Assembly (NCBI RefSeq): GCF_000017505.1
Contig: NC_009675.1
Coordinates: forward strand, 3,605,001 to 3,669,000
Length of the DNA stretch: 64,000 bases
Origin: Anaeromyxobacter sp. Fw109-5
GTDB lineage: Bacteria > Myxococcota > Myxococcia > Myxococcales > Anaeromyxobacteraceae
Direction: 5' to 3'
The notes under the pieces are model-generated. The model made no database searches and was not told the DNA's origin. It saw only the letters and a list, made by a program, of their open reading frames with translations. Shown piece by piece: positions 1-64,000 of the stretch (within the stretch, counting starts at the first letter, position 1; the number at the start of each line of letters is the position of its first letter). The translations under genes and the position numbers were made by a program.

Positions 1-348
1 CCAGGAGGAACCGGACAGCGCGTCCACGCCCAGCGTCGACGTGGCGAGCGCGACGAGCACCGGCGCGGCGCCCCGCATCACCGTGTACGCCGGCGCGAAC
101 GCGCCGCGATAGGCGGCGGCGAGCAGCGCGAAGTAGGCGGTGTGGATCAGCGCCGACGCCGCGATGAAGGGCCAGCTCGCCGGAGCGGGCGCGGGCAGCG
201 CCAGGAGTCCGGCGGCGGAGACGATCCCGGCGCCGGCGGCCACGCGGACCGTCTCGAGCGCCCGATCCCGCGACCGCCGGAGCACGGCGTTCCAGGCCGC
301 GTGCAGCAGCGCCGCCACCAGCACGACCGCAGCGACGCGCCAGGGCAC
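1..348 (-). CDS. EamA/DMT-family transporter, N-terminal part
   Basis: Only the first 116 codons are present; the gene runs off the left edge. The proposed GTG start has a GGAGG-type site 6 bases upstream. The protein begins with a hydrophobic helix containing HAAWNAVLRRS, the first-helix pattern of EamA (drug/metabolite transporter) permeases, followed by two or three further membrane segments. Such ten-helix proteins export metabolites; the substrate cannot be told. It lies 24 bases after the hydrolase gene on the same strand, so it is probably the last visible member of a three-gene unit that begins near 2754. Confidence 0.7.
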   Translation of the reverse strand, partial: MPWRVAAVVLVAALLHAAWNAVLRRSRDRALETVRVAAGAGIVSAAGLLALPAPAPASWPFIAASALIHTAYFALLAAAYRGAFAPAYTVMRGAAPVLVALATSTLGVDALSGSSW

Positions 349-372
349 CCCGCACCCTCCGTTCCGAGCCGC

Positions 373-987
373 TCAGCGCCGTCCCGCGCCGGCGCCCGCC
401 GCGCCGCGCAGGAAGTCCGCGATCGCCTGGAGCGCCCGCCGCTCCACGTCGTCCTGGGTCTCGCCCCGCGCGCGGAGCTCGCGCGAGCCGACCTCGAGCG
501 AGTGGTTGCCTCCGGGCACCACGTGGAGCGCGGAGGGCGCGGTCATTCGAGCGCGAACGTCCTCGATCGCGTCGAGCGGGCAGAGCGGATCGCGCGCGCC
601 CTGTACGAACAGGATCGGGGTCCGCAGCGCGAGCAGCACCTCGCTCCGCAGCGCGCCGCGCTGACCCCGGAGCGGGTACCCGAGGCACACGAGCGCGTCC
701 ACGCGCTCCTCGAGCGCGACGTGGCAGCCCACGCGCGAGCCCATGGACTTGCCTGCGAGCACCACCGGGACGCCGCCTCGACGCGCGCGGGCCTCGGCGA
801 GCGCGGCCCGGTGCGCCGCGACCAGCACGGGCAGGCGATCCGGGGTACGCCGTCCGGCCTTCGCGTAAGGGTAGTCGAGCCGCTCCACGTGGCCGAGCTC
901 GCCCAGCCGCGCCGCCCAGCGCTCCATCCACGGAGAGGTAGAGGGCCCCCCGGCGCCCGGAGCGAGCAGGATCAGCGGACGGGTCAC
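373..987 (-). CDS. alpha/beta hydrolase of the KANL3/Tex30-like family
   Basis: A 204-residue cytoplasmic protein opening with LILLAPGAGGP, an oxyanion-hole motif typical of the KANL3/Tex30-like hydrolase family. The nucleophile elbow is GKSMGSR (Ser about residue 79). The catalytic Asp and His are expected in FVQGARDP and GGNHSLE, so the triad looks complete. It is probably a serine hydrolase or esterase; the substrate is unknown. The GTG start lies directly against a GGGGAGG stretch, which is unusually tight, but no better start precedes the conserved N-terminus. It sits 24 bases after the DUF2339-like gene and 24 bases before the EamA gene. Confidence 0.8.
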   Translation of the reverse strand: MTRPLILLAPGAGGPSTSPWMERWAARLGELGHVERLDYPYAKAGRRTPDRLPVLVAAHRAALAEARARRGGVPVVLAGKSMGSRVGCHVALEERVDALVCLGYPLRGQRGALRSEVLLALRTPILFVQGARDPLCPLDAIEDVRARMTAPSALHVVPGGNHSLEVGSRELRARGETQDDVERRALQAIADFLRGAAGAGAGRR

Positions 988-1011
988 CCTCCCCTTATAC
1001 CCGGCGCGAGC

Positions 1012-2754
1012 CTACGCGGCGCTCCTCGCCGGCGGCGCCGCCGCCGCGGCTCGGCGGCGCAGGCGTGGGACCAGGATGAGCGCCGCTCCGTAGCAGGCGA
1101 ACGCGACGAGCAGCGTCGCGGGCCGGCCGCGGGGCAGATCCTCGAGCAGCAGCTTGAGCCCGATCGCCGCGAGCGCCGGATACGCGAGGGTCGCCGCCTC
1201 GGACCACGCCGGACGCCGGCCGAGCGCGGCGAGGGCGAGCGCCGTTCCGACGAGCAGCGCGCTCCGGCTGGCGGCGAGCTTGCCCGCGTCGGCGCCGGCC
1301 CCCGGCACCCCCGCTGCGACCGGCGCGACCCAGCCGATCGCCACGCCAGCGGCCGCGGCCGCGAGGAGCGCGAGGAGGGCGGCTCGAGCCGCGCGCTCCG
1401 GGCGCCCGCGCGTCCGTCCGTCGGCGCCGAGCCAGGCGACGACGCAGAGCGCGGCGAGCGCAGCGAGCGCCGCCGGCGCCACGGGGCTCCATGGCCTCCG
1501 CGCGGAAGCGAGGGAAGCCTCGAAGGCGTGCGCGACGAGCCCGCTCGCGATGGCCGCGGCCACCGCGTACGCCATGGCGTGGGCCATGAGGGTGAGCCGC
1601 CCGAGGCGGCGCCCGAGCGTCCCGGCCGCGAGGGCGAGCCCCGTCCAGGCGAGCGACAGGGCCGCTCCCGGGAGGAGCAGGCCCGTCCCGGCGAGGACGA
1701 GCAGGCCCGCGACGGTCGCGTAGAAGCGGAAGTTCCTGCGGCGCTGCGCCGGGCGCTCGAGGAACGCGAACGCCACCGCGTACGCGGCCAGCCCGAGCGC
1801 CGTCGCCGCGGCGCCGACTCCCGTCGCGCTCCCGCCCGTGCGCGCCGCGACGAAGGCGGCGCCGCCGAGGCCGACCGCGATCGCCGCCGCCCCCTGCGCG
1901 ACCTCGAAGGCCAGCACGTCGCGGCGCAGCAGGAGCGTGCGGGTCGCCACCGTGCCGAGGTAGAGCGCCATGAGCAGGGTGAGCACGGCGAACGCGGCGA
2001 GCGGCCCCTCCTCGCCCCGCCCCGTGCCGGCGCGGAAGGCCAGCGCCGCCGCGACGAGATCGGCAGCGATCGCGGGCGGCGCGCGGAGCGAGAACCAGTC
2101 GAGCACGTAGCTCATCCACAGCGTCGCGACGCCGAGCAGCACGAGGTAGGCCGCGGAGGGCGCGGTCCGGCCGGTGGCGCCGGCCATCGCCACGGCGGCG
2201 GCGATCCCGCCGAGGGTCACCGCCCAGGCGAGGGGCTCGAGGCGCCGGCGGGCAGCGACCCCGAGCGCGACGGCCGTGAGGGCGGCGAGCAGCGCGGAGG
2301 CGGCCGCCGGGGAGAGCAGCCCGAAGCGCGACGTCGCCTCGAGCAGGAGCGGGAACCCGACGAGCACGGCACCGACGCCGTGGAAGACCGCGCTGGCGGT
2401 CGCGCCCGCCCTCCCCGCGCGATCGGCGAGGGCGACCCACGCGCCCGCGTACGCGAGGCCGAGCGTCACGCCCAGCCAGCCGGGCAGCGTCCCCGCGTCC
2501 GTGAGGGCGCGCAGGACGAACGCGCCCGCGAGGACGAGCAGCGTGCGGCCGACGAAGGTGACGCTCCCCACCAGGGCGGCGGCGGAGGGGGCGGCGGCCG
2601 GCGCCGCACCGGGCCGGGCTGCGCGCGGCCGGGACCGCGGCTGCCCGACGGAGGCCGGCGCGGCCTCGAGCGCCGCCATCCGCTGCTCGAGCGCGTCGAT
2701 CCGCTCCGCGATCCCGGCGACCCTCGCCTCGAGCTCGGCCAAGCGATCCGTCAC
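1012..2754 (-). CDS. multi-pass membrane protein, DUF2339-like
   Basis: A 580-residue protein. Residues 1-45 form a predicted coiled coil (repeating RLAELEARVAGIAERIDALEQ-type heptads), followed by a Pro/Ala-rich linker and then at least 14 hydrophobic segments to the C-terminus. A coiled coil followed by many helices is the layout of the DUF2339 family, whose function is unknown. It starts at GTG with GGAGG seven to eight bases upstream. It is separated from the upstream NrfD gene by a strong hairpin, so it is likely its own transcription unit together with the hydrolase and EamA genes. Confidence 0.7.
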   Translation of the reverse strand: MTDRLAELEARVAGIAERIDALEQRMAALEAAPASVGQPRSRPRAARPGAAPAAAPSAAALVGSVTFVGRTLLVLAGAFVLRALTDAGTLPGWLGVTLGLAYAGAWVALADRAGRAGATASAVFHGVGAVLVGFPLLLEATSRFGLLSPAAASALLAALTAVALGVAARRRLEPLAWAVTLGGIAAAVAMAGATGRTAPSAAYLVLLGVATLWMSYVLDWFSLRAPPAIAADLVAAALAFRAGTGRGEEGPLAAFAVLTLLMALYLGTVATRTLLLRRDVLAFEVAQGAAAIAVGLGGAAFVAARTGGSATGVGAAATALGLAAYAVAFAFLERPAQRRRNFRFYATVAGLLVLAGTGLLLPGAALSLAWTGLALAAGTLGRRLGRLTLMAHAMAYAVAAAIASGLVAHAFEASLASARRPWSPVAPAALAALAALCVVAWLGADGRTRGRPERAARAALLALLAAAAAGVAIGWVAPVAAGVPGAGADAGKLAASRSALLVGTALALAALGRRPAWSEAATLAYPALAAIGLKLLLEDLPRGRPATLLVAFACYGAALILVPRLRRRAAAAAPPARSAA

Positions 2755-2776
2755 GGCAGCCTCCGGAGGTGGATGC

Positions 2777-2805
2777 CCGGGCCGCCGCGGCGCGCGGCGG
2801 CCCGG
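2777..2805 (-). terminator. GC-rich terminator-like hairpin after the NrfD gene
   Basis: A perfect 12-bp stem (2777-2788 paired with 2794-2805) with a 5-base loop, lying seven bases beyond the NrfD stop codon. There is no T-run, so Rho-independent termination is an inference from position and strength. Confidence 0.55.
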
Positions 2806-2811
2806 AGCGGC

Positions 2812-4029
2812 TCACGCGGTGCGGCGCGCCGGCTCCTGCTCGGGAGCGGGCCCCCGCCCGGCCTCGGGGGGCGCCGAGGCGGGCTCGATGGGGAGCACCC
2901 GGTCGAACACCCAGAGGAGCGCGAACGGCAGGACGAACAGCCCGATGGCGACGAGGACGCCCTCGCGGTGGAACAGCTCCGGCTGGTAGCCGGAGCGCAG
3001 GCCGCGGAAGGACTTCGACAGCAGCTGCCCGCCGATCACGACGTTCCAGCGCATCGCGAAGACCTGCACGAGGAGCAGCAGCGAGGCGACCACCGCGAGC
3101 GTGTTCCGCACGCGATCGTGCAGGTAGCGGTTCATCGTCACGATGATCGCCAGGAGGATGAAGGGGACGAGGCTCCCCACGATCATCTGGATCGAGATGA
3201 AGGAGAACTCGAGGCGGGTGGTGAGGAGCTGCGAGATGATGTGCCACGCGTCGGAGTTCTCGTAGGCGAGGAGCACGATCTCGAGCAGCTCCAGCGTGAC
3301 GGTGAGGATGAGGAAGAACCACAGCCACCTCGCCATCGCCTGCACCGTCTCCCGCTCGACGGGGCGGCGCCACAGCCTGGCCGTCACCTGGTGGAGGAGC
3401 ACGAGCAGCGCGATCCCCGACACCGCCGCCGAGAGCAGGAAGATGACCGGCATGAGGGGCGTGGACCACCAGGGGTTCGCCTTGATGCCGCCGAAGATGA
3501 AGCCGACGTAGCCGTGCAGCATGCAGGCGGCGGGCAGGCCGAAGGCGGAGAGCACCTTCACCGCGCGGTGGTCGATCTCGAGCGCCTCGGGCGAGGTGTC
3601 GTAGGTGCCGAGCGCGAGGGACGCGTAGAAGGCGCGCTTCAGCCCGCGGCTCCGCCGCGCGGTCTCGATGATCTCGCGCCGGTACACGAACCACACCTCG
3701 AGGAGCAGGATCACGAAGTAGGCGGAGTAGAGCAGGCCGAAGCCGGCCATGGCGGAGGAGAAGTGCGGCGTCACGATGACGTTCAACGAGCGCTCGGGAT
3801 GGCCGAGGTGAAGGTTCAGGGGGAACGTCGCGATCGCCATGAAGCAGAAGGAGGTCGCCAGGGCGAGCCGCGCGACCGGCTCGAACTCCTTCTTGCCGAA
3901 CAGGTGGTAGAGCGCGGTGACGATGAACGCGCCCGCCACGAAGCCGGTGATGTACGGGTACATCACGATCATGAGGCTCCAGTGGACGTGCACGTCGTTG
4001 GGGAACGCGTAGCCGCTGATCTCCGGCAT
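2812..4029 (-). CDS. NrfD/PsrC-type membrane quinone-interacting subunit
   Basis: A 405-residue integral membrane protein with about nine hydrophobic segments and the NrfD-like pattern of a charged periplasmic loop after helix one (YALYHLFGKKEF-like region) and LNLHLGHPERS in the second loop. NrfD proteins anchor ferredoxin and cytochrome subunits and exchange electrons with menaquinol. The ATG shares one base with the ferredoxin stop (TGATG), indicating translational coupling. With the ferredoxin and tetraheme cytochrome it makes a three-gene set in the order of the Geobacter Cbc4 complex (tetraheme cytochrome, NrfC-like, NrfD-like). It is likely a quinol oxidoreductase feeding or drawing electrons from periplasmic cytochromes. 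Confidence 0.85.
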   Translation of the reverse strand: MPEISGYAFPNDVHVHWSLMIVMYPYITGFVAGAFIVTALYHLFGKKEFEPVARLALATSFCFMAIATFPLNLHLGHPERSLNVIVTPHFSSAMAGFGLLYSAYFVILLLEVWFVYRREIIETARRSRGLKRAFYASLALGTYDTSPEALEIDHRAVKVLSAFGLPAACMLHGYVGFIFGGIKANPWWSTPLMPVIFLLSAAVSGIALLVLLHQVTARLWRRPVERETVQAMARWLWFFLILTVTLELLEIVLLAYENSDAWHIISQLLTTRLEFSFISIQMIVGSLVPFILLAIIVTMNRYLHDRVRNTLAVVASLLLLVQVFAMRWNVVIGGQLLSKSFRGLRSGYQPELFHREGVLVAIGLFVLPFALLWVFDRVLPIEPASAPPEAGRGPAPEQEPARRTA

Positions 4030-4820
4030 CACCGCACCTCCTTGTCGAGGCCGAGGTAGAAGCACTGCGGCTCCGTGAGCAGGTGCGGCTGCAGCACGCT
4101 CACCCGGCCCCGCGCGACCGCCAGCCGGACCGGGTCGTCCTCGCGGCGCATGTCCCCGAGCTGGCGCGTGCCGGTCGGGCAGACCTCGACGCAGGCGGGC
4201 TTCATTCCCTTCGTGACGCGGTGGTAGCACCAGGTGCACTTCTCGGCGGTGTGCGTCTCCGGCGAGAGGAACCGGCTGCCGTACGGGCACGCCTGCACGC
4301 AGTAGCCGCACCCGATGCACCGGTCGCCGTCCACGAGCACCAGGCCGTCCTGCGTGCGGTACGAGGCGCCGACGGGGCAGACCTGCACGCAGGGCGTCTC
4401 CTTGCAGTGGTTGCACATCTTCGGGACGAAGAACGACTTCGTCGGCGTGAACGGGGTCTGGACGGGACGGAAGCCGTCGAGCCCGCCGTTCGGCGAGTCC
4501 ACGTGCGACGCCTCCGGCGAGACGACGTAGCGCTCCACCCAGGTTCGGAAGAAGCCGTCCGGCACGCCGTTCTCCGCCTTGCAGGCGCGGACGCAGGAGC
4601 CGCAGCCGATGCACTTCTCGGTGTCGATGAGGTAGGCCCACCGGTGCTGCGTCCAGTCGTAGCCGCTCGCGAGCGCCTCGCCGGAGGGCGCCCCGGCCAG
4701 GAACACGAGCACGCCGCCCCCGAGGCGGAGCGCGTTCGCGAGGAACTCCCGGCGGCCGACCGGCTCCCCGGGCTGCTCCGGCGCGGTCGCGGCAGGGGCG
4801 TCGCTGCGGGTCTCGTCCAT
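4029..4820 (-). CDS. Tat-exported four-cluster ferredoxin (NrfC/HybA type)
   Basis: A 263-residue iron-sulfur protein. The N-terminus carries a twin-arginine motif (GRREFLANALRLGGG), suggesting folded export to the periplasmic face. Four Cys clusters are visible: CIGCGSCVRACK, CNHCKETPCVQVCP, CIGCGYCVQACP and CTWCY with a distant CVEVCP, sixteen cysteines in all and consistent with four [4Fe-4S] clusters. It relays electrons between the NrfD subunit and the tetraheme cytochrome. The chosen ATG has AGGAGG upstream and gives the expected short leader; a longer in-frame extension would overlap the cytochrome gene. Confidence 0.88.
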   Translation of the reverse strand: MDETRSDAPAATAPEQPGEPVGRREFLANALRLGGGVLVFLAGAPSGEALASGYDWTQHRWAYLIDTEKCIGCGSCVRACKAENGVPDGFFRTWVERYVVSPEASHVDSPNGGLDGFRPVQTPFTPTKSFFVPKMCNHCKETPCVQVCPVGASYRTQDGLVLVDGDRCIGCGYCVQACPYGSRFLSPETHTAEKCTWCYHRVTKGMKPACVEVCPTGTRQLGDMRREDDPVRLAVARGRVSVLQPHLLTEPQCFYLGLDKEVR

Positions 4821-4831
4821 GGGACCTCCTG

Positions 4832-5293
4832 CTAGAGCTTCGGGGAGTGCGGGTCGTGACAGTCGATGCAGGCCGTCCCCTCCACCCCGCCCTGGTGCTG
4901 CGCCAGCACGATCTGGGGGAACGCGGTGGGGCGCCCTTCGATGCGGCGGTGACACCGTGCACAGAGCGTGAACGAGCGATCGATCGGCATGTCCGCGGCC
5001 TTCGCGCCGTCGCGGACGTGCAGCGCGACCGGCGCGTGGCACACCTCGCAGCCGACCGCGCGGTGGGCGCCCGCAGAGGAGACCTTCAGCCGCTCGGCGT
5101 GGCACGCCCCGCACGACGCGGCGCCGCCGTGCTGGGGGAGCCGGATCGCCGCCTGCTCGGCGACGTTGTCGAACCGGTACGGGCCGTAGGCGCCGTACGA
5201 GGGGGGCACGAGGAAGGTTCGCCCGATCGCGAAGACCACGACCACCACGAGGAGCAGGAACAGGACGCGGAACACGTGTCGGGCGGCTTCCAT
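4832..5293 (-). CDS. membrane-anchored tetraheme cytochrome c
   Basis: A 153-residue protein with one N-terminal hydrophobic helix (residues about 8-26) and four CXXCH motifs: CGACH, CEVCH, CARCH and CIDCH, so four covalent c hemes in the periplasm. It lies 11 bases upstream of the ferredoxin gene and begins with AGGAGG before ATG. By family knowledge it accepts or donates electrons to the ferredoxin-NrfD pair and passes them to soluble cytochromes. The order matches CbcS-CbcT-CbcU of Geobacter; orthology was not tested. Confidence 0.87.
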   Translation of the reverse strand: MEAARHVFRVLFLLLVVVVVFAIGRTFLVPPSYGAYGPYRFDNVAEQAAIRLPQHGGAASCGACHAERLKVSSAGAHRAVGCEVCHAPVALHVRDGAKAADMPIDRSFTLCARCHRRIEGRPTAFPQIVLAQHQGGVEGTACIDCHDPHSPKL

Positions 5294-5309
5294 GGGCTCC
5301 TCCTGCTCG

Positions 5310-5633
5310 CTACGGCGGGTCGAGCGGCTCCGGCGCGAGGAGCCACCTCAGCCAGCGGGATCGCCGCCGGGTAGGACGCGGCACGGGGACGGTGTCCAGG
5401 CGCTCCATCGCGAAGAGGAGCCGCAGCCACCCGCGCCGGCGGCGGGGAGACGCCGCGGCGTCACGCGGGAGGGGCTCGATCGCGAAGATCATGCGGAGGA
5501 AGCCTCGACCGCGGCGCGTTGGCGCAGGCGCAGCCGGAGGCCCGAGGTGCTCGATCGCGAACACCTTGCGCAACGACGCAAATGTCGCAGCCCATTTTTG
5601 CGTCACGTCGCCAAGGCAATCACACTCCAGCAC
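5310..5633 (-). CDS. small basic protein with four copies of an LRxxFAxExL motif
   Basis: A product of up to 107 residues that I do not recognise. It contains the decapeptides LRKVFAIEHL, LRMIFAIEPL, LRLLFAMERL and LRWLLAPEPL at residues 21, 46, 70 and 95, a nearly constant 24-25 residue period. The linkers are rich in Pro and Arg (TRRGRG, RRRRGW, TRRRSRW). No signal peptide is seen. It is the first gene of the Cbc4-like operon, 16 bases before the tetraheme cytochrome. The start is uncertain: GTG at 5633, GTG near 5606 or TTG at 5573 (just before the first repeat) are possible. The repeats may be amphipathic docking segments for partner subunits; that is conjecture. Confidence 0.6.
   Translation of the reverse strand: MLECDCLGDVTQKWAATFASLRKVFAIEHLGPPAAPAPTRRGRGFLRMIFAIEPLPRDAAASPRRRRGWLRLLFAMERLDTVPVPRPTRRRSRWLRWLLAPEPLDPP
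5566..5604. promoter_or_regulatory. inverted repeats at the start of the cytochrome operon
   Basis: TTGCGCAA palindrome at 5566-5573 next to an 8-bp inverted repeat, GACGCAAA at 5575-5582 and TTTGCGTC at 5597-5604. They lie inside or just upstream of the small repeat-protein start, depending on which start is used. A candidate operator or mRNA hairpin. Confidence 0.35.
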
Positions 5634-5763
5634 ACCGCCGCAATGAGCCCCGAATTAGCTATCCGCTGGATAAATGGGCGCTTCGGGCGGCTCGCGAACG
5701 TGCATGCGGCGAGATTCCGAGGGTTATTGTCTGCCCGGGTGCGCGTTTGAGCGCAGGTCTCAA

Positions 5764-5777
5764 TTGATCTCGGTCAA
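5764..5777. promoter_or_regulatory. FNR/CRP-family binding site
   Basis: TTGATCTCGGTCAA is TTGAT-N4-GTCAA, one base from the FNR consensus TTGAT-N4-ATCAA and typical of FNR/Dnr boxes. It lies in the 235-bp region between the minus-strand cytochrome operon and the small plus-strand membrane protein gene, so it could control either direction under low oxygen. Confidence 0.55.
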
Positions 5778-5868
5778 TCGCCGCCGCCTTTGTGGGCTGG
5801 ACGGATTGGCGCAGCGGGCGCTCACTCGGAGCGACCGCGACCTGCGCGGCCGCGGAACGGAGGTCGTC

Positions 5869-5985
5869 ATGCCCCTCGCCGCCGTCGTACGAAGCGCCTG
5901 GAAGGACCACGGATCGGACTACGCGATCACGCTCGCGGTGCTGGCGGTGCTCGCGGGAGGCGCGATCCTCTTCTTCGTGTTCTGA
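5869..5985 (+). CDS. 38-residue single-helix membrane protein
   Basis: ATG with GGAGG upstream encodes 38 residues: a short polar N-terminus (VVRSAWKDHGSDYA) and one hydrophobic helix ending in GGAILFFVF at the C-terminus. Its size suggests an accessory subunit or regulator of a membrane complex, but I do not recognise it. It is transcribed divergently from the Cbc4-like operon and lies about 90 bases downstream of the FNR-like site, so it may be oxygen regulated. Confidence 0.6.
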   Translation: MPLAAVVRSAWKDHGSDYAITLAVLAVLAGGAILFFVF

Positions 5986-6012
5986 AGCCGCCGTCTCGGG
6001 CTGCTCGCGCGG

Positions 6013-6234
6013 TCAACGGCCTGCCGGATCGCGGCGCAGGGCGCGCGGGCCGCGCAGCAGCCGCGCCGGGAAGAGCAGGATCGCCGCGAGCAGCCCGAGG
6101 ACACCCTCCACCGCGACGCCGATCAGCCGGAACGGCAGCAGGACGAGCCACACCAGCGGGTACACGATCAGCGCCGCGAGCGCGAGCGGCCAGCACAGGA
6201 CGAGCAGCACGAGCCAGGCGAGGAAGGTGAGCAT
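6013..6234 (-). CDS. 73-residue membrane protein
   Basis: A short hydrophobic protein beginning LTFLAWLVLLVLCWP, with two predicted membrane helices and an Arg-rich C-terminal tail (RLLRGPRALRRD). GGAGG stands upstream of the ATG. It resembles small myxobacterial envelope proteins of unknown function. It lies downstream of the TPR lipoprotein gene (53 bases after its stop) on the same strand and could be cotranscribed. Confidence 0.6.
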   Translation of the reverse strand: MLTFLAWLVLLVLCWPLALAALIVYPLVWLVLLPFRLIGVAVEGVLGLLAAILLFPARLLRGPRALRRDPAGR

Positions 6235-6287
6235 CGCTCGACCTCCTACGCCCCGGCGCGGCGGGTATTTCGCGCTCACGCGAGCGC

Positions 6288-7094
6288 CTACGGGTCCGGC
6301 GCCGCCGCCTCCCCGATCGATGCGATGAGCCGTCGCGCCTCCGCGATCCACTCCTCGGCGTCGGGATCCCCCGCCGCCTTGCGCGCCTCGGCGAGCGCGA
6401 GCCCGCGCTGGGCGGCCGCGCGCGCGGCCGCCACGTCCCCGCTCGCCGCGAGCCCCTCGGCCAGCGCGAGCGGGTTGGGCGGGAACTCCGGCGCGCGCGC
6501 CTCCGCCTTCCGCGCGGCCGCGAGGCCTTCCTCGGGATCTCCTGGGCCGACGGGCCACGCGGGCGCACGCAGCAGGACGAGCGCCAGCACGCGCTCCGGC
6601 CCGGCGTCGTCCAGCGCCGGATCCCGCTCGGCGGCGCGGCGAAGCCGCTCCACCATGAGCCGCAGCCCCTCGCGGACGGTCGCGGTCCGCTCGCGGGCCT
6701 GGACGCCGAGCGCGAGCGCGAGGGCGTAGTCGCACCGGGCGTCCGCCGGCGCCCGGGCCTCGCACAGCTGGCCGAGCTCCACGGCCTCCGCGGCGCGCCG
6801 CGCCCGCTCCTCCCCCGAGCGCTCGCGCTGCGCGAGCCACACCGCCGCTCGCGCGGCGCCGTAGAGCCCCTCGATGGCGAGCGGAGCGGCCTGCGCCGCC
6901 TGCCGGTAGAGCCCCGCGGCCCTGCGCACCTCCGCCGGATCCGGGCGGTGGGCGAACGCCTCCTCCGCCTCCGCGAGGAGCCGCGCCGCGTCCCCCTCCC
7001 CGCCTCGCGACGGCGGGAGCGGCGCGGGCGCGCGCAACGCCGGCGCGCACGCGAGCGCGGCGGCGAGCGCGAGGAGCGGCGCTCCGCGGCTCAC
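6288..7094 (-). CDS. TPR-like lipoprotein, possibly TRAP-associated TatT type
   Basis: 268 residues: a lipoprotein signal ending LAAALAC, then an all-alpha Ala/Arg-rich region with TPR-like helix pairs (for example RRAAGLYRQAAQAAPLAIEGLYGAARAAV cut at intervals of about 34 residues). The GTG start overlaps the stop of the PhnD-like gene by four bases (GTGA), so the two are translated together. Size and layout resemble TatT proteins that assist periplasmic substrate-binding proteins; this is inferred from context rather than from a specific motif. Confidence 0.6.
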   Translation of the reverse strand: MSRGAPLLALAAALACAPALRAPAPLPPSRGGEGDAARLLAEAEEAFAHRPDPAEVRRAAGLYRQAAQAAPLAIEGLYGAARAAVWLAQRERSGEERARRAAEAVELGQLCEARAPADARCDYALALALGVQARERTATVREGLRLMVERLRRAAERDPALDDAGPERVLALVLLRAPAWPVGPGDPEEGLAAARKAEARAPEFPPNPLALAEGLAASGDVAAARAAAQRGLALAEARKAAGDPDAEEWIAEARRLIASIGEAAAPDP

Positions 7095-7954
7095 CGCGCG
7101 CGCCCGCCGGCGGAGAGGCGGCGGACGGCGGCGACCGCGCCCGGGTCGACGGGGACGAAGCGGGCGATCCGCAGCGCCGCGAGCGCCGCCGCGCCCTCCG
7201 GCCTCGCCTCGAGCGACGCGAGGGACCGCTCCAGCGCCCGCCAGCGCGCGGCCGGGAGGCGCCGCTCGACCGTCGCGACGAAGGACGCCGGCAAGGGCTC
7301 GGAGCGCGCGATCACCTCGAGGTCGCCCGCGAACGGCAGCGTCGGGAGGGCCGCCGACTGCGCGCCGTCGAGGAGCACCGCCACGTCCTCCCCGGCGGCC
7401 GCCTTGCGCAGCGCGGAGAGCACGGCCGGGGAGTGCACGATGCGCACGCTTCGCGGGAGCGTGCCCCACCCCGCGAGCGCGCCGCGCACGAACGCCGGCG
7501 CGTACCCCGCCGTCGAGTGGAGCGCGAACCCGGCGAGCCGCTCGGACGAGCCGACGCGGCCCTTCCGCGCCACGAGCGCCCAGACCTCCGTCGCCCCTCC
7601 GCCGGCCGCCTCGACCTGCATGCGCGGGACGAGCCGCAGGGCCTCCCCGTGCGCGACCAGGAAGGGCAACGGCACGAGCGCGACGGCGGCGTCGGGCTCG
7701 GCGAGCCAGGCGACTCCTTCCTGCTCGCGCGGGGTGTACACCGCCGAAACGGCGCCCTCGCCCAGCCCTGCGCCGCGCGCGACGGCTGCGGCGAGCGCGT
7801 CCATCCGGGGCTGCGCCTCCGCGGTGGTGCCCGGGTAGCCGGGCGCGCACGCGACCAGCGTGACGCGTCCCGGCGGGGCCGCGGCAGCCGCACTGAAAGC
7901 GAAGAGGGTCGCCAGGAGGACGGCGCGCACGCGCGGAGGAGCGTAGCGCGGCAC
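7091..7954 (-). CDS. PhnD-like periplasmic substrate-binding protein
   Basis: A 287-residue secreted protein with a signal peptide ending near AAAAAPPG. The following region (VTLVACAPGYPGTT, then ALVPLPFLVAHGEALRLVP) and the lobe-closing segment with HSTAGYAPAFVRG resemble phosphonate/phosphite-type binding proteins (PhnD family). No ABC permease or ATPase is adjacent, so it is an orphan binding protein, perhaps paired with the TPR lipoprotein that overlaps its end. The ligand is unknown. Confidence 0.6.
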   Translation of the reverse strand: MPRYAPPRVRAVLLATLFAFSAAAAAPPGRVTLVACAPGYPGTTAEAQPRMDALAAAVARGAGLGEGAVSAVYTPREQEGVAWLAEPDAAVALVPLPFLVAHGEALRLVPRMQVEAAGGGATEVWALVARKGRVGSSERLAGFALHSTAGYAPAFVRGALAGWGTLPRSVRIVHSPAVLSALRKAAAGEDVAVLLDGAQSAALPTLPFAGDLEVIARSEPLPASFVATVERRLPAARWRALERSLASLEARPEGAAALAALRIARFVPVDPGAVAAVRRLSAGGRAR

Positions 7955-8004
7955 GACCGGGACGGGACCCGGACAGACGGGGCCGATCGGGCTACCCTCC
8001 GCGG

Positions 8005-10335
8005 ATGTCCCGGTCGCGGCTCGAGCGCGTCTTCGGCACCGTCGTGGCGCTCCGCGGTCCGATCCTCGTGCTCTATGCGCTGCTCGTCCCCGCCGCGGCC
8101 TGGCTGGCGGCGGGCATCCCCTCGGAGGGCGCCATCGATCGGCTGGTCGTGCCGAGCGACCCGGACTTCGTCGCCACGCGCGAGCTCCAGCGCATCTTCC
8201 CGGAGCGTCCCCTCGTCGTGCTGCTGCTCGAGGCGGAGGACCCGTATCGTCCCCGCGTGCTCGCGCAGGCGTCCGCGATCGAGGCGGCGCTGCGCGCGCT
8301 CCCGGGCGTCACCCCCGTCTCGATCCTGGACGCCTACGCCCGGGCGCGCGGCGGGGCGCCGCCGCTCGAGGATCCGGCCACCGCGAAGGCGCTGCGCCGC
8401 TTCGCGACGGGGACGGACTTCTTCCGCCGCCAGGGCCTCGTGGGCGAGGGCTTCCTCGGAGTGGTGGTGACGTTCGAGGCGACCACGCCTCCGGCCCGCG
8501 ACGCCGCCCTCGCCGCCATCGACCGGGCGGTCGAGGGCGCGCGCGGCGACGCGATCGCGCGCGTGCGCCGGGTGGGCGGCCCGTACCTCGAGTCATGGAT
8601 CGAGCGCGAGTCGCGCGACGCCTCGCGGCGCCACTTCCCGGTCTTCGGGCTGCTGGTCGTCGCCGTCGCGCTCTTCCTCTACCGGTCGTGGCGCGCGCTG
8701 CTCGCGATCCTGCTCACCCTCGCCGCGGCGGTGGCGCTCGCGGCGGGCGCCGGGAGGCTGCTCGGCTTCTCGTTCACGGTCGTGTCGGCGATCGTCCCGC
8801 TCACGGTGATGGTCACGACGCTCGCGTCGCTCGTGTACCTCCACTCCCGCTTCGTGGACCAGCCCGAGGGCGTTCCGGTCGAGGCGCACCAGCTCGCCGC
8901 GCTGGCCGGGAAGTTCCTGCCGGTGACGGCCTCGAGCGCCGCCGCCGTCGCCGGCTTCGCCGCGCTCGCGGTCTCCCGCATCCGCCCCATCCGCGAGATG
9001 GGGCTGTGGACGGCGGCGGGGCTCGCGATCGCCTGGGTGGTCGCCTTGACGCTCTTCCCGGCCCTGCAGCGCGCGCTGCGCACGCCCACGCGCCGGTCCG
9101 TCGAGATCCGCGCCCGGCTCTACGAGCGGGTGGCCGGCGCGCTCCCCGCGTTCACCTGGCGCTGGCGGCGGCCGCTCGTCGCGGCGGCGCTCGGCCTCGC
9201 CGCGGCGGGCCTCGTCGCGCTCGTCGGGGTGCCCGGGCGCGTCGCGCCGATGGAGGTCGGCCTCGACGTGCTCCGCTACGTCGATCCGTCGCTGCCCATC
9301 CACGAGGACATGCTGTTCTTCCGGCGCCACGTCTCCGGGCTGAACGTCGCCCGCCTGTGGGTGCGCACGCCCCCGGGGGCGATCACGGATCCGGAGGTGC
9401 TGCGCGCGCTCGACGCGTTCACCACGCGGGTGGAGGCGATCCCCGGCGTGTCCTCGGTGGTCGGCCCGACGTCGCTGCTGCGGCTGCGCCGCTACGCGGC
9501 GGGCGAGCCGGAGGCGCTCCCGCGCGACCCCGCCGCCTTCGCGGAGGCCGTCGCGGATCTCGAGCAGCTCCTCCTCTCCGAGCCGGAGCTGCGCGCCTTC
9601 GTGGACGTCGGGACGCTCGCGAACGCGCAGCTCACCGTGGTGTTCGAGCGAGGCGACGGGCCCGGGGTGGCGGCGCTCGCCCGGGCCGCGCGCGAGGCGT
9701 GGGACCGGACGGCCGCGGAGGCCCCCGCGCTGCGCGGCGCCGAGCTGCGCGTCGCCGGGGAGTCGATCCTCGCCGGCAAGGTGGGCGCGAGCCTCGTCCC
9801 CACGCTCACCGAGAGCTTCGCCATCACCGCCGCGCTGGTGTTCGCGGCGTTCCTCCTGGTCTTCCGCTCCGCCTCGGCGCGGCTCCTCGCGATGATCCCG
9901 TCGCTCTTCGCGATCCTCGTGACCTTTCTCGCCATGCGCCTCGCCGGCGGGTCGCTCGACGTCGCCACCATCCTCGTCGCCACCACCGTGCTCGGCACCA
10001 CCGAGAACGACCAGATCCACTTCTTCCATCACCTGCACGAGGGCGAGGGCTCCGGCGGCCTCGACGGCGCGCTCCGCCACACCCTGCGCGTCTCGGGCCG
10101 GGCGATCGTCTTCGCGACCTTCATCAACGCGGCGGGCTTCCTCGCGCTCGCCCTCTCCGGCTTTCCACCGCTCCGCCAGTTCGGCGTCGTGACGGCGGGC
10201 GCCTTCCTGCTCGCCATGATCGCCGACTTCACCGCGCTGCCCGCCGCGCTCTGGATCGCGCGCGGCGAGGCGCCGGCGACGGCGCCCCCACCCGGCCGCG
10301 GCGCCTCTCCGCGGCGCTACGGCTGGAGAGCGTAG
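8005..10335 (+). CDS. RND/MMPL-family exporter
   Basis: 776 residues with the two-fold RND layout: helix one near residue 20, a large periplasmic loop (residues about 40-215), a block of five helices (215-345), a further helix, a second periplasmic loop (about 410-600), and a final helix block. The helix-four region with TTVLGTTENDQIHFFHH is the acidic proton-relay-like segment of this superfamily. Members of this group export hydrophobic compounds such as hopanoids or lipids. It is divergent from the PhnD-like gene with only 50 bases between the starts, and its last 19 bases overlap the convergent EEP gene. Confidence 0.85.
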   Translation: MSRSRLERVFGTVVALRGPILVLYALLVPAAAWLAAGIPSEGAIDRLVVPSDPDFVATRELQRIFPERPLVVLLLEAEDPYRPRVLAQASAIEAALRALPGVTPVSILDAYARARGGAPPLEDPATAKALRRFATGTDFFRRQGLVGEGFLGVVVTFEATTPPARDAALAAIDRAVEGARGDAIARVRRVGGPYLESWIERESRDASRRHFPVFGLLVVAVALFLYRSWRALLAILLTLAAAVALAAGAGRLLGFSFTVVSAIVPLTVMVTTLASLVYLHSRFVDQPEGVPVEAHQLAALAGKFLPVTASSAAAVAGFAALAVSRIRPIREMGLWTAAGLAIAWVVALTLFPALQRALRTPTRRSVEIRARLYERVAGALPAFTWRWRRPLVAAALGLAAAGLVALVGVPGRVAPMEVGLDVLRYVDPSLPIHEDMLFFRRHVSGLNVARLWVRTPPGAITDPEVLRALDAFTTRVEAIPGVSSVVGPTSLLRLRRYAAGEPEALPRDPAAFAEAVADLEQLLLSEPELRAFVDVGTLANAQLTVVFERGDGPGVAALARAAREAWDRTAAEAPALRGAELRVAGESILAGKVGASLVPTLTESFAITAALVFAAFLLVFRSASARLLAMIPSLFAILVTFLAMRLAGGSLDVATILVATTVLGTTENDQIHFFHHLHEGEGSGGLDGALRHTLRVSGRAIVFATFINAAGFLALALSGFPPLRQFGVVTAGAFLLAMIADFTALPAALWIARGEAPATAPPPGRGASPRRYGWRA

Positions 10336-11480
10336 AACCGCGGCTCGACGTAGCGCAGCTTCGCGACGACGCCGGCGTGATCCGACGGCCACATGCCCGT
10401 GGCGGTGAGATCGGCGGGCTCGTCGCCCACGACGGTCGCGTCCAGGGCCACGAACGGAGGCGTGAACAGGACGAGGTCGATGCGCTCGTCGAACGGCGGA
10501 GAGGCGGTGTCCCTGAGGAGCGGGTCGTTCGAGCAGCAGGTGTACCCCGGGCCCTCGGCGCCGGACTCCACCCACGCGTCCGCGAGCACCGAGGTGAGCT
10601 CCACGTACGGCGCCGAGCCGGGCTGCGCGTTGAAGTCGCCGACCGCGACGACGGGGAGCGGCGAGGCCTCGACGAGGTCCACGAGCTCTCCGGCCTGGGC
10701 GAGGCGAACCGCGGGCACGAACGCCTCGAGGTGCGTGTTGAGGAACCGGAACCACTCGCCCTCGTACTTCACGTCCACGCCCGTCCAGCCGCGCACGTAG
10801 TCGAACGCGAGCACCGGCGCCGCCGGGTCGCCGATGACGATGGGCACCGTCGCGTCGAAGTGGCCGGCGCTGGCGTTCGACCACTGCACGTCGCGGCGCA
10901 CCAGGATCGCGTCCCGGTCCGTGATGCGGAGGTCGAGCAGCTCGAGCGGCTCGAGGGACACCGGGACCGTCAGCTCGAGGTCGGCGTTCTCGACGACCGC
11001 GGCGAGGTCGTAGCGCAGCCCTCGGTCGGCCAGCGCGGCGAGCAGGATCGCGAGGAAGTCGTACGCCACCTCCTGCGCGTCGGGCGGCGCGCCGAGATAG
11101 GCGTCCGGGGGCGACTCCGTGCGCCAGAGCGCCGCCTCCTGCAGCCCGATCGCCACCGGCCGGGTCGCCGCGACCTGATCGGCGATCGCCTCCGCGCGCT
11201 CGGGGAAGTCGGTCAGCTGGAGCGTCGCCCACGCCTGCGCCGCGAGCACCGGGAGGAGCTCGGGCGGCGCCGAGAGGAACGCCTCGACGTCGGTGCCGAC
11301 GTACAGATTCTGGTCCATCACCGTCACGGTCTTGTTCCCACCGGCGTTCCCCCGCGCGACCGCGGCCCCGCTGATCGCGGCGGACGCCGCCTGCGGCGCC
11401 GTGGAGTCCGAGGCTGCCGGGCCGCAGGCGAGCAGCGCGCCGGCGGCGGCGAGGACGGGCAGAGCGATCCGGACGTGCAT
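10317..11480 (-). CDS. secreted endonuclease/exonuclease/phosphatase-fold lipoprotein
   Basis: 387 residues. A lipoprotein signal (AGALLAC) precedes a complete EEP-domain set of motifs: MDQNLYVG (metal Asn), GLQEAAL (metal Glu), NTHLEAF (His), VAVGDFNAQP (Asp/Asn), IDLVLF and the final SDHAGV. This fold includes DNase I-like nucleases, sphingomyelinases and inositol phosphatases; export suggests an extracellular phosphodiesterase. AGGAGG precedes the ATG. A CC pair (GYTCCSND) may form a disulfide. The stop codon lies inside the 3' end of the convergent RND gene. Confidence 0.85.
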   Translation of the reverse strand: MHVRIALPVLAAAGALLACGPAASDSTAPQAASAAISGAAVARGNAGGNKTVTVMDQNLYVGTDVEAFLSAPPELLPVLAAQAWATLQLTDFPERAEAIADQVAATRPVAIGLQEAALWRTESPPDAYLGAPPDAQEVAYDFLAILLAALADRGLRYDLAAVVENADLELTVPVSLEPLELLDLRITDRDAILVRRDVQWSNASAGHFDATVPIVIGDPAAPVLAFDYVRGWTGVDVKYEGEWFRFLNTHLEAFVPAVRLAQAGELVDLVEASPLPVVAVGDFNAQPGSAPYVELTSVLADAWVESGAEGPGYTCCSNDPLLRDTASPPFDERIDLVLFTPPFVALDATVVGDEPADLTATGMWPSDHAGVVAKLRYVEPRFYALQP

Positions 11481-11737
11481 GACGACACCTCCTGTGAAGG
11501 GCGGCAGCACGGTAGCGCCACCTCGCGCGTCCGCGAGGACGCCGGGACGGGCCTGCCCCACGCGGCGCGCCCCACCGGGTCGCGCCAGCGCGGGAGCGCC
11601 GTCCAGCTCACCCGCGTCCCCTCGGAGGGCCCTCCCTCCGAAGCTCCCCGGGGCGGGGCCCGGCGAGGAAAGCGCGGGGGGTAGCATGTGAAGGCAGTCG
11701 CGCTCGAGCGCGCCGCGCAGCGAGAGGAGGAGTCGCG

Positions 11738-12190
11738 ATGACCGCCTGGACGAGGATCCTGTGTGCGGTGGACTTCTCGGAGGGCGCGCGGCAGGCGCTC
11801 GCGGACGCGGCGGACCTCGCCCGGCGCCACGGCGCGGAGCTGACGCTGCTGCACGTATGGGAGGCGCCGCACGCGGTCGCGACCATGGCGGTGGTGGCGT
11901 GGCCGGTGCCCACCGGGGCCGAGGCCGAGGAGCTCGCCGCCGAGCTGGAGCGGTGGAAGCAGGAGGCGGAGCGGCTCGCGGGTACGCGGGTGCGGATCGC
12001 CTTCGGCCACGGCGCGCCGGGCGCCGCCATCGTGCGCATGGCGGAAGCGGGGCGGTTCGACGTCGTCGTCGTCGGCACGCGCCGGCACGGCCTCGCGCGC
12101 GCGCTGCTCGGCTCGGTGGCCGAGCACGTGGTGCGCCACGCGCCGTGTCCGGTGCTGGTCGCCCGGCCGCCTCCGGATTGGGGCGACTGA
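11738..12190 (+). CDS. universal stress protein, UspA family
   Basis: 150 residues with the single Usp fold: RILCAVDFSEGARQAL at the N-terminus and the nucleotide-binding signature GTRRHGLARALLGSVAEHV (GxxxxG...GS) near residues 112-130, followed by HAPCPVLVA. The intact Gly/Ser motif predicts ATP binding. A very good GAGGAGG site precedes the ATG. It stands alone between a divergent EEP gene and a 404-base gap. Confidence 0.92.
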   Translation: MTAWTRILCAVDFSEGARQALADAADLARRHGAELTLLHVWEAPHAVATMAVVAWPVPTGAEAEELAAELERWKQEAERLAGTRVRIAFGHGAPGAAIVRMAEAGRFDVVVVGTRRHGLARALLGSVAEHVVRHAPCPVLVARPPPDWGD

Positions 12191-12594
12191 CGCGGTCACA
12201 GGGTTGTTCAGAATGCCGGGGACCGAGCCAGGCGAGCGAGACGCGAGCAGCGCAAGGCGCGACGACCGAGCATGGCCGCAGGCCATGTAAGGGAGGAGCA
12301 ACGCAGCGATGCGACACGGATCGTTCGCCGCGGCGACGCAGCCCTCTGCACGGGCGCGCCGCGGAGGTTGAACTGCTCGTCGCGGACGGGTATGGTGGGC
12401 CCGTGGTCCTCTCGAGCGCGCGCTCCTATCGATTTACCTGCCCCCCGCCCCGGCCTGGGCGCTGGGTGGGCTTCCGCGCGTAGCGAGGACCCTCCCGCAC
12501 ATCGAGATCGCTCGGGCCAGGACGGGGGGGAAACGCAGACTCCCTCTCCCCTGCCGCCGCATCGCCGGCGGCCCCTTCGCCCGAGGAATCCGAC
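12191..12594. other. intergenic region with hairpins upstream of the DAHP synthase gene
   Basis: 404 bases without a convincing gene. A perfect 7-bp stem lies at 12271-12287 (CATGGCC-GCA-GGCCATG) and another at 12553-12572 (GCCGCCG paired with CGGCGGC), the latter 22 bases before the synthase start. I saw no leader peptide rich in aromatic codons. Confidence 0.5.
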
Positions 12595-14022
12595 GTGAAC
12601 GACGAACGACAGAAACGAACCTCCCTGCCCGAGTGCATGACGCTGCGCGACGTGCGCACGTCGATCGACGAGGTGGACCGGCGCATCGTGGCGCTCCTCG
12701 CGGAGCGGCGCGGGTACGCGCTGCAGGCCGCGCGCTTCAAGAGCGCCGCCGACGGCGTGAAGGACCCTTCGCGCGAGGAGCAGGTCATCGCGAACGTGCG
12801 GGCGCTCGCCGGCGAGGAGGGCATCGAGCCCGACCTCGTCGAGATGCTCTACCGCGACATGATCGCGGGCTTCGTGCGCGTCGAGCTCGCGTCCGGCGGC
12901 CACCGCGCGCCGCCGGTGATCGAGAACGTCAACGTCGCCGCCTTCGACGCGATGCTCCCGCCGGAGGAGGTGAAGCTCCGCATCCCGGTGTCCGAGCGGG
13001 CCGCGCGGACGGTCGTCGAGGGGCGCCGCACCGTGGAGGCGATCCTCGACCGGACGGATCCGCGCCTGCTCGTGGTGGTCGGCCCCTGCTCGATCCACGA
13101 CCCCGTCGCCGGGCTCGACTACGCCCACCGCCTGCGCGCGCTGGCGGACGAGCTCTCCGACACGCTCTACCTCGTGATGCGCGTCTACTTCGAGAAGCCG
13201 CGCACGTCGGTGGGCTGGGAGGGGCTCACGAACGATCCGCACATGAACGACTCCTTCCAGGTGAAGGAGGGCATGGAGCGGGCGCGCCGGTTCCTGCTCG
13301 AGGTGAGCGATCTGGGCCTGCCCACCGGGACGGAGGCGCTCGATCCCATCTCCCCGCACTACCGCGGCGACCTCGTCACCTGGACCGCCATCGGGGCGCG
13401 CACCTCGGAGTCGCAGACGCACCGCAACCTCGCCTCCGGGCTCTCCACGCCCGTCGGGTTCAAGAACGGCACCGACGGCGAGGTGGACGGCGCGGTGAAC
13501 GCCATCCTGGCCGCGGCCCGGCCCCACGCTTTCCTGGGCATCAACGACCAGGGACGCTCCGCCGTGATCCGCACGCGCGGCAACCGCCACGGCCACCTGG
13601 TGCTGCGCGGCGGCGGCGGCCGGCCCAACTTCGACAGCGTCTCGGTGGCCATCGCCGAGCAGGCGCTCGCGAAGGCGGGACTCCCGCAGACGATCGTCAT
13701 CGACTGCTCGCACGCGAACTCCTGGAAGAAGCCGGAGCTCCAGCCGCTCGTCCTGCGCGACGTGGCGAGCCAGCTCCGCCAGGGGAACCGGTCCATCGCG
13801 GGGATCATGCTGGAGAGCTTCCTCGAGCAGGGGAGCCAGCCGATGTCGGCCGATCCGGCGCAGCTCCGCTACGGCCGCTCGGTCACGGACCCTTGCCTCG
13901 GCTGGGACGAGACCGCCGCGGCGCTCCGCGAGGCGCGCAGCCTGCTGCGCGGCGTGGTGGAGGAGCGGCGTCGGGCCGCCGACGCGCCGCCATCGGCGTC
14001 GCCTCGCGCCGCGGCGAGCTGA
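12595..14022 (+). CDS. chorismate mutase-like domain fused to type I-alpha DAHP synthase
   Basis: 475 residues. Residues about 13-100 are an AroQ/PchB-type helical domain (ECMTLRDVRTSIDEVDRRIV, AARFK, VEMLYRDMIAGFVRVE). Residues about 115-460 are an AroF/G/H-type 3-deoxy-D-arabino-heptulosonate-7-phosphate synthase: VVVGPCSIHDP, EKPRTSVGWEGL, IGARTSESQTHR, GFKNGTDG, LRGGGGRPN, IDCSHANS and ESFLEQGSQ. It joins erythrose-4-phosphate and phosphoenolpyruvate, the first step of aromatic biosynthesis. The N-terminal domain probably gives allosteric control or mutase activity. GTG start with GAGGA upstream; monocistronic. Confidence 0.9.
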   Translation: MNDERQKRTSLPECMTLRDVRTSIDEVDRRIVALLAERRGYALQAARFKSAADGVKDPSREEQVIANVRALAGEEGIEPDLVEMLYRDMIAGFVRVELASGGHRAPPVIENVNVAAFDAMLPPEEVKLRIPVSERAARTVVEGRRTVEAILDRTDPRLLVVVGPCSIHDPVAGLDYAHRLRALADELSDTLYLVMRVYFEKPRTSVGWEGLTNDPHMNDSFQVKEGMERARRFLLEVSDLGLPTGTEALDPISPHYRGDLVTWTAIGARTSESQTHRNLASGLSTPVGFKNGTDGEVDGAVNAILAAARPHAFLGINDQGRSAVIRTRGNRHGHLVLRGGGGRPNFDSVSVAIAEQALAKAGLPQTIVIDCSHANSWKKPELQPLVLRDVASQLRQGNRSIAGIMLESFLEQGSQPMSADPAQLRYGRSVTDPCLGWDETAAALREARSLLRGVVEERRRAADAPPSASPRAAAS

Positions 14023-14345
14023 GTCGGCAGGCCGTCGTCGAAGAACGACGCTCGACGGGGCCGTTCGGCCCGGCGTAGCCGCCGCGAAGCGGCGCCGATG
14101 TAGAGGGCCCCGCCTGAAGCCGCTCGCCCTGAGCCTGTGAAGGGCGAGCGGCGCCCGCTGGGGGTTCGTACACGAGCTCACGATGAGCGGGGGCGGGCGC
14201 GCGCAGCAGCTTCGAGATCCCCGGGGCTCGTCCTCCGGGCGGAGACGCTGAGCCGCGCTCAATTCCAGCGAGGTCGTTCGGCTTGACGGAGCGTCTCGCG
14301 ACTGCCATCTTCTTCGATGTGATCCACGCTGGGTCCCAGACGCGA
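14023..14345. other. intergenic region carrying a REP-like element
   Basis: After the DAHP synthase stop there is a GC-rich stretch with several small inverted repeats, the dispersed palindromic element described separately at 14120-14191, and then a less GC-rich stretch leading into the MetRS leader. No gene is supported. Confidence 0.5.
14120..14191 (-). repeat. REP-like dispersed palindromic repeat, copy 1
   Basis: 14120-14151 is a palindrome (CCGCTCGCCCTGAGCCTGT followed by GAAGGGCGAGCGG), followed by a second block containing GAGCTCACGATGAGCGGG. The whole matches, in reverse orientation and with small differences, the element at 26826-26896. It lacks one C present in the other copy. Confidence 0.7.
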
Positions 14346-14405
14346 ATGGCGATGATGAGCGCCCTGCCTGCCGGGGCTGCCGTGCCGCTCGCCGTCTGCG
14401 TCTGA
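14346..14405 (+). CDS. possible Met-rich leader peptide of the MetRS gene
   Basis: A 19-codon ORF, MAMMSALPAGAAVPLAVCV, with three Met among the first four codons. It ends 31 bases before the alternative hairpins that precede the methionyl-tRNA synthetase gene. Codons for the amino acid charged by the downstream enzyme, placed before alternative hairpins, are the classic arrangement for transcription attenuation. However, no good ribosome-binding site is visible, so this is a hypothesis. Confidence 0.35.
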   Translation: MAMMSALPAGAAVPLAVCV

Positions 14406-14435
14406 TCCGTCACGACGCTCACGTCTCGAGCCGAC

Positions 14436-14486
14436 CGGCCGCCCTCTGGGGCGGCCGTCGTGTTTCGGCCTCCACAGAGGGCGGCC
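14436..14486 (+). promoter_or_regulatory. mutually exclusive hairpins upstream of the MetRS gene
   Basis: The segment 14436-14448 can pair with 14450-14457 (8-bp CGGCCGCC stem, then TCGTGTTT) or, as GGCCGCCCTCTG at 14437-14448, with the exact 12-base complement CAGAGGGCGGCC at 14475-14486. The two pairings exclude each other. The second ends eight bases before the AAGGAG site of the synthetase, so either termination or masking of translation could result. Confidence 0.5.
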
Positions 14487-14505
14487 CCTCCCCGAAGGAG
14501 CCGCC

Positions 14506-16080
14506 ATGACCGACGCAGCGCAGGAGACGTCCTACGTCACCACCTCCATTCCGTACGTCAACGCGAACCCTCACCTGGGATTCGCGCTCGAGCTCTGCGT
14601 CGCGGACGCGTTTGCGCGACACCGTCGTGCGCGCGGACGCCGCGTCCGCTTCGTCACCGGGACCGATGATCACAGCCTGAAGAACGTGATCGCCGCCGAG
14701 CGCGCGGGAGTTCCGACCGCGCAGTGGGTGGCAGACCACGCTGCGGCGTTCGAGGCGCTGAACGGCGCGCTCGGCATCTCCGCGAACGAGTTCCAGCGTA
14801 CGAGCGCGAGCCCCGCGCACGGTCCAGCCGTTCGCGCTCTGTGGGAGGCGTGCGCCCGACGCGGCGACCTGTACCGGAGACCGTACCGCGGGCAGTACTG
14901 CGTCGGGTGCGAACGGTTCTACGAGCCGGAGGAGCTCGCGAACGGTCGCTGCCCCGAGCACGACGCCCCGCTCGAGACGATCGAGGAGACCAACTGGTTC
15001 TTCCGGCTGTCGCGCCACGCCGACGTGGTGCGCGAGGCGATCGAATCGGGGAGGCTTCGCATCGTTCATGAAGGCGCGCGCGAGGAGACCCTGGCTTTCC
15101 TTCGCGGCCCCGTGCGCGACATCTCGGTCTCGCGATCGGCCGCCCGCGCGAGAGGGTGGGGGCTCCCCGTGCCAGCGGACCCTTCGCAGGTGGTCTGGGT
15201 CTGGTTCGACGCTCTGTGCGGCTACCTCGCGGCGCTCGGATACGGAGGGATCGACGCCGGCCTCCTCGACGCCTTCTGGTGCGGTGACGGCGAGCGCGTC
15301 CACGTCATCGGCAAGGGAATCGCGCGGTTCCACGCGGTGTACTGGCCCGCGTTTCTGGAGTCGGCGGGGCTGCCATGGCCGACGGACCTGCTCGTGCACG
15401 GGTACGTCACGGTGGAAGGCGAGAAGATCAGCAAGTCGGGACGAACGATCGATCCCGCGCCGCTGATCGCGGAGTACGGGGCGGACGCCGTGCGGTACTT
15501 CCTGCTCCGACACATCCGGACGGCACGGGACGGCGACTTCAGCATCGCGCGGTTCCGCCAGGCACACGACGCGGAGCTCGCGAACGGGCTCGGCAATCTG
15601 GCGAGCCGCATCCTGGCGCTCGTGGCGAAGCTGACGAACGGTCTCGTACCCGCTCCGGGCGTGGAGCTCGCCCGGGACGAGGACCTTCGACGAGAGGCCC
15701 TGAAGCTTCCTTCGGAAGTCGACGACGCGGTCGACCGCTTGTCCCTGGACGGTGCGCTCTCGGCCATCTTCAGACTCGTCGACGCGACGAACCGGTTCCT
15801 TACGATCGCCGCACCGTGGGAACACGCGCGTGAAGGACGAGCCGCGCTCGCCGCTGCCACGTTGAGGACCGCGCTCGAGGCGCTCCATGTGATCGCCCGT
15901 GAGCTGGCGCCGTTTCTGCCGGCGACGTCCGAGGACCTACGGAGGCGCCTCGAGGCACCGCCCCTCGAGGACCAGGTCGGCTGGAACGCCCTGCCGACCG
16001 GGCGCCCCCTATCGAAAGGTCCGCCGTTGTTCCGGCGGACCGGGGAGAGAGTCACGCCGCCGCGCGCCTACGGACCGTGA
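14506..16080 (+). CDS. divergent methionyl-tRNA synthetase
   Basis: 524 residues of class I aminoacyl-tRNA synthetase: YVNANPHLGFAL (HIGH-type motif changed to HLGF), FVTGTDDHSLKN, a short Cys-containing knob (YCVGCERFYEPEEL ... CPEH), WVWFDALCGY, HVIGKGIARFHAVYWPAF and EKISKSGRTIDP (KMSKS type). The C-terminal tRNA-binding (EMAP-like) domain of longer enzymes is absent. It would attach Met to tRNA in the cytoplasm. It is not the usual proteobacterial MetG sequence and may be a second, perhaps transferred and resistance-type enzyme; its codons are slightly less GC-biased than its neighbours. AAGGAG precedes the ATG. Confidence 0.82.
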   Translation: MTDAAQETSYVTTSIPYVNANPHLGFALELCVADAFARHRRARGRRVRFVTGTDDHSLKNVIAAERAGVPTAQWVADHAAAFEALNGALGISANEFQRTSASPAHGPAVRALWEACARRGDLYRRPYRGQYCVGCERFYEPEELANGRCPEHDAPLETIEETNWFFRLSRHADVVREAIESGRLRIVHEGAREETLAFLRGPVRDISVSRSAARARGWGLPVPADPSQVVWVWFDALCGYLAALGYGGIDAGLLDAFWCGDGERVHVIGKGIARFHAVYWPAFLESAGLPWPTDLLVHGYVTVEGEKISKSGRTIDPAPLIAEYGADAVRYFLLRHIRTARDGDFSIARFRQAHDAELANGLGNLASRILALVAKLTNGLVPAPGVELARDEDLRREALKLPSEVDDAVDRLSLDGALSAIFRLVDATNRFLTIAAPWEHAREGRAALAAATLRTALEALHVIARELAPFLPATSEDLRRRLEAPPLEDQVGWNALPTGRPLSKGPPLFRRTGERVTPPRAYGP

Positions 16081-16106
16081 CTGGACCGCGGCATGCGAAA
16101 CGTCGG

Positions 16107-17474
16107 TCAGCCGCTGGCGGGGCGGGGGTGCAGCGGAGGATCGAGCGTCGCCTCGAGCGCGCGGCGGAGCCGCACCGCCTCCGCGCCCTCGTCGACCTCG
16201 ACGTCCGTCCAGCGCACCGGGTCGCCCGCGCGCACCGGCGCGCGGAGCCGGACGCCGTGCGCGAGCCCGATGGGCAGGGCGCCCGCGCGGCGCGCGTCCG
16301 CCGCCGGCGCGAGCTTGCCGAAGACGAGGTAGCCGCCCTCCCCATCCAGCACCTCGCCCGCGGCGAGGTCGCGCTTCGCGACCGCCATGACGTCGGCGAG
16401 CCAGCGGCGCGGCTGCCCCGTCGGCTCGCGCCGCAGCGCGACCGACGCCACGGAGATGCCGAGCTCGAGCCCGATGAGGTGGAACGGCTTGTACGTGGCC
16501 GTGTACCGCCCGCTCTCGTCGGTGACGAGCCCGTACTCGCGGAAGCAGCGCTCGACGTAGGGGCTCTCCGCCTCGATCACCACGTACACGCCCCAGCGGA
16601 GATCGCGCGGCACCGGCGACCCGTCTCGCGCCAGGCTCGAGACGACCTCGACCTGGCCCGCGTGATGGAGGACGCCGCCCGCCGCTCGCGGCCGCAGGAC
16701 GCGGGCGAGGTCGTCCGCGCCGGCGGGCGGGAACGCGAGCCCCTCCGGCGCCGGGGTGAGGCCCGTCGCGTTCGAGACGGCCGCCATCTCGATGGCGGAC
16801 TTGGTCCCGTCGAGGAACGAGTTGAACATCTGCGCGTTGAGGCCGCTCGCCCTCGCCTCCTCCGGCGGGATCCCGTAGTCGGCCCAGACGGTGTCGGGGG
16901 TGGAGGCGTGGTAGCGCGGCAGGTAGCGCGTCCCCTTCCCCGCGGCGACCACCGCGAACCCCGCGGCGCGGGCCCAGTCCACGAGCTCGCTCACGAGCGC
17001 GGGCTGATCGCCGTAGGCGAGCGAGTAGACGATGCCCGCCTGGCGCGCGCGCTCGGCGAGGAGCGGCCCCGCGAGCGCGTCCGCCTCCACGTTGACCATC
17101 ACCACGTCCTTCCCGTGCGCGCAGCAGGAGAGGACGTGGCGGATCCCGGCCGACGGGCTGCCGGTCGCGTCGATGACGAGCTCGACCCCCGCGGACGCGA
17201 TGAGCCGCTCGGCGTCGTCGGTGATCCAGGTCGTCCCGCGCGCGAGGGCCTCCTCGGCGCCGCGCGCCCCGGCGCGCTCCGCGGGCCAGCCCGCCCGCGC
17301 GAGCGCGTCGCGCGCCCGCTCCGGCCGCAGATCCGCGACGGCGACCACGTGGACCCCGGGCGTGCGCGGGGCCTGGGCGAGGTACATCGTCCCGAACTTC
17401 CCCGCGCCGACGAGCCCGACCCGGATCGGCCGGCCCGCCGCCGCGCGCTCGAGGAGCCGCTCGTGCAGGTTCAT
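16107..17474 (-). CDS. homoserine dehydrogenase-like oxidoreductase with SAF domain (COG4091 type)
   Basis: 455 residues. The N-terminus has a Rossmann motif (RVGLVGAGKFGTMYLAQ) and an NAD-binding homoserine dehydrogenase-like domain with VELVIDATGSPSAG and VMVNVEADALAGP. The C-terminal 90 residues form a SAF-type segment (VAKRDLAAGEVLDGEGGY). Related proteins are annotated as predicted homoserine dehydrogenases or nucleotide-sugar/antifreeze-like SAF proteins; the true substrate is not known. It stands convergent to the MetRS gene and begins 56 bases from the divergent small membrane protein gene. Confidence 0.75.
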   Translation of the reverse strand: MNLHERLLERAAAGRPIRVGLVGAGKFGTMYLAQAPRTPGVHVVAVADLRPERARDALARAGWPAERAGARGAEEALARGTTWITDDAERLIASAGVELVIDATGSPSAGIRHVLSCCAHGKDVVMVNVEADALAGPLLAERARQAGIVYSLAYGDQPALVSELVDWARAAGFAVVAAGKGTRYLPRYHASTPDTVWADYGIPPEEARASGLNAQMFNSFLDGTKSAIEMAAVSNATGLTPAPEGLAFPPAGADDLARVLRPRAAGGVLHHAGQVEVVSSLARDGSPVPRDLRWGVYVVIEAESPYVERCFREYGLVTDESGRYTATYKPFHLIGLELGISVASVALRREPTGQPRRWLADVMAVAKRDLAAGEVLDGEGGYLVFGKLAPAADARRAGALPIGLAHGVRLRAPVRAGDPVRWTDVEVDEGAEAVRLRRALEATLDPPLHPRPASG

Positions 17475-17529
17475 CCCGGGTGCTTAAGAGCTAACATCCG
17501 GACACGCCCATTTCCCGAGGGAGCCGAGC

Positions 17530-17898
17530 ATGGAGACCAGCCCCAGCACCGCAGCGCCCGCCGCCGAGGTCGCGAAGGGCGAGCGCATGGCGAAGGTGGT
17601 GTACGTCCTCTACCTGGCCTCGTTCGTCGTGGGCGTCACCCTGCTCGTCGGCGTCGTGATCGCTTACGTGTACCAGCGCGACGTCCCCGAGGGCCTGCGG
17701 ACCCACTTCCGGCTGCAGATCCGGACGTTCTGGATCGGGCTCCTCTATCTGGTCGCGGGCGGGATCCTCTCGGTCATCGGCGTGGGCGTGGTGCTCCTCC
17801 TCTTCGTCGCGGTCTGGCTGATCGTCCGCTGCGTGAAGGGGCTGCGTCACCTCGACCGGCGAGAGCCGTACCCGAACGAGAGCACCTGGCTCTGGTAG
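17530..17898 (+). CDS. three-helix membrane protein, COG3671-like
   Basis: 122 residues with a polar Ala-rich N-terminus and three helices. The pattern YLASFVVGVTLLVGVVIAY, THFRLQIRTFWIG and the closing RCVKGLRHLDRREPYPN-like segment matches the conserved small membrane family COG3671 (function unknown). GGGAG stands upstream of the ATG. It is followed 43 bases later by the tautomerase gene on the same strand, probably one transcript. Confidence 0.7.
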   Translation: METSPSTAAPAAEVAKGERMAKVVYVLYLASFVVGVTLLVGVVIAYVYQRDVPEGLRTHFRLQIRTFWIGLLYLVAGGILSVIGVGVVLLLFVAVWLIVRCVKGLRHLDRREPYPNESTWLW

Positions 17899-17941
17899 GC
17901 GGCGTGGCGCCGCTTCTCCTTTCCCCCACGCAGGAGGTCGC

Positions 17942-18145
17942 ATGCCGTACGTGAACATCAAGATCACGCGCGAAGGGGCCACCCCCGAGCAGAAGGCGGA
18001 GCTCATCCGCGGCGTCACCGAGCTCCTGCGCGACAAGCTCGGCAAGAATCCCGAGACGACGGTGGTGGTGATCGACGAGGTGGACACCGACAACTGGGGG
18101 ATCGGCGGCGAGTCGGTCACCGTGCGTCGGCGCCGCGGCAGCTAG
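17942..18145 (+). CDS. 4-oxalocrotonate tautomerase-like protein
   Basis: 67 residues beginning MPYVNIKITREG, so Pro becomes the N-terminal catalytic base after Met removal. The rest (PEQKAELIRGVTELLRDKLGKNPETTVVVIDEV and WGIGGESV, here cut) matches the small hexameric tautomerases that interconvert unsaturated 2-keto acids. The second catalytic Arg is expected around the Arg in ITREG or in the C-terminal tail. AGGAGG precedes the ATG. Confidence 0.88.
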   Translation: MPYVNIKITREGATPEQKAELIRGVTELLRDKLGKNPETTVVVIDEVDTDNWGIGGESVTVRRRRGS

Positions 18146-18452
18146 ACGCACCCTCGGTGTTGCTACCCGTCGCGCGCGCACCCGTTGCGCGCCAAGATTG
18201 CAGCTCCCGGTCGCTCCGCGCACGCGTTGCGCTCTCGCGCCTTGCGCCTTCGGGACGAATCCAGTCGGAATCACTCGTGCGACCTCTTGCGCGCGCCGAT
18301 CGCGATGTGCGAAGCGTTTGAGTCCGAAGCCATCGTGCCGTCCGCGAGGCTTACGGGTCCCGGCTCCTCCGTCTTCCGTCGTCGTCCCGCCTCGTCGAGC
18401 AGGCGCGGACGAGGAGCCCGTCGTCTCGGATCCTGCCCCGCGGAGGCTTCGC
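18146..18452. other. leader region of the acetate kinase gene
   Basis: 307 bases without a supported gene. The hexamer TTGCGC recurs four times (near 18186, 18228, 18240 and 18289). I see no clear promoter hexamers. Confidence 0.4.
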
Positions 18453-19649
18453 TTGAACGTCCTCGTCCTGAACTGTGGCAGCTCTTCGGCGAAGTTCGCG
18501 GTCATCGACTCCGCGTCCGGCGCCGAGCGCATCTCCGGCATCGCGCAACGGCTCGACTCCCCGCACGCCACGCTCGACTGGAAGCTCGACGGGCACCGGC
18601 ACTCGCGCGACATCCACCACGCCGACCACGACGTCGCGCTGCGCGCGGTGGTGGAGCTCCTGAGGGGCGTGGGGCTCGCGGACGATCTCGCCGGCGTCGG
18701 CCACCGGGTGGTGCACGGCGGCGCGCGCTTCTCCGGGTCCATGCCGATCACGGAGGAGGTGGTCGCCAAGATCGAGGAGTGCATCCCGCTCGGCCCCCTG
18801 CACAACCCGCCGAACCTCCGCGGCATCCAGATCTCCCAGGAGCTGTTCCCGAAGCTCCCGCAGGTGGCGGTGTTCGACACCGCCTTCCACCAGTCGATGC
18901 CGCCGCGCGCGTACCTGTACGCCGTGCCGTACGAGTGGTTCGAGAACCACGAGGTGCGCCGGTACGGGTTCCACGGCACGAGCCACCGCTACGTCTCGGA
19001 GCAGGCGGTGCGGCTGCTCGGGCTGCCCCCGAACGACCACCGCCTCGTCACGGCCCACCTCGGCAACGGCTGCTCCCTCGCGGCCGTCCACGACGGGAAG
19101 AGCGTCGACACGACCATGGGGCTCACGCCGCTCGACGGCGTCGTGATGGGGACGCGCTCCGGCTCCATCGACCCCTCGATCATCGCGCACATGAAGAAGG
19201 CCCTGCACCGCGGCGCCGACCACGTGATGGATCAGCTCAACAAGCGCTCCGGCCTGCTCGGCATCTCCGGGCTGTCCAACGACATGCGGACGCTGCAGGA
19301 GGCCGCCGCCAACGGGCACGAGCGCGCCGCCCTCGCGATCGAGAAGTTCTGCTACTCCGTCGCCAAGGCCGCCGCCGGCATGGTGGTGTCGCTCGGCCGG
19401 CTCGACGCCCTCGTCTTCACCGGCGGCATCGGCGAGAACGCCACGCTCGTGCGCGCCAAGGTGGTCGAGCTCCTCGGGTTCCTCGGCATCACCCTCGACC
19501 CCGAGCTGAACGTCATCCACGGCAAGGGCTACAACGGCCGCATCACGCAGGCGACCGGACCCCAGGTGATCGTGGTGCCCACGAACGAGGAGCTCATGAT
19601 CGCCATGGACACCGCCGAGATCATCGCCGCCGAGCGCCGCGCCGCCTGA
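18453..19649 (+). CDS. ackA: acetate kinase
   Basis: 398 residues, the normal family length. The chosen TTG start (MNVLVLNCGSSSAKF) has GGAGG eight bases upstream; longer starts would add about 85 non-conserved residues. Key motifs are present: NCGSSS, VGHRVVHGG, FDTAFH, RYGFHGTSH, LGNGCS, GTRSGSIDP and FTGGIGEN. It makes ATP from acetyl phosphate and ADP, or the reverse. The phosphotransacetylase gene starts 26 bases later, forming the usual ackA-pta pair for acetate overflow or assimilation. Confidence 0.95.
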   Translation: MNVLVLNCGSSSAKFAVIDSASGAERISGIAQRLDSPHATLDWKLDGHRHSRDIHHADHDVALRAVVELLRGVGLADDLAGVGHRVVHGGARFSGSMPITEEVVAKIEECIPLGPLHNPPNLRGIQISQELFPKLPQVAVFDTAFHQSMPPRAYLYAVPYEWFENHEVRRYGFHGTSHRYVSEQAVRLLGLPPNDHRLVTAHLGNGCSLAAVHDGKSVDTTMGLTPLDGVVMGTRSGSIDPSIIAHMKKALHRGADHVMDQLNKRSGLLGISGLSNDMRTLQEAAANGHERAALAIEKFCYSVAKAAAGMVVSLGRLDALVFTGGIGENATLVRAKVVELLGFLGITLDPELNVIHGKGYNGRITQATGPQVIVVPTNEELMIAMDTAEIIAAERRAA

Positions 19650-19675
19650 CCCCGCCGCCCCCCAGGTACCTCCGC

Positions 19676-21811
19676 ATGCCCCGCACCCTCCTCGTCGCCC
19701 CCGCCGGCCGCCAGGTCGGCGTCACCACCGTCTGCCTCGGCCTCGTCCGGGCGCTCGACCGCCTCGGCGTCCGGGTCGCCTTCGCGAAGCCGATCGCCGC
19801 CCGCGGCGAGAACCGCGCCGCGGCGCTCCTGAAGCTCGGCGCGCGCGTCGATTCGCCCGAGCCGATCGCGCGCGCGGCCGCGGAGAACCTGCTCGCCACC
19901 GGGGACGACCAGACGCTCATGGAGCGCGTGGTGGCGCTGTGCGCCAGCGCCGCCGAGGGCGCCGACGTCCTGGTGGTGGAGGGGATGGCCCCGGAGCCGG
20001 GCATGGTGTGGTCCACGCGCGTCAACGCGCTCATGCTCAAGGCCCTCGACGCGGAGCTCGTGATCGTGGGGGCGCCCCGGGGCGAGACGCCCGCGGAGCT
20101 CGCGAACGCGGTGTCCATCGCCGCCCGCGGCCTCGGCGCCGACGTGGACGGGCGCGGGGTCGGGTGCATCCTGAACCGGGTCACCGCGGGCGCGGCGAGC
20201 GCGGGTGAGGCGCGCACGCACTGGTTCGACGCCGCCGTGGAGGCCGAGGACGTGCCGCCGTCCGTGCTCGACGGCTACGCCGACGCGCTGCGCGCCGAGA
20301 AGCTCCGGCCCATCGGGATCGTCCCCTCCCGCAGCGACCTCGCCGCCCCGCGCGTGAAGGACCTCGCGGGCGCGCTGGGCGCGAAGGTGCTCCGCGCCGG
20401 CGATCAGGACCGGCGCCGCATCCGCAGCGTCGCCCTGTGCGCGATGAGCGTGCCCGGCTCCATCAAGGTCTTCCGCCCCGGGACCCTCATCATCACCCCC
20501 GGCGACCGGAGCGACATCGTGGTGGCCGCGTCCCTGGCGGTGCTGAACGGGATGCCGCTCGCCGGGCTGCTGCTCACCGGCGGGGTGGAGCCCGAGGAGC
20601 ACGTGTTCGCCATGTGCGAGCGGGCGCTCGAGACCGGCCTGCCGATCCTGGCCGTGAAGGAGGGCAGCTACGCCGCCGCCAGCGCCGTCGCCGCGATGAA
20701 CCTCCAGATCCCGCCGGACGACGTGGAGCGGGTCGAGCGCGTCATGAACACCGTCGCCGACCGGCTCGACCGCGAGTGGCTGGAGGGCCTCGGCCGCACC
20801 CGGCGCGTGCGCCGGCTGTCGCCCCCGGCGTTCCGGCACCGGCTGGTCGAGTCGGCGCGCGCGGCGGACAAGCGCATCGTGCTCCCCGAGGGCACCGAGC
20901 CGCGCACCATCGCCGCCGCCTCCATCGTGCAGGAGCGCGGGATCGCGCGCTGCGTGCTGCTCGGCAACCCCGACGAGATCCGCGACGTGGCCCGGAAGCA
21001 GGGGGTGAGCCTCCCCGCCTCGCTCGAGCTCCTCGATCCGGCGGTGATCGCCCCTCGGTACGTGGAGCCCCTCGTCGAGCGCCGCCGCAGCAAGGGGATG
21101 ACGCCGGAGATGGCGCGGAGCGAGCTCGGCGACACCATCATGGTGGGCACCATGATGATGGCGCTCGACGAGGCGGACGGCCTGGTGTCCGGGGCCCTCC
21201 ACACGACGGCGCACACCATCCGGCCGGCGCTGCAGATCATCAAGACGGTGCCCGGCTGCGACCTCGTGTCGAGCGTGTTCTTCATGTGCCTGCCGGAGCA
21301 GGTGCTCGTCTTCGGCGACTGCGCCGTGAACCCGAACCCCACCGCCGAGCAGCTCGCCGACATCGCCATCCAGAGCGCCGACTCCGCCCGCGCGTTCGGC
21401 ATCGACCCCCGCGTGGCGATGCTCTCCTACTCCACCGGCACGAGCGGCACCGGCGCGGACGTGGAGAAGGTGAAGAAGGCGACCGAGCTCGCGCGGGCGC
21501 AGCGCCCCGACCTCGCCGTCGACGGCCCCCTCCAGTACGACGCCGCCATCGTCCCCGACGTCGGGCGGCAGAAGGCGCCGAAGTCCGACGTGGCCGGCCG
21601 GGCGACCGTGTTCGTGTTCCCGGACCTCAACACCGGCAACGTCACCTACAAGGCGGTGCAGCGCAGCGCCAACGTGGTGAGCATCGGCCCCATGCTGCAG
21701 GGGCTCGCGAAGCCGGTGAACGACCTGAGCCGCGGCTGCCTCGTCGAGGACATCGTCTTCACCATCACCCTCACCGCCATCCAGGCGCAGCAGCGCGCGG
21801 CCCAGCGCTGA
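19676..21811 (+). CDS. pta: phosphate acetyltransferase, long form
   Basis: 711 residues in three parts: an N-terminal P-loop-like (dethiobiotin synthetase-type) domain (TLLVAPAGRQVGVTTV; the expected Lys of GKT is replaced by Val), a DRTGG-type middle region (residues about 215-335) and a C-terminal catalytic PTA domain (residues about 385-711) with VLPEGTEPRTI, GALHTTAHTIRPALQ, PNPTAEQLADI and PDLNTGN. It exchanges CoA and phosphate on acetyl groups. It is the second gene of the ackA-pta operon. Confidence 0.94.
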   Translation: MPRTLLVAPAGRQVGVTTVCLGLVRALDRLGVRVAFAKPIAARGENRAAALLKLGARVDSPEPIARAAAENLLATGDDQTLMERVVALCASAAEGADVLVVEGMAPEPGMVWSTRVNALMLKALDAELVIVGAPRGETPAELANAVSIAARGLGADVDGRGVGCILNRVTAGAASAGEARTHWFDAAVEAEDVPPSVLDGYADALRAEKLRPIGIVPSRSDLAAPRVKDLAGALGAKVLRAGDQDRRRIRSVALCAMSVPGSIKVFRPGTLIITPGDRSDIVVAASLAVLNGMPLAGLLLTGGVEPEEHVFAMCERALETGLPILAVKEGSYAAASAVAAMNLQIPPDDVERVERVMNTVADRLDREWLEGLGRTRRVRRLSPPAFRHRLVESARAADKRIVLPEGTEPRTIAAASIVQERGIARCVLLGNPDEIRDVARKQGVSLPASLELLDPAVIAPRYVEPLVERRRSKGMTPEMARSELGDTIMVGTMMMALDEADGLVSGALHTTAHTIRPALQIIKTVPGCDLVSSVFFMCLPEQVLVFGDCAVNPNPTAEQLADIAIQSADSARAFGIDPRVAMLSYSTGTSGTGADVEKVKKATELARAQRPDLAVDGPLQYDAAIVPDVGRQKAPKSDVAGRATVFVFPDLNTGNVTYKAVQRSANVVSIGPMLQGLAKPVNDLSRGCLVEDIVFTITLTAIQAQQRAAQR

Positions 21812-21878
21812 GCTCGTTCCCCGCGCCGGCGGGCCCCCCGGGCGAGGCCGCGCCGCTCGCGCTCCTCGTCGCGAGGCG

Positions 21879-23936
21879 TCACGCGGCCTCGGCGAGCACC
21901 CGGACCGGCATCACCATCGCCGAGAGCCCGCGGAACTGGAGCCGGCGCTGGAGCTGGTACGCGGTCTCGTTGTGGAGCAGCCGCTGGAACCAGCGCTCCT
22001 TCTGGAAGACGAGCTTGCCGGCGAAGAACACCGCGCGCGGGAAGTCCTGGGCGATGGCCGCGCAGAGCCGCTCCCCCACCTCGACCGCCTCGGTCCCGAG
22101 GTCCATGCGGTAATCGGCGGCGAGCTTCAGCCGGTGGGCGAGCTCCACGTAGCGCTCCAGGTCCGCCTGCGTCCGCGCCCGGACGCGGTCGACCTCCTCG
22201 ATCCCCTTCATCGCCGCGGAGTCCACCACCCCGACCGAGACGAAGACGAAGTTCCGGAAGTAGCCCGGGAACGTGCGCTGGACGGTGAGGAGCGCGTGCA
22301 CGCCGAGGCCTCCATACCCGCCGACGAGGAGCACCGCGGTGGGCGCGCGCCGGTCCACCACGGGCCGGGGCCCGCCCGGCACCGGCGGCAGGACCTCCAG
22401 GATCGCGTCGAGCCGCTTCAGGCTCGCCTGCACCGCCCGGTAGTGACGCCGGACGACGAAGCAGAGCCCGATGACGAGCCCGGTGACCGCGACGGTGATC
22501 CAGCCGCCCTGCTCGCCCTTCTCGTAGATCGTGCCGGCGAGGATCGCCGCGCACAGCGCGAAGGCCAGCCCGTGGATGGCGAGCCCGCGCCGGCGGCCGG
22601 CGCTCCGGGTCCGGCCCCAGTAGCGCAGCATGGCGAGCTGCGAGAGCGAGAAGGTCACGAAGACGTTGATGGCGTACATCGTGACGAGCCGGGTGATGTC
22701 GCCCCGCGTGTAGTAGAGCGTGGCGAGCGACGCGGCGCCCATGAGCAGCACTCCGTTCTGCGTCGTGAGCCGATCCGACAGCTGGGCGAAGCGATGGGGC
22801 AGCCACGAGTCGGTCGCCATGTTCGCCATCACCCGCGGACCGTCGATGAAGCCGGCCTGCGCGGCCACCACGAGGAGCGCGGCCTCGGCGAGGAGCGTGA
22901 CGACCACGAACCCCTGGCCGATCGCGACGCCGCCGGGCCTGAAGCCGCCCGCGAACCGCTCGAGCAGCACCGCGTTCATCGTCTTCCCCGGCTCCGGGGC
23001 CGCGCTGAAGAGCAGGTAGCAGACGAGGATCCCCCCGGCCGTGACCGCGAGCGAGGCCGCCATGTACGTCATGGTCTGCCGCGCCGTCGCGACCTTCGGC
23101 TCGCGCATGATCTGGATGCCGTTCGAGACCGCCTCGATCCCGGTGTAGGTCCCGGCGCCCATCGAGTACGCGCGCAGGAACACCGCGAAGAGGCCCGCGG
23201 CGCCGACCTCGGCGAGGCCCGCGCGAAGGCCCTGGGAGACCTCGCCCGCGACGCGGGGGACGTCCGCGACGTGCGACCCCACGCCGCCGACGATCAGGAC
23301 CACGTGCGTGACGAGGAAGAGCCCGAAGATCGGGGCGAGGATCGAGACGGACTCCTTCACCCCGCGCAGGTTGAGGACGACGAGCAGCGCGATGGCGGCG
23401 GCCTCGGCAGGAAGCTTCCACGGGCCGGATCCCGGCGAGAGGAAGCTCCAGATCGCGTCCCCGCTCGAGGCGACGGACACGGAGATCGTGAGCACGTAGT
23501 CCACGAGGAGCGCCGCCCCCGACACGACCCCGACGCGCGGACCGAGCAGCTCGGTCGCGACCACGTAACCACCCCCGCCGAAGGGGAAGCGCTTGATGAT
23601 CTGCCCGTACGCGACCGAGATCACGAGGACGGTGAGCCCGGTGGCGAGCGCGAGGACGATCGCGAGGTACGAGTTGTGGCCGAGGGCGCGGAACGCCTCG
23701 TCGGGACCGTAGGCGGACGAGGACAGTCCATCCGCCCCGAGGCCGACCCAGGCGAGGAGCGCGATGAGCGAGATGCCGTGGTGGGTGCGCGGATCCCGCA
23801 CGTCGCGCGGCGCGCCGAAGAAGAGCCGGCGCAGCCGGCCGCCGAGCGTCGCCGGGCCCGCCGCCTGGGGAGAGGGCTCCTCGGGCGGCGCCGCGTCCGC
23901 ACGGTCAGGCTGGAGGTCGGGGGATCTCGGCGCCAT
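21879..23936 (-). CDS. APC-superfamily permease, KimA-like, with C-terminal cytoplasmic domain
   Basis: 685 residues: a polar N-terminus, about twelve helices (residues 55-480) and a cytoplasmic C-terminal domain (residues about 500-685) with a VLLVGGYGGLG nucleotide-binding-like turn. The start of helix one (GISLIALLAWVGLGADGLSS) and FPFGGGGYVV resemble the KimA/YdaO group of potassium importers in the amino acid-polyamine family; an amino acid substrate remains possible. It is divergent from a small membrane protein and a KdpDE-like pair, which supports a link with potassium. Confidence 0.75.
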   Translation of the reverse strand: MAPRSPDLQPDRADAAPPEEPSPQAAGPATLGGRLRRLFFGAPRDVRDPRTHHGISLIALLAWVGLGADGLSSSAYGPDEAFRALGHNSYLAIVLALATGLTVLVISVAYGQIIKRFPFGGGGYVVATELLGPRVGVVSGAALLVDYVLTISVSVASSGDAIWSFLSPGSGPWKLPAEAAAIALLVVLNLRGVKESVSILAPIFGLFLVTHVVLIVGGVGSHVADVPRVAGEVSQGLRAGLAEVGAAGLFAVFLRAYSMGAGTYTGIEAVSNGIQIMREPKVATARQTMTYMAASLAVTAGGILVCYLLFSAAPEPGKTMNAVLLERFAGGFRPGGVAIGQGFVVVTLLAEAALLVVAAQAGFIDGPRVMANMATDSWLPHRFAQLSDRLTTQNGVLLMGAASLATLYYTRGDITRLVTMYAINVFVTFSLSQLAMLRYWGRTRSAGRRRGLAIHGLAFALCAAILAGTIYEKGEQGGWITVAVTGLVIGLCFVVRRHYRAVQASLKRLDAILEVLPPVPGGPRPVVDRRAPTAVLLVGGYGGLGVHALLTVQRTFPGYFRNFVFVSVGVVDSAAMKGIEEVDRVRARTQADLERYVELAHRLKLAADYRMDLGTEAVEVGERLCAAIAQDFPRAVFFAGKLVFQKERWFQRLLHNETAYQLQRRLQFRGLSAMVMPVRVLAEAA

Positions 23937-24008
23937 GCGCGAGGGAGCAGCATGGCCGGCGAGAGCTCAGCGCCGCGTCAAGAGCGTGGGGCGGCGCATC
24001 AAGGCGAC

Positions 24009-24103
24009 GTCAACGCAGCCGCCCTCGGGGTTCCCCTCCTCTCCCCGCGCGCTCCTTGACGCCGGGTTGACGAGGCGGACCCGGACGTTGACACGCCGCT
24101 GAC
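24009..24103. promoter_or_regulatory. cluster of TTGAC half-sites between permease and two-component genes
   Basis: GTCAA at 24009, TTGAC at 24056, 24067 and 24088 and CTGAC at 24099, all within 95 bases of a divergent promoter region. TTGACA at 24088-24093 could be a -35 box for the plus-strand genes, and the others could be regulator half-sites. Confidence 0.4.
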
Positions 24104-24140
24104 GTGGGGTCCCGTATCGTCGGGAGCGGAGGAGAGATAG

Positions 24141-24404
24141 ATGCGGGCTGCCAACCATCCCATCCGGCTGGTCGACCCGGCGCCCGGAGAGACCAAGGGC
24201 GCTCCCGCTCCTGCGGCGGGCGACGTCGCGCTCGTCGCCGCGCTACTCGGCGTGAACCTCGTGCCGATCGTCGGCGAGCTCGCGCACGAGGGGTGGTTCG
24301 GCCCAGGGACGGTGGGGCTCGCCACGGCCTTCGCCCTCTTGACGGGTCGGGAGCTCTGCCGCGAGGTGCGCTCGCTCGTGCAGGCCTGGGCGGGCCGCGC
24401 GTGA
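24141..24404 (+). CDS. 87-residue membrane protein
   Basis: A small protein with a polar N-terminus and two hydrophobic stretches (VALVAALLGVNLVPIVGEL and VGLATAFALLTG), ending in an Arg/Trp-containing tail. GGAGGAGAG stands just upstream of the ATG. I do not recognise it. It is the first gene after the divergent promoter region and precedes the histidine kinase by 116 bases on the same strand. Confidence 0.6.
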   Translation: MRAANHPIRLVDPAPGETKGAPAPAAGDVALVAALLGVNLVPIVGELAHEGWFGPGTVGLATAFALLTGRELCREVRSLVQAWAGRA

Positions 24405-24520
24405 GCCCGCGCGGCCGTGCGCTCCCGGCGGCTACACCCGGACGCCTGGCCCGCCGCCGGCCCTTCGGACGGGGCCAGCGCGCACGCTCCCGCCCGCGCG
24501 CTTGACGGGGGCTCCGGCGG

Positions 24521-26089
24521 GTGCGCGGATCCCTTCCCGTGGCGATCGACACCACGACGCAGCGCCCCCGCCCGCGCGCTCCGCGAACGCGCGCCGGGTA
24601 CCTCAACGCGGTGGCGGCCATGGCGGCGACCACGGCGGTCGCGACCGCCGCCCGCGCGCTCGGCCTCCCGGACGTCGAGATGCTCTTCCTGCTCGGCGTC
24701 ATGATCACCGCGCTGAGCAGCGGGCGTCGCGCCGCCCTCCTCGCCGCGGCGCTGGCGGTGGTCTCGTACGACTTCTTCTTCGTGCCGCCGCCGTACACCC
24801 TCGACATCTCCGACGCGCGCTACCTCCTCACCTTCGCGATGCTGTTCGGGTTGAGCGTCGTCATCGGGACGCTCACGTTACGGCTGCGCGAGCAGCGGCA
24901 GGCGGCCGTCGAGCGCGAGCGGCGCACCGCCGCGCTGTACGCGCTCAGCCGTGAGCTCGGAGCCGCCCTGGACGAGGAGAGCGTCGCGAACGTGTCCGTG
25001 CTGGCGGTCGCGCACGCGTTCGAGGCCGAGGCCGTGTTCCTGCGCGCGCGCGGCGGCGAGCTCGCCGCGATCGCCGCGTCGCCCCCGGCGGCGGTGCTCG
25101 GTCCGTCCGAGCGCGCCCTCGCGCAATGGGTGGCGGAGCACGGCCAGGCGGCGGGGCGCGGCACCGGGACGCTCACCGGCGAGGAGGTGCTGTGCACCCC
25201 CGTCCGCGCGTGGGGCGACGCCCTCGCGGTGCTCGCCGTCAGGACCCCGGAGCCGCGCGATCTCGACCTCGAGCAGCGCGGCCTGCTCGAGGCGGTCGCT
25301 CGCCAGGCGGCGCTCGCGCTCGATCGCGTGCGACTCGCCGCCGAGGCGCGGCAGGCCGAGCTGCGCGCGAGGACCGAGGCGCTCCGCAGCGGGCTCCTCT
25401 CCTCGGTCTCGCACGACCTCCGGACGCCGCTCGCCGTCATCACCGGGGCCGCCTCGACGCTGCGCGCCGACCTGGCGCTGGAGCCCGAGACGCGACGGGA
25501 CCTCTCCGACGCGATCTGCGAGGAGGCCGAGCGGCTCGAGCGGCTCGTCGCGAACCTGCTCGACATGACCCGGCTCGACGCCGGCGCCGTGGAGCCGAGG
25601 CGCGAGTGGGTGCCGCTCGTCGAGGTCCTCGGCGGGGCGCTCACCCGGCTCGACCGCCGGCTCGCGGGGCGACGCGTCGTGACGGCGCTGCCCGACGATC
25701 TGCCGCTCGTCTCGCTCGATCCGGTGCTGGTGGAGCAGCTCCTCGTGAACCTCCTCGAGAACGCGGCGAAGTACACGCCCGCGGGCTCGACGGTCGAGAT
25801 CGGCGCGCGCAGCGAGGGGGACACGCTCTGCGTGGAGGTGGGGGACCGCGGTCCAGGGATCCCGCCGGGCGACGAGGAGCGGATCTTCGAGCGCTTCCAC
25901 CGGGGCGCCCACGCGGGCGTGCGCGGGGTCGGCCTCGGCCTGCCCATCGCCCGCGCCATCGCCCAGGCGCACGGCGGCCGGCTCGTCGCCGCGAATCGCC
26001 CCGGCGGCGGCGCCGTGTTCCGCCTCACCCTGCCCATGTCCTCGGAGCCACCTCGAGCCGCCGAGCCCGCGGGAGAGAGCAGCGCATGA
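24521..26089 (+). CDS. KdpD-like sensor histidine kinase lacking the N-terminal KdpD/Usp domain
   Basis: 522 residues. Four helices (residues about 30-125) of the DUF4118/KdpD transmembrane type, including VVSYDFFFVPPPYTLDI, are followed by a GAF domain (about 150-275), a HisKA segment with the phospho-acceptor His298 in SVSHDLRTPLA, and a HATPase domain with NLLENAAKYTP, GDRGPGIPPGDEERIFERF and GVGLGLPIA. The roughly 380-residue cytosolic sensor of true KdpD is missing. The GTG start is the earliest in frame. The stop overlaps the response regulator start (ATGA). Confidence 0.88.
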   Translation: MRGSLPVAIDTTTQRPRPRAPRTRAGYLNAVAAMAATTAVATAARALGLPDVEMLFLLGVMITALSSGRRAALLAAALAVVSYDFFFVPPPYTLDISDARYLLTFAMLFGLSVVIGTLTLRLREQRQAAVERERRTAALYALSRELGAALDEESVANVSVLAVAHAFEAEAVFLRARGGELAAIAASPPAAVLGPSERALAQWVAEHGQAAGRGTGTLTGEEVLCTPVRAWGDALAVLAVRTPEPRDLDLEQRGLLEAVARQAALALDRVRLAAEARQAELRARTEALRSGLLSSVSHDLRTPLAVITGAASTLRADLALEPETRRDLSDAICEEAERLERLVANLLDMTRLDAGAVEPRREWVPLVEVLGGALTRLDRRLAGRRVVTALPDDLPLVSLDPVLVEQLLVNLLENAAKYTPAGSTVEIGARSEGDTLCVEVGDRGPGIPPGDEERIFERFHRGAHAGVRGVGLGLPIARAIAQAHGGRLVAANRPGGGAVFRLTLPMSSEPPRAAEPAGESSA

Positions 26090-26787
26090 CCCCACCCGGA
26101 CCGCTCGTGCTGGTGGTCGACGACGAGGCGCAGGTGCGCCGGTTCCTGCGCGCCGCCCTCGGCTCTCGTGGCTTCCGCCTCGTCGAGGCGGAGACGCTCC
26201 GCGAGGCCGAGCAGCTCGCCACGAGCCACAACCCCGACGTCTACCTCCTCGACCTCACGCTCCCGGACGGCGACGGGGTGGACCTGGCGCGGCGCCTGCG
26301 CGAGTGGACGAGGGCGCCGATCATCGTGCTGTCCGCGCGCGGCCGCGAGGAGGACAAGGTGAACGCGCTCGACGCGGGCGCGGACGACTATCTGACGAAG
26401 CCCTTCGGCGTGAACGAGCTGCTGGCGAGGCTCCGGGTCGCCCTGCGCCACGCGCAGGCGAGTCCGGCGCAGCCGGCGGTCCTCGAGGCGGGGCCGCTCC
26501 GGATCGACCTGGCGCGCCGGGAGGTGACCGTGGAGGGTCGCGAGGTGCGGCTGACGCCGACCGAGTACCGGCTGCTCGCGCTGCTCGCCCGTCACGCCGG
26601 CATGGTGCTGACGCACCGGCAGATCCTTCGCGAGGTGTGGGGGCCGAACGCGACCGAGGCGCACTACGTGCGTGTCCACATGGCCGAGCTGCGCAAGAAG
26701 ATCGAGGCCGATCCGGCGCGTCCGCGGCTGCTGGTCACCGAGCCGGGGGTCGGTTATCGCCTGCAGGACCGGGCGGAGGGCAGCTGA
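26086..26787 (+). CDS. KdpE-like OmpR-family response regulator
   Basis: 233 residues: a receiver domain with VVDDE, phospho-acceptor Asp56 (YLLDLTLP), LSARGRE and LTKPF, then a winged-helix DNA-binding domain (LTPTEYRLLALLARHAG, VWGPNATEAHYVRVHMAELRKKIE, VGYRL). The spacing and words are KdpE-like. It overlaps the kinase by four bases. No kdpFABC genes are in the window; the nearest plausible target is the divergent KimA-like permease. Confidence 0.9.
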   Translation: MTPPGPLVLVVDDEAQVRRFLRAALGSRGFRLVEAETLREAEQLATSHNPDVYLLDLTLPDGDGVDLARRLREWTRAPIIVLSARGREEDKVNALDAGADDYLTKPFGVNELLARLRVALRHAQASPAQPAVLEAGPLRIDLARREVTVEGREVRLTPTEYRLLALLARHAGMVLTHRQILREVWGPNATEAHYVRVHMAELRKKIEADPARPRLLVTEPGVGYRLQDRAEGS

Positions 26788-26825
26788 GCGGCGAACCGGC
26801 AGGCTGTCGAGCTGCCCGCCTAACG

Positions 26826-26896
26826 ACCGCTCGTGGTGAGCTCGTCGAACCACGAGCGGGACGCCGCTCGCCCTTCGACAGGCTCAGGGCGAGCGG
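26826..26896 (+). repeat. REP-like dispersed palindromic repeat, copy 2
   Basis: Two adjacent hairpins: 26828-26836 pairs with 26850-26858 (CGCTCGTGG/CCACGAGCG), and 26864-26896 is an imperfect palindrome centred on TTCGACAGGCTCAG. The element is the inverted counterpart of 14120-14191. It sits between the convergent KdpE-like and RIO kinase genes and could also terminate transcription. Confidence 0.7.
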
Positions 26897-26997
26897 ACAA
26901 CTGGTTCACCCGGCCGCCCCTCGACTCGGCCCGCCTGCGGCGGGCTACGCTCGGGGCGAGCGGGGTTGTGAAAGCGCGTTCTTCAACAGCCTGCCAG

Positions 26998-28350
26998 CTA
27001 GCGGCGTCCGCGCCGGGGGTGCGAGCGCTGGCCCTGGGCCTGAGGGCCGCCGTGGGGCGGCCGCGTCGTGGAAGGCGGCCGCTCCGGCGGCGGAGCGGAG
27101 GGCGCGCCCGGTCCGAGGGGCGGCCGCACCACGCGGATCACCTCCGGCGCCGGCGCGCTCCTGCGGTCCTGACCGCGTCCGGGCGGGCGATTCCCGCTGC
27201 CCTGGCCGGGGCCGGGAGGACGCGCCGCGTTCGGACGGCGGTCGCTTCCCTGCGGCTGGCCGCGCTCGGGCGGTCGGCTCGAACGGCGGTCGCCGCCCTG
27301 CGGCTGGCCGCGCTCGGGCGGTCGGCTCGGACGGCGGTCGCCGCCCTGCGGCTGGCCGCGCTCGGGCGATCCGTTCCGCCGGCGGTTGCCGCCCTGCGGC
27401 TGGGATCGCTCGGACGATGGGGGATGCGCCTCGCGCGACGAGTGGCCGCCACCCGCGCCGCCGCCGCGCTCGGGCCGCTCGGGCCGCTCGGGCCGGCCGC
27501 GCCCGCGCGCGTCGTTGCGCCGGTTCCCTGGGTGCGCCGGGCGGTGACGCTCGCCCTGTCCACCGCCGTGGCGCTCGTGTCGCTCGCCGCCGCCCCGCGG
27601 CGCCTCCGGCGCACGGCCGCTCGGGACGAAGTCGGGCGTCAGCTCGCGGCGCACGTACGCACGCCAGATCTCCCGGGCGTCGTTGGACGCCGCCCGGAGC
27701 GACGGGTCGAGGGCGGCGAAGAAGCGGCGCAGGTTCTCGAGGTCGCGCTCGAAGTAGAACTCCGCCCGGGAGTTGTGCGCCGCGCCGACGACCTGGGGGA
27801 AGTCGATGACCACCGGACCGTCCCACCCGACGAGCACGTTGTATGGGGAGAGATCGCCGTGGATGAGGTCGGCGCCGAGCATGCGCACCATCTGCCCGCG
27901 CAGGTCGGCGTAGAGGGCCGCCGCCTGGTCCGGCGCGACGTGCGCGTCCACGAGCCGCGGCGCGGGGTGACCGTGCGCGTCCACCACGACCTCCATGAGG
28001 AGGACGCCCTCGTAGAACATCACCGGCCGCGGTACGCGCACCCCGGCGGCGTGGAGCGCGTAGAGCGCGTCCGCCTCCTTCGCCTTCCACGCCTCCTCGG
28101 CCGCGGCCTGCCCGAAGCGGCTGCCGCGGTCCATCGCGCGCTGCATGCGCGTGTCGCGCACCTGCCGCCCCTCGCGATAGCCGGCGTTGTTCCGGAAGTT
28201 GCGCGCCTCGCGCGCCTTGTAGACCTTCGCCGCGACGACCTCGCCGCCGTGGCGCACGAGCCAGAGATCGGCTTCCTTGCCGCTCTTCAGGCGGGCGCAG
28301 ACCTCTTCTACGACGCCGTCCGCGAGGAGCGGTGCGAGGGGATCGTTCAT
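26998..28350 (-). CDS. RIO-type kinase with repetitive RG/PQG-rich tail
   Basis: 450 residues. Residues 1-250 form a RIO kinase domain: KEADLWLV loop, Lys42 in AAKVYK, catalytic LIHGDLSPYNVLV (Asp166, Asn171) and metal Asp183 in VVIDFPQ. Residues about 250-450 are disordered and rich in Arg, Gly, Pro and Gln, with four near-identical PERGQPQGGDRR units (encoded at about 27235-27425) and further RG blocks. RIO kinases act on ribosome maturation in eukaryotes and archaea; the bacterial role is poorly known. The tail would bind RNA or form condensates. The RGG protein gene follows upstream on the same strand. Confidence 0.85.
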   Translation of the reverse strand: MNDPLAPLLADGVVEEVCARLKSGKEADLWLVRHGGEVVAAKVYKAREARNFRNNAGYREGRQVRDTRMQRAMDRGSRFGQAAAEEAWKAKEADALYALHAAGVRVPRPVMFYEGVLLMEVVVDAHGHPAPRLVDAHVAPDQAAALYADLRGQMVRMLGADLIHGDLSPYNVLVGWDGPVVIDFPQVVGAAHNSRAEFYFERDLENLRRFFAALDPSLRAASNDAREIWRAYVRRELTPDFVPSGRAPEAPRGGGERHERHGGGQGERHRPAHPGNRRNDARGRGRPERPERPERGGGAGGGHSSREAHPPSSERSQPQGGNRRRNGSPERGQPQGGDRRPSRPPERGQPQGGDRRSSRPPERGQPQGSDRRPNAARPPGPGQGSGNRPPGRGQDRRSAPAPEVIRVVRPPLGPGAPSAPPPERPPSTTRPPHGGPQAQGQRSHPRRGRR

Positions 28351-28377
28351 GCCCTGGGTCGGGTTCCGCAGGCGAGC

Positions 28378-29109
28378 CTACTTCTTGGGCGCGCCGCCCG
28401 GACGACCGCCGGCGCCGCCCGGCCGCCGACCGCCACCGCCCGGCCGGCCGCGGCCGCCGCGCTCGTTCTTGCGATCCTCGCGGAGCGAGTCCATCGAGAA
28501 GCCGCCCGTCGCGCCGGCCTTGGTACCTCCGCCTCCACCTCCGCGCCCACCGCCTCCGCCGCCTCCGCGCCCTCCGCGTCCGCCCCGGCGGCCGCCGCGA
28601 TCGTCCCTGGCCTCGCCGGCGACCTGCTTCATGTTCCGGGGGAGCAGGTCCACGACGTACTGATGGCCTCCGAGCGTGGTCGCGCCGGGGACCGGCTCCT
28701 CCGGTCCGAAGACGCGCACGAGCCGCACGTCGTCGACGCGTCCGCCCACGACCTCCACTGCGGCGCGCAGCATGCCGAGCCGCTCGCCCGCGAGGCCGGT
28801 CGCCTTCGCGACCGCCTCCTCCAGCGCCGCGGCGGCCGCGTCCGGGGCCGGCTCACCGGGCGCGGCGGTGCCCGCCTCGGAGCCGGGAGCGATCTCCGTC
28901 CCAGGCGTCGTCTCGGCGGAGGACGCGGCCTCGACCGGCGCGCTCTCCGCGGCCGCCTCCGGGCCACCGCTCTCCGCTCCGGCCGGCGCCGGCGCTTCGG
29001 GCGTGGGCGCAGGCGCCTTCTCCTCGCGGGGAAGGGTTCGCCGCGTCGCTTCGATGGCGGCCGCAGCCGTCCGGATCAGGGAGCCGCTGAGCTCGGTCAG
29101 GGTCTTCAT
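28378..29109 (-). CDS. RGG-box protein of unknown function
   Basis: 243 residues in three parts: a helical start (LTELSGSLIRTAAAAIEATRR), an acidic Ala/Pro/Glu-rich linker (30-105), a small folded segment (about 108-170; RLGMLRAAVEVVGGRVDDVRLVRV in part) and a C-terminal RGG-rich tail with long Gly runs and GGRRGGRGGRG. RGG boxes bind RNA in eukaryotes and are rare in bacteria. It ends 27 bases before the RIO kinase start, so the two basic-tail proteins are probably cotranscribed and may act together. Confidence 0.75.
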   Translation of the reverse strand: MKTLTELSGSLIRTAAAAIEATRRTLPREEKAPAPTPEAPAPAGAESGGPEAAAESAPVEAASSAETTPGTEIAPGSEAGTAAPGEPAPDAAAAALEEAVAKATGLAGERLGMLRAAVEVVGGRVDDVRLVRVFGPEEPVPGATTLGGHQYVVDLLPRNMKQVAGEARDDRGGRRGGRGGRGGGGGGGRGGGGGGTKAGATGGFSMDSLREDRKNERGGRGRPGGGGRRPGGAGGRPGGAPKK

Positions 29110-29457
29110 GGGGGGGTAGCCATACACCGTCAGGGCGCGGGCGGCAAAGAGCAGCCGACGCGAGCGCCTGGCTGCCAGCGACCGGGACGGGCGACGGCGA
29201 CTGGAGCTCCCACCGGCGTCATCTCGCCGCGCCTCATCAGGGGCCGATATGCGCGGGGTGCGACATGGTCCCACCGACCGGCGAATCGACACTCACCTGG
29301 CGTCATCGTCCGGCGTGCTGCCCGCGCCGCGAAATGCCCGTGCTGGCGCGCGCGGGACCGTACGGCGGGAACCGGTCTCGATTCGCGCGACGGGCGAAGG
29401 GCGACCGCCCGCCTGGCTGAATTTGCACCACACGCTCCCACGTGCGACACGGGCGTG
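29110..29457. other. divergent intergenic region
   Basis: 348 bases between the RGG protein and the lone receiver gene. It must hold promoters for both directions. I see no clear hexamers, hairpins or small gene. Confidence 0.4.
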
Positions 29458-29808
29458 ATGCAACGCCTCCTCGTGGTGGACGACGACGCAGACCTCCGGG
29501 AGACGCTCGCTCACCGGCTCTCCCATGAAGGATTCGTGGTCGAGGTCGCGCGCGACGGCGCGGAGGCCCTGGCCAAGCTCGCCTCGGGGCGCTCCCCCAC
29601 CGCCATCGTGCTCGACCTCGGGATGCCCACGATGAGCGGCTGGCAGTTCCGCGATCTGCAGAAGCGCAACCCGGCCCTCGCCGAGATTCCCGTCGTGGTC
29701 ATGACGGGCGAGGCGCCGCTCGGCATCGACGTGCAGCACGTGCTCCAGAAGCCGTTCGCGATCGACCACCTCGTCGAGACGATCCGGCGGATCACCGTCA
29801 GGAGCTGA
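29458..29808 (+). CDS. single-domain response regulator
   Basis: 116 residues, receiver domain only: LLVVDDDADLRET (acidic pocket), phospho-acceptor Asp53 (IVLDLGMP), VVMTGEAP and LQKPFAIDHLVE (Lys of the switch). No output domain follows, so it acts by protein contact, as in CheY or Spo0F relays. No partner kinase is adjacent. The ATG has no obvious ribosome-binding site. Confidence 0.88.
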   Translation: MQRLLVVDDDADLRETLAHRLSHEGFVVEVARDGAEALAKLASGRSPTAIVLDLGMPTMSGWQFRDLQKRNPALAEIPVVVMTGEAPLGIDVQHVLQKPFAIDHLVETIRRITVRS

Positions 29809-29822
29809 CGCGGCACGTCGCC

Positions 29823-29841
29823 CGTCGGGGGAAGCCCGACG
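29823..29841. terminator. hairpin between convergent genes
   Basis: A 7-bp stem CGTCGGG/CCCGACG with a 5-base loop, 15 bases after the receiver stop and before the convergent anchored-protein stop. It is terminator-like and has no T-run. Confidence 0.4.
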
Positions 29842-29915
29842 CGCCGTGGCTCGCGCGCTCATGGGGGCGTCTCCCCGGCGCCGGGCGGGGCTCGCGAGCG
29901 GGTCCAGCCGCGGAG

Positions 29916-30494
29916 CTAGCTGCCCGCGCCCGCCGAGAACCGCAGCTCCCACCGGCGTCCCGGCTCCGCGCTGGGTGCCGGGATCACGTGATCGCGCAGC
30001 GCCGAGCTCGCGCAGGCCACGTCCGCGGCGCTGGCCGATCCGCTCGACTCGAGCCGTACGCCCCTGATCCGGATGCCGTTCGCGACGGTCTCGACGTCGA
30101 GGACGAACGACATCGCCGCGACGCCCGCGTCCGGACCGTTCCGCGCCGCACAGCGTGCCACGCGGCCGTCGAGCTCGGCGAGCCCCGCCGCCAGCTCGCG
30201 ACGAAAGGACGCGAGCGCGTGGCGCCGCGACGGGAGCATGGCCTGCGGCCTCGGGGGTCGATGCAACGCCGCAGCCCGAGCGGTGCCCTCCCCCGCGCGT
30301 GTGGCGGCGCCTTCCCTCGCGACCGGCACCGGCGAGGGGCTCGGCGATCGTCCCGAGCCGGGCCCGAGCGGCGGCGTGGTGGAGCTCGTCGCCGGCGCTC
30401 CGCGCGAGCCGCCGTCGAGGCGGAGGAGGATCGCGACGCTGCCCAGGAACAGGAGCGCGATCGCCAGGAGACCCCCGAAGAAGATTCGCGACAC
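29916..30494 (-). CDS. membrane-anchored periplasmic protein of unknown function
   Basis: 192 residues from a GTG start with GGGAGG upstream. One N-terminal helix (IFFGGLLAIALLFLGSVAILL) is followed by a Pro/Ser/Gly-rich linker and a C-terminal domain of about 90 residues (ASFRRELAAGLAELDGRVARC, VLDVETVANGIRIRGV, ADVACASSALRDHVIPAP) with two Cys that may pair. The layout resembles anchored myxobacterial proteins with an AgmX/TonB-C-like end, but no family is certain. Confidence 0.6.
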   Translation of the reverse strand: MSRIFFGGLLAIALLFLGSVAILLRLDGGSRGAPATSSTTPPLGPGSGRSPSPSPVPVAREGAATRAGEGTARAAALHRPPRPQAMLPSRRHALASFRRELAAGLAELDGRVARCAARNGPDAGVAAMSFVLDVETVANGIRIRGVRLESSGSASAADVACASSALRDHVIPAPSAEPGRRWELRFSAGAGS

Positions 30495-31085
30495 CTGGAC
30501 CTCCCCTCGAGCCACGCCCTGCGGTGCTCGAGCTCGCTCGACCGGGGGATCGCGCCACACGGGTATCGATCCACCAACGGTCGCTCGCGCCTCGCTCTCG
30601 CCCGCGCTCGACCATCCTGAGCACGCGCGCGCGACCGGACGACCCTCGTACCCGCCGTGACTCGCCGCCAGGATCGAACTCACCCGGGGTGACGCCTACA
30701 GGTGCACGCACCGCGTGCTCACGCGGCGGCGCGTAGGCGCGTCGTCGACCCCGAGGCGAACGTCCCCTGTCCTCACGACGCGGGCTCCGCGCCGTGGCGG
30801 ACCTCGACGCCGTCGATCGTCCACCGCGGCATCGGGCGGGTCGAGACGGGATCTCATTCGCGCTTTACCCAGGGTAATCACCGGATACAGCGATCGGTCG
30901 GGCCCCGAGGTCCGGCTTGCACGCCGCTCGGCGCGGACAGTACCTGTGCCCTCACCATACCGGAGTGACTCACGGTGGATGCGACCCGACGCGGAGCTTC
31001 GATGCGTTCTTGTCCATGCGTCGCGGGTCACGTTCCAGGTCGGAGTTGCAAGCGGGCCGGCTGCGCAGCCGCCAAGGGGGACGCG
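30495..31085. promoter_or_regulatory. long regulatory region upstream of the multicopper oxidase
   Basis: 591 bases with no supported gene. Two perfect 13-bp palindromes stand out: TCACCCGGGGTGA at 30680-30692 and TTACCCAGGGTAA at 30865-30877, both XXACCC-N-GGGTXX. The second lies in the least GC-rich stretch, about 210 bases before the oxidase ATG, and is the best operator candidate. Confidence 0.45.
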
Positions 31086-34000
31086 ATGAAGGGTCGTGGG
31101 GTGATCTTGCGTTTGGTGATCTCGCTGGCGCTCGCCTCGAGCATGAGCTCCGCATCCGCTCAGGCCCGCAAGGACAAGGACCGGCCCCGGATCACCCACG
31201 CCGACAGGGCCGCCGCCGCCGCCCGGGCGAAGGCGAAGGGGCTCGCCTCTGGCGCCGCGGCAGTGGCCGCCGCGGAGATGGCGATGGCGATGCCGGGCGA
31301 CCCGCCCCGCTACTACTCGCACCCGAACTACGCCAACAGCCCGCTGCCGGTCGTCAGCGGCGCGCTCGTCTCCGTCGGAAATCCGCTGGTCGACCGCGCC
31401 TACGCGACCGACTTCGCCGGCCCGGTCGGCGAGCTCGGGCAGGTCTTCGTGGTCATGCCCTCGGCGGTGCTTCCGGAGGGGTTGATCCAGAGCTTCCAGA
31501 CCTGGAACCAGGCCACGGCCGGAGCGAGCCCGACCCCGTCGGCCGGCGGCGTGTTCCACGCGTACGTCCTGCGGCCCACGGGCATTCCCAACGAGTACAC
31601 GGTCGCCTTCGACAGCGGGACGCTCACCGTGCCGGCCCTGGCCGATCCCACCGTCGGCGAGGTCGCGAAGTTCGACATGGTGGGCGGTATCGGCGTCCAG
31701 GCGGGTGACCTCCTCGCCTTCTACGGGCAGGGCATCCCCGTCGACACCTCCTCGGGCTCGGACGTCCTGAGCTACCCGGCCCCGACCGCGCCCTTGCAGG
31801 GCGCCACGATCACGCTCGGCAGCCTCGAGTATCCCATCTATCCCCAGGCGCGCACGTACTCGTTCGCCGCAGAGGTCGTCGACCTGTCCGGCACCAACGT
31901 CGCGATCACCGAGGGTATCCGCAAATTCGTCGACGGCCTGCCTGGCCTGGGTCCGGACGCGGCGAACAACCTGGGGCAGTTCATCCCCGTGGCCGTCCCC
32001 GAGCGCTGGCCCGCCACGGACACCGCGCCGGAGTCGGACTACTACGTCATCGAGCTCGTCGAGTACTCGGAGCAGATGCACTCGGACCTGCCTGAGACGA
32101 AGCTGCGCGGGTACCGGCAGGTCAACGCGCCCGGCGGCCCCACTCCCCCCCACTACCTGGGACCGATGATCGTGGCCCAGAAGAACCGGCCGGTCCGGAT
32201 CCTGTTCAGGAACTCCCTCCCGACCGGCGCGGGCGGGAACCTGTTCGTGCCGGTGGACACCACCGTGATGGGCTCCGGCATGACGCCAGCCGGCCACGAG
32301 ATGTGGCCGGCGGAGGAAGACCCGCAGAACCCGATGTGCAGCCAGCCCGGCAAGGAGATGATGGTCGCCTCGGGCCACTGCTTCGCGGACAACCGGGCCA
32401 CGCTGCACCTGCACGGCGGCATCTCGCCGTGGATCAGCGACGGCACGCCGCACCAGTGGGTCACGCCGGCTGGCGAGCTGACGGCCTATCCGGAGGGCGT
32501 GAGCGTCGTCGACGTGCCCGACATGCCGGCCCCCGGCTCGGGAGAGATGACCTTCTTCTACACGAACCAGCAGAGCGCGCGGCTGATGTTCTATCACGAC
32601 CACGCGTGGGGCATCACCCGGCTCAACGTCTACGCCGGTGAGGCTGCACCGTACGTGATCACCGACGACACCGAGAAGGCGCTCGTCGACAGCGGGATCA
32701 TCCCCGGCGCGGCGGACACTCTCCCGCTCGTCATCCAGGACAAGACCTTCGTGCCGAAGGCGGCGCAGCTCGCCTCGCAGGACGAGACCTGGGACGTCGC
32801 CCGCTGGGGCGGCGAGGGCAGCCTGTGGATGCCCCACGTGTACTCGCCGGCGCAGAACCCGGGCGACGCCTCCGGCGTGAACCAGTTCGGCCGCTGGGCG
32901 TACGGTCCGTGGTTCTGGCCGCCGACGACCAACGTCGAGAACGGCCCGATGCCCAACCCCTACTTCGACCCGGCCTGCGACCCCGAGCTGACGTGGTGCG
33001 AGCCGGCCGTGATGCCGGGGGTGCCGTACCTCTCGATGGGGATGGAGTCCTTCCAGGACACGCCCGTGGTGAACGGCACGGCGTACCCCACCCTCACGAT
33101 CGATCCGAAGCCCTACCGCCTGCGCGTCCTGAACGCCGCCAACGATCGCTTCTTCAACCTGTCGCTCTACAAGGCCGTCGACGCGAACGGCGCGCTCTGC
33201 GACACCGCCAACGCGACCCCGGCGCCGGAGCGCACCGGCGTCGCGTGCACCGAGGTGCTCCTGAACCCCGCCGAGGTGGCGGCCGCGCTCGACGACCCGG
33301 CGGGAGTCTTCCCGACGCCGGTGGCGGGCACGGAAGGCCCGGACTGGATCCAGATCGGCACCGAGGGCGGCTTCCTCCCCGCCCCGGTGGTCATCCCGCC
33401 GCACATCACGACGTGGGTGACGGACCCGACGGTGTTCAACGCGGGCAACGTGGACCAGCACTCGCTGCTGCTCGGCCCGGCCGAGCGCGCCGACGTGGTG
33501 GTCGACTTCTCGCAGTACGCGGGTCAGACGCTGATCCTCTACAACGACGCCCCCGCGGCGTTCCCGGCGCGCGATCCCCGCTACGACTACTACACCGGCA
33601 ACCCCGACCTGAGGGACACGGGCGGCGCGCCGTCCACGCTCCCCGGCTACGGCCCGAACACCCGCACCGTCATGCAGATCAAGGTGAGGCCGGGAGAGGG
33701 TCAGCCCTTCGACCTGGGCGGCCTGCAGGCGGCGTTCGCCCATAAGCCGGACGCCCCGGGCGTGTTCGAGAGCGGGCAGCACCCGATCATCGTCGGCCAG
33801 AGCGCCTACAACTCGGCCTACGGGAAGACGTTCCAGGCGAACGGTCCTTTCGCGGGCCTCGTGCAGATCTTCGACACCTCGCTCACCTTCGACACGCTCT
33901 CGGACGATCCGGCGAACCCGGGCACCCCGCTGAGGCTGACGATCCCCCTGCGCCCGAAGATGATCCAGGACGAGATGGGAGAGGCCTTCGAGCACGAGTA

Positions 34001-35294
34001 CGGGCGGATGAGCGGGTTCCTGGGGGTGGAGACGGCGAACGCGCAGGCGGGCCTGCAGAACATGATCCTGTACCCGTTCGCCTCCCCGCCGACCGAGCTC
34101 GTCGACGGGGTCGAGCTCCCGGGTTCGGCCCCCGCGCTGGAGGTGACTCCCATCGCCTCGGCCGACGACGGCACGCAGGTCTGGAAGATCACCCACAACG
34201 GCGTGGACACGCACCCCATCCACTTCCACCTGTACGAGGTGCAGCTCCTGAACCGCGTCGGGTGGGACGGCATCGTCCGCAAACCCGACCTGAACGAGCT
34301 CGGGTGGAAGGAGACCGTCCGCGTCAGCCCGCTCGAGGACACGGTCGTGGCGCTGCGGCCGATCATCCCGCACGTCCCCTTCGACCTGCCGAACAGCATC
34401 CGGCTGCTCGACCCATCCATGAACGAGGGCGACTACCTGGCGAACACCACCCTGCAGGAGTCGCTCGGGCTGCCCATCTTCGCCTTCGCCCCGAACGGCG
34501 AGCCGATCGACGTCGTCAACCACTACGTGAACTACGGCGCGGAGTACGTGTGGCACTGCCACATCCTCAGCCACGAGGAGATGGACATGATGCGCCCGCA
34601 GGCCGTGGCGCTCGCGCCCAGGGAGCCGACGGGGGTCACGTGGGCGCTCGCGGGGAGCGGCCGCAACACGCGGAACGTGGTGTCCTGGACGGACGCGTCG
34701 AAGAACGAGACGGGCTTCGTCGTCGAGCGCTCCTCCGACGGGACGAGCTGGACGCGGATCGCGACGGTGCAGTCGTCCGAGCTCGGCGTGGTGCCGTACG
34801 TCGAGACCGGCCTCGGGCCCGGAACCGGCACGGTCCGGACGTACGCCGACGTCATCGGGAACGACAGGACCCCCTACTCCTACCGGGTGTACGCCATCAA
34901 CACGGTGGGTGACACGTGGGACTACTCCAACCCGGCGCTGAACAGGCTCCCGCCGGGCGGCGGCTTCCCCGTCCTGACGGTCGACTCGAGGGGCATCACC
35001 ACCAGCAGCGTCGCCGCCCCGACGAACCTCACGGGGAGCGCGGCCGTGCGGAACCGCACCAGCGCGACGGTCACGCTGGGCTGGACGGACAACTCGACGG
35101 AGTCCGGGTTCCTGATCCAGCGGGCGGACAACGCCGGGTTCACGGTCGGCGTGGTGAACGCCACCGTGGCGGCCGACGTCACGACGTTCAAGCAGAACGT
35201 GGCGCGCGGCCGGACCTACTACTACCGGGTCCTCGCCTTCACCGACGCGCACCAGTCGGCGTGGTCGAACACGGCCACCGTCCCGACGCCGTGA
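31086..35294 (+). CDS. large secreted multicopper oxidase with two fibronectin III-like domains
   Basis: 1402 residues. A signal peptide (VILRLVISLALASSMSSASA) is followed by cupredoxin domains with all four copper-binding motifs: LHLHGG (His441, His443), FYHDHAWG (His504, His506), HPIHFHLY (His1043, His1046, His1048) and the type 1 signature WHCHILSHEEMDM (His1157, Cys1158, His1159, His1163, Met1168). Two fibronectin III-like domains (about 1180-1290 and 1310-1400) follow. Size and position are like the Geobacter outer-membrane oxidases OmpB/OmpC and Mn/Fe oxidases. It probably acts at or outside the outer membrane on metal ions. GGGGGAC precedes the ATG. Confidence 0.9.
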   Translation: MKGRGVILRLVISLALASSMSSASAQARKDKDRPRITHADRAAAAARAKAKGLASGAAAVAAAEMAMAMPGDPPRYYSHPNYANSPLPVVSGALVSVGNPLVDRAYATDFAGPVGELGQVFVVMPSAVLPEGLIQSFQTWNQATAGASPTPSAGGVFHAYVLRPTGIPNEYTVAFDSGTLTVPALADPTVGEVAKFDMVGGIGVQAGDLLAFYGQGIPVDTSSGSDVLSYPAPTAPLQGATITLGSLEYPIYPQARTYSFAAEVVDLSGTNVAITEGIRKFVDGLPGLGPDAANNLGQFIPVAVPERWPATDTAPESDYYVIELVEYSEQMHSDLPETKLRGYRQVNAPGGPTPPHYLGPMIVAQKNRPVRILFRNSLPTGAGGNLFVPVDTTVMGSGMTPAGHEMWPAEEDPQNPMCSQPGKEMMVASGHCFADNRATLHLHGGISPWISDGTPHQWVTPAGELTAYPEGVSVVDVPDMPAPGSGEMTFFYTNQQSARLMFYHDHAWGITRLNVYAGEAAPYVITDDTEKALVDSGIIPGAADTLPLVIQDKTFVPKAAQLASQDETWDVARWGGEGSLWMPHVYSPAQNPGDASGVNQFGRWAYGPWFWPPTTNVENGPMPNPYFDPACDPELTWCEPAVMPGVPYLSMGMESFQDTPVVNGTAYPTLTIDPKPYRLRVLNAANDRFFNLSLYKAVDANGALCDTANATPAPERTGVACTEVLLNPAEVAAALDDPAGVFPTPVAGTEGPDWIQIGTEGGFLPAPVVIPPHITTWVTDPTVFNAGNVDQHSLLLGPAERADVVVDFSQYAGQTLILYNDAPAAFPARDPRYDYYTGNPDLRDTGGAPSTLPGYGPNTRTVMQIKVRPGEGQPFDLGGLQAAFAHKPDAPGVFESGQHPIIVGQSAYNSAYGKTFQANGPFAGLVQIFDTSLTFDTLSDDPANPGTPLRLTIPLRPKMIQDEMGEAFEHEYGRMSGFLGVETANAQAGLQNMILYPFASPPTELVDGVELPGSAPALEVTPIASADDGTQVWKITHNGVDTHPIHFHLYEVQLLNRVGWDGIVRKPDLNELGWKETVRVSPLEDTVVALRPIIPHVPFDLPNSIRLLDPSMNEGDYLANTTLQESLGLPIFAFAPNGEPIDVVNHYVNYGAEYVWHCHILSHEEMDMMRPQAVALAPREPTGVTWALAGSGRNTRNVVSWTDASKNETGFVVERSSDGTSWTRIATVQSSELGVVPYVETGLGPGTGTVRTYADVIGNDRTPYSYRVYAINTVGDTWDYSNPALNRLPPGGGFPVLTVDSRGITTSSVAAPTNLTGSAAVRNRTSATVTLGWTDNSTESGFLIQRADNAGFTVGVVNATVAADVTTFKQNVARGRTYYYRVLAFTDAHQSAWSNTATVPTP

Positions 35295-35311
35295 GCTGAG
35301 CCCTGACTGCC

Positions 35312-35345
35312 GCACGGGGGAGGGGCCAGTCTCCCTCCCCCGTGC
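35312..35345 (+). terminator. strong hairpin after the multicopper oxidase
   Basis: A perfect 13-bp stem (35312-35324 with 35333-35345, GCACGGGGGAGGG arm) and an 8-base loop, 17 bases after the stop codon, followed by GTGCTTCTC. Confidence 0.75.
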
Positions 35346-35461
35346 GTGCTTCTCGCGCCTCGGCCCGCGAGGAGCGCGCCTCGTGAATCACGGCGCCGGC
35401 CGCGGCGACCCGGGGTAGAACGGCCGCTCGGATCCGTCCGAGCGACCCGAGGAGCCCCGCC

Positions 35462-35974
35462 ATGTCCGACCCGCGCCCGAAGTGCTCGCGCTCAGAGCGC
35501 CTCTCGCCGAGCCCCCTCCCCCCAGACCACGCAGCGACCTCGCTTGCCGGGCGCGTCCGGCGCCGGTATGCCGCCGCGCTCGTCGCGCTCGCGCTGCTCG
35601 GGCTCGCCTCCGCCTGCCGCGACGGCGGCGGCGCCCGCGACGAGAAGGCGTCGGGCGTGCGCCGCTACACCGTCCGCGGCGAGGTGGTGCGGCTCCCGGA
35701 GACGCCTGCCGGCGCGCGCCAGGTCGGGCTCCGCCACGAGGCCATCGACGACTTCGTGAACCAGGCCGGCGAGACCGTGGGGATGGGCTCCATGGTCATG
35801 TCGTTCGAGGCGGCCCCGGGCGTGTCGCTGGAGGACGTCCGCGTGGGCGACAAGGTCGAGATCCAGCTGGCGGTGGGGTGGTCGCCGCCGACCCTGCGCA
35901 TCGAGCAGCTCCGAAAGCTGCCCGCGGACACGGCGCTCGAGTTCCGGGAGGCCCGGGCGAAGCCCGCGCCGTAG
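35462..35974 (+). CDS. CusF-like copper-binding lipoprotein
   Basis: 170 residues. A long basic N-terminus leads to a hydrophobic segment ending LLGLASAC (lipid Cys52). The mature part has the CusF-type pattern: GEVVRLPE, RHEAIDDFVN, GMGSMVMSFEA and LEDVRVGDKVE, where His, Met and Met side chains would hold Cu(I). It probably buffers copper in the periplasm or supplies the multicopper oxidase, whose gene lies 167 bases upstream on the same strand beyond a terminator. The signal is unusually far from the start; no later start codon is in frame. Confidence 0.78.
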   Translation: MSDPRPKCSRSERLSPSPLPPDHAATSLAGRVRRRYAAALVALALLGLASACRDGGGARDEKASGVRRYTVRGEVVRLPETPAGARQVGLRHEAIDDFVNQAGETVGMGSMVMSFEAAPGVSLEDVRVGDKVEIQLAVGWSPPTLRIEQLRKLPADTALEFREARAKPAP

Positions 35975-36101
35975 CGGGAGGCGGCGGCCGCGTTCGCTCG
36001 CCCGTCGAGCGGCGGAGGCCGCGGGCGGGCCGGGAGACGACTCGGGCCCGCGCGCCGGCCTCGGGAGACCGGCGGGGCGGGCCCGCACCCTTCGGATCGG
36101 T

Positions 36102-36125
36102 CCCGGCGCGCCGGAGCGCGCCGGG
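36102..36125. terminator. bidirectional hairpin between convergent genes
   Basis: A perfect 10-bp stem (CCCGGCGCGC/GCGCGCCGGG) with a 4-base loop, 10 bases from the cytochrome stop and 128 bases from the CusF-like stop. It can serve either strand. Confidence 0.55.
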
Positions 36126-36135
36126 TCTCACGCCG

Positions 36136-38886
36136 CTAGAGGCAGGCGGCCGCGCAGGCCGCCGCCGGCGTCGCGGCCTTCAGGGCCTCGTCCGTCGCCT
36201 GCAGCACCTCGAAGACGAACGTCGGGTTGTGGAGGGAGCTCGAGCCGTCGTTCACGAGCCCGAGGTTCCACAGCGCGCGCGAGAGCACGCCGTCCACCGC
36301 AGCGAGGGTGACCGTACCGGTCGCATCCTTCAGGGTCGAGGCTGCGCCGACCACCGTCGAGGTCGTGACCGTACCGGACGGGAAGGTGACGGCGATGGGC
36401 GCGGTCAAGTTGAACACGATGCTCGTCCCGCTCACGCCGATGCTCTCGATGCTCGCGAGCGGTAGGACGAACGGCGTGCCGCTCGTGCGGCTCTGGACCG
36501 GCGTCACGGTGAACCCCGTCGCGCCGACGGAGGCCGTGAGCGCCTCGCCCAGCTGGGCGATGGCGCTCGCGCGCGCCGCCACGTAGGCGGCCTCGATCGC
36601 CTCGCCGTTCACCTCTTCACCGTGGCACTCCTTGCAGATCGAGCTGGCCATGTTCACGCCGTCGTCGTTCGTGAAGCCGAACGTGTGGTTCGTCATCGTG
36701 TAGCGGAGCCCCTCGACGGCCGTCTTCATGTGGCAGCCGACGCAGGTCTCGGACACCGCGGCGTGGCCCGAGACCATGTAGCCGTTGGCGTCGCCGATGA
36801 AGTACGCGTTCATGCCCATCAGCACCTCGGCCTGGGTCGGCGCGTGCGGCGTCTCGAAGCTCGGCAGGGCGATGTCGTCGCCTCGCAGGCCGCGCCGGCC
36901 GTTGTGACAGGTCATGCAGAGCGCGCCCGTGCCGGCGCCCGACACGGTGAACCCTGCGGCGACGTAGACGGGCGCCTTCCCGTCGATGCGGACGGTCGTG
37001 GAGTGGGAGTCGTGGCACGCGGCGCAGGTCTGCGCCTCGACGGTGCTCGGGGTCGCGCCGCTGTCGACCGTGCCCTGCGTGGTGTCCTCGGCGTACTTCA
37101 CGAAGCCCTGCGCGGAGTGGCAGCGGGCGCAGCTGGAGTTGGCGCGGGTGCCGGTCGCCTCGGCGAGGGCGAGGCCGGTGTTCGCATGGCCCGACCGGCG
37201 CCACAGCGCGACGCGGTCATGGTTCGTCGGACGATCGTGGCACACCGCGCAGGCGGCCACGTTGTACTCGCCGACCGGCTTCGAGCCGCCGTTCGCCACG
37301 TGACGGCCGAGCGGGCCGTGGCAGCTCTCGCACTGCATGCCGGCATAGGCCCTCGCCGCGAGCGGGATGGCGTCCCAGGCGCCGTACTGGGGCGCGGGAG
37401 TGACGAGGTCGTAGGCCGGATCGCCGGTGAGGCCGGTGAACACCTTCGTGAGGTCCGGGAACGTCCAGCCCGCGGCCTTGGCGACGTCGTCGAAGCCGTC
37501 GTTCTGGAGCGCGGTGTTGTAGCCGGTGGTGTGGCAGGACACGCAGCTCGCGCTGTAGTGCGTCCCCTCCGCGCCCGTCATGCCGAACTCGAACGTGGTC
37601 ATCGCGCCGGGCTCGGCCCAGAAGACCGTCGGGTTCGCGGTGGGCGCCGGGATGGGCTCGCCGTCGGGGCCGGTCTTCCACACGAGCACGCCGTTCGCGT
37701 CGTACTCCATGTACTTGAAGAAGTGGTTCCCGTGCGCGGAGTTGTTCCACTTCTTGAAGGTGGTCTCCATCCTGGCGAGCTTCTCGGCGCTCATGAGGTA
37801 CTCGTGGCAGCCGCCGCAGCTGGGGCTCGAGCTGACGTAGTTCGAGACGGCGGCGCGCAGCCCGTCGAACCGGTAGACGCCCGGGACGTCGGCGACGAAC
37901 CAGGGGAACTCGGAGTCGGCGCCGTTCAGGACGGCGTTCGAGCCGAGCGGCTTCTCGACGAAGGCGAGCGCGGTGGTGTTGCCCGGGACGCTGGCGATGA
38001 CGAGCGTGCCCGTCGGGATCGAGCGCGTCACCAGGTCGGTCGAGTCGTAGATCGCGCCGTTGGCCTGGGCGAGCGTCGCCGGGACCACCGCCACCGTCAC
38101 CTTCGCCTCGAAGCCCATCTGGTCCTTCACGACGACGTCGAAGTTGTAGGTCATCTCGGTGAGCTGGCGCGCGCTGACGCCGAGGAACTCGGAGCGGAAC
38201 GGCTCCCCGTCCTCGGTCAGCGACGGCCCGAAGCCGATCACCTTCTCGTCGGCGGCGACGATGTCGGCGAGGGCGCCCGTGGTGAACTTCGGGGCCGCCA
38301 CGTCGTTCGCGGAGAGCGTGACCGTCGTCGGGTTCGCGGCCCGCGGCGTCCACTTGTACGCGTACGGCGGCGTTCCGCCGCTCACCGTCACCCCGAGCGT
38401 GACCTCACGCTCGAAGCCGGCGGGGTTCGGCATCGCCGCGGCCTTCAGGACGATCGGGCTGATCGCCGTGAGCTCGCGGTTCAGGATGAACTCCTTGCCG
38501 GCGACGATGGAGACGTTCGGCACCTCGAGCTTCTGGAAGCCGTTGCCCGAGAACACGATCGTGTAGACGCCGATGGGGCAGCCCGAGCCGAGCTCGTACT
38601 CGCCGTTGGCGTCCGAGGTCGTCACGCCGCACCAGTCCGGGACGCTCGTGACGACGACGTTCGTCGCCGGGTACTCGACGCCCGCCACCTTGAACGTCAG
38701 CCGGCCCATCACCCCGCCCGTCGACCTGCCATCGGCACCGTCCTGACCCGACGATCCCGGCGTCCCCGGCGCGCCGTCCCGGCCGTCCTGCCCGTCCCGA
38801 CCGTCCTTCCCGTTGGACCCGCCGGAACAGGCGGCGAGCGCGACGACCATGAGCAGCGACAGCCCGCGACACTTCCTCGCATGCAT
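36136..38886 (-). CDS. nonaheme lipoprotein cytochrome c with collagen-like stalk
   Basis: 916 residues. A lipoprotein signal (VVALAACSGG) is followed at once by nine Gly-X-Y triplets (GKDGRDGQDGRDGAPG and onward to GADG, residues about 26-53). Beta-rich domains fill residues 60-340. Nine CXXCH motifs lie between about 356 and 753 (CGGCH, CVSCH, CESCH, CAVCH, CARCH, CAACH, CMTCH, CVGCH, CKECH), and a C-terminal beta-rich segment ends the protein. It is likely an outer-surface cytochrome passing electrons to minerals or to the neighbouring copper oxidase. The collagen-like stalk would hold the heme domain away from the membrane. Confidence 0.9.
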   Translation of the reverse strand: MHARKCRGLSLLMVVALAACSGGSNGKDGRDGQDGRDGAPGTPGSSGQDGADGRSTGGVMGRLTFKVAGVEYPATNVVVTSVPDWCGVTTSDANGEYELGSGCPIGVYTIVFSGNGFQKLEVPNVSIVAGKEFILNRELTAISPIVLKAAAMPNPAGFEREVTLGVTVSGGTPPYAYKWTPRAANPTTVTLSANDVAAPKFTTGALADIVAADEKVIGFGPSLTEDGEPFRSEFLGVSARQLTEMTYNFDVVVKDQMGFEAKVTVAVVPATLAQANGAIYDSTDLVTRSIPTGTLVIASVPGNTTALAFVEKPLGSNAVLNGADSEFPWFVADVPGVYRFDGLRAAVSNYVSSSPSCGGCHEYLMSAEKLARMETTFKKWNNSAHGNHFFKYMEYDANGVLVWKTGPDGEPIPAPTANPTVFWAEPGAMTTFEFGMTGAEGTHYSASCVSCHTTGYNTALQNDGFDDVAKAAGWTFPDLTKVFTGLTGDPAYDLVTPAPQYGAWDAIPLAARAYAGMQCESCHGPLGRHVANGGSKPVGEYNVAACAVCHDRPTNHDRVALWRRSGHANTGLALAEATGTRANSSCARCHSAQGFVKYAEDTTQGTVDSGATPSTVEAQTCAACHDSHSTTVRIDGKAPVYVAAGFTVSGAGTGALCMTCHNGRRGLRGDDIALPSFETPHAPTQAEVLMGMNAYFIGDANGYMVSGHAAVSETCVGCHMKTAVEGLRYTMTNHTFGFTNDDGVNMASSICKECHGEEVNGEAIEAAYVAARASAIAQLGEALTASVGATGFTVTPVQSRTSGTPFVLPLASIESIGVSGTSIVFNLTAPIAVTFPSGTVTTSTVVGAASTLKDATGTVTLAAVDGVLSRALWNLGLVNDGSSSLHNPTFVFEVLQATDEALKAATPAAACAAACL

Positions 38887-39374
38887 GAAGGGATTCCCCC
38901 TGATTACCTACCGTGAACAGCGCAGACAGACACGCCTCCGGCCAACCGGCCGCCGGCGTCCAGGCTGCACGTGCGAAAGCCAGGCCGGACGCCTCGCGAT
39001 CGCTCTCACGGTTGGTGTACCCAGCAGCGCGGACGAGACCCGCGTGAACCGCGCGCTCGGCACGCCGCGCGGGTGCGTCGGGCAGACGCCGAGTGATCCT
39101 TCGGGCTTGAATGCGCCTGCTCGGCTCGCCGTCGACGCCGTGCTACCCGCCGACGAGATCCCACGTGGACAGGGCCCCTGAGCGTGCGCGGCGGAGCCGC
39201 TCGGGGTCCGGTCTCACCCTGCGTGATTTCACGCGGGTGATTTCACCCACCGATATACGCGCCCGGCGGGCAACCCTTTGGAATGCTGGGCGAATCACCG
39301 CACTCCAGGGTAGCTCCACGGATGGTCTGCGTTGGTCCAGGGGAGCCCCGCCGGAGACGCGTTTTCCACACGCC
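38887..39374. promoter_or_regulatory. regulatory region upstream of the nonaheme cytochrome
   Basis: 488 bases without a supported gene. Two tandem dyads share the core GTGATTTCAC: 39223-39232 (inside GCGTGA-TT-TCACGC) and 39237-39246 (inside GGGTGA-TT-TCACCC). Centres are 14 bases apart. They are about 340 bases from the cytochrome start and could be operators. Confidence 0.45.
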
Positions 39375-39668
39375 TCAGCGTCGACGGGGATCGTCCTCGC
39401 CGGGCGCGGGCGGGGGCGCATCGCGCCACGTCCGCCGCAGGCGAACCACCGAGATCGCGACCGCCACGAGCGCGGCGAGCAACCCGGCCGCCACGCCGAG
39501 CCAGGGCGCGCCGAGCGGCGCGAACCACCCGGCGAGCAGGCGCGGCAAGAGCCCCGCGGCGATCATGACGAGGAACCCCACCATGCCGATCTGGAAGAGC
39601 CCCAGCGCACCGCGCAGCCTCCGGCGCTCGCGCTCCTCCCGCTGCTCGTCCGTCTCGCCCATGGGCAT
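39375..39668 (-). CDS. 97-residue two-helix membrane protein
   Basis: A charged N-terminus (ETDEQREERERRRLRG) is followed by two helices (ALGLFQIGMVGFLVMIAAGL and WLGVAAGLLAALVAVAISV) and a Pro/Asp/Arg tail. The first or third codon (both ATG) may be the start; neither has a strong ribosome-binding site. Not recognised. It lies 42 bases after the coiled-coil protein gene on the same strand. Confidence 0.6.
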   Translation of the reverse strand: MPMGETDEQREERERRRLRGALGLFQIGMVGFLVMIAAGLLPRLLAGWFAPLGAPWLGVAAGLLAALVAVAISVVRLRRTWRDAPPPAPGEDDPRRR

Positions 39669-39710
39669 GCTCGAGGCCGGCCGCCCAGTGACGGCCGAGC
39701 CGGCGTCGCC

Positions 39711-39956
39711 TCACTCCTTCTTCTTGAGCTTCGCCTCGTTCTCCCTGATGAAGCCGCGGATGTCCTCCGCCAGGTCGAGGAGCTTCAGCCACTGCTCCTG
39801 GTAGAGCGTCACCGGGAAGCGGCCGAGGCCGTAGACGGACACCGCGCCCTTCTCGCTCACCTTCATCGACACGCCCTTGCTGCCGCGGGCCTTGAGGGCG
39901 GCGTTCTCCGCCTTGAGCCGCTCCAGCTCCGCCTTCAGCTCGTCATCGGTGGCCAT
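39711..39956 (-). CDS. 81-residue coiled-coil protein
   Basis: It starts MATDDELKAELERLKAENAA, a short leucine-zipper-like coil, then a compact domain with SEKGAVSVYGLGRFPVTLY and KLLDLAEDIRGFIREN, ending in KLKKKE. I believe this is a small conserved myxobacterial family of unknown function, but could not check. The chosen ATG is preceded by a GA-rich stretch (agaggacggcg). Confidence 0.65.
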   Translation of the reverse strand: MATDDELKAELERLKAENAALKARGSKGVSMKVSEKGAVSVYGLGRFPVTLYQEQWLKLLDLAEDIRGFIRENEAKLKKKE

Positions 39957-40152
39957 CGCCGTCCTCTTCTTCTTCGCGGGGATCCGCGCTCGACGTACAC
40001 GCCGCTGCGTGTGTACCAATCGCGGCGATGGTACTCGACCCGGCTGACCTCGGGCGGGCGAACGCACGGTCCCCCGCCCTCACCCGAGGCACGACGCGTC
40101 GGGCCTTTCGCTCGGAGGGGGTCGTCCTCATGGTCGTGCGCGGAGGTGCCAC

Positions 40153-40350
40153 ATGACCCCGTACGACCCCGACGAACCCCGCACGCGGACGAGCGCTCCC
40201 TCGAAGCCCGCCGGAAGGGAGGACGACGTCCCCGCTCCACGCCGTGACCCGTCCGCGGAGCGTCCCACGTCACGGCAGGCCGGGGACGACCCTGGCGTCG
40301 GCGGCGACCGGATGCCCAAGGGCGCGGACGAGCCCGGCGCCGGGTTGTGA
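40153..40350 (+). CDS. 65-residue disordered hydrophilic protein
   Basis: ATG with GGAGG eight bases upstream encodes a Pro/Asp/Arg-rich protein without hydrophobic segments (DPDEPRTRTSAPSKPAGRED, GDRMPKGADEPG). The strong ribosome-binding site is the main support. Its composition resembles small stress or filler proteins; function unknown. Confidence 0.5.
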   Translation: MTPYDPDEPRTRTSAPSKPAGREDDVPAPRRDPSAERPTSRQAGDDPGVGGDRMPKGADEPGAGL

Positions 40351-40489
40351 CGGGCGCCGAGAGACGCGGCGTGGCCACCCGTGGTGATCGGCCACGAGCT
40401 TCACGGCACGGGGTCTGCTAGGACCAGCGGGTCGCCGACGCGCGGCGGAGCAGCGCGCGCGGCCAGGACCGACAACCGGAGGAACCCGC

Positions 40490-40870
40490 ATGCCGCTCGT
40501 CCGCATCTCCCTCAGGGAAGGCAAGCCGGAGGCGTACCGCGCCGCCATCGCCGACGGCGTCCACCGCGCCATGGTGGAGACGATGAACGTGCCGGCGAAG
40601 GACCGCTTCCAGCTCGTCACGGAGCACCCGGCCGCCGGGCTGATCTACGACCCCGCCTATCTGGACGTCGCGCGCACCGACGACCTCGTCGTCGTGCAGA
40701 TCACGCTCAACGCCGGACGGACGACCGAGATGAAGAAGGCGCTGTACGCGCGCATCGCCGAGCTGCTCGCCGAGTCCCCCGGCGTCAGACGCGAGGACGT
40801 CCTCGTCTCGCTCGTGGAGGTGACGAAGGAGAACTGGTCCTTCGGCAATGGGCTCGCGCAGTACGCCTGA
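40490..40870 (+). CDS. tautomerase-superfamily protein
   Basis: 126 residues starting MPLVRISLREGK, giving an N-terminal Pro after Met removal. The body (YRAAIADGVHRAMVETMNVP, DRFQLVTEH, TDDLVVVQITLNAGRT, EDVLVSLVEV, NWSFGNG) matches the Tautomerase_2 group related to malonate semialdehyde decarboxylase. Substrate unknown. GGAGGAA precedes the ATG. It stands alone. Confidence 0.85.
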   Translation: MPLVRISLREGKPEAYRAAIADGVHRAMVETMNVPAKDRFQLVTEHPAAGLIYDPAYLDVARTDDLVVVQITLNAGRTTEMKKALYARIAELLAESPGVRREDVLVSLVEVTKENWSFGNGLAQYA

Positions 40871-41009
40871 GGCCGAGGCCGCGGCGTGAAGGTCCGTGGA
40901 TGGTCACGTCGCTGCCGGCTCCGGACGGGACCCGCCTCGCCGTCGGCTCCGGTCGGCACGGCGTCGCGGGGTGGCGCGGCCAGCGCGGCGGCGCCGTGCA
41001 CGCCCGTCG

Positions 41010-42707
41010 CTACTCGCCGCGCTGCTCCCGCACCGTCAGGCGCAGGAACGCCGCGCGATCGTCCTCGCTCGGGATCTCGCGGGAGATGAGCTCGTACAGC
41101 TCGCGCGTGTCGCGGGCTCGGGAGCACGCGCGCCGCACGATGACGCGCGCGAGCGGTCCGACGTAGGCCGCGAGCTCGCGCCGGGCGCGGTCGAGGAAGC
41201 CGGGGTCCCACTCGCGGACGGGAGTGGGCGGGGGCGGCGTGCTGGACGGCCGCTCGCGGATCGGCGCGGCCACGCGCAGCTCGGCGCCGCACCAGGCCAG
41301 GAAGGCCTTGCGGTCCTGCGGCGAGGGGAGGTACGCGGCGAGCTGCTCGCAGAAGTCGCGCGGTGTCACCGCCGCGAGGCCGACCTTCTTCACGAGGTGG
41401 GGAGCGACGGGCCCGAGCAAGGGCGTGATGCGATCCTCGACCCGCTTCTCGAAGGTGGGCTCTCGCCCCGAGGGCGTCGCCTCGCTGGCGCTCTCGCGGC
41501 GAGCGGTCGCCGGACGCGGCTCGGTGCGCTCGGCGCGAGGCGTCCGGCGTCCCTCCGCCGCGTCCGGCCGGGTCCGCGCGGGCGTCGGGGAGCGGGCGCG
41601 CTGGGCCTCCGACCGAGGGGGAGTCGCGCGCGGCGGGAGGGGCACCGACCGCGAGGACTCCCTGCGCGGGAAGACCTCCGTCGCGAGCCCCACCTCGAGG
41701 TCGTCGTCCTCCGCGAGCGAGAGCTCGGCCCGGAGGAGCTCCGCGCGCATCGACTCGGCGCTGGCGGGGCGATCCTCGCGCGCCGGCGAGAGCGCCTGCA
41801 GGACGAGCCGCTCGAGGTCCGGCGAGACCGGTCGTCCCCTGCGCTGACCGGGCGGCGCGACGGGCTCGGTGAGGTGCCGGTGCAGGATCTCCATGGGCGT
41901 CTGCGAGTCGAAGGGCAGCTTGTGCGTCAGCATCTCGTACAGCACGACCCCCAGCGAGAAGAGATCGCTCCGGCCGTCCACCTCGCCGCCCCGCAGCTGC
42001 TCGGGGCTCATGTAGCCAGGCGTGCCGCACACCAGGCCCGCCTGCGTCAGCGTCGAGGCCCCCTCGCCCACCGCCAGGACCTTCGCGATGCCGAAGTCGA
42101 GCACCTTGACCGAGTCCGACACGTCGCGGCGCCGCTCGATCATCACGTTCTCGGGCTTGAGGTCGCGGTGGAGGATGTGGTTCGCGTGCGCCTCGGCGAG
42201 GGCGGCCAGGATCTGCGCGGCGACGTGGACGACGCGCCGCTCCGAGAGCGGGGCGTCGTCCGCGATCACCTGGGCCAGGCTCTTCCCCGCCACGTACTCC
42301 ATGACCATGAACAGCAGGCCGTCCTCCGAGCGGCCGAAGTCGGTCACGGTCACGACGTTCGGGTGGTGCAGTCGCGACGCGGCGCGCGCCTCGCGCTGGA
42401 AGCGATGGGCCATGGCCGTGTGCGCGAGCAGCGCCGGCTTCACGATCTTGAGGGCGACCGGAGAATCCAGCTTGTTGTGGATGGCCTTGTAGACGTCGCC
42501 CATCCCGCCGCTGCCGATCTTCTGCTGGATGAGGTAGGTCCCGTTGACCGTCCGCCCGATGAACGGGTCGGCGTGCTCCTCGACGGCCGGCTCCGCGACG
42601 AGGCGCGACCCGCACGATCCGCAGAAGACCGCGCTCGGGCGCCCCTCTTCACCGCACGTGGGACAGGTCGGCATCGCCGCCGGCGTACATAAGGCCTCGG
42701 CTCGCAT
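41010..42707 (-). CDS. Ser/Thr protein kinase with zinc ribbon and duplicated C-terminal domain
   Basis: 565 residues from an ATG with GAGGAG five bases upstream. Residues 13-35 form a zinc ribbon (CPTCGEEG ... CGSCGS). The kinase domain (about 50-310) is complete: GSGGMGDVYKA, VALKIVKP, ILHRDLKPENV, KVLDFGIAKV, GTPGYMSPEQ and DLFSLGVVLYEML. A Pro/Arg-rich linker leads to two related helical segments (about 440-495 and 505-560) sharing a GPxAxxxVxxxxxxA...F pattern (GPVAPHLVKKVG and GPLARVIVRRAC). It is a cytoplasmic Hanks-type kinase; targets unknown. Confidence 0.88.
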   Translation of the reverse strand: MRAEALCTPAAMPTCPTCGEEGRPSAVFCGSCGSRLVAEPAVEEHADPFIGRTVNGTYLIQQKIGSGGMGDVYKAIHNKLDSPVALKIVKPALLAHTAMAHRFQREARAASRLHHPNVVTVTDFGRSEDGLLFMVMEYVAGKSLAQVIADDAPLSERRVVHVAAQILAALAEAHANHILHRDLKPENVMIERRRDVSDSVKVLDFGIAKVLAVGEGASTLTQAGLVCGTPGYMSPEQLRGGEVDGRSDLFSLGVVLYEMLTHKLPFDSQTPMEILHRHLTEPVAPPGQRRGRPVSPDLERLVLQALSPAREDRPASAESMRAELLRAELSLAEDDDLEVGLATEVFPRRESSRSVPLPPRATPPRSEAQRARSPTPARTRPDAAEGRRTPRAERTEPRPATARRESASEATPSGREPTFEKRVEDRITPLLGPVAPHLVKKVGLAAVTPRDFCEQLAAYLPSPQDRKAFLAWCGAELRVAAPIRERPSSTPPPPTPVREWDPGFLDRARRELAAYVGPLARVIVRRACSRARDTRELYELISREIPSEDDRAAFLRLTVREQRGE

Positions 42708-42943
42708 CGTGCTCCTCGCTTCGGAGCGCCCGGCGCTCAGCCCCGCCGCGAGCGCCACGCGGGGGACACCCGCACCGGCTTCGACGTTGGGGCTACCCCG
42801 CGGCCGTTCCCCTTTCCGCGTCCCGGCCCGGGGCGCTCCCGCTGGTTGCCCGTCCTCCGCCCGCACGCCGCGCCACCCCCGCGTCCGTCCCCGTCTGGCC
42901 TCGAGACTGGGCGAGGGCCGACGACCTGACCCTCCTCATCACA

Positions 42944-43870
42944 TCACTCTCGCTTCTTCCCCGCCGCGGTGCTCGCGTTCGGGGTCTCGGCGAGCAGCGA
43001 GCGGGCGCGCGCGGCGGCGGGGGTCCCGGGGTACCGCTGCGGGACCTCGGACAGGACGGTCTTCGCCTCCTCTCTCATGTCGAGCTGCAGCATCGCCTCG
43101 CCGGTTCGCACCAGCGCGTCAGGCGCCTTGCCGGAGCGCGGGAACTCGCGCGCCACCTTTCCGAACTCGAGGACGGCGTCCCGGTAGCGGCGCTCGCCGA
43201 ACGCCAGCTCGCCGAGCCGGAAGTGCGCCTCGGCGCTGGCGGGGTCCGCCGGGAACTGGGCGACGTACTGCTCGTAGAGCTCACGGGCCACGGTCTTGTT
43301 GCCCTGCTGCTCCTGCGCGCGCGCGAGGGCGAGGACGTCCGTCTCGTTCGCGGAGAGGGCGGGGCCCGGCGCGGGGCCAGGGGCGGGAGCCGCCGCCGAC
43401 GGCTTCGACGAGGTCTTCGACGCCGAGGGCCGGCTCTCCGCGACGCGCGCGGCGCCGCTGCGCTGCTGGCCCTGGGCGAGCGACCTCTCGACCGCGTCGA
43501 GCCGCTGCCCGTGCTGCTCGAGCGTCGCGCGCAGCTGCCTGAGCTCCTTCACCAGCTCGGCCTGACCCTCCGGCGGCGGGGCTCCGGCTCGGGTGGCGCG
43601 GTCCAGCGCCTCGAGCCTCGTGTTCACCTGCGCGAGCGTCGCGTCCACGCGACGCGCCTGCTCCCGCGCCGCCTCGGCGTCGGCGCCGGGCTGCACGGCC
43701 GGCGCCTCGCCCTCGATCCGCTCGACGCGCTGCTCCAGCCGCGCTCCCCGCTCCTTCGGGTACCAGCACGCGCCGAGGAGCACCGCGAGCGCGACCATGC
43801 CGCGCCGCGTCCAGATCGCCACGCCGCCCGATCCTGCGGGCGCTCGAACCGCACCGGGGTGACCGCTCAT
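42944..43870 (-). CDS. CpoB/YbgF-like TPR lipoprotein
   Basis: 308 residues. The N-terminal hydrophobic segment ends VLLGACWYP (lipobox). Two coiled-coil stretches follow (LEQRVERIEGEA; LVKELRQLRATLEQHGQRLD), then a Pro/Ala linker and three TPR units (LARAQEQQGNKTVARELYEQ, YEQYVAQFPADPASAEAHFR, FGKVAREFPRSGKAPDALVR). This is the YbgF/CpoB layout linked to Tol-Pal and envelope constriction, although no tol genes are adjacent. GGAGGG precedes the ATG. Confidence 0.8.
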   Translation of the reverse strand: MSGHPGAVRAPAGSGGVAIWTRRGMVALAVLLGACWYPKERGARLEQRVERIEGEAPAVQPGADAEAAREQARRVDATLAQVNTRLEALDRATRAGAPPPEGQAELVKELRQLRATLEQHGQRLDAVERSLAQGQQRSGAARVAESRPSASKTSSKPSAAAPAPGPAPGPALSANETDVLALARAQEQQGNKTVARELYEQYVAQFPADPASAEAHFRLGELAFGERRYRDAVLEFGKVAREFPRSGKAPDALVRTGEAMLQLDMREEAKTVLSEVPQRYPGTPAAARARSLLAETPNASTAAGKKRE

Positions 43871-44023
43871 CGTCGACCCTCCTTGCCCCCTCGAGCGGGC
43901 CGAAGGCGATCGGCGGACCACCGAGTCGCCGGCCGTCGCGAGAGATTCGCCGTGCGAGTGATATTTGCGGCGCCGCGCGCACGGCTGCGGCGCGCAAACC
44001 GGCTTGCGCCCCATCAGAGCGGT

Positions 44024-44050
44024 GTCAGATCGCGCGCCAGGGGAAATCCA
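44024..44050 (+). promoter_or_regulatory. weaker ECF-type promoter motif before the heme sensor gene
   Basis: GTCAG-N17-ATCCA, with the extended start GTCAGATCGCGCGCC shared with the site at 56656. It lies 93 bases before the sensor ATG. The -10 position deviates (A for G). Confidence 0.4.
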
Positions 44051-44142
44051 TCGGAGCGTTCCAGCCGGCGTGGACCCGATGACCCACCGTCCCGCCACGC
44101 TTCACGGTGGCAGCGGGGCGTCGCGCTCGATGGGGAGAGGTC

Positions 44143-45120
44143 ATGCGACTGCTCGCGAAGTTCAGCCTCATCTTCGTGGTGGTGTTCGGCCTCGGCCTCG
44201 GCGCGGCCGCCTACCTGTTCTACGGTCTCCTCCAGCGCAACGCGCGCGATCAGGTGCTCCACAACGCGCAGCTGATGATGGACACGGCCCTGGCCATGCG
44301 GTCCTACACCATCAAGCAGGTCAAGCCGGCCATCAACGACAGCTTCAAGGAGCAGGGGAAGCAGAGCAGCCGCGACGACGACGTGTTCCGCGAGCTCTGC
44401 GCCAAGCGCGGCTTCGCGGCGAAGCGCGTGTTCCGGCCGCAGACCGTCCCCGCCTACTCGGCCACCGAGATGTTCATGGAGCTCCGCAAGAAATACCCGG
44501 ACTACCTCTACAAGGAGGCGACCCTCAACCCGACGAACCCGCGCAACCGGGCCCTCGACTGGGAGGAGGACCTCATCAAGAACTTCAAGAACCGCCCCGA
44601 GATGACCGTGTTCGGCGGCGAGCGCGACACGCCGCTCGGGCGGGCGCTCTACCTCGCGAAGCCCATGCGCGTGCAGTCCGATTGCCTCGAGTGCCACTCG
44701 GTCCCGAGCGCGGCGCCCAAGGAGATGATCGAGCTGTACGGACCCAACAACGGCTTCGGGTGGACGGACGGAGACGTGGTCGCGGCGCAGATCATCTCGG
44801 TGCCGGTCTCGGTGCCGGTGCAGATGGCGAACCACGCCTTCCGCCGCCTGATCCTCTCGCTCGTCGCGGTCGGCGTCCTCACGCTGATCGTCCTCGACGC
44901 GCTGCTCTACGTCACCGTGATCCGGCCGGTGAGCCAGTTCGCGGCCCGCGCCGACGAGATCAGCAAGGGCCAGCTCGACGTGCCCGAGCTGCCGGTGCGA
45001 GGCAAGGACGAGATCTCGGTCCTCGCGGCCGCCTTCAACCGGATGCACCGCAGCGTGGTCGCCGCGATGAGGATGCTCGAGGACGAGCCGGACCGCACCC
45101 GCGATCCGGACGACGAGTAG
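44143..45120 (+). CDS. membrane heme sensor: DUF3365 domain plus HAMP, no output domain
   Basis: 325 residues. Helix one (FSLIFVVVFGLGLGAAAYLF) is followed by a periplasmic DUF3365/Tll0287-type domain (about 30-225) with one c-type heme motif, CLECH at 181-185, then helix two (LILSLVAVGVLTLIVLDALLY) and a HAMP-like segment (FAARADEISKGQLDVPELP). The protein ends soon after HAMP; no kinase, cyclase or methyl-accepting domain follows. It probably senses redox state or a gas and signals through a partner. It is convergent with the ECF sigma gene, 70 bases away. GGGGAGAGG precedes the ATG. Confidence 0.85.
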   Translation: MRLLAKFSLIFVVVFGLGLGAAAYLFYGLLQRNARDQVLHNAQLMMDTALAMRSYTIKQVKPAINDSFKEQGKQSSRDDDVFRELCAKRGFAAKRVFRPQTVPAYSATEMFMELRKKYPDYLYKEATLNPTNPRNRALDWEEDLIKNFKNRPEMTVFGGERDTPLGRALYLAKPMRVQSDCLECHSVPSAAPKEMIELYGPNNGFGWTDGDVVAAQIISVPVSVPVQMANHAFRRLILSLVAVGVLTLIVLDALLYVTVIRPVSQFAARADEISKGQLDVPELPVRGKDEISVLAAAFNRMHRSVVAAMRMLEDEPDRTRDPDDE

Positions 45121-45190
45121 CGCCTCGCGGTGCTCGCCGGGCGCGCGGGGACGGCTGGCGCGAGATCGGGCGGAGACCCCGCTCCGCTCG

Positions 45191-45784
45191 CTACTCGTCC
45201 AGCGCCTGCTTCTTGACCATCTCCGCGAGGCGCTTCTTGATCCGCTCGAAGCGCTTCATGAGCGTGAGCGCCTGGACGGGCTCGCCTCCGGCCGACATGA
45301 TCTCGGCGACCTCCTCCCAGGAGAAGCCGCGGTCGAGGCGCAGCGCCAGCAGTGACTGATCCTCCGCCGAGAGCGCCCGCCGCAGCTTCTCGAACGCGTC
45401 CCGCCGGCGCTCGACGCGCACCACGGTCTTCGTGCGGATCTCCTCGGCGAGCGCGGAGGCCTCGCCGGTCGCGAACCGCCGCCCGCGCCGGTGCCACGCG
45501 TCGTTGCGGATGCTGAGCGCGGAGTTCCAGGCGATGCGGAACGCCCACGTGCGCAGGGAGGAGCGACCCTCGAAGCTCGAGAGCCCGCGCCAGAGGCGCT
45601 CCGCGAAGTGCGAGAACGCGTCCGCGGCGTCCTCCTCGTCGCGCAGGACCGAGCGCAGGAAGCGCAGGATCTCCGGGCCGAGCGCGCGCAGCGCCGCGGT
45701 GGCGGCGGCCGACACGTCGCCGGCGTCGACGAGCTGCTGGACCGACTGCTGAACGGACGCTGCCGCGCTGTTCTGGTTCTCCAC
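45191..45784 (-). CDS. ECF-type RNA polymerase sigma factor
   Basis: 197 residues from a GTG start with AAGGAG seven bases upstream. Region 2 is seen in LRDEEDAADAFSHFAERLWR and SSLRTWAFRIAWN, and region 4 in LSAEDQSLLALRLDRGFSWEEVAEIM, with a basic tail (KRFERIKKRLAEMVKKQ). An N-terminal extension of about 40 residues is Gln/Ala-rich. No anti-sigma gene lies next to it. It is the nearest regulator to the peptide cassettes and the obvious candidate to read the shared GTCAG-N17-GTC promoter motif. I see no copy of that motif before its own gene. Confidence 0.85.
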   Translation of the reverse strand: MENQNSAAASVQQSVQQLVDAGDVSAAATAALRALGPEILRFLRSVLRDEEDAADAFSHFAERLWRGLSSFEGRSSLRTWAFRIAWNSALSIRNDAWHRRGRRFATGEASALAEEIRTKTVVRVERRRDAFEKLRRALSAEDQSLLALRLDRGFSWEEVAEIMSAGGEPVQALTLMKRFERIKKRLAEMVKKQALDE

Positions 45785-45966
45785 GGCCGGCTCCTTCGGA
45801 TGGACGCTGCGCGGTGGGCGCTCACGCGCCGCGCTCGCTCCCGGCGAGCGTGGTGCGAAGTATCGCCGCGCCCGCGGCCGGCCCAGCGATCGGGCGGCGG
45901 CGCATCCGCTCCGTCGCACGCGCGCTCCTCGGAGCCGGGAGCGTCGAGGACGAGCACGGCCCCGGC

Positions 45967-45994
45967 CTCACCGCACCTCCTCAGGTGTGGTGAG
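45967..45994 (-). terminator. hairpin downstream of peptide gene 1
   Basis: A 12-bp stem (CTCACCGCACCT with AGGTGTGGTGAG, one mismatch that is G-U in RNA) with a 4-base loop, about 57 bases after the peptide gene stop and upstream of the sigma gene. Confidence 0.5.
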
Positions 45995-46050
45995 CCGAGG
46001 CCGGATTCGTCGCGCCAGCTCGGGCGCCAGCTCGGGTTCCGCCGAAGCGG

Positions 46051-46317
46051 CTAGAGGGTGGTGGTCGCGCCGTTGGCCTGCTGCACGCCCGCCACCATGG
46101 TCACGTCGCCCGAGTTGTCGGTCGCGATCTGGTAGATGTTCGTGACGTTGGTCTGCTGCACGAGGGAGCTGAGCCACGGAGGCCCGCCGTGGCTCTTGTC
46201 GTGACCGTACGCGTTTCCCTGCCCCTTCGCGCCGGACACCGCGCTCAGCTCGTCGTCGCCGAGCGGGATCGGGGCCGACGCGGTGCGGAGGGGCTTCTCG
46301 TTCGTCTCGCGGCTCAT
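46051..46317 (-). CDS. exported peptide precursor 1 with double-glycine-type leader
   Basis: 88 residues. The leader (1-30) ends in PLGDDELSAVSGA, matching the leaders of the two neighbouring peptides; cleavage is expected after SGA (residue 30). The core of 58 residues starts KGQGNAYGHDKSHGGPP and continues with Thr/Val/Gln/Asn-rich beta-prone sequence (NVTNIYQIATDNSGDVT, VAGVQQANGATTTL). No Cys, so no thioether or disulfide chemistry. AAGGAG precedes the ATG. It is the most divergent of the three and lies closest to the sigma gene. Confidence 0.78.
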   Translation of the reverse strand: MSRETNEKPLRTASAPIPLGDDELSAVSGAKGQGNAYGHDKSHGGPPWLSSLVQQTNVTNIYQIATDNSGDVTMVAGVQQANGATTTL

Positions 46318-46408
46318 GAAAGTTCTCCTTCGACGTGTGAATTGCGTGGAGGACCGAGGAGAACCTGCGGGCGTCCCAGCGTTCCTCGCTGCTCCGCGGC
46401 CCGCAGGG

Positions 46409-46435
46409 GAGACCGGCCGGGACCGGAAAGCTGAC
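46409..46435 (-). promoter_or_regulatory. ECF-type promoter motif of peptide gene 1
   Basis: On the minus strand GTCAG-N17-GTCTC, 92 bases upstream of the peptide ATG. It shares GTCAGCTTTCCG and the CCGG-rich centre with the copy before peptide 3. Confidence 0.65.
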
Positions 46436-46564
46436 GCCAGGCGCACGTCCCGGGCCTGCGTCCGCCTCCGGTCTCCTGCGCCTCGCAGCGCCTCGCTCCG
46501 GAGTCCGGCGCGCGGTGCGGAGGCGCCGCGGCGCCCCTCGCCTCGGTTCGCCTCGAACGACGGC

Positions 46565-46609
46565 GGCCTCGCTCGACCGCACCGAGGGTGCATGCGGTCG
46601 AGCGAGGCC
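46565..46609 (-). terminator. 17-bp hairpin downstream of peptide gene 2
   Basis: Perfect inverted arms 46565-46581 and 46593-46609 (GGCCTCGCTCGACCGCA) with an 11-base loop, 57 bases after the peptide 2 stop. It nearly equals the hairpin after peptide 3, so it was duplicated with the cassette or kept by selection. Confidence 0.7.
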
Positions 46610-46665
46610 CGGGATGATCTGGACCCCGGCGATCGACGCGCCAGGGCCGTGTTCAGCCGACGCCC

Positions 46666-46893
46666 TTAGTGGGAGTAGCTGACCGACGACGAGTTGCTCT
46701 GGACCGAGCCCTGCGCGATGGCCACCGCGCCGAGGTTGCCGGCCACGAGCGCCGTGGGGGTGCTCACGTTGACCTGGGTGACCGTCACCGGGCTGCCCAG
46801 GGAGAAGATGTCCCCGGCCCCCGAGACCGCGCCGAGCTCCTCGTCACCGAGCGCCACCAGCTCCACCGACTTCTTCTCCGTCTTGCGATCCAT
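46666..46893 (-). CDS. exported peptide precursor 2
   Basis: 75 residues. The leader has a charged start (DRKTEKKS) and the motif VALGDEELGAVSGA; cleavage is expected after residue 26. The core of 49 residues, GDIFSLGSPVTVTQVNVS then TPTALVAGNLGAVAIAQG and SVQSNSSSVSYSH, is rich in Ser, Val, Thr, Asn and Gln, has alternating polar/apolar positions and lacks Cys. It is 42/49 identical to the core of peptide 3. An AG-rich site (agaggagaga region) precedes the ATG. No modification enzyme is encoded nearby. Confidence 0.8.
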   Translation of the reverse strand: MDRKTEKKSVELVALGDEELGAVSGAGDIFSLGSPVTVTQVNVSTPTALVAGNLGAVAIAQGSVQSNSSSVSYSH

Positions 46894-46981
46894 CGTGTCT
46901 CTCCTCTTTCGACGTTCGGGTGGTCGTTGCGTTGAGGGCTGATGGGTGGGCGACGCCTCGTCGCTCCCTCGGCCCGTCGGA

Positions 46982-47008
46982 GAGACTCGCCGGCGGCGGA
47001 GATCTGAC
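46982..47008 (-). promoter_or_regulatory. ECF-type promoter motif of peptide gene 2
   Basis: On the minus strand GTCAG-N17-GTCTC with extended GTCAGATC, 89 bases upstream of the peptide ATG. Confidence 0.65.
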
Positions 47009-47076
47009 ATCGCCCGCGCCCTCTCGCTCGTGAAGCATCGCGGCCGTCCCGCGCCGCACCTCTCCGCCGACGACGA

Positions 47077-47124
47077 CCACCTCGCTCGACCGCACCGGCA
47101 GGTGCATGCGATCGAGCGAGGTGG
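47077..47124 (-). terminator. 18-bp hairpin downstream of peptide gene 3
   Basis: Arms 47077-47094 and 47107-47124 with one mismatch and a 12-base loop, 59 bases after the peptide 3 stop. The CTCGCTCGACCGCACC arm is shared with the hairpin after peptide 2. Confidence 0.7.
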
Positions 47125-47182
47125 GGATGATCCGTGCTGCGGCCGGGCCGGGCGGCCCGGGGCCTGCGTTCAGCCGAGCCGA

Positions 47183-47407
47183 TCAGTGGCCGTAGCTGAC
47201 CGTGGACGAGTTGCTCTGCATCGAGCCCTGCGCGATGGACACCGCCCCGAGGTTGCCGAGCACGACCGCCGTGGGGGTGCTCACGTTGACCTGCGTGACC
47301 GTGACCGGGCTGGCCAGCGAGAAGATGTCCCCGGCCCCCGAGACCGCGCCGAGCTCCTCGTCCCCGAGCGCCACCGGGGCCATCGCCTTCTCCATCTTGC
47401 GATCCAT
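47183..47407 (-). CDS. exported peptide precursor 3
   Basis: 74 residues, leader DRKMEKAMAP-VALGDEELGAVSGA (cleavage expected after residue 25) and a 49-residue core beginning GDIFSLASPVTVTQVNVS and ending QSNSSTVSYGH. It is a recent paralogue of peptide 2; most changes are conservative (Leu/Val, Ala/Ser, Val/Met), which suggests the product is under selection. It is divergent from the exporter operon, 264 bases away, and so shares that intergenic region with it. Confidence 0.8.
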   Translation of the reverse strand: MDRKMEKAMAPVALGDEELGAVSGAGDIFSLASPVTVTQVNVSTPTAVVLGNLGAVSIAQGSMQSNSSTVSYGH

Positions 47408-47491
47408 TCGTCTCTCTCCTCGTTCGAGTGATTGCTGCGTCGAGGGCTGACGGGTTGGCAACGCTCGTCGTTGCTCGCTCAGCCCGTCGAT

Positions 47492-47518
47492 GAGACTCGC
47501 CGGGAGCGGAAAGCTGAC
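47492..47518 (-). promoter_or_regulatory. ECF-type promoter motif of peptide gene 3
   Basis: On the minus strand GTCAG-N17-GTCTC with GTCAGCTTTCCG, 85 bases upstream of the peptide ATG. Confidence 0.65.
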
Positions 47519-47627
47519 GTCGCTCCTGTCGCGGCCGCCTCGGGCGCGCGCTCGGGAGCGACCCGCCGCGATCGTGATCTGAGGATGGGCGATGGGCCTC
47601 GCGAGCGACGTCCGCCGTGAGGCGACG

Positions 47628-47654
47628 GTCAGATCGTCGGAGGTCGACGGTCCA
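47628..47654 (+). promoter_or_regulatory. ECF-type promoter motif of the exporter operon
   Basis: GTCAG-N17-GTCCA (GTCAGATCG ... CGGTCCATCC) ending 17 bases before the HlyD start codon. The leader would be only about a dozen bases, just enough for the GGGAGGG site at 47661. Confidence 0.5.
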
Positions 47655-47671
47655 TCCGACGGGAGGGCGCC

Positions 47672-49180
47672 GTGAGCGGAACCATGACTCGCAGGAACCC
47701 CCAGGCGTCGGTCTCGGAGATGGCCAGGGCGAGGAAGCGCGAGGAGTTTCTCGCCAGGATCCGTCAGGCGTCGCGGGTGGACGTCTCGGCGCAGAGCGCC
47801 CGTCCGAGCGGCAAGGGACGAGAGGCCGAGCGGGCCGAGAAGCGGCCGCCCGCCCGTCACCAGACCGTGGCCGTCGCGCCCGCCCCCGCGCCGGAGCGCG
47901 TGCCGGCTCGCGCCGAGCGCCCTCGGCCAGCGCCGGTCCGGGTCGAGCCCTCGCAGCCGGAGCGCGCGGAGCGGCCCCACGCAGCCCCCAGGCTGTTCCG
48001 CGAGGAGGCGCTCAAGCACCGCCTCGCCTTCGAGGAGGGGCGTGGCCTCGTCCGCGTGTCTCCCCCGTGGACGTGGGCGCTCCTCTGGGTCGTGGTGTCG
48101 GGCCTCTGCGCGGCGATCGCGACGTCGTTCGTCGGCAAGGTGGAGGTCACCGGGCGCGGGCGCGGCATCCTCCGGCCGGCCACGGGCGTCCGCGTCCTGA
48201 CGAGCCAGCTCGGCGGGACCGTCGTTCGCGTCGAGGCGCGCTCCGGCGAACGGGTGAAGGCTGGCACCTCGCTCCTCCGGATCGAGTCGCCGACCGTGCA
48301 GGCGCAGCTCCTCGAGGCGGACCGAGAGCTCGAGGCCCTGCGCACCCAGTACTCCGCCGTCTCCTCCCAGCAGGACGAGCACTACGGCGAGCAGCTCGCG
48401 AACCTGAAGGCCCGGGCGAAGCGCGTGGAAGAGCAGATCGCGAGCCTGCGGAGCTCCGCGCAGCACTACGAGCGCCGCGTCCAGGCCGACGTCGGCCTCC
48501 TGCAGCGGGGCCTCGTGAGCGAGCTGGCGGTGAGCGAGACCCGGGACTCCCTCGCGCAGGCCCAGCGCCAGCTGAGCGCCGCCGATCAGACCCTCGATCA
48601 GACGCGGCAGGAGCTCGCCTCGCTCGAGTCCCGGCGCGAGGACGAGCTCTGGAACCGCCAGGAGCGCCTCGCGGCGGCGCAGAACAAGCGCGACGCGCTC
48701 GCCGTGGTCCTCCGGCAGGCGGTGATCGAGGCGCCGCAGGACGGGACCGTCGAGGCGCTGCTGGTGAAGGAGGGCGAGGTGGTCCAGGCCGGCCAGCCCC
48801 TCGGGAAGCTCGTCCCGGTCGATTCCCCGCTCCAGGTCGTGTCCTTCCTCGCCGAGCGGGATCGCGCCTTCGCGAAGCCCGGCGACGAGGTTCAGCTGGA
48901 GCTCGATCAGCTGCCGCACGCCCAGTACGGCACGCTGCGGGCGAGGGTGCTGCGCATCGGCGACGACCTCGCCTCGCCCTCCGAGATCCACGACGCGCTC
49001 GGCGACCAGAAGCTCGAGGCGCCGAGCTACCGGGTCGAGCTCGAGATCACCGATGCGCGCGCGGCGGAGTCCGCGCACGTGAAGCTCCGCACGGGCACCC
49101 TCATGAACGTTCGCTTCACGCTCCGGACCGAGCGGCTCATCACGCTCGTCCTCAACCCGCTGCGGCGATGGTTCCGGTGA
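47672..49180 (+). CDS. HlyD-family periplasmic adaptor for peptide export
   Basis: 502 residues from a GTG start with GGGAGGG upstream. A long basic, Pro-rich cytoplasmic region (1-125) is unusual for the family. Then one helix (TWALLWVVVSGLCAAIATSFV), a biotinyl-lipoyl-like half (GVRVLTSQLGGTVVRVEAR, SGERVKAGTSLLRIESP), a long coiled coil (about 210-350) and the second half (VIEAPQDGTVEALLVKEGEVVQAGQPLG, cut here) with a beta-barrel end. It bridges the inner-membrane ABC exporters to TolC. First gene of the operon; its stop shares a base with the next start. Confidence 0.88.
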   Translation: MSGTMTRRNPQASVSEMARARKREEFLARIRQASRVDVSAQSARPSGKGREAERAEKRPPARHQTVAVAPAPAPERVPARAERPRPAPVRVEPSQPERAERPHAAPRLFREEALKHRLAFEEGRGLVRVSPPWTWALLWVVVSGLCAAIATSFVGKVEVTGRGRGILRPATGVRVLTSQLGGTVVRVEARSGERVKAGTSLLRIESPTVQAQLLEADRELEALRTQYSAVSSQQDEHYGEQLANLKARAKRVEEQIASLRSSAQHYERRVQADVGLLQRGLVSELAVSETRDSLAQAQRQLSAADQTLDQTRQELASLESRREDELWNRQERLAAAQNKRDALAVVLRQAVIEAPQDGTVEALLVKEGEVVQAGQPLGKLVPVDSPLQVVSFLAERDRAFAKPGDEVQLELDQLPHAQYGTLRARVLRIGDDLASPSEIHDALGDQKLEAPSYRVELEITDARAAESAHVKLRTGTLMNVRFTLRTERLITLVLNPLRRWFR

Positions 49181-51333
49181 TGGCCCGGCTCAGGCTGCGA
49201 CGGCGGCGCGTGCGGTTCGTCCCGCAGATCGAGGTGACCGAGTGCGGCGCGGCGAGCCTCGCCATGGTGCTCGCCTACCACGGGCACCACGCCCCGCTCT
49301 CCGAGCTCCGCCAGGCGTGTGGCGTGTCCCGCAGCGGAGCGGACGCGCTCTCCATCGTCCGGGCCGCGCGCGCGTACGGGCTCACCGCGAGCGGCGTCCG
49401 GGTGGAGATGGAGCAGCTCCCGCAGCTCGCGCTCCCGGCCGTGCTGCACTGGGACTTCGAGCACTTCCTCGTCCTGGAGCGCCTCACGGCGACCCACGCG
49501 CACCTCGTCGATCCCGCGTGCGGCCGCCGCGCCGTCCGCCTCGACGAGATGAGCCGGCACTTCACCGGGATCGCCCTCCAGTTCGCGCCGTCCCCCTCCC
49601 TCTCGCGCCGCCGCCGGACGCGGCCGAGCCTCGCGAAGTACCGCGAGATCTTCCGGCGGTCGCTCCCCAGCCTCGCCCAGATCCTCCTCGCGTCGATCGG
49701 GCTCCAGGTGATCGGCCTCCTCTTCCCGGTCGCCACGCAGATCCTGGTGGACTCGATCGTGGTCCCGCACCAGCCCGCCTGGCTCATGGGGCTCGGGGCC
49801 GCCCTCGCCGCCGCCGTCGTCACGAAGGCGCTCCTCATGGTGGTCCGGAGCTTCGTGGTCCAGGGGCTCAGGAACGTCCTCGACTTCACCCTCATGACGC
49901 GGTTCCTGAACCACCTCCTCCACCTGCCGCTCGGGTTCTTCATGCAGCGGGAGGCCGGCGATCTGGTGCAGCGCGTCCACAGCAACGCGACCATCCAGAA
50001 CCTGCTCAGCAGCCAGTCCATCTCGGCGCTGCTCGACGCGCTGCTGCTCGTCGGCTACGCGGGCCTGATGCTCGCGTTCGACCTGAAGCTCGGCCTCGTG
50101 ATCCTCGGCTTCGGCGCGGTGCGCGTCCTCCTGCTCCTCTTCGTCCGCGAGCGGAACCAGCTCGCGATGGCCTCCGAGCTGACGGCCTCCGGCCGCGAGT
50201 TCGGGGCGCTCCTCGAGGCGCTCAGCGGCCTCGAGACCACGAAGGCGAGCGGCGCCGAGAACCGGATGGTCCAGCGCTGGGCGCACCGCATGACGGGCCG
50301 CGTGAACGGCGCGCTCGAGCGCCGGAAGCTCACCATGCACGCCAGCCACGCGACGGTCCTCCTCCAGGGGCTCGCCACCGCGGTGGTGTTCCTCGTCGGC
50401 GGCGAGCAGGTCGTCGCGCAGCGGATGACGCTCGGCACGTTCGCCTCGTTCCTCGCGCTCCAGAGCCTGTTCATGTCGCCGCTCGACTCGCTGCTCGAGA
50501 CGGTGGGCCAGCTCCAGTACCTCGGGAACCACCTCGAGCGGCTGGACGAGGTGCTCACGACGCCGCCCGAGCCGTCGGGCAGCGCGGATCCCGGCCGGCT
50601 CCAAGGCGCCGTCGAGCTGACGAACGTCAGCTTCGCCTTCTCGCCGGGCGCGCCCCCCACGCTCCAGGACGTCTCGGTGTGCATCCGCCCCGGCGAGAAG
50701 GTCGCCATCGTCGGTCCGTCGGGGGCCGGCAAGTCCACGCTCGCGCGCCTCCTGCTCGGGATGCACCTCCCCACCGCGGGCACCATCGCCTTCGACGGCC
50801 GCGATCTGCGCGAGCTCGATCTCCGGAAGGTGCGCGACCAGATGGGCGTGGTCCTGCAGGAGACCTTCCTCTTCGACGACACCATCCGCGCGAACCTCGC
50901 CCTCAAGGACGAGGAGCTCCCCCTCGAGCGGCTGCGCGAGGCCGCCAGGCGCGCATGCGTGGACGAGGTCATCGACGCGCTGCCCGAGGGCTTCGGCAGC
51001 CGGCTGGGCGACAACGGCAACGTGCTCTCGGGCGGGCAGCGGCAGCGCCTGAACCTGGCGCGGGCGCTCGTCCAGGAACCCGCCATCCTCCTGCTCGACG
51101 AGGCGACGAGCGCCCTCGACCTCGACACCGAGCGCCAGGTCCACGCCGCCCTGGCGAGCCTGGGCTGCACCCGGATCCTGATCGCGCACCGCCTCGCCAC
51201 CGTGCGGGACGCCGATCGCATCCTCGTCCTCGAGGCCGGGAAGATCGTCCAGGAGGGCACCTACGACGACCTCGCCGCGCGCGAGGGCCTGTTCCGATCC
51301 CTCGTCCACGCGAAGGAGTTCGCCGATGCCTAG
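49180..51333 (+). CDS. C39 peptidase-containing ABC exporter (leader-cleaving)
   Basis: 717 residues. The N-terminal C39 domain is intact: Gln16 (PQIEVTECG), Cys22, His95 (FEHFLVL) and Asp111 (LVDPACG). Six helices (about 165-440) and an ATPase domain follow: Walker A GPSGAGKST, signature LSGGQRQRL, Walker B ILLLDEATSALD and the H-loop IAHRLATV. Such proteins cut at GG/GA/GS leader ends and export the core. The expected substrates are the three SGA-leader peptides next door. Start chosen at the ATG overlapping the HlyD stop (TGATG); ATG at 49168 is an alternative. Confidence 0.9.
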   Translation: MARLRLRRRRVRFVPQIEVTECGAASLAMVLAYHGHHAPLSELRQACGVSRSGADALSIVRAARAYGLTASGVRVEMEQLPQLALPAVLHWDFEHFLVLERLTATHAHLVDPACGRRAVRLDEMSRHFTGIALQFAPSPSLSRRRRTRPSLAKYREIFRRSLPSLAQILLASIGLQVIGLLFPVATQILVDSIVVPHQPAWLMGLGAALAAAVVTKALLMVVRSFVVQGLRNVLDFTLMTRFLNHLLHLPLGFFMQREAGDLVQRVHSNATIQNLLSSQSISALLDALLLVGYAGLMLAFDLKLGLVILGFGAVRVLLLLFVRERNQLAMASELTASGREFGALLEALSGLETTKASGAENRMVQRWAHRMTGRVNGALERRKLTMHASHATVLLQGLATAVVFLVGGEQVVAQRMTLGTFASFLALQSLFMSPLDSLLETVGQLQYLGNHLERLDEVLTTPPEPSGSADPGRLQGAVELTNVSFAFSPGAPPTLQDVSVCIRPGEKVAIVGPSGAGKSTLARLLLGMHLPTAGTIAFDGRDLRELDLRKVRDQMGVVLQETFLFDDTIRANLALKDEELPLERLREAARRACVDEVIDALPEGFGSRLGDNGNVLSGGQRQRLNLARALVQEPAILLLDEATSALDLDTERQVHAALASLGCTRILIAHRLATVRDADRILVLEAGKIVQEGTYDDLAAREGLFRSLVHAKEFADA

Positions 51334-53335
51334 CGCCGCCGATCGGTCGGGGACCGCGCTCAGCCTGGCCCCGCCTGCGCCCGGACCCCGGGAGGTCCCG
51401 CCGCCCGTGCGCGGCTTCGACGCGGTGGAGGCGGTGTGGCGCCTCCTCCGGCACCACGGCCACGAGGGCGGGCTGCAGGCGTTCCGGGAGGCCCATGACG
51501 TGCGCGGCTCCGCGGAGTCCCTCGCCGAGCCGCTCGAGCGGGCGGGGATCCAGGCGCGGCCGGCGATCGTGACCGCCGAGGAGCTGGCCTACCTCGACGT
51601 CCCGACGCTCCTCCAGCTCGGCGACGGCTCGTGGGTCGTGCTCGAGGATCGCAGGCGGGACGTGCTCCACCTCCTGGGCTCGAGCGGCGCTCGCCCGGTG
51701 CCGGAGGCGGAGCTGGCGCCCTTCCTGTCGGGCTACGCGCTCGACGTGTCGCCCTCCCTGCCGGCCGGGAAGGGGCTCTGGAGCCGCCTGAGGGCGCTCC
51801 TGCTCCATCACCGGCGGGCGCTGGCGATGCTCGCCCTCGCGAGCCTGCTCCTCCAGGCCCTCGCGCTGGTGCTCCCGGAGATCACCGCCACCGTCATGAA
51901 CCAGGCCCTGCCCGACCGCGCGCGCTCGACGCTGCACGTCGTGTCGATGGGCGTGGTGCTGGTGGCCGCGTTCCAGGCCTGCACCGGCTGGCTCCGCGAC
52001 AAGGTGCTGCTGTTCCTGGTCACGCGCATGGCCGTGTCGGCCGAGCGCGGCGTCCTGCAGCACCTGCTGCGGCTGCCCTTCCCGGTCCTCGACAAGATGA
52101 CGATCGGCGAGCGGCTCCAGGCGTTCACGAGCGTGGGCGCCGCGCGAGACGTGCTCGCCGAGCGCGCCGTCGCCGCGGTCCTCGACGGCGCCATGGCGAT
52201 CGCGTTCGTGGCCGCGATGGCGACCAAGATGGCGGGGGCGACGCTGTTCGTGGTGGCGGTGGCGCTCGTGATGGCCGGGATCGCCGTCTTCGTCGGCTCC
52301 GCCCAGGCGCGCCACCAGGCCCGCGAGCTCGAGGCCCAGGCGCGCGAGCGCGGCTTCCTCTCCGAGCTCATCGCCGGCATCGGCACGATCAAGGCGGCCG
52401 GCGCGGAGCAGCAGGCGCTCCAGCGCTGGCTGCAGCGCTTCAGGGCAGAGCTGGGCCACACGCTCCGGCGGCAGCGCCTGGGCCTGTGGAGCGACGTGGG
52501 GCTCGAGACGCTGCGGCAGGGGATGTACGTGGGGCTGCTCATCTGGGGGGGGAGCCTGATCCTCCGCGGCGAGCTGCTCGTGGGGACCCTCCTCGCCTTC
52601 GTCCAGCTCGGCTCGGGGTTCCTCGGCGCCGTGTTCGGGCTCGTCCGCGTCCACCTCATGGTCGCCGTGCTCCGGCCGCAGCTCGCCGGGACCCAGCAGA
52701 TCCTGGACGAGGCGCCGGAGCACCGGACCGCTCGTCGCGCCATCTCGCGGGCGCGCAGCGTGCCCGTGGTGATGGAGGACGTCTGGTTCCGCCACGGCCC
52801 GGAGTCGCCGTGGATCGCGAAGGGCTATTCCAGGCGCTTCGAGGCGGGCGCCAAGGAGGTCATCACCGGCGCGTCGGGGTTCGGGAAGAGCACCCTCCTC
52901 CGCATGCTCGCCGGCCTCTACGTCCCGGAGGAGGGATCCATCAGCGTCGGCGGGACGAGCCCGCAGGCGGCGGCCAGCGACATCCTGTACCTGCCGCAGT
53001 TCGTGAACCTGTTCAGCGGCTCGATCATCGAGAACCTGCGGCTCCTGTCCGGCGGCGCGCCCGTGGCGCGCCTGCTCGAGGCCGCCGAGCGCACCGGCCT
53101 CTCGGCGCTCGTGGCCACCTTGCCGATGAGCTGGGAGAGCATCGTGTCGCCCGGCGGGAAGAGCCTCTCCGGCGGGCAGCGCCAGCTCATCGCCCTGACG
53201 GCGGCGATCGCCTCGGACCGCAAGCTCCTCCTGCTCGACGAGGCGCTGTCGAACCTCGATCCGATCCGCGCCGCCGAGCTCCGGAAGATCCTCGACGGCC
53301 TGCCCGCGACGGTGATCGAGGCGCGCCACGTGTGA
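51326..53335 (+). CDS. second ABC exporter with catalytically dead C39-like domain
   Basis: 669 residues. Residues 30-150 align in layout with the C39 domain of the previous protein, but Cys is replaced by Asp32 (GFDAVEAVWRLLRHHG) and the His position by Ser (GSWVVLE). Six helices and an ATPase follow: GASGFGKST, LSGGQRQL, LLLLDEALSNLD. The protein stops at VIEARHV without the usual helix after the H-loop region. The pairing of a peptidase-bearing and a peptidase-less exporter behind a HlyD gene matches the NHLM-type export arrangement. It overlaps the previous gene by 8 bases, with AAGGAG inside it. Confidence 0.88.
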   Translation: MPSAADRSGTALSLAPPAPGPREVPPPVRGFDAVEAVWRLLRHHGHEGGLQAFREAHDVRGSAESLAEPLERAGIQARPAIVTAEELAYLDVPTLLQLGDGSWVVLEDRRRDVLHLLGSSGARPVPEAELAPFLSGYALDVSPSLPAGKGLWSRLRALLLHHRRALAMLALASLLLQALALVLPEITATVMNQALPDRARSTLHVVSMGVVLVAAFQACTGWLRDKVLLFLVTRMAVSAERGVLQHLLRLPFPVLDKMTIGERLQAFTSVGAARDVLAERAVAAVLDGAMAIAFVAAMATKMAGATLFVVAVALVMAGIAVFVGSAQARHQARELEAQARERGFLSELIAGIGTIKAAGAEQQALQRWLQRFRAELGHTLRRQRLGLWSDVGLETLRQGMYVGLLIWGGSLILRGELLVGTLLAFVQLGSGFLGAVFGLVRVHLMVAVLRPQLAGTQQILDEAPEHRTARRAISRARSVPVVMEDVWFRHGPESPWIAKGYSRRFEAGAKEVITGASGFGKSTLLRMLAGLYVPEEGSISVGGTSPQAAASDILYLPQFVNLFSGSIIENLRLLSGGAPVARLLEAAERTGLSALVATLPMSWESIVSPGGKSLSGGQRQLIALTAAIASDRKLLLLDEALSNLDPIRAAELRKILDGLPATVIEARHV

Positions 53336-53376
53336 GGTGCGAGAGGTGCTGGAGAGCGTGGCGGAGCCGCGGATCG

Positions 53377-54723
53377 CTACAGCGATCCGCCCACGGCGCG
53401 GTTCAGGTCGGCGCGGGCCACGACGAGATCCACCACCGTGCGGACCCACGCGAGCCTCGCCTCGGACAGCTTCACGGTCGCGTCGCGGATCTCGAGCTGG
53501 CTGCCCACCCCCGCGTCGAGCCGCTCCCGGGCGAGTCGGAGCGCCGCCTCGGACGCCTTCACGTTCTCCTGCACCGTGGCCACCGTGTCACCGAGCGCCG
53601 CCACCGCCTCGCGCGCGACGATCACCTCCGCCGCGACCGTCTGCTCCTCCTGCTCGAGCAGGGCCCAGGCTCGGCGGGCGTCCACCTCGGCCCGCTGCAC
53701 GCCCGCCCGCGTCGCGCCGCCGGCGAAGAGGTTCCACGCGAGCGTGACCTGCGTCACGGCGACGTACTGCGTCGTCGGATCCCCCAGCAGGCCGAAATCT
53801 CCCCCGAGCTCGGGAGCCGCCTTCTGGTAGCTCGCCTGGAGCCCGAGGACGGGCCACCAGGCTCCTCGGGCGCGTGCGATCTCCAGGTCACCCGCCTCCC
53901 CCGTCAGCTTCCGCGCGGCGAGCACCGGCCGCCCTCTCCGTGCCTCCGCGAGCAGCGCCGCGATCGGCGGGAGCTCCTGCTGCGCGGGCACGAGCGGTCC
54001 GGTCACGATCCCGGGGGGCACGACCTCCAGCCCCGCCGTCGAGGTGAGCCCGAGCACGATCGCCAGCTCCGCCCGGGCGCGCTCGAGCTCGGCGGCCTGG
54101 GTGCGCACCGCGATGCGATCGTTGCCGAGGTTCACCCGGGCGCTGAAGGTGTCGGCCTTGGTGCCGCGGCCGGCCGAGAAGAGGGCGTCGGCGCGCTCGA
54201 CCAGCTCCGCGGACAGGGCCGCCGTCTCGCGCCGGACCTCGAGCGCGCGCTGCTGCTTCACGACCTCGTAGAACCGGCGCGTCACCTCGAAGGCGACCCG
54301 CAGGGCCGACTCGTCGACCAGCCTCCGGGCCGCCGCCGATCGCGTACGGGAGGACTCGATGAGCTTCCAGCTCGCGAGGCCGTCGAAGACCGTCCAGGTC
54401 GCGGCGACGCCGAGCTGGTGCGCGCCGAAGTCGTTCGCGGGGTAAGTCACCGGGATGCGGACGAAGTCGGGGGGCGGGGTCTCGTTGGGGACGACGTTCA
54501 CCTGCTGCTGCTCGCCCTGGAACTGCCGGCCGAAGGCCGCGTTCAGGTCGAGGCGCGGCAGCACGCCCTGGTAGCTCAGGCGGACGTCCGTGGCGGCGGC
54601 CTCCTGATCGAGGCGAGCGATGGTGAGCTCGGCGTTGCGCTTGGCCGCCGCGGCGAGCGCGTCATCCAGGGTGAGGGGGGCCGCGGTGACGGTCGCGGCG
54701 AGGAGGAGAGCCAGGGTGGCCAT
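53377..54723 (-). CDS. TolC-family outer membrane channel
   Basis: 448 residues with a short signal peptide (TLALLLAATVTAAP) and the two-fold helical-barrel layout of TolC proteins: PLTLDDALAAAAKRNAEL, LSYQGVLPRLDLNAAFG, ATWTVFDGLASWKL, and the second-half counterparts LGLQASYQK, TLAWNLFAGGATRAGV and LEIRDATVKLSEARL. It would complete the trans-envelope path with HlyD and the two exporters. It is convergent to them, 41 bases from the second exporter stop. I see no copy of the GTCAG-N17-GTC motif before it. Confidence 0.9.
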   Translation of the reverse strand: MATLALLLAATVTAAPLTLDDALAAAAKRNAELTIARLDQEAAATDVRLSYQGVLPRLDLNAAFGRQFQGEQQQVNVVPNETPPPDFVRIPVTYPANDFGAHQLGVAATWTVFDGLASWKLIESSRTRSAAARRLVDESALRVAFEVTRRFYEVVKQQRALEVRRETAALSAELVERADALFSAGRGTKADTFSARVNLGNDRIAVRTQAAELERARAELAIVLGLTSTAGLEVVPPGIVTGPLVPAQQELPPIAALLAEARRGRPVLAARKLTGEAGDLEIARARGAWWPVLGLQASYQKAAPELGGDFGLLGDPTTQYVAVTQVTLAWNLFAGGATRAGVQRAEVDARRAWALLEQEEQTVAAEVIVAREAVAALGDTVATVQENVKASEAALRLARERLDAGVGSQLEIRDATVKLSEARLAWVRTVVDLVVARADLNRAVGGSL

Positions 54724-54897
54724 GCGATCCCCCAGTCGACGGTCCGGAGAGCCGGGCGTCGGCCTCCGGGGAGGATCCCCATCTGCTCCGGGTCGATCGC
54801 GCCGGCCCGCCGCCGGTGGGGTCCCTTGGCCGGGCCATCACGGGAGGTCTGCGTCGGAGGGGGCACCGCCAGACGCTCCGCGGGCTCGCGCGGCGAC

Positions 54898-56298
<1,401 letters not shown>

Positions 56299-56402
56299 GC
56301 GGAACTGGTTGGCCGATCGCGACGTGCGGGCAACGCCCGGGAGGGGACGCCGTGCCCGCTCCGGCCGTTCGCGCCGCCGGGGAGCCTGGCGGTCGAGCAC
56401 GG

Positions 56403-56570
56403 CTACCAGAGGTCGACGACGATGGGCTCGCGCGTCCGTTCCGGCTCTCGCTCCGGCCGCTCGTGGCGGACGGGCTCGGGCACCTCGATCCAGAGCTGCG
56501 GCCGCTCCAGCTCCTCGCGCTCCTGGCGGCGCCTCTCCAGCTCCTCGATCATCCACGGCGGCGGCATCAT
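56403..56570 (-). CDS. 55-residue charged protein upstream of the FHA kinase
   Basis: MMPPPWMIEELERRRQEREELERP, then QLWIEVPEPVRHERPEREPE and a VDLW end (cut here). AGGAG lies eight bases before the first of two adjacent ATG codons. A helical Glu/Arg-rich segment follows a Pro/Trp start. I do not recognise it. An exact GTCAG-N17-GTCTC motif 32 bases upstream ties it to the peptide-export regulon. Confidence 0.6.
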   Translation of the reverse strand: MMPPPWMIEELERRRQEREELERPQLWIEVPEPVRHERPEREPERTREPIVVDLW

Positions 56571-56601
56571 GGCTTCGTCTCCTGGCGTGGCTCCTGCCGT
56601 G

Positions 56602-56628
56602 GAGACACGCGAGGCGGGCGGGCCTGAC
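56602..56628 (-). promoter_or_regulatory. ECF-type promoter motif before the 55-residue gene
   Basis: On the minus strand GTCAG-N17-GTCTC, exactly the form found before the three peptide genes, 32 bases upstream of the ATG. Confidence 0.55.
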
Positions 56629-56655
56629 ATCCCTGGCGAGGCTCCGCCGCGGCCG

Positions 56656-56682
56656 GTCAGATCGCGCGCCGGCCGCGGTCCG
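56656..56682 (+). promoter_or_regulatory. ECF-type promoter motif, divergent plus-strand copy
   Basis: GTCAG-N17-GTCCG with GTCAGATCG at the left and CGGTCCGTCC at the right, nearly the same ends as the exporter-operon site. It is 39 bases before the GTG of the 76-residue ORF. Confidence 0.5.
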
Positions 56683-56720
56683 TCCTCCCGGAGGCGCGGG
56701 CCGCCCACATCCCGGCCGGC

Positions 56721-56951
56721 GTGAACCGAATGCACACGACGATCAAGGCCGCGCTGCTGGCGGCGGGCGTGCTGTTCCTGGGCGCGATGCTCCGCCTGCA
56801 GCACCGGACCTTCGCGGAGCGCGCGACGCGAGCCCCCGCCCTGCTCGAGGCGACGGCCGCGGCGGACCGCCCGGCAGGCCGCCTCTCTCCGCTCGCCATG
56901 AGCAGCGGTCCCGGCTCCTCCCCGCTGGCGTCCCGCTCCGCTCCGCGCTGA
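56721..56951 (+). CDS. 76-residue protein with N-terminal hydrophobic helix
   Basis: GTG at 56721 or ATG at 56730 opens an ORF with one hydrophobic stretch (TTIKAALLAAGVLFLGAML) and a Ser/Pro/Ala-rich remainder with LRLQHRTFAERATRAP. It may be exported or anchored. Neither start has a clear ribosome-binding site; the upstream promoter-like motif is the main reason to believe it is expressed. Confidence 0.42.
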   Translation: MNRMHTTIKAALLAAGVLFLGAMLRLQHRTFAERATRAPALLEATAAADRPAGRLSPLAMSSGPGSSPLASRSAPR

Positions 56952-57032
56952 CGATCGCGGCCTCGCGGCCCGGGGCGCGATTGGGGCGGGCCGCTGGCGA
57001 GCCTCGTGCTATGGACGTGGGCGGAGGAATTC

Positions 57033-57320
57033 ATGACCCGCGCCCTCGTCCTGACCTTCGCGACCCTGCTCGCCCCCGCGACCCTCGCGGACGCGCCCCC
57101 GCCCAGGCCGGAGCCGGCGCCCGCCCGGAGCGATGCCGCCCCGCCCGCCCCCAAGGCGGACGGTGAGGGCGCGGCGAAGCGGGACCCCGCCGCTGACCTG
57201 CGCCCGCGCCCGCGGAAGGACGAGCCCAGCTCGACCGGCGCGGCGAAGCGCCAGCGCTCCGAGCCAGCTCCGGCCAAGCCCGCGCCGTGCGTCGAGGTGA
57301 AGCCCTGCTCGATCGACTGA
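57033..57320 (+). CDS. 95-residue periplasmic Pro/Ala/Lys-rich protein
   Basis: ATG with GGAGGAA upstream. A signal peptide (ALVLTFATLLAPATLADA) is followed by a low-complexity stretch rich in Pro, Ala, Arg and Lys, ending CVEVKPCSID, whose two Cys could pair. Function unknown. It precedes the VKOR-DsbA gene by 61 bases on the same strand, which fits a disulfide-bonded client, although that is speculative. Confidence 0.6.
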   Translation: MTRALVLTFATLLAPATLADAPPPRPEPAPARSDAAPPAPKADGEGAAKRDPAADLRPRPRKDEPSSTGAAKRQRSEPAPAKPAPCVEVKPCSID

Positions 57321-57381
57321 TCGCGCGGCAGGCCCGGCTGCCGGTGCTCCGGCGCGTGGCACGCGCTCACCCTCACGTCCC

Positions 57382-58578
57382 ATGACCCGCGATCGCAAGA
57401 AGAAGCCCGACCGGCGCCCGAGCGCCCCGACGCCCGCTCCTCCGCGCGCCGCGCTGCTCGTCGCCTCGTTGCTGCTGGCGCTCGGCGGCGTCGCGCTCTC
57501 GGTGGCGCTCGCCCGCCTCCACGCGCGCGCGCACGCGGGGCTCTCCAGCTTCTGCGCCATCAACGACGTCGTGAACTGCGATCGCGTCGCCCTGAGCCGC
57601 TTCTCCACGTTCCTCGGGCTGCCGGTGGCGCTCTGGGGCGCCCTCGGGTACGGGCTCGCCGCGGTGCTCGCCGCGCGGGCCCTCGCGCACGCGCGCCGGG
57701 GCGTGACCGCGGCCCGCGGGCTGCTGTTCGCCGTCGCGGCCGTCGCGGTCGCGGCCTCGGCCGCGCTCGCCGTGGTCAGCGAGCTCGCCATCGGCGCGTG
57801 GTGCCTGCTCTGCATGGCGTCGTGGGCCACCGCGGCGGGGCTGCTCGCGACCGCCTGGCGCGCCTGCCCGTCCGGCCCCGCCGCGGCCGTCGCCGCGGAC
57901 GTCGCCGTCCTCCGCGCGCGGCCGGCGCGCACGGCGGCCCTCGCGCTCGTCGCCCTCGTGGCCGTCGTCGGGGCGCGCGCCGCGTACGCGCGCTACGCGG
58001 CCACGGTGCCGCGAGCGCCCGCCGCGAGCGCCGGCGCCCGGGCACCCGGCCCCATCTCGCCGGCCCCGGTCGCCGCGGGCGGCGTGGTGGTGGAGTTCAG
58101 CGACTACGAGTGTCCCTTCTGCGCGCGCGCCCACGAGCAGCTCGCCACCCTCCGCGCGGCCCGCCCGGATCTCGAGATCGTCCGCCGGCACTTCCCGCTC
58201 GACGCCGCCTGCAACCCCGCCCTGGCACGCTCGATCCACCCGTCGGCGTGCGCCCTCGCGCGCGCCGCGATCTGCGCCGAGGCGCAGGGGCGCTTCGCCG
58301 AGATGGACGACGCGCTGTTCCGGAACCAGCAGGCGCGCGAGCCGGCGTCGCGCCTCGCCGCTCGCCTGGGCCTCGACGTCGCCGCGTTCGAGGCCTGCCT
58401 CGCGTCGCCCGCCACGGAGGCGCGGCTCGCGCGCGACGTCGAGGACGGGATGCGCGCGGGCGTGCGCGCGACCCCCTCGTACGTCGTCGGCGGCAAGGTC
58501 TACGCGGGCGAGCTTCCGCCGGGGCTCCTGGCCGCGCCCGCGGCCCCCGCGCCGCCCCCTCGCGCCGCGGAGCGCTGA
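57382..58578 (+). CDS. VKOR-DsbA fusion, disulfide-forming oxidoreductase
   Basis: 398 residues. The N-terminal part (about 20-200) is a four-to-five-helix vitamin K epoxide reductase-like domain with the loop Cys pair (SSFCAINDVVNCDRVALS) and the active-site WCLLCMASW. The C-terminal part (about 235-385) is a DsbA/thioredoxin domain with VEFSDYECPFCARAHEQL and the cis-Pro loop VRATPSYVVGGK. It makes disulfides in secreted proteins and passes electrons to quinone, replacing DsbA/DsbB. Confidence 0.92.
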   Translation: MTRDRKKKPDRRPSAPTPAPPRAALLVASLLLALGGVALSVALARLHARAHAGLSSFCAINDVVNCDRVALSRFSTFLGLPVALWGALGYGLAAVLAARALAHARRGVTAARGLLFAVAAVAVAASAALAVVSELAIGAWCLLCMASWATAAGLLATAWRACPSGPAAAVAADVAVLRARPARTAALALVALVAVVGARAAYARYAATVPRAPAASAGARAPGPISPAPVAAGGVVVEFSDYECPFCARAHEQLATLRAARPDLEIVRRHFPLDAACNPALARSIHPSACALARAAICAEAQGRFAEMDDALFRNQQAREPASRLAARLGLDVAAFEACLASPATEARLARDVEDGMRAGVRATPSYVVGGKVYAGELPPGLLAAPAAPAPPPRAAER

Positions 58579-58817
58579 GAGGTCGTTTCACGCCTCTGAA
58601 GCGCGGCGGTGCGGCCGGTCGATGACCGAAGGTCTGCCGTGCTCCCGCACCGGCGGGGGCGACGACCCGACGCCTCCGCGGGCGCCGTCCCTGCTCCTCG
58701 CGGCACGCCTTCCCGGCGAGGGTCGGACGGAACGGTCAACCCTTGCGTCGTTCGGGCGACGTTCCAGTTTGCAGGAGGGGGGCGGAGGCGGAGGGCCGTA
58801 TCCGCCGCAGCGAGCGC
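58579..58817. other. intergenic region upstream of the STAS gene
   Basis: 239 bases. Nothing definite seen except a less GC-rich stretch near 58735-58785, probably a promoter. Confidence 0.4.
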
Positions 58818-59147
58818 ATGCTCCATCTCCGGCTCGAGCACAGGAACGGAGCTCTCGTCGTCACGCCGCTCGCGGCGCGGCTCGACGCCGAGTCCGCCGT
58901 GGAGCTTCGCACGCTGATCGCCGGGCAGGCGGTGGGGCGGAGACGCGTGGTCGTCTCGCTCGAGCACGTCGCGACCATGGACGGGTCTGCGCTCGCGGCG
59001 CTCATCTCGATCCTCAAGTCGATGGACCCGGGCGCCGAGCTGCGGCTCGCCCGCGCGTCGCCCTCGGTGCGCGCGCTCCTCGCGCGGACGCGGCTCGACG
59101 CGCTCTTCCCGACCTTCGACGACGAGGCCGCCGCCCTGGGGGGATGA
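58818..59147 (+). CDS. STAS-domain (anti-anti-sigma-like) protein
   Basis: 109 residues of STAS fold: LRLEHRNGALVVTPLAARLD, RRRVVVSLEHVATMDGSALA and LRLARASPSVRALLARTRLD. Ser57 in MDGSALAAL occupies the phosphorylation site of SpoIIAA-like antagonists. It ends 3 bases before the glycosyltransferase start, so the two are cotranscribed; the STAS protein probably controls polysaccharide synthesis by binding a partner kinase or the enzyme. The ATG was chosen for the conserved N-terminus; a TTG at 58743 would add 25 residues. Confidence 0.8.
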   Translation: MLHLRLEHRNGALVVTPLAARLDAESAVELRTLIAGQAVGRRRVVVSLEHVATMDGSALAALISILKSMDPGAELRLARASPSVRALLARTRLDALFPTFDDEAAALGG

Positions 59148-59150
59148 ACC

Positions 59151-60974
59151 GTGGACGTCGCGTACGTGCCGCGGAGCGAGTGCGAGGCCGCCGCGCCTCG
59201 TGCGCGCGCGCGCGGGGACGCCGTGCGCAACTTCGCGTTCCAGGCGCTCGCGGTCCTCGCGACCGTGCTGGGGGGCTGGTACCTCTCCTGGCGCTGGACC
59301 TCGTCGCTCAACCCGGACGCGCCGGCGTTCTCCGCCGTGATCGCGGCGGCGGAGACCCTGGCCTACCTCGGCGCGGTCCTGTTCTTCCTCTCCATCTGGC
59401 GCGCCGAGGATCCCGTCGTCCACCCGCCGCCACGCACGGTGAACGATCTCCGCGAGGAGCCGCTCCCGCGCGACCGGCCGATCAAGGTCGACGTGATGAT
59501 CACCACGTTCGACGAGCCGCTCGGGCTGGTGCGCCTCTCCGTCCGCGACGCGAAGCAGCTCTCGTACCCGCATCCGCTGACGCTGCGCGTGTACCTCCTC
59601 GACGACGGCCGCCGGCCCGAGATGCGGGCGATGGCCGACGAGGAGGGGGCCGGCTACCTCACCCGCGCGACGAACGAGGGATACAAGGCGGGCAACCTCC
59701 GCAACGGCTTCGATCACACCGACGGCGATCTCGTCGTCATCTGCGACGCGGACACCCGGCTGCTGCCCGCGCTGCTCGAGGAGACGCTCGGGTACTTCCG
59801 GGATCCCGAGGTCGCCTGGGTCCAGACGCCGCAGTCGTTCTACGACCTCGATCCGGGCCTGCCGCTCGCCGAGTGGCTCGCGCGCCGCGCCCGGCTCGGT
59901 CGCGTGGGGCGCGCCCTGGGCCGCGCCGTCGAGGCGGTGATCGGCCCCGTCGCGATCGGCGCGGATCGGCTCGGGTCCGATCCGCGGGCCTTCTACGACG
60001 TCATCCAGCGGTGCCGCAACTGGTGCAACGCCGCGTTCTGCTGCGGGGCGGGCAGCGTGCACCGCCGCGAGGCCGTGATGGAGGGCGCCGTGACCGAGTT
60101 CGGCGCTGCGGTGGAGGCGGCCGTCCGCCCGCTCGCCGCGCGCGTGCCGGACGCGGCGGCGCGGGCGTCGCTCGAGACCGCGCTCGCGTCCCAGGCCGCG
60201 CGCGGGATCGAGCTCACGCCTTACGAGTTCCACGTCTCCGAGGACATCTACACGAGCATCCGGCTCCACGCGGGGACGCGTCGCTGGCGCTCGGTGTACC
60301 ACCCGCGCGTCCTCGCCAGGATGCTCTCGCCCCAGGATCTGCTCGCCTGGAGCATCCAGCGCTTCAAGTACGCGAGCGGCACGCTCGACATCGCGCTGCA
60401 CGACAACCCGCTGCGGCGGACCCGCCTCACCGCCTGGCAGAAGGTGATGTACGGCGCGACCATGTACGCGTACCTCGCGCCGCTCTGGATCATCCCGCTC
60501 GTGCTCGCGCCCATCGCGTTCTTCTTCGCGGGCGTGCTGCCGGTCCGCGCCTACGACGGCGAGTTCGCGGCGCGGGTCGTGCCGTTCCTCGTCGCGAGCC
60601 GCCTCGCCGTGATGGTCGGCACCTGGGGCGTACCGACGTGGCGCTCCGAGCAGTACCACCTCGCCTCGTCCTGGCTGAACCTCCGCGCGCTGATCCACGT
60701 CGTCGCCCGTCGGCCGCTGCGGTTCCCCGTCACGCCCAAGGTCGCCACGTCGCGGCGCTCCGTCGGGCTCGCCGTGCCGCACCTCGTGCTCCTCGCGGCG
60801 ATGGCGGTCGGGCTGGTCTACCGGGGGGCGCTCGTGGCGCAGGGACCGTCCGTGCCCGGGGAGGCGACGGCGTACCTCGCGAACGTGTTCTGGAGCCTGC
60901 ACAACGCCGCCTGCCTCGCCCCGTTCGTCCTCGCGGCCCTCCTGCCCAGACGGGCGAAGGAGGTCGGGGCGTGA
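59151..60974 (+). CDS. cellulose synthase-like family 2 glycosyltransferase
   Basis: 607 residues. Two N-terminal helices, then the GT2 catalytic domain: VMITTFDEP (first Asp), VYLLDDGRRPEM, ICDADTRLLP (DxD-type) and FHVSEDIYTS (general base region), with SIQRFKYASG at the QxxRW position (Phe-Lys instead of Trp). Four to six C-terminal helices would form the polymer channel. No PilZ domain is seen. It makes a beta-linked polysaccharide from a nucleotide sugar and extrudes it. GTG start with GGGGGGA upstream; its stop overlaps the DUF3131 start. Confidence 0.88.
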   Translation: MDVAYVPRSECEAAAPRARARGDAVRNFAFQALAVLATVLGGWYLSWRWTSSLNPDAPAFSAVIAAAETLAYLGAVLFFLSIWRAEDPVVHPPPRTVNDLREEPLPRDRPIKVDVMITTFDEPLGLVRLSVRDAKQLSYPHPLTLRVYLLDDGRRPEMRAMADEEGAGYLTRATNEGYKAGNLRNGFDHTDGDLVVICDADTRLLPALLEETLGYFRDPEVAWVQTPQSFYDLDPGLPLAEWLARRARLGRVGRALGRAVEAVIGPVAIGADRLGSDPRAFYDVIQRCRNWCNAAFCCGAGSVHRREAVMEGAVTEFGAAVEAAVRPLAARVPDAAARASLETALASQAARGIELTPYEFHVSEDIYTSIRLHAGTRRWRSVYHPRVLARMLSPQDLLAWSIQRFKYASGTLDIALHDNPLRRTRLTAWQKVMYGATMYAYLAPLWIIPLVLAPIAFFFAGVLPVRAYDGEFAARVVPFLVASRLAVMVGTWGVPTWRSEQYHLASSWLNLRALIHVVARRPLRFPVTPKVATSRRSVGLAVPHLVLLAAMAVGLVYRGALVAQGPSVPGEATAYLANVFWSLHNAACLAPFVLAALLPRRAKEVGA

Positions 60975-62317
60975 GCTTCTGGGCCGGACTCCTCACGGCG
61001 AGATCGCACCTCGCCTTCCTCGTCGGGCTCGGGGCGGCGATCCTCGCGGTGCACTACGCGGGCGAGCTCGCGCGCGCCGAGGCGGCGCCGGCCCCGGGGT
61101 TCGCCGCGCTCGCGGCCGGCGAGGCGCCGCGGCTCCGCTCGCGTTCACCCCTCGGCCCGGACGAGCTCCGGCTGGCGAGAGCCGCCTGGAGCTACTTCGA
61201 GCGGAACACCGACGCCACCACGGGGCTCACCGGCTCGGTGGAGGACTATCCGTCCACCACGATGTGGGACACAGGGTCGCAGCTCATGGCGATCCTCGCG
61301 GCGGAGGATCTCGGCGTGATCCCGGCCGACGAGGCGGTGCTGCGCCTGCGGCGCGCCCTGCGGTCGCTCCGCGCGATCCCGCTCTTCGACCGCAAGCTCC
61401 CGAACAAGGCCTACGACACGCGGACGCTCGACATGGTCGGCTACGACAACCGGCCCGCGCCGGAGGGGATCGGCTGGTCGGCGCTCGACGTCTCGCGCGT
61501 CCTCGTCCCGATGTGGATCGTGACGTGGCGCCACCCCGAGCTGACCCCGCTCGTGCGCCGCGCGGTGTCGCGCTGGCGGCTCGGCGCGCTCAGCGATGGG
61601 AGCGCCCTGGTCGGCGCGCAGCGACGGAAGGACGGGCTGATCGAGACCTACCAGGAGGGCCGCTTCGGCTACGAGCAGTACGCCGCCAAGGCGCTGCTGC
61701 CGTGGGGCGTGCCCGTCCCGCGCGCGCTCGACTACCGGGCCCACCTCGCGTTCTCGGAGGTCCTCGGGCAGCGCCTCCCCCACGACGACCGCCACCCGCG
61801 CTCGTACGGCGGCACGCACGCCGCCGTGCTCTCCGAGCCCTGGATCCTCGACGCCCTGGAGCACGGGTTCGACGCGACCACGCTCCCCATCGCGCGGGCG
61901 CTCCTGCGCGTGCAGGAGCGGCGCTTCGCCCGGACGGGGAAGCTCACCGCGATCTCGGAGGACGCCATCGATCGCGCGCCGTGGTTCGCGTACTCGGCGG
62001 TGCTGAACGGCGACGAGCGCTGGACGGCGTTCGCGCCGGACGGCACCGCGATCCCGCAGGACCTCGGGTTCTCGACCAAGGCGGCCCTCGGCTGGGGCGT
62101 GCTGTTCGAGGGGAGCTACCCCGATCGCCTCCTGTCGGCGGCGCGCGAGCTCGCCACCGAGCGAGGGCTCTACGCCGGTCGCTACGACCACGACGGCTCG
62201 GTGAACCGCGCCCTGTCGCTCAACACGAACGCGATCGTCCTCGAGGCGCTCGCGTATCGCACGCGCGGTCCGTGGCTGCGGCCGGACGAGCCGGACGCGC
62301 GGGAGGCCCGGCGATGA
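60971..62317 (+). CDS. DUF3131 protein 1, membrane anchored
   Basis: 448 residues with one N-terminal helix (LAFLVGLGAAILAVHYAGEL) and a periplasmic DUF3131 domain: WSYFERNTDATTGL, STTMWDTGSQLMAILAAEDLG, LPNKAYDTRT, GRFGYEQYAAKALL, APWFAYSAVLNG and SLNTNAIVLEALAY. The (alpha/alpha)6-like repeats resemble carbohydrate-active enzymes. GTG start overlapping the synthase stop by four bases; it probably processes the polymer. Confidence 0.82.
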   Translation: MSFWAGLLTARSHLAFLVGLGAAILAVHYAGELARAEAAPAPGFAALAAGEAPRLRSRSPLGPDELRLARAAWSYFERNTDATTGLTGSVEDYPSTTMWDTGSQLMAILAAEDLGVIPADEAVLRLRRALRSLRAIPLFDRKLPNKAYDTRTLDMVGYDNRPAPEGIGWSALDVSRVLVPMWIVTWRHPELTPLVRRAVSRWRLGALSDGSALVGAQRRKDGLIETYQEGRFGYEQYAAKALLPWGVPVPRALDYRAHLAFSEVLGQRLPHDDRHPRSYGGTHAAVLSEPWILDALEHGFDATTLPIARALLRVQERRFARTGKLTAISEDAIDRAPWFAYSAVLNGDERWTAFAPDGTAIPQDLGFSTKAALGWGVLFEGSYPDRLLSAARELATERGLYAGRYDHDGSVNRALSLNTNAIVLEALAYRTRGPWLRPDEPDAREARR

Positions 62318-64000
62318 GCGCCCGCGTCGCCGCCGCCGCCCTCGCCGCGGCGATCGCGCTCGCGGCGCCCGGCGCCGTCGCCGCCGAGGACGTGGAAGCT
62401 CCGTCCCCCCCCCGGCCGGACGCGCCGCCGCGGGCGCCGGCCGGCGGCGATCCGCAGGGCTCGCTCCAGGATCCGGAGCTCGAGGCGGCGCGGATCGCCT
62501 GGCGCTACTTCGAGCGGAACTACCAGCCCGCGACCGGGCTCGTGAACTCGGTCGAGGGCTACGCGAGCACGACGATGTGGGATCTGGGCTCGACGGTGCT
62601 CGCCACGCTCGCCGCCCGCGAGCTCGGCCTGCTCGAGCCCGCCGCGTTCGACGAGCGCGTCGACACGCTGCTCTGGACCCTGGCGATGCAGCCGCTCTTC
62701 CAGGGCGAGCTGCCGAACAAGGCGTACGACGCCGCCACCGGCAGGATGGCGAACTACGCGAACCAGCCCACCGCCACCGGGATCGGCTTCTCCGCCGTCG
62801 ACCTCGCCCGCCTGTCGTCGGCCCTGTCCATCCTCGCGGAGCGCGCCCCGCAGCACCGCGCCGGGGTGAGGCGCGTGCTCGGGCGCTGGCGCTACTGCCG
62901 CCTCCTCGGCGACGGCGAGCTGCACGGCGCCCACGTCGACGACCGCGGGAAGGTGCAGATCGTCCAGGAGGGGCGGCTCGGCTACGAGCAGTACGCGGCG
63001 GAGAGCTTCGCCCGGCTCGGCTTCGCGATGTCGCGCGCGCGCGACTTCGATCGCCACGCCGCGGACACGCCGATCCTCGGCGTGCCGGTCCGCCGCGACA
63101 CCCGGGACCGGCACCGCTTCGGGGCCGTGGACGCGCTCGTCACGGATCCCTGGGTCCTCGGCGCGTTCGAGCTCGGGCGCGACGGCGAGCGGGGCGAGCT
63201 GCTGCGGCGGGTGTTCGAGGTGCAGAAGCGGCGATGGGAGCAGACCGGGATCCCGACCGCGGCCGGCGAGGACCACGTCGACGAGGCGCCGTGGTTCGTG
63301 TACGGCGCCATCTGGGCGGACGGCGTGCCCTGGAACGTCGTCACGACGGAGGGGGCGGACGCCACGCGGTTCCGTGCGCTCTCGACGAAGGCGGCGTTCG
63401 CGCTCGCGACGCTCTTCCCGGAGGATCCGTACGCGCGGGTGCTCCGCCGCGCCATCGCGAGGGCGCGCGATCCGGACCGCGGCTGGTACGCGGGGATCTA
63501 CGAGCGCGGCGGCCTGAACGAGTCGCTCAACGCCAACACGAACGGCGTCATCCTGGAGGCGATCCTGTACGCGCGCGCCGGCCTGCTCCGCGCCCCGCCG
63601 GGCCGCGCCCCCGTGGCGGCCCGCCGGGGCGGGGTCACCGTCCCCGCCGCGTTCCCGGTCGTCCCCGGCGCGTGCTACCCCGGGACGCCGGAGGCCGCGC
63701 GCGCGGAGGCGACGCCGATCACGCCCGGCGGCGCGGGGCAGCCCGCGGCGCGACGTGCCCGGCTGTACGCGCACCCGCTCACGTTCACCGCGTTCGCCAA
63801 CTACCGCGGCGTCGATCGCGCCGGAGCGGGCGCGGTCGCGACGCTCTGGCCCTGGCGCGCCTCGTTCTTGCGCGTCGGGGCGGAGGCCACGCCGTACTCG
63901 CCCGGAGGCCGGGTGCGCATGCTGTGGGGGATCGGCTGGGACGACTGGCGCGCTCGGACGCCGTACCTGCGCCTCGAGAACTGGGGGCCCATCCGGCCGG
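62314..64000 (+). CDS. DUF3131 protein 2 with C-terminal extension, runs off the window
   Basis: At least 562 residues. A cleavable signal peptide (ALAAAIALAAPGAVAAEDV) replaces the membrane helix of its neighbour. The DUF3131 domain follows with the same signposts (WRYFERNYQPATGL, STTMWDLGSTVL, LPNKAYDAAT, GRLGYEQYAAESF, APWFVYGAIW, SLNANTNGVILEAILY). After about residue 440 a new region begins with alternating residues and aromatic ends (LTFTAFANYRGVDR, VATLWPWRASFLRVGAEATP), perhaps the start of an outer-membrane barrel. Overlaps the previous gene (ATGA). Confidence 0.8.
   Translation, partial: MSARVAAAALAAAIALAAPGAVAAEDVEAPSPPRPDAPPRAPAGGDPQGSLQDPELEAARIAWRYFERNYQPATGLVNSVEGYASTTMWDLGSTVLATLAARELGLLEPAAFDERVDTLLWTLAMQPLFQGELPNKAYDAATGRMANYANQPTATGIGFSAVDLARLSSALSILAERAPQHRAGVRRVLGRWRYCRLLGDGELHGAHVDDRGKVQIVQEGRLGYEQYAAESFARLGFAMSRARDFDRHAADTPILGVPVRRDTRDRHRFGAVDALVTDPWVLGAFELGRDGERGELLRRVFEVQKRRWEQTGIPTAAGEDHVDEAPWFVYGAIWADGVPWNVVTTEGADATRFRALSTKAAFALATLFPEDPYARVLRRAIARARDPDRGWYAGIYERGGLNESLNANTNGVILEAILYARAGLLRAPPGRAPVAARRGGVTVPAAFPVVPGACYPGTPEAARAEATPITPGGAGQPAARRARLYAHPLTFTAFANYRGVDRAGAGAVATLWPWRASFLRVGAEATPYSPGGRVRMLWGIGWDDWRARTPYLRLENWGPIRP

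Follow-up and report, generated by a model that had tools for sequence, protein, structure and literature searches.

The way in which surface cytochromes span the distance from the outer membrane to a mineral is an unsettled question in extracellular electron transfer. One gene in a 64,000-nucleotide stretch of the Anaeromyxobacter sp. Fw109-5 genome (here called the window) raises it in a specific form: a collagen-like Gly-X-Y repeat stands between the lipid-attachment Cys and a nine-heme cytochrome. Is this repeat a stalk, and would it join three chains or serve a single one? Stalks of this collagen type, present at different lengths on dozens of multiheme lipoproteins, would be a testable device for reach.

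Layout of the gene and its protein

The gene is present as a single copy in the 5,277,990-bp, one-contig genome, and its closest named homologues are those of Anaeromyxobacter terrae and A. soli. The features are as follows.

36136..38886, minus strand: coding sequence of the nine-heme lipoprotein, 916 aa, stop codon included; third-position GC (GC3) 0.97
38830..38886, minus strand: signal peptide, residues 1 to 19, lipobox end LAA↓C (from the sequence)
38827..38829, minus strand: lipid-attachment Cys20 (from the sequence; invariant in the homologue alignment)
38722..38820, minus strand: collagen-like stalk, residues 23 to 55, 11 unbroken Gly-X-Y triplets (from alignment, shuffles, and codon comparison)
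38479..38697, minus strand: carboxypeptidase-regulatory-like beta domain (spacer), residues 64 to 136 (Pfam PF13620, 26.4 bits)
36622..37818, minus strand: nine-heme region, residues 357 to 755, from first to last CXXCH, MtrC domain II/IV-like (PF22113, 56.6 bits)

The GC3 is the value expected of genes here, and we therefore take the open reading frame to be a real gene. The signal peptide and the lipobox with its invariant Cys are those expected of a surface lipoprotein cytochrome. The nine CXXCH motifs lie at C357, 448, 519, 546, 586, 621, 657, 715, and 751. The score of this region against PF22113 (MtrC/MtrF domain II/IV) was above the gathering cutoff of 30, and cytochrome c7-like stretches were also matched in Pfam, whereas the score against the OmcA/MtrC decaheme model was far below the curated cutoff (TIGR03507, 22.3 versus 209.3 bits), the model calling for ten CXXCH motifs. 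The protein is thus MtrC-like in its heme part without being a formal TIGR03507 member: it shares the domain II/IV heme similarity of the OmcA/MtrC family and departs from it in having nine hemes rather than ten, 11 triplets, and a carboxypeptidase-regulatory-like spacer. The PF13620 score of the spacer was below the cutoff of 32.3; the A. soli homologue and the homologue L003 scored above it. When the whole protein was compared with the PDB, only weak matches were obtained, to the heme region and the beta domain. AlphaFold2 monomer models were poor: the mean pLDDT was 36 for the whole protein and 42 for a separate model of residues 19 to 350, with about 30 in the stalk, and the pLDDT reached about 75 in the carboxypeptidase-regulatory-like domain alone.

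Conservation of the Gly-X-Y repeat

Alignment of homologues fixed the register of the repeat as C20-S-G followed, from G23 to S55, by GSN GKD GRD GQD GRD GAP GTP GSS GQD GAD GRS. A sequence-only reading of this DNA had described nine triplets right after the lipid Cys; the repeat is real, but it numbers 11 triplets and starts three residues behind the Cys. When the first 40 residues of the mature protein were shuffled 200,000 times, a run of 11 never arose, and the best run, of 10, arose twice.

We then compared 14 homologues with intact N termini, which were recruited by whole-protein similarity, stalk included, and each of which also matches over the body of the protein. L004 and L051/L192, which start at a contig edge without the N terminus, were left out of this count. 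All 14 carry 8 to 19 triplets behind the lipobox. The run is unbroken from its first Gly in 13 of them, and the remaining one, L190, has an irregular stretch ahead of its run. The only invariant columns of the N-terminal alignment were Met1, the lipid Cys, and every third Gly; the start C-[ST]-G-x-x-G was near constant, and the content of X and Y ranged from GKD/GQD to GPT/GAT/GPA. When the stalk codons of the target were compared with those of A. terrae and A. soli, silent differences were present in 10 of the 11 Gly codons, and residue changes were present in none of the 11, compared with 10 of the 22 X and Y codons (Fisher's exact test, calculated by hand, P value of about 0.007). These comparisons indicate that the Gly periodicity is under purifying selection while X and Y drift. 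The earlier reading had proposed a collagen-type repeat joined to a multiheme lipoprotein, and had named absence or loss of periodicity in orthologues as the finding that would speak against it. Given the codon comparison and the periodic repeat in 14 of 14 intact homologues, the proposal stands on this point.

Distribution across cytochromes and other lipoproteins

The same reading had suggested looking for the stalk on other cytochromes of the genome, and the search found it, again with 11 triplets, on a protein of 785 aa with ten CXXCH motifs (L023:3781-6138), which is of the OmcA/MtrC type (TIGR03507, 139.5 bits). Other lipoprotein multihemes of this genome have poly-Gly or acidic tethers. 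The genome also holds a 2,092-aa open frame with 46 CXXCH motifs, a very large multiheme cytochrome (L075:6194-12469, minus strand).

A profile of the N terminus matched 23 of 24 Anaeromyxobacteraceae genomes, and strong matches to the stalk profile were found in 67 of 195 genomes of the phylum. We collected 67 distinct proteins with a lipobox and Gly-X-Y, of which 19 lack hemes and 48 have multiple CXXCH motifs, usually nine or ten in the complete ones. Nearly all of the roughly 48 stalked multiheme cytochromes come from 24 related genomes. This set of 48 was picked by a regular expression for the stalk itself, so our statements on conservation rest on the 14 similarity-recruited homologues and the codon test. 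Pro occupies 29% of X and 10% of Y over the 556 cytochrome triplets, with Thr, Asp, and Asn in Y; by composition, this X/Y asymmetry is what is expected of collagens.

Thirty OmcA/MtrC loci picked by TIGR03507 were sorted by hand into about 17 with Gly-X-Y, about 7 with poly-Gly, and the rest with other or unclear tethers. As judged from these sequences, replacement of Gly-X-Y by poly-Gly is a natural swap of tether type within one family. Since poly-Gly, acidic, and other tethers occur in relatives, the exact Gly-X-Y repeat is dispensable for such cytochromes. OmcA/MtrC cytochromes with a long run of consecutive Gly residues in place of Gly-X-Y are L069:2171-4483 (minus strand), L161, L168, L170, and L181.

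Non-heme lipoproteins in which a lipobox is followed by Gly-X-Y occur in myxobacteria (L194 to L200) and also in Bacteroidales (see also L005 and L006), and in aerobic myxobacteria most of the stalked proteins examined were of this non-heme kind. Many non-heme lipoproteins thus bear the same tether, and it is therefore a general module, not tied to electron transfer. Gly-X-Y comes directly behind the lipobox in the myxobacterial proteins, whereas a coiled-coil-looking segment separates it from the lipid in those of Bacteroidales. L194 to L200, L205, and L207 are about 600 to 800 aa long, several of them alike, with a tether of 10 to 16 triplets behind the Cys.

A lipobox followed by a Gly-X-Y run is also seen in Shewanella, with four triplets in S. 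oneidensis MtrC (7o7g), five in MtrF (3pmq), and four behind the lipid Cys of S. baltica MtrC (6r2q_C). The stalk profile retrieved Shewanella MtrC/MtrF from the PDB with E values of 6e-5 to 4e-4. Bacterial collagen-like proteins such as Scl1/Scl2, BclA, Bucl, and Lcl share a conserved, unbroken Gly-X-Y run with the target; its stalk is short and Pro-poor in comparison, and it has no known trimerizing head and a multiheme cytochrome head instead.

Long-stalked relatives

At least four multiheme cytochromes of one myxococcotal genome, G034, carry 36 to 50 triplets (L209, L210, L211, and L212). The longest run, in L209:294-3221 (plus strand), consists of 50 perfect triplets behind the lipid Cys with Pro at 56% of X, and its DNA is a tandem repeat of a 27-bp (9-aa) unit. 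The Pfam Collagen model (PF01391, cutoff of 27.2 bits) was passed by L003 (35.4 bits), L209 (76.3 bits), and L211 (50.7 bits). With its Collagen match and a PF22113 match of 133 bits in one protein, L209 is the clearest fusion of collagen and OmcA/MtrC among the sequences examined. The long-stalked cytochromes gave significant matches to Scl/Lcl/Collagen and have Pro in X and Thr in Y. L209 to L212 are better suited than the target to tests for a triple helix, and we think that relatives with 20 to 50 triplets probably trimerize.

Weighing the explanations

We find it fairly probable that the target is a surface multiheme lipoprotein with a collagen-type stand-off stalk, and the best reading of the comparisons is that this stalk would be a variant of the MtrC/OmcA tether. 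The trimer and the single chain are both versions of such a stalk, and our confidences in them overlap with that in the stalk as a whole. Were the protein a collagen trimer, three chains would be wound into one rigid triple-helical stalk with 27 hemes per surface unit. A perfect Gly-X-Y run conserved while X and Y are free would fit this, as would the collagen-like X/Y asymmetry across the stalk class and the long Pro-rich stalks that OmcA/MtrC cytochromes carry, with as many as 50 triplets and scores above the Collagen cutoff; for the class, the asymmetry, the lack of interruptions, and these long members speak for a triple helix or at least make one possible. The target itself is a poorer candidate. 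Of its 33 stalk residues, 2 are Pro, neither of them at an X position, compared with about 20 to 40% Pro in known bacterial collagens (PMC4565658), and the protein scores 16.5 bits against the Collagen cutoff of 27.2. The sequence-only reading had taken the Lys/Arg-Asp pairs to favor a triple helix, a claim that the order of the charges does not support. Stabilization is known for Lys-Gly-Asp/Glu, in which Lys takes the Y place and the acidic residue the X place of the following triplet; other charged placements are mostly unfavorable, Arg in Y excepted, and zwitterionic (DKG)10 forms no stable homotrimer (PMC7824840). In the target, the basic residues stand at X and Asp at Y, and [KR]G[DE] is absent. 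The low Pro content and this placement of charges thus make for poor triple-helix odds. In addition, a Pfam search recognized no trimerization domain in the target, and the 6r2q complex was deposited with one S. baltica MtrC chain, so that a short Gly-X-Y run of four triplets does not by itself imply trimers. We think that the short, Pro-poor target stalk would trimerize marginally or not at all, and we regard the trimer as doubtful for this protein. Widened to a Myxococcota class of lipid-anchored OmcA/MtrC-type and nine-heme cytochromes, in which N-terminal collagen helices of 8 to 50 triplets would form trimers holding 27 to 30 hemes 7 to 43 nm off the membrane, the idea is one that we put forward tentatively.

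If the cytochrome is instead a monomer and the repeat its hydrophilic linker, polyproline-II-like and with no triple helix, then the low Pro content of the target is accounted for, as is the substitution of poly-Gly tethers in close relatives. MtrC is a single subunit of MtrCAB, and MtrC and MtrF carry their four to five triplets all the same. An exact period of three would be superfluous in a loose linker, yet 13 of the 14 homologues are unbroken from the first Gly, and the stalks of close orthologues show no replacement of Gly; the X/Y asymmetry and the extension to 50 triplets are likewise hard to reconcile with it. On this single-chain linker we are nearly evenly divided, leaning slightly against. 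The near-constant C-[ST]-G-x-x-G, found at the start of unrelated non-heme lipoproteins too, could mean that export machinery reads the residues behind the Cys and that Gly-X-Y is mainly a sorting label, but this would leave 8 to 50 triplets, and Gly residues conserved along the whole run, unexplained, and cytochromes with other tethers exist; a surface-export signal is therefore an improbable main role. Least credible of all is that the repeat is neutral low-complexity DNA produced by GC-rich slippage. A weak 9/18-bp repeat seen over 40 bases fits slippage, whereas the divergence of the Gly codons by silent changes alone does not, and distant homologues (31 to 44% identity) retain the period of three with different X and Y.

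Proposed role of the stalk

On the stand-off reading, the N-terminal lipid would hold the cytochrome at the outer membrane, where it is predicted to be exposed at the surface. Collagen rises 0.29 nm per residue, and the 11-triplet spacer between lipid and protein would accordingly measure about 9 nm if triple-helical, with the beta domains after the stalk extending the reach. Such a spacer would keep the heme domain clear of the membrane and carry it through the surface layer, allowing contact with minerals or other cytochromes. The position of the stalk and the selection on it make a stand-off role the most likely one; we infer this role, the surface location, and electron transfer from sequence comparison. 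A puzzle follows, in that a rigid stalk puts the hemes far from a porin conduit. The stalk has no heme, so electrons would have to hop in from neighboring surface cytochromes or be picked up by the head swinging back. Since a stretched heme-free stalk would part the head from the porin conduit, reach or relay would be a more natural role than conduit.

The cytochrome family and the bacterial collagens are each already known. Our search, which covered open-access literature and left subscription papers mostly outside, found no report joining collagen-like sequences with multiheme cytochromes. The stalk would link bacterial collagens with respiration, a link of which that literature yielded no description.

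Genomic neighborhood

Two copper-related genes adjoin the cytochrome gene.

30975-35294, plus strand: multicopper oxidase
35462-35974, plus strand: CusF-like protein

The sequence-only reading had remarked on a copper oxidase and a copper chaperone beside the cytochrome. They do adjoin it, but both are transcribed convergently to the cytochrome gene and therefore share no operon with it, and neither multicopper oxidase nor CusF turned up in the 10-kb flanks of the orthologues in A. terrae and A. soli (L001 to L004 flanks searched), which have different neighbors in common. A functional link to the copper oxidase was rejected for its absence from these flanks. No second gene with more than one CXXCH was found among the genes called between 20 and 56 kb of the window, and hence no MtrA-like multiheme gene lies beside the cytochrome within that range, unlike in a porin-cytochrome conduit of the MtrCAB type. 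Taken together, the convergence, the missing copper genes near orthologues, and the lack of a multiheme neighbor in that range make the cytochrome gene look free-standing.

The multicopper oxidase is large (about 1,400 aa) with a C-terminal fibronectin type III-like part, and its best NCBIfam resemblance, far below the cutoffs, is to PhsA/CueO. Farther along, a gene at 44107-45120 (plus strand) encodes a Tll0287-like sensor domain with one CXXCH-like motif and a HAMP domain, with no kinase domain detected in it; this gene is conserved near the A. terrae orthologue.
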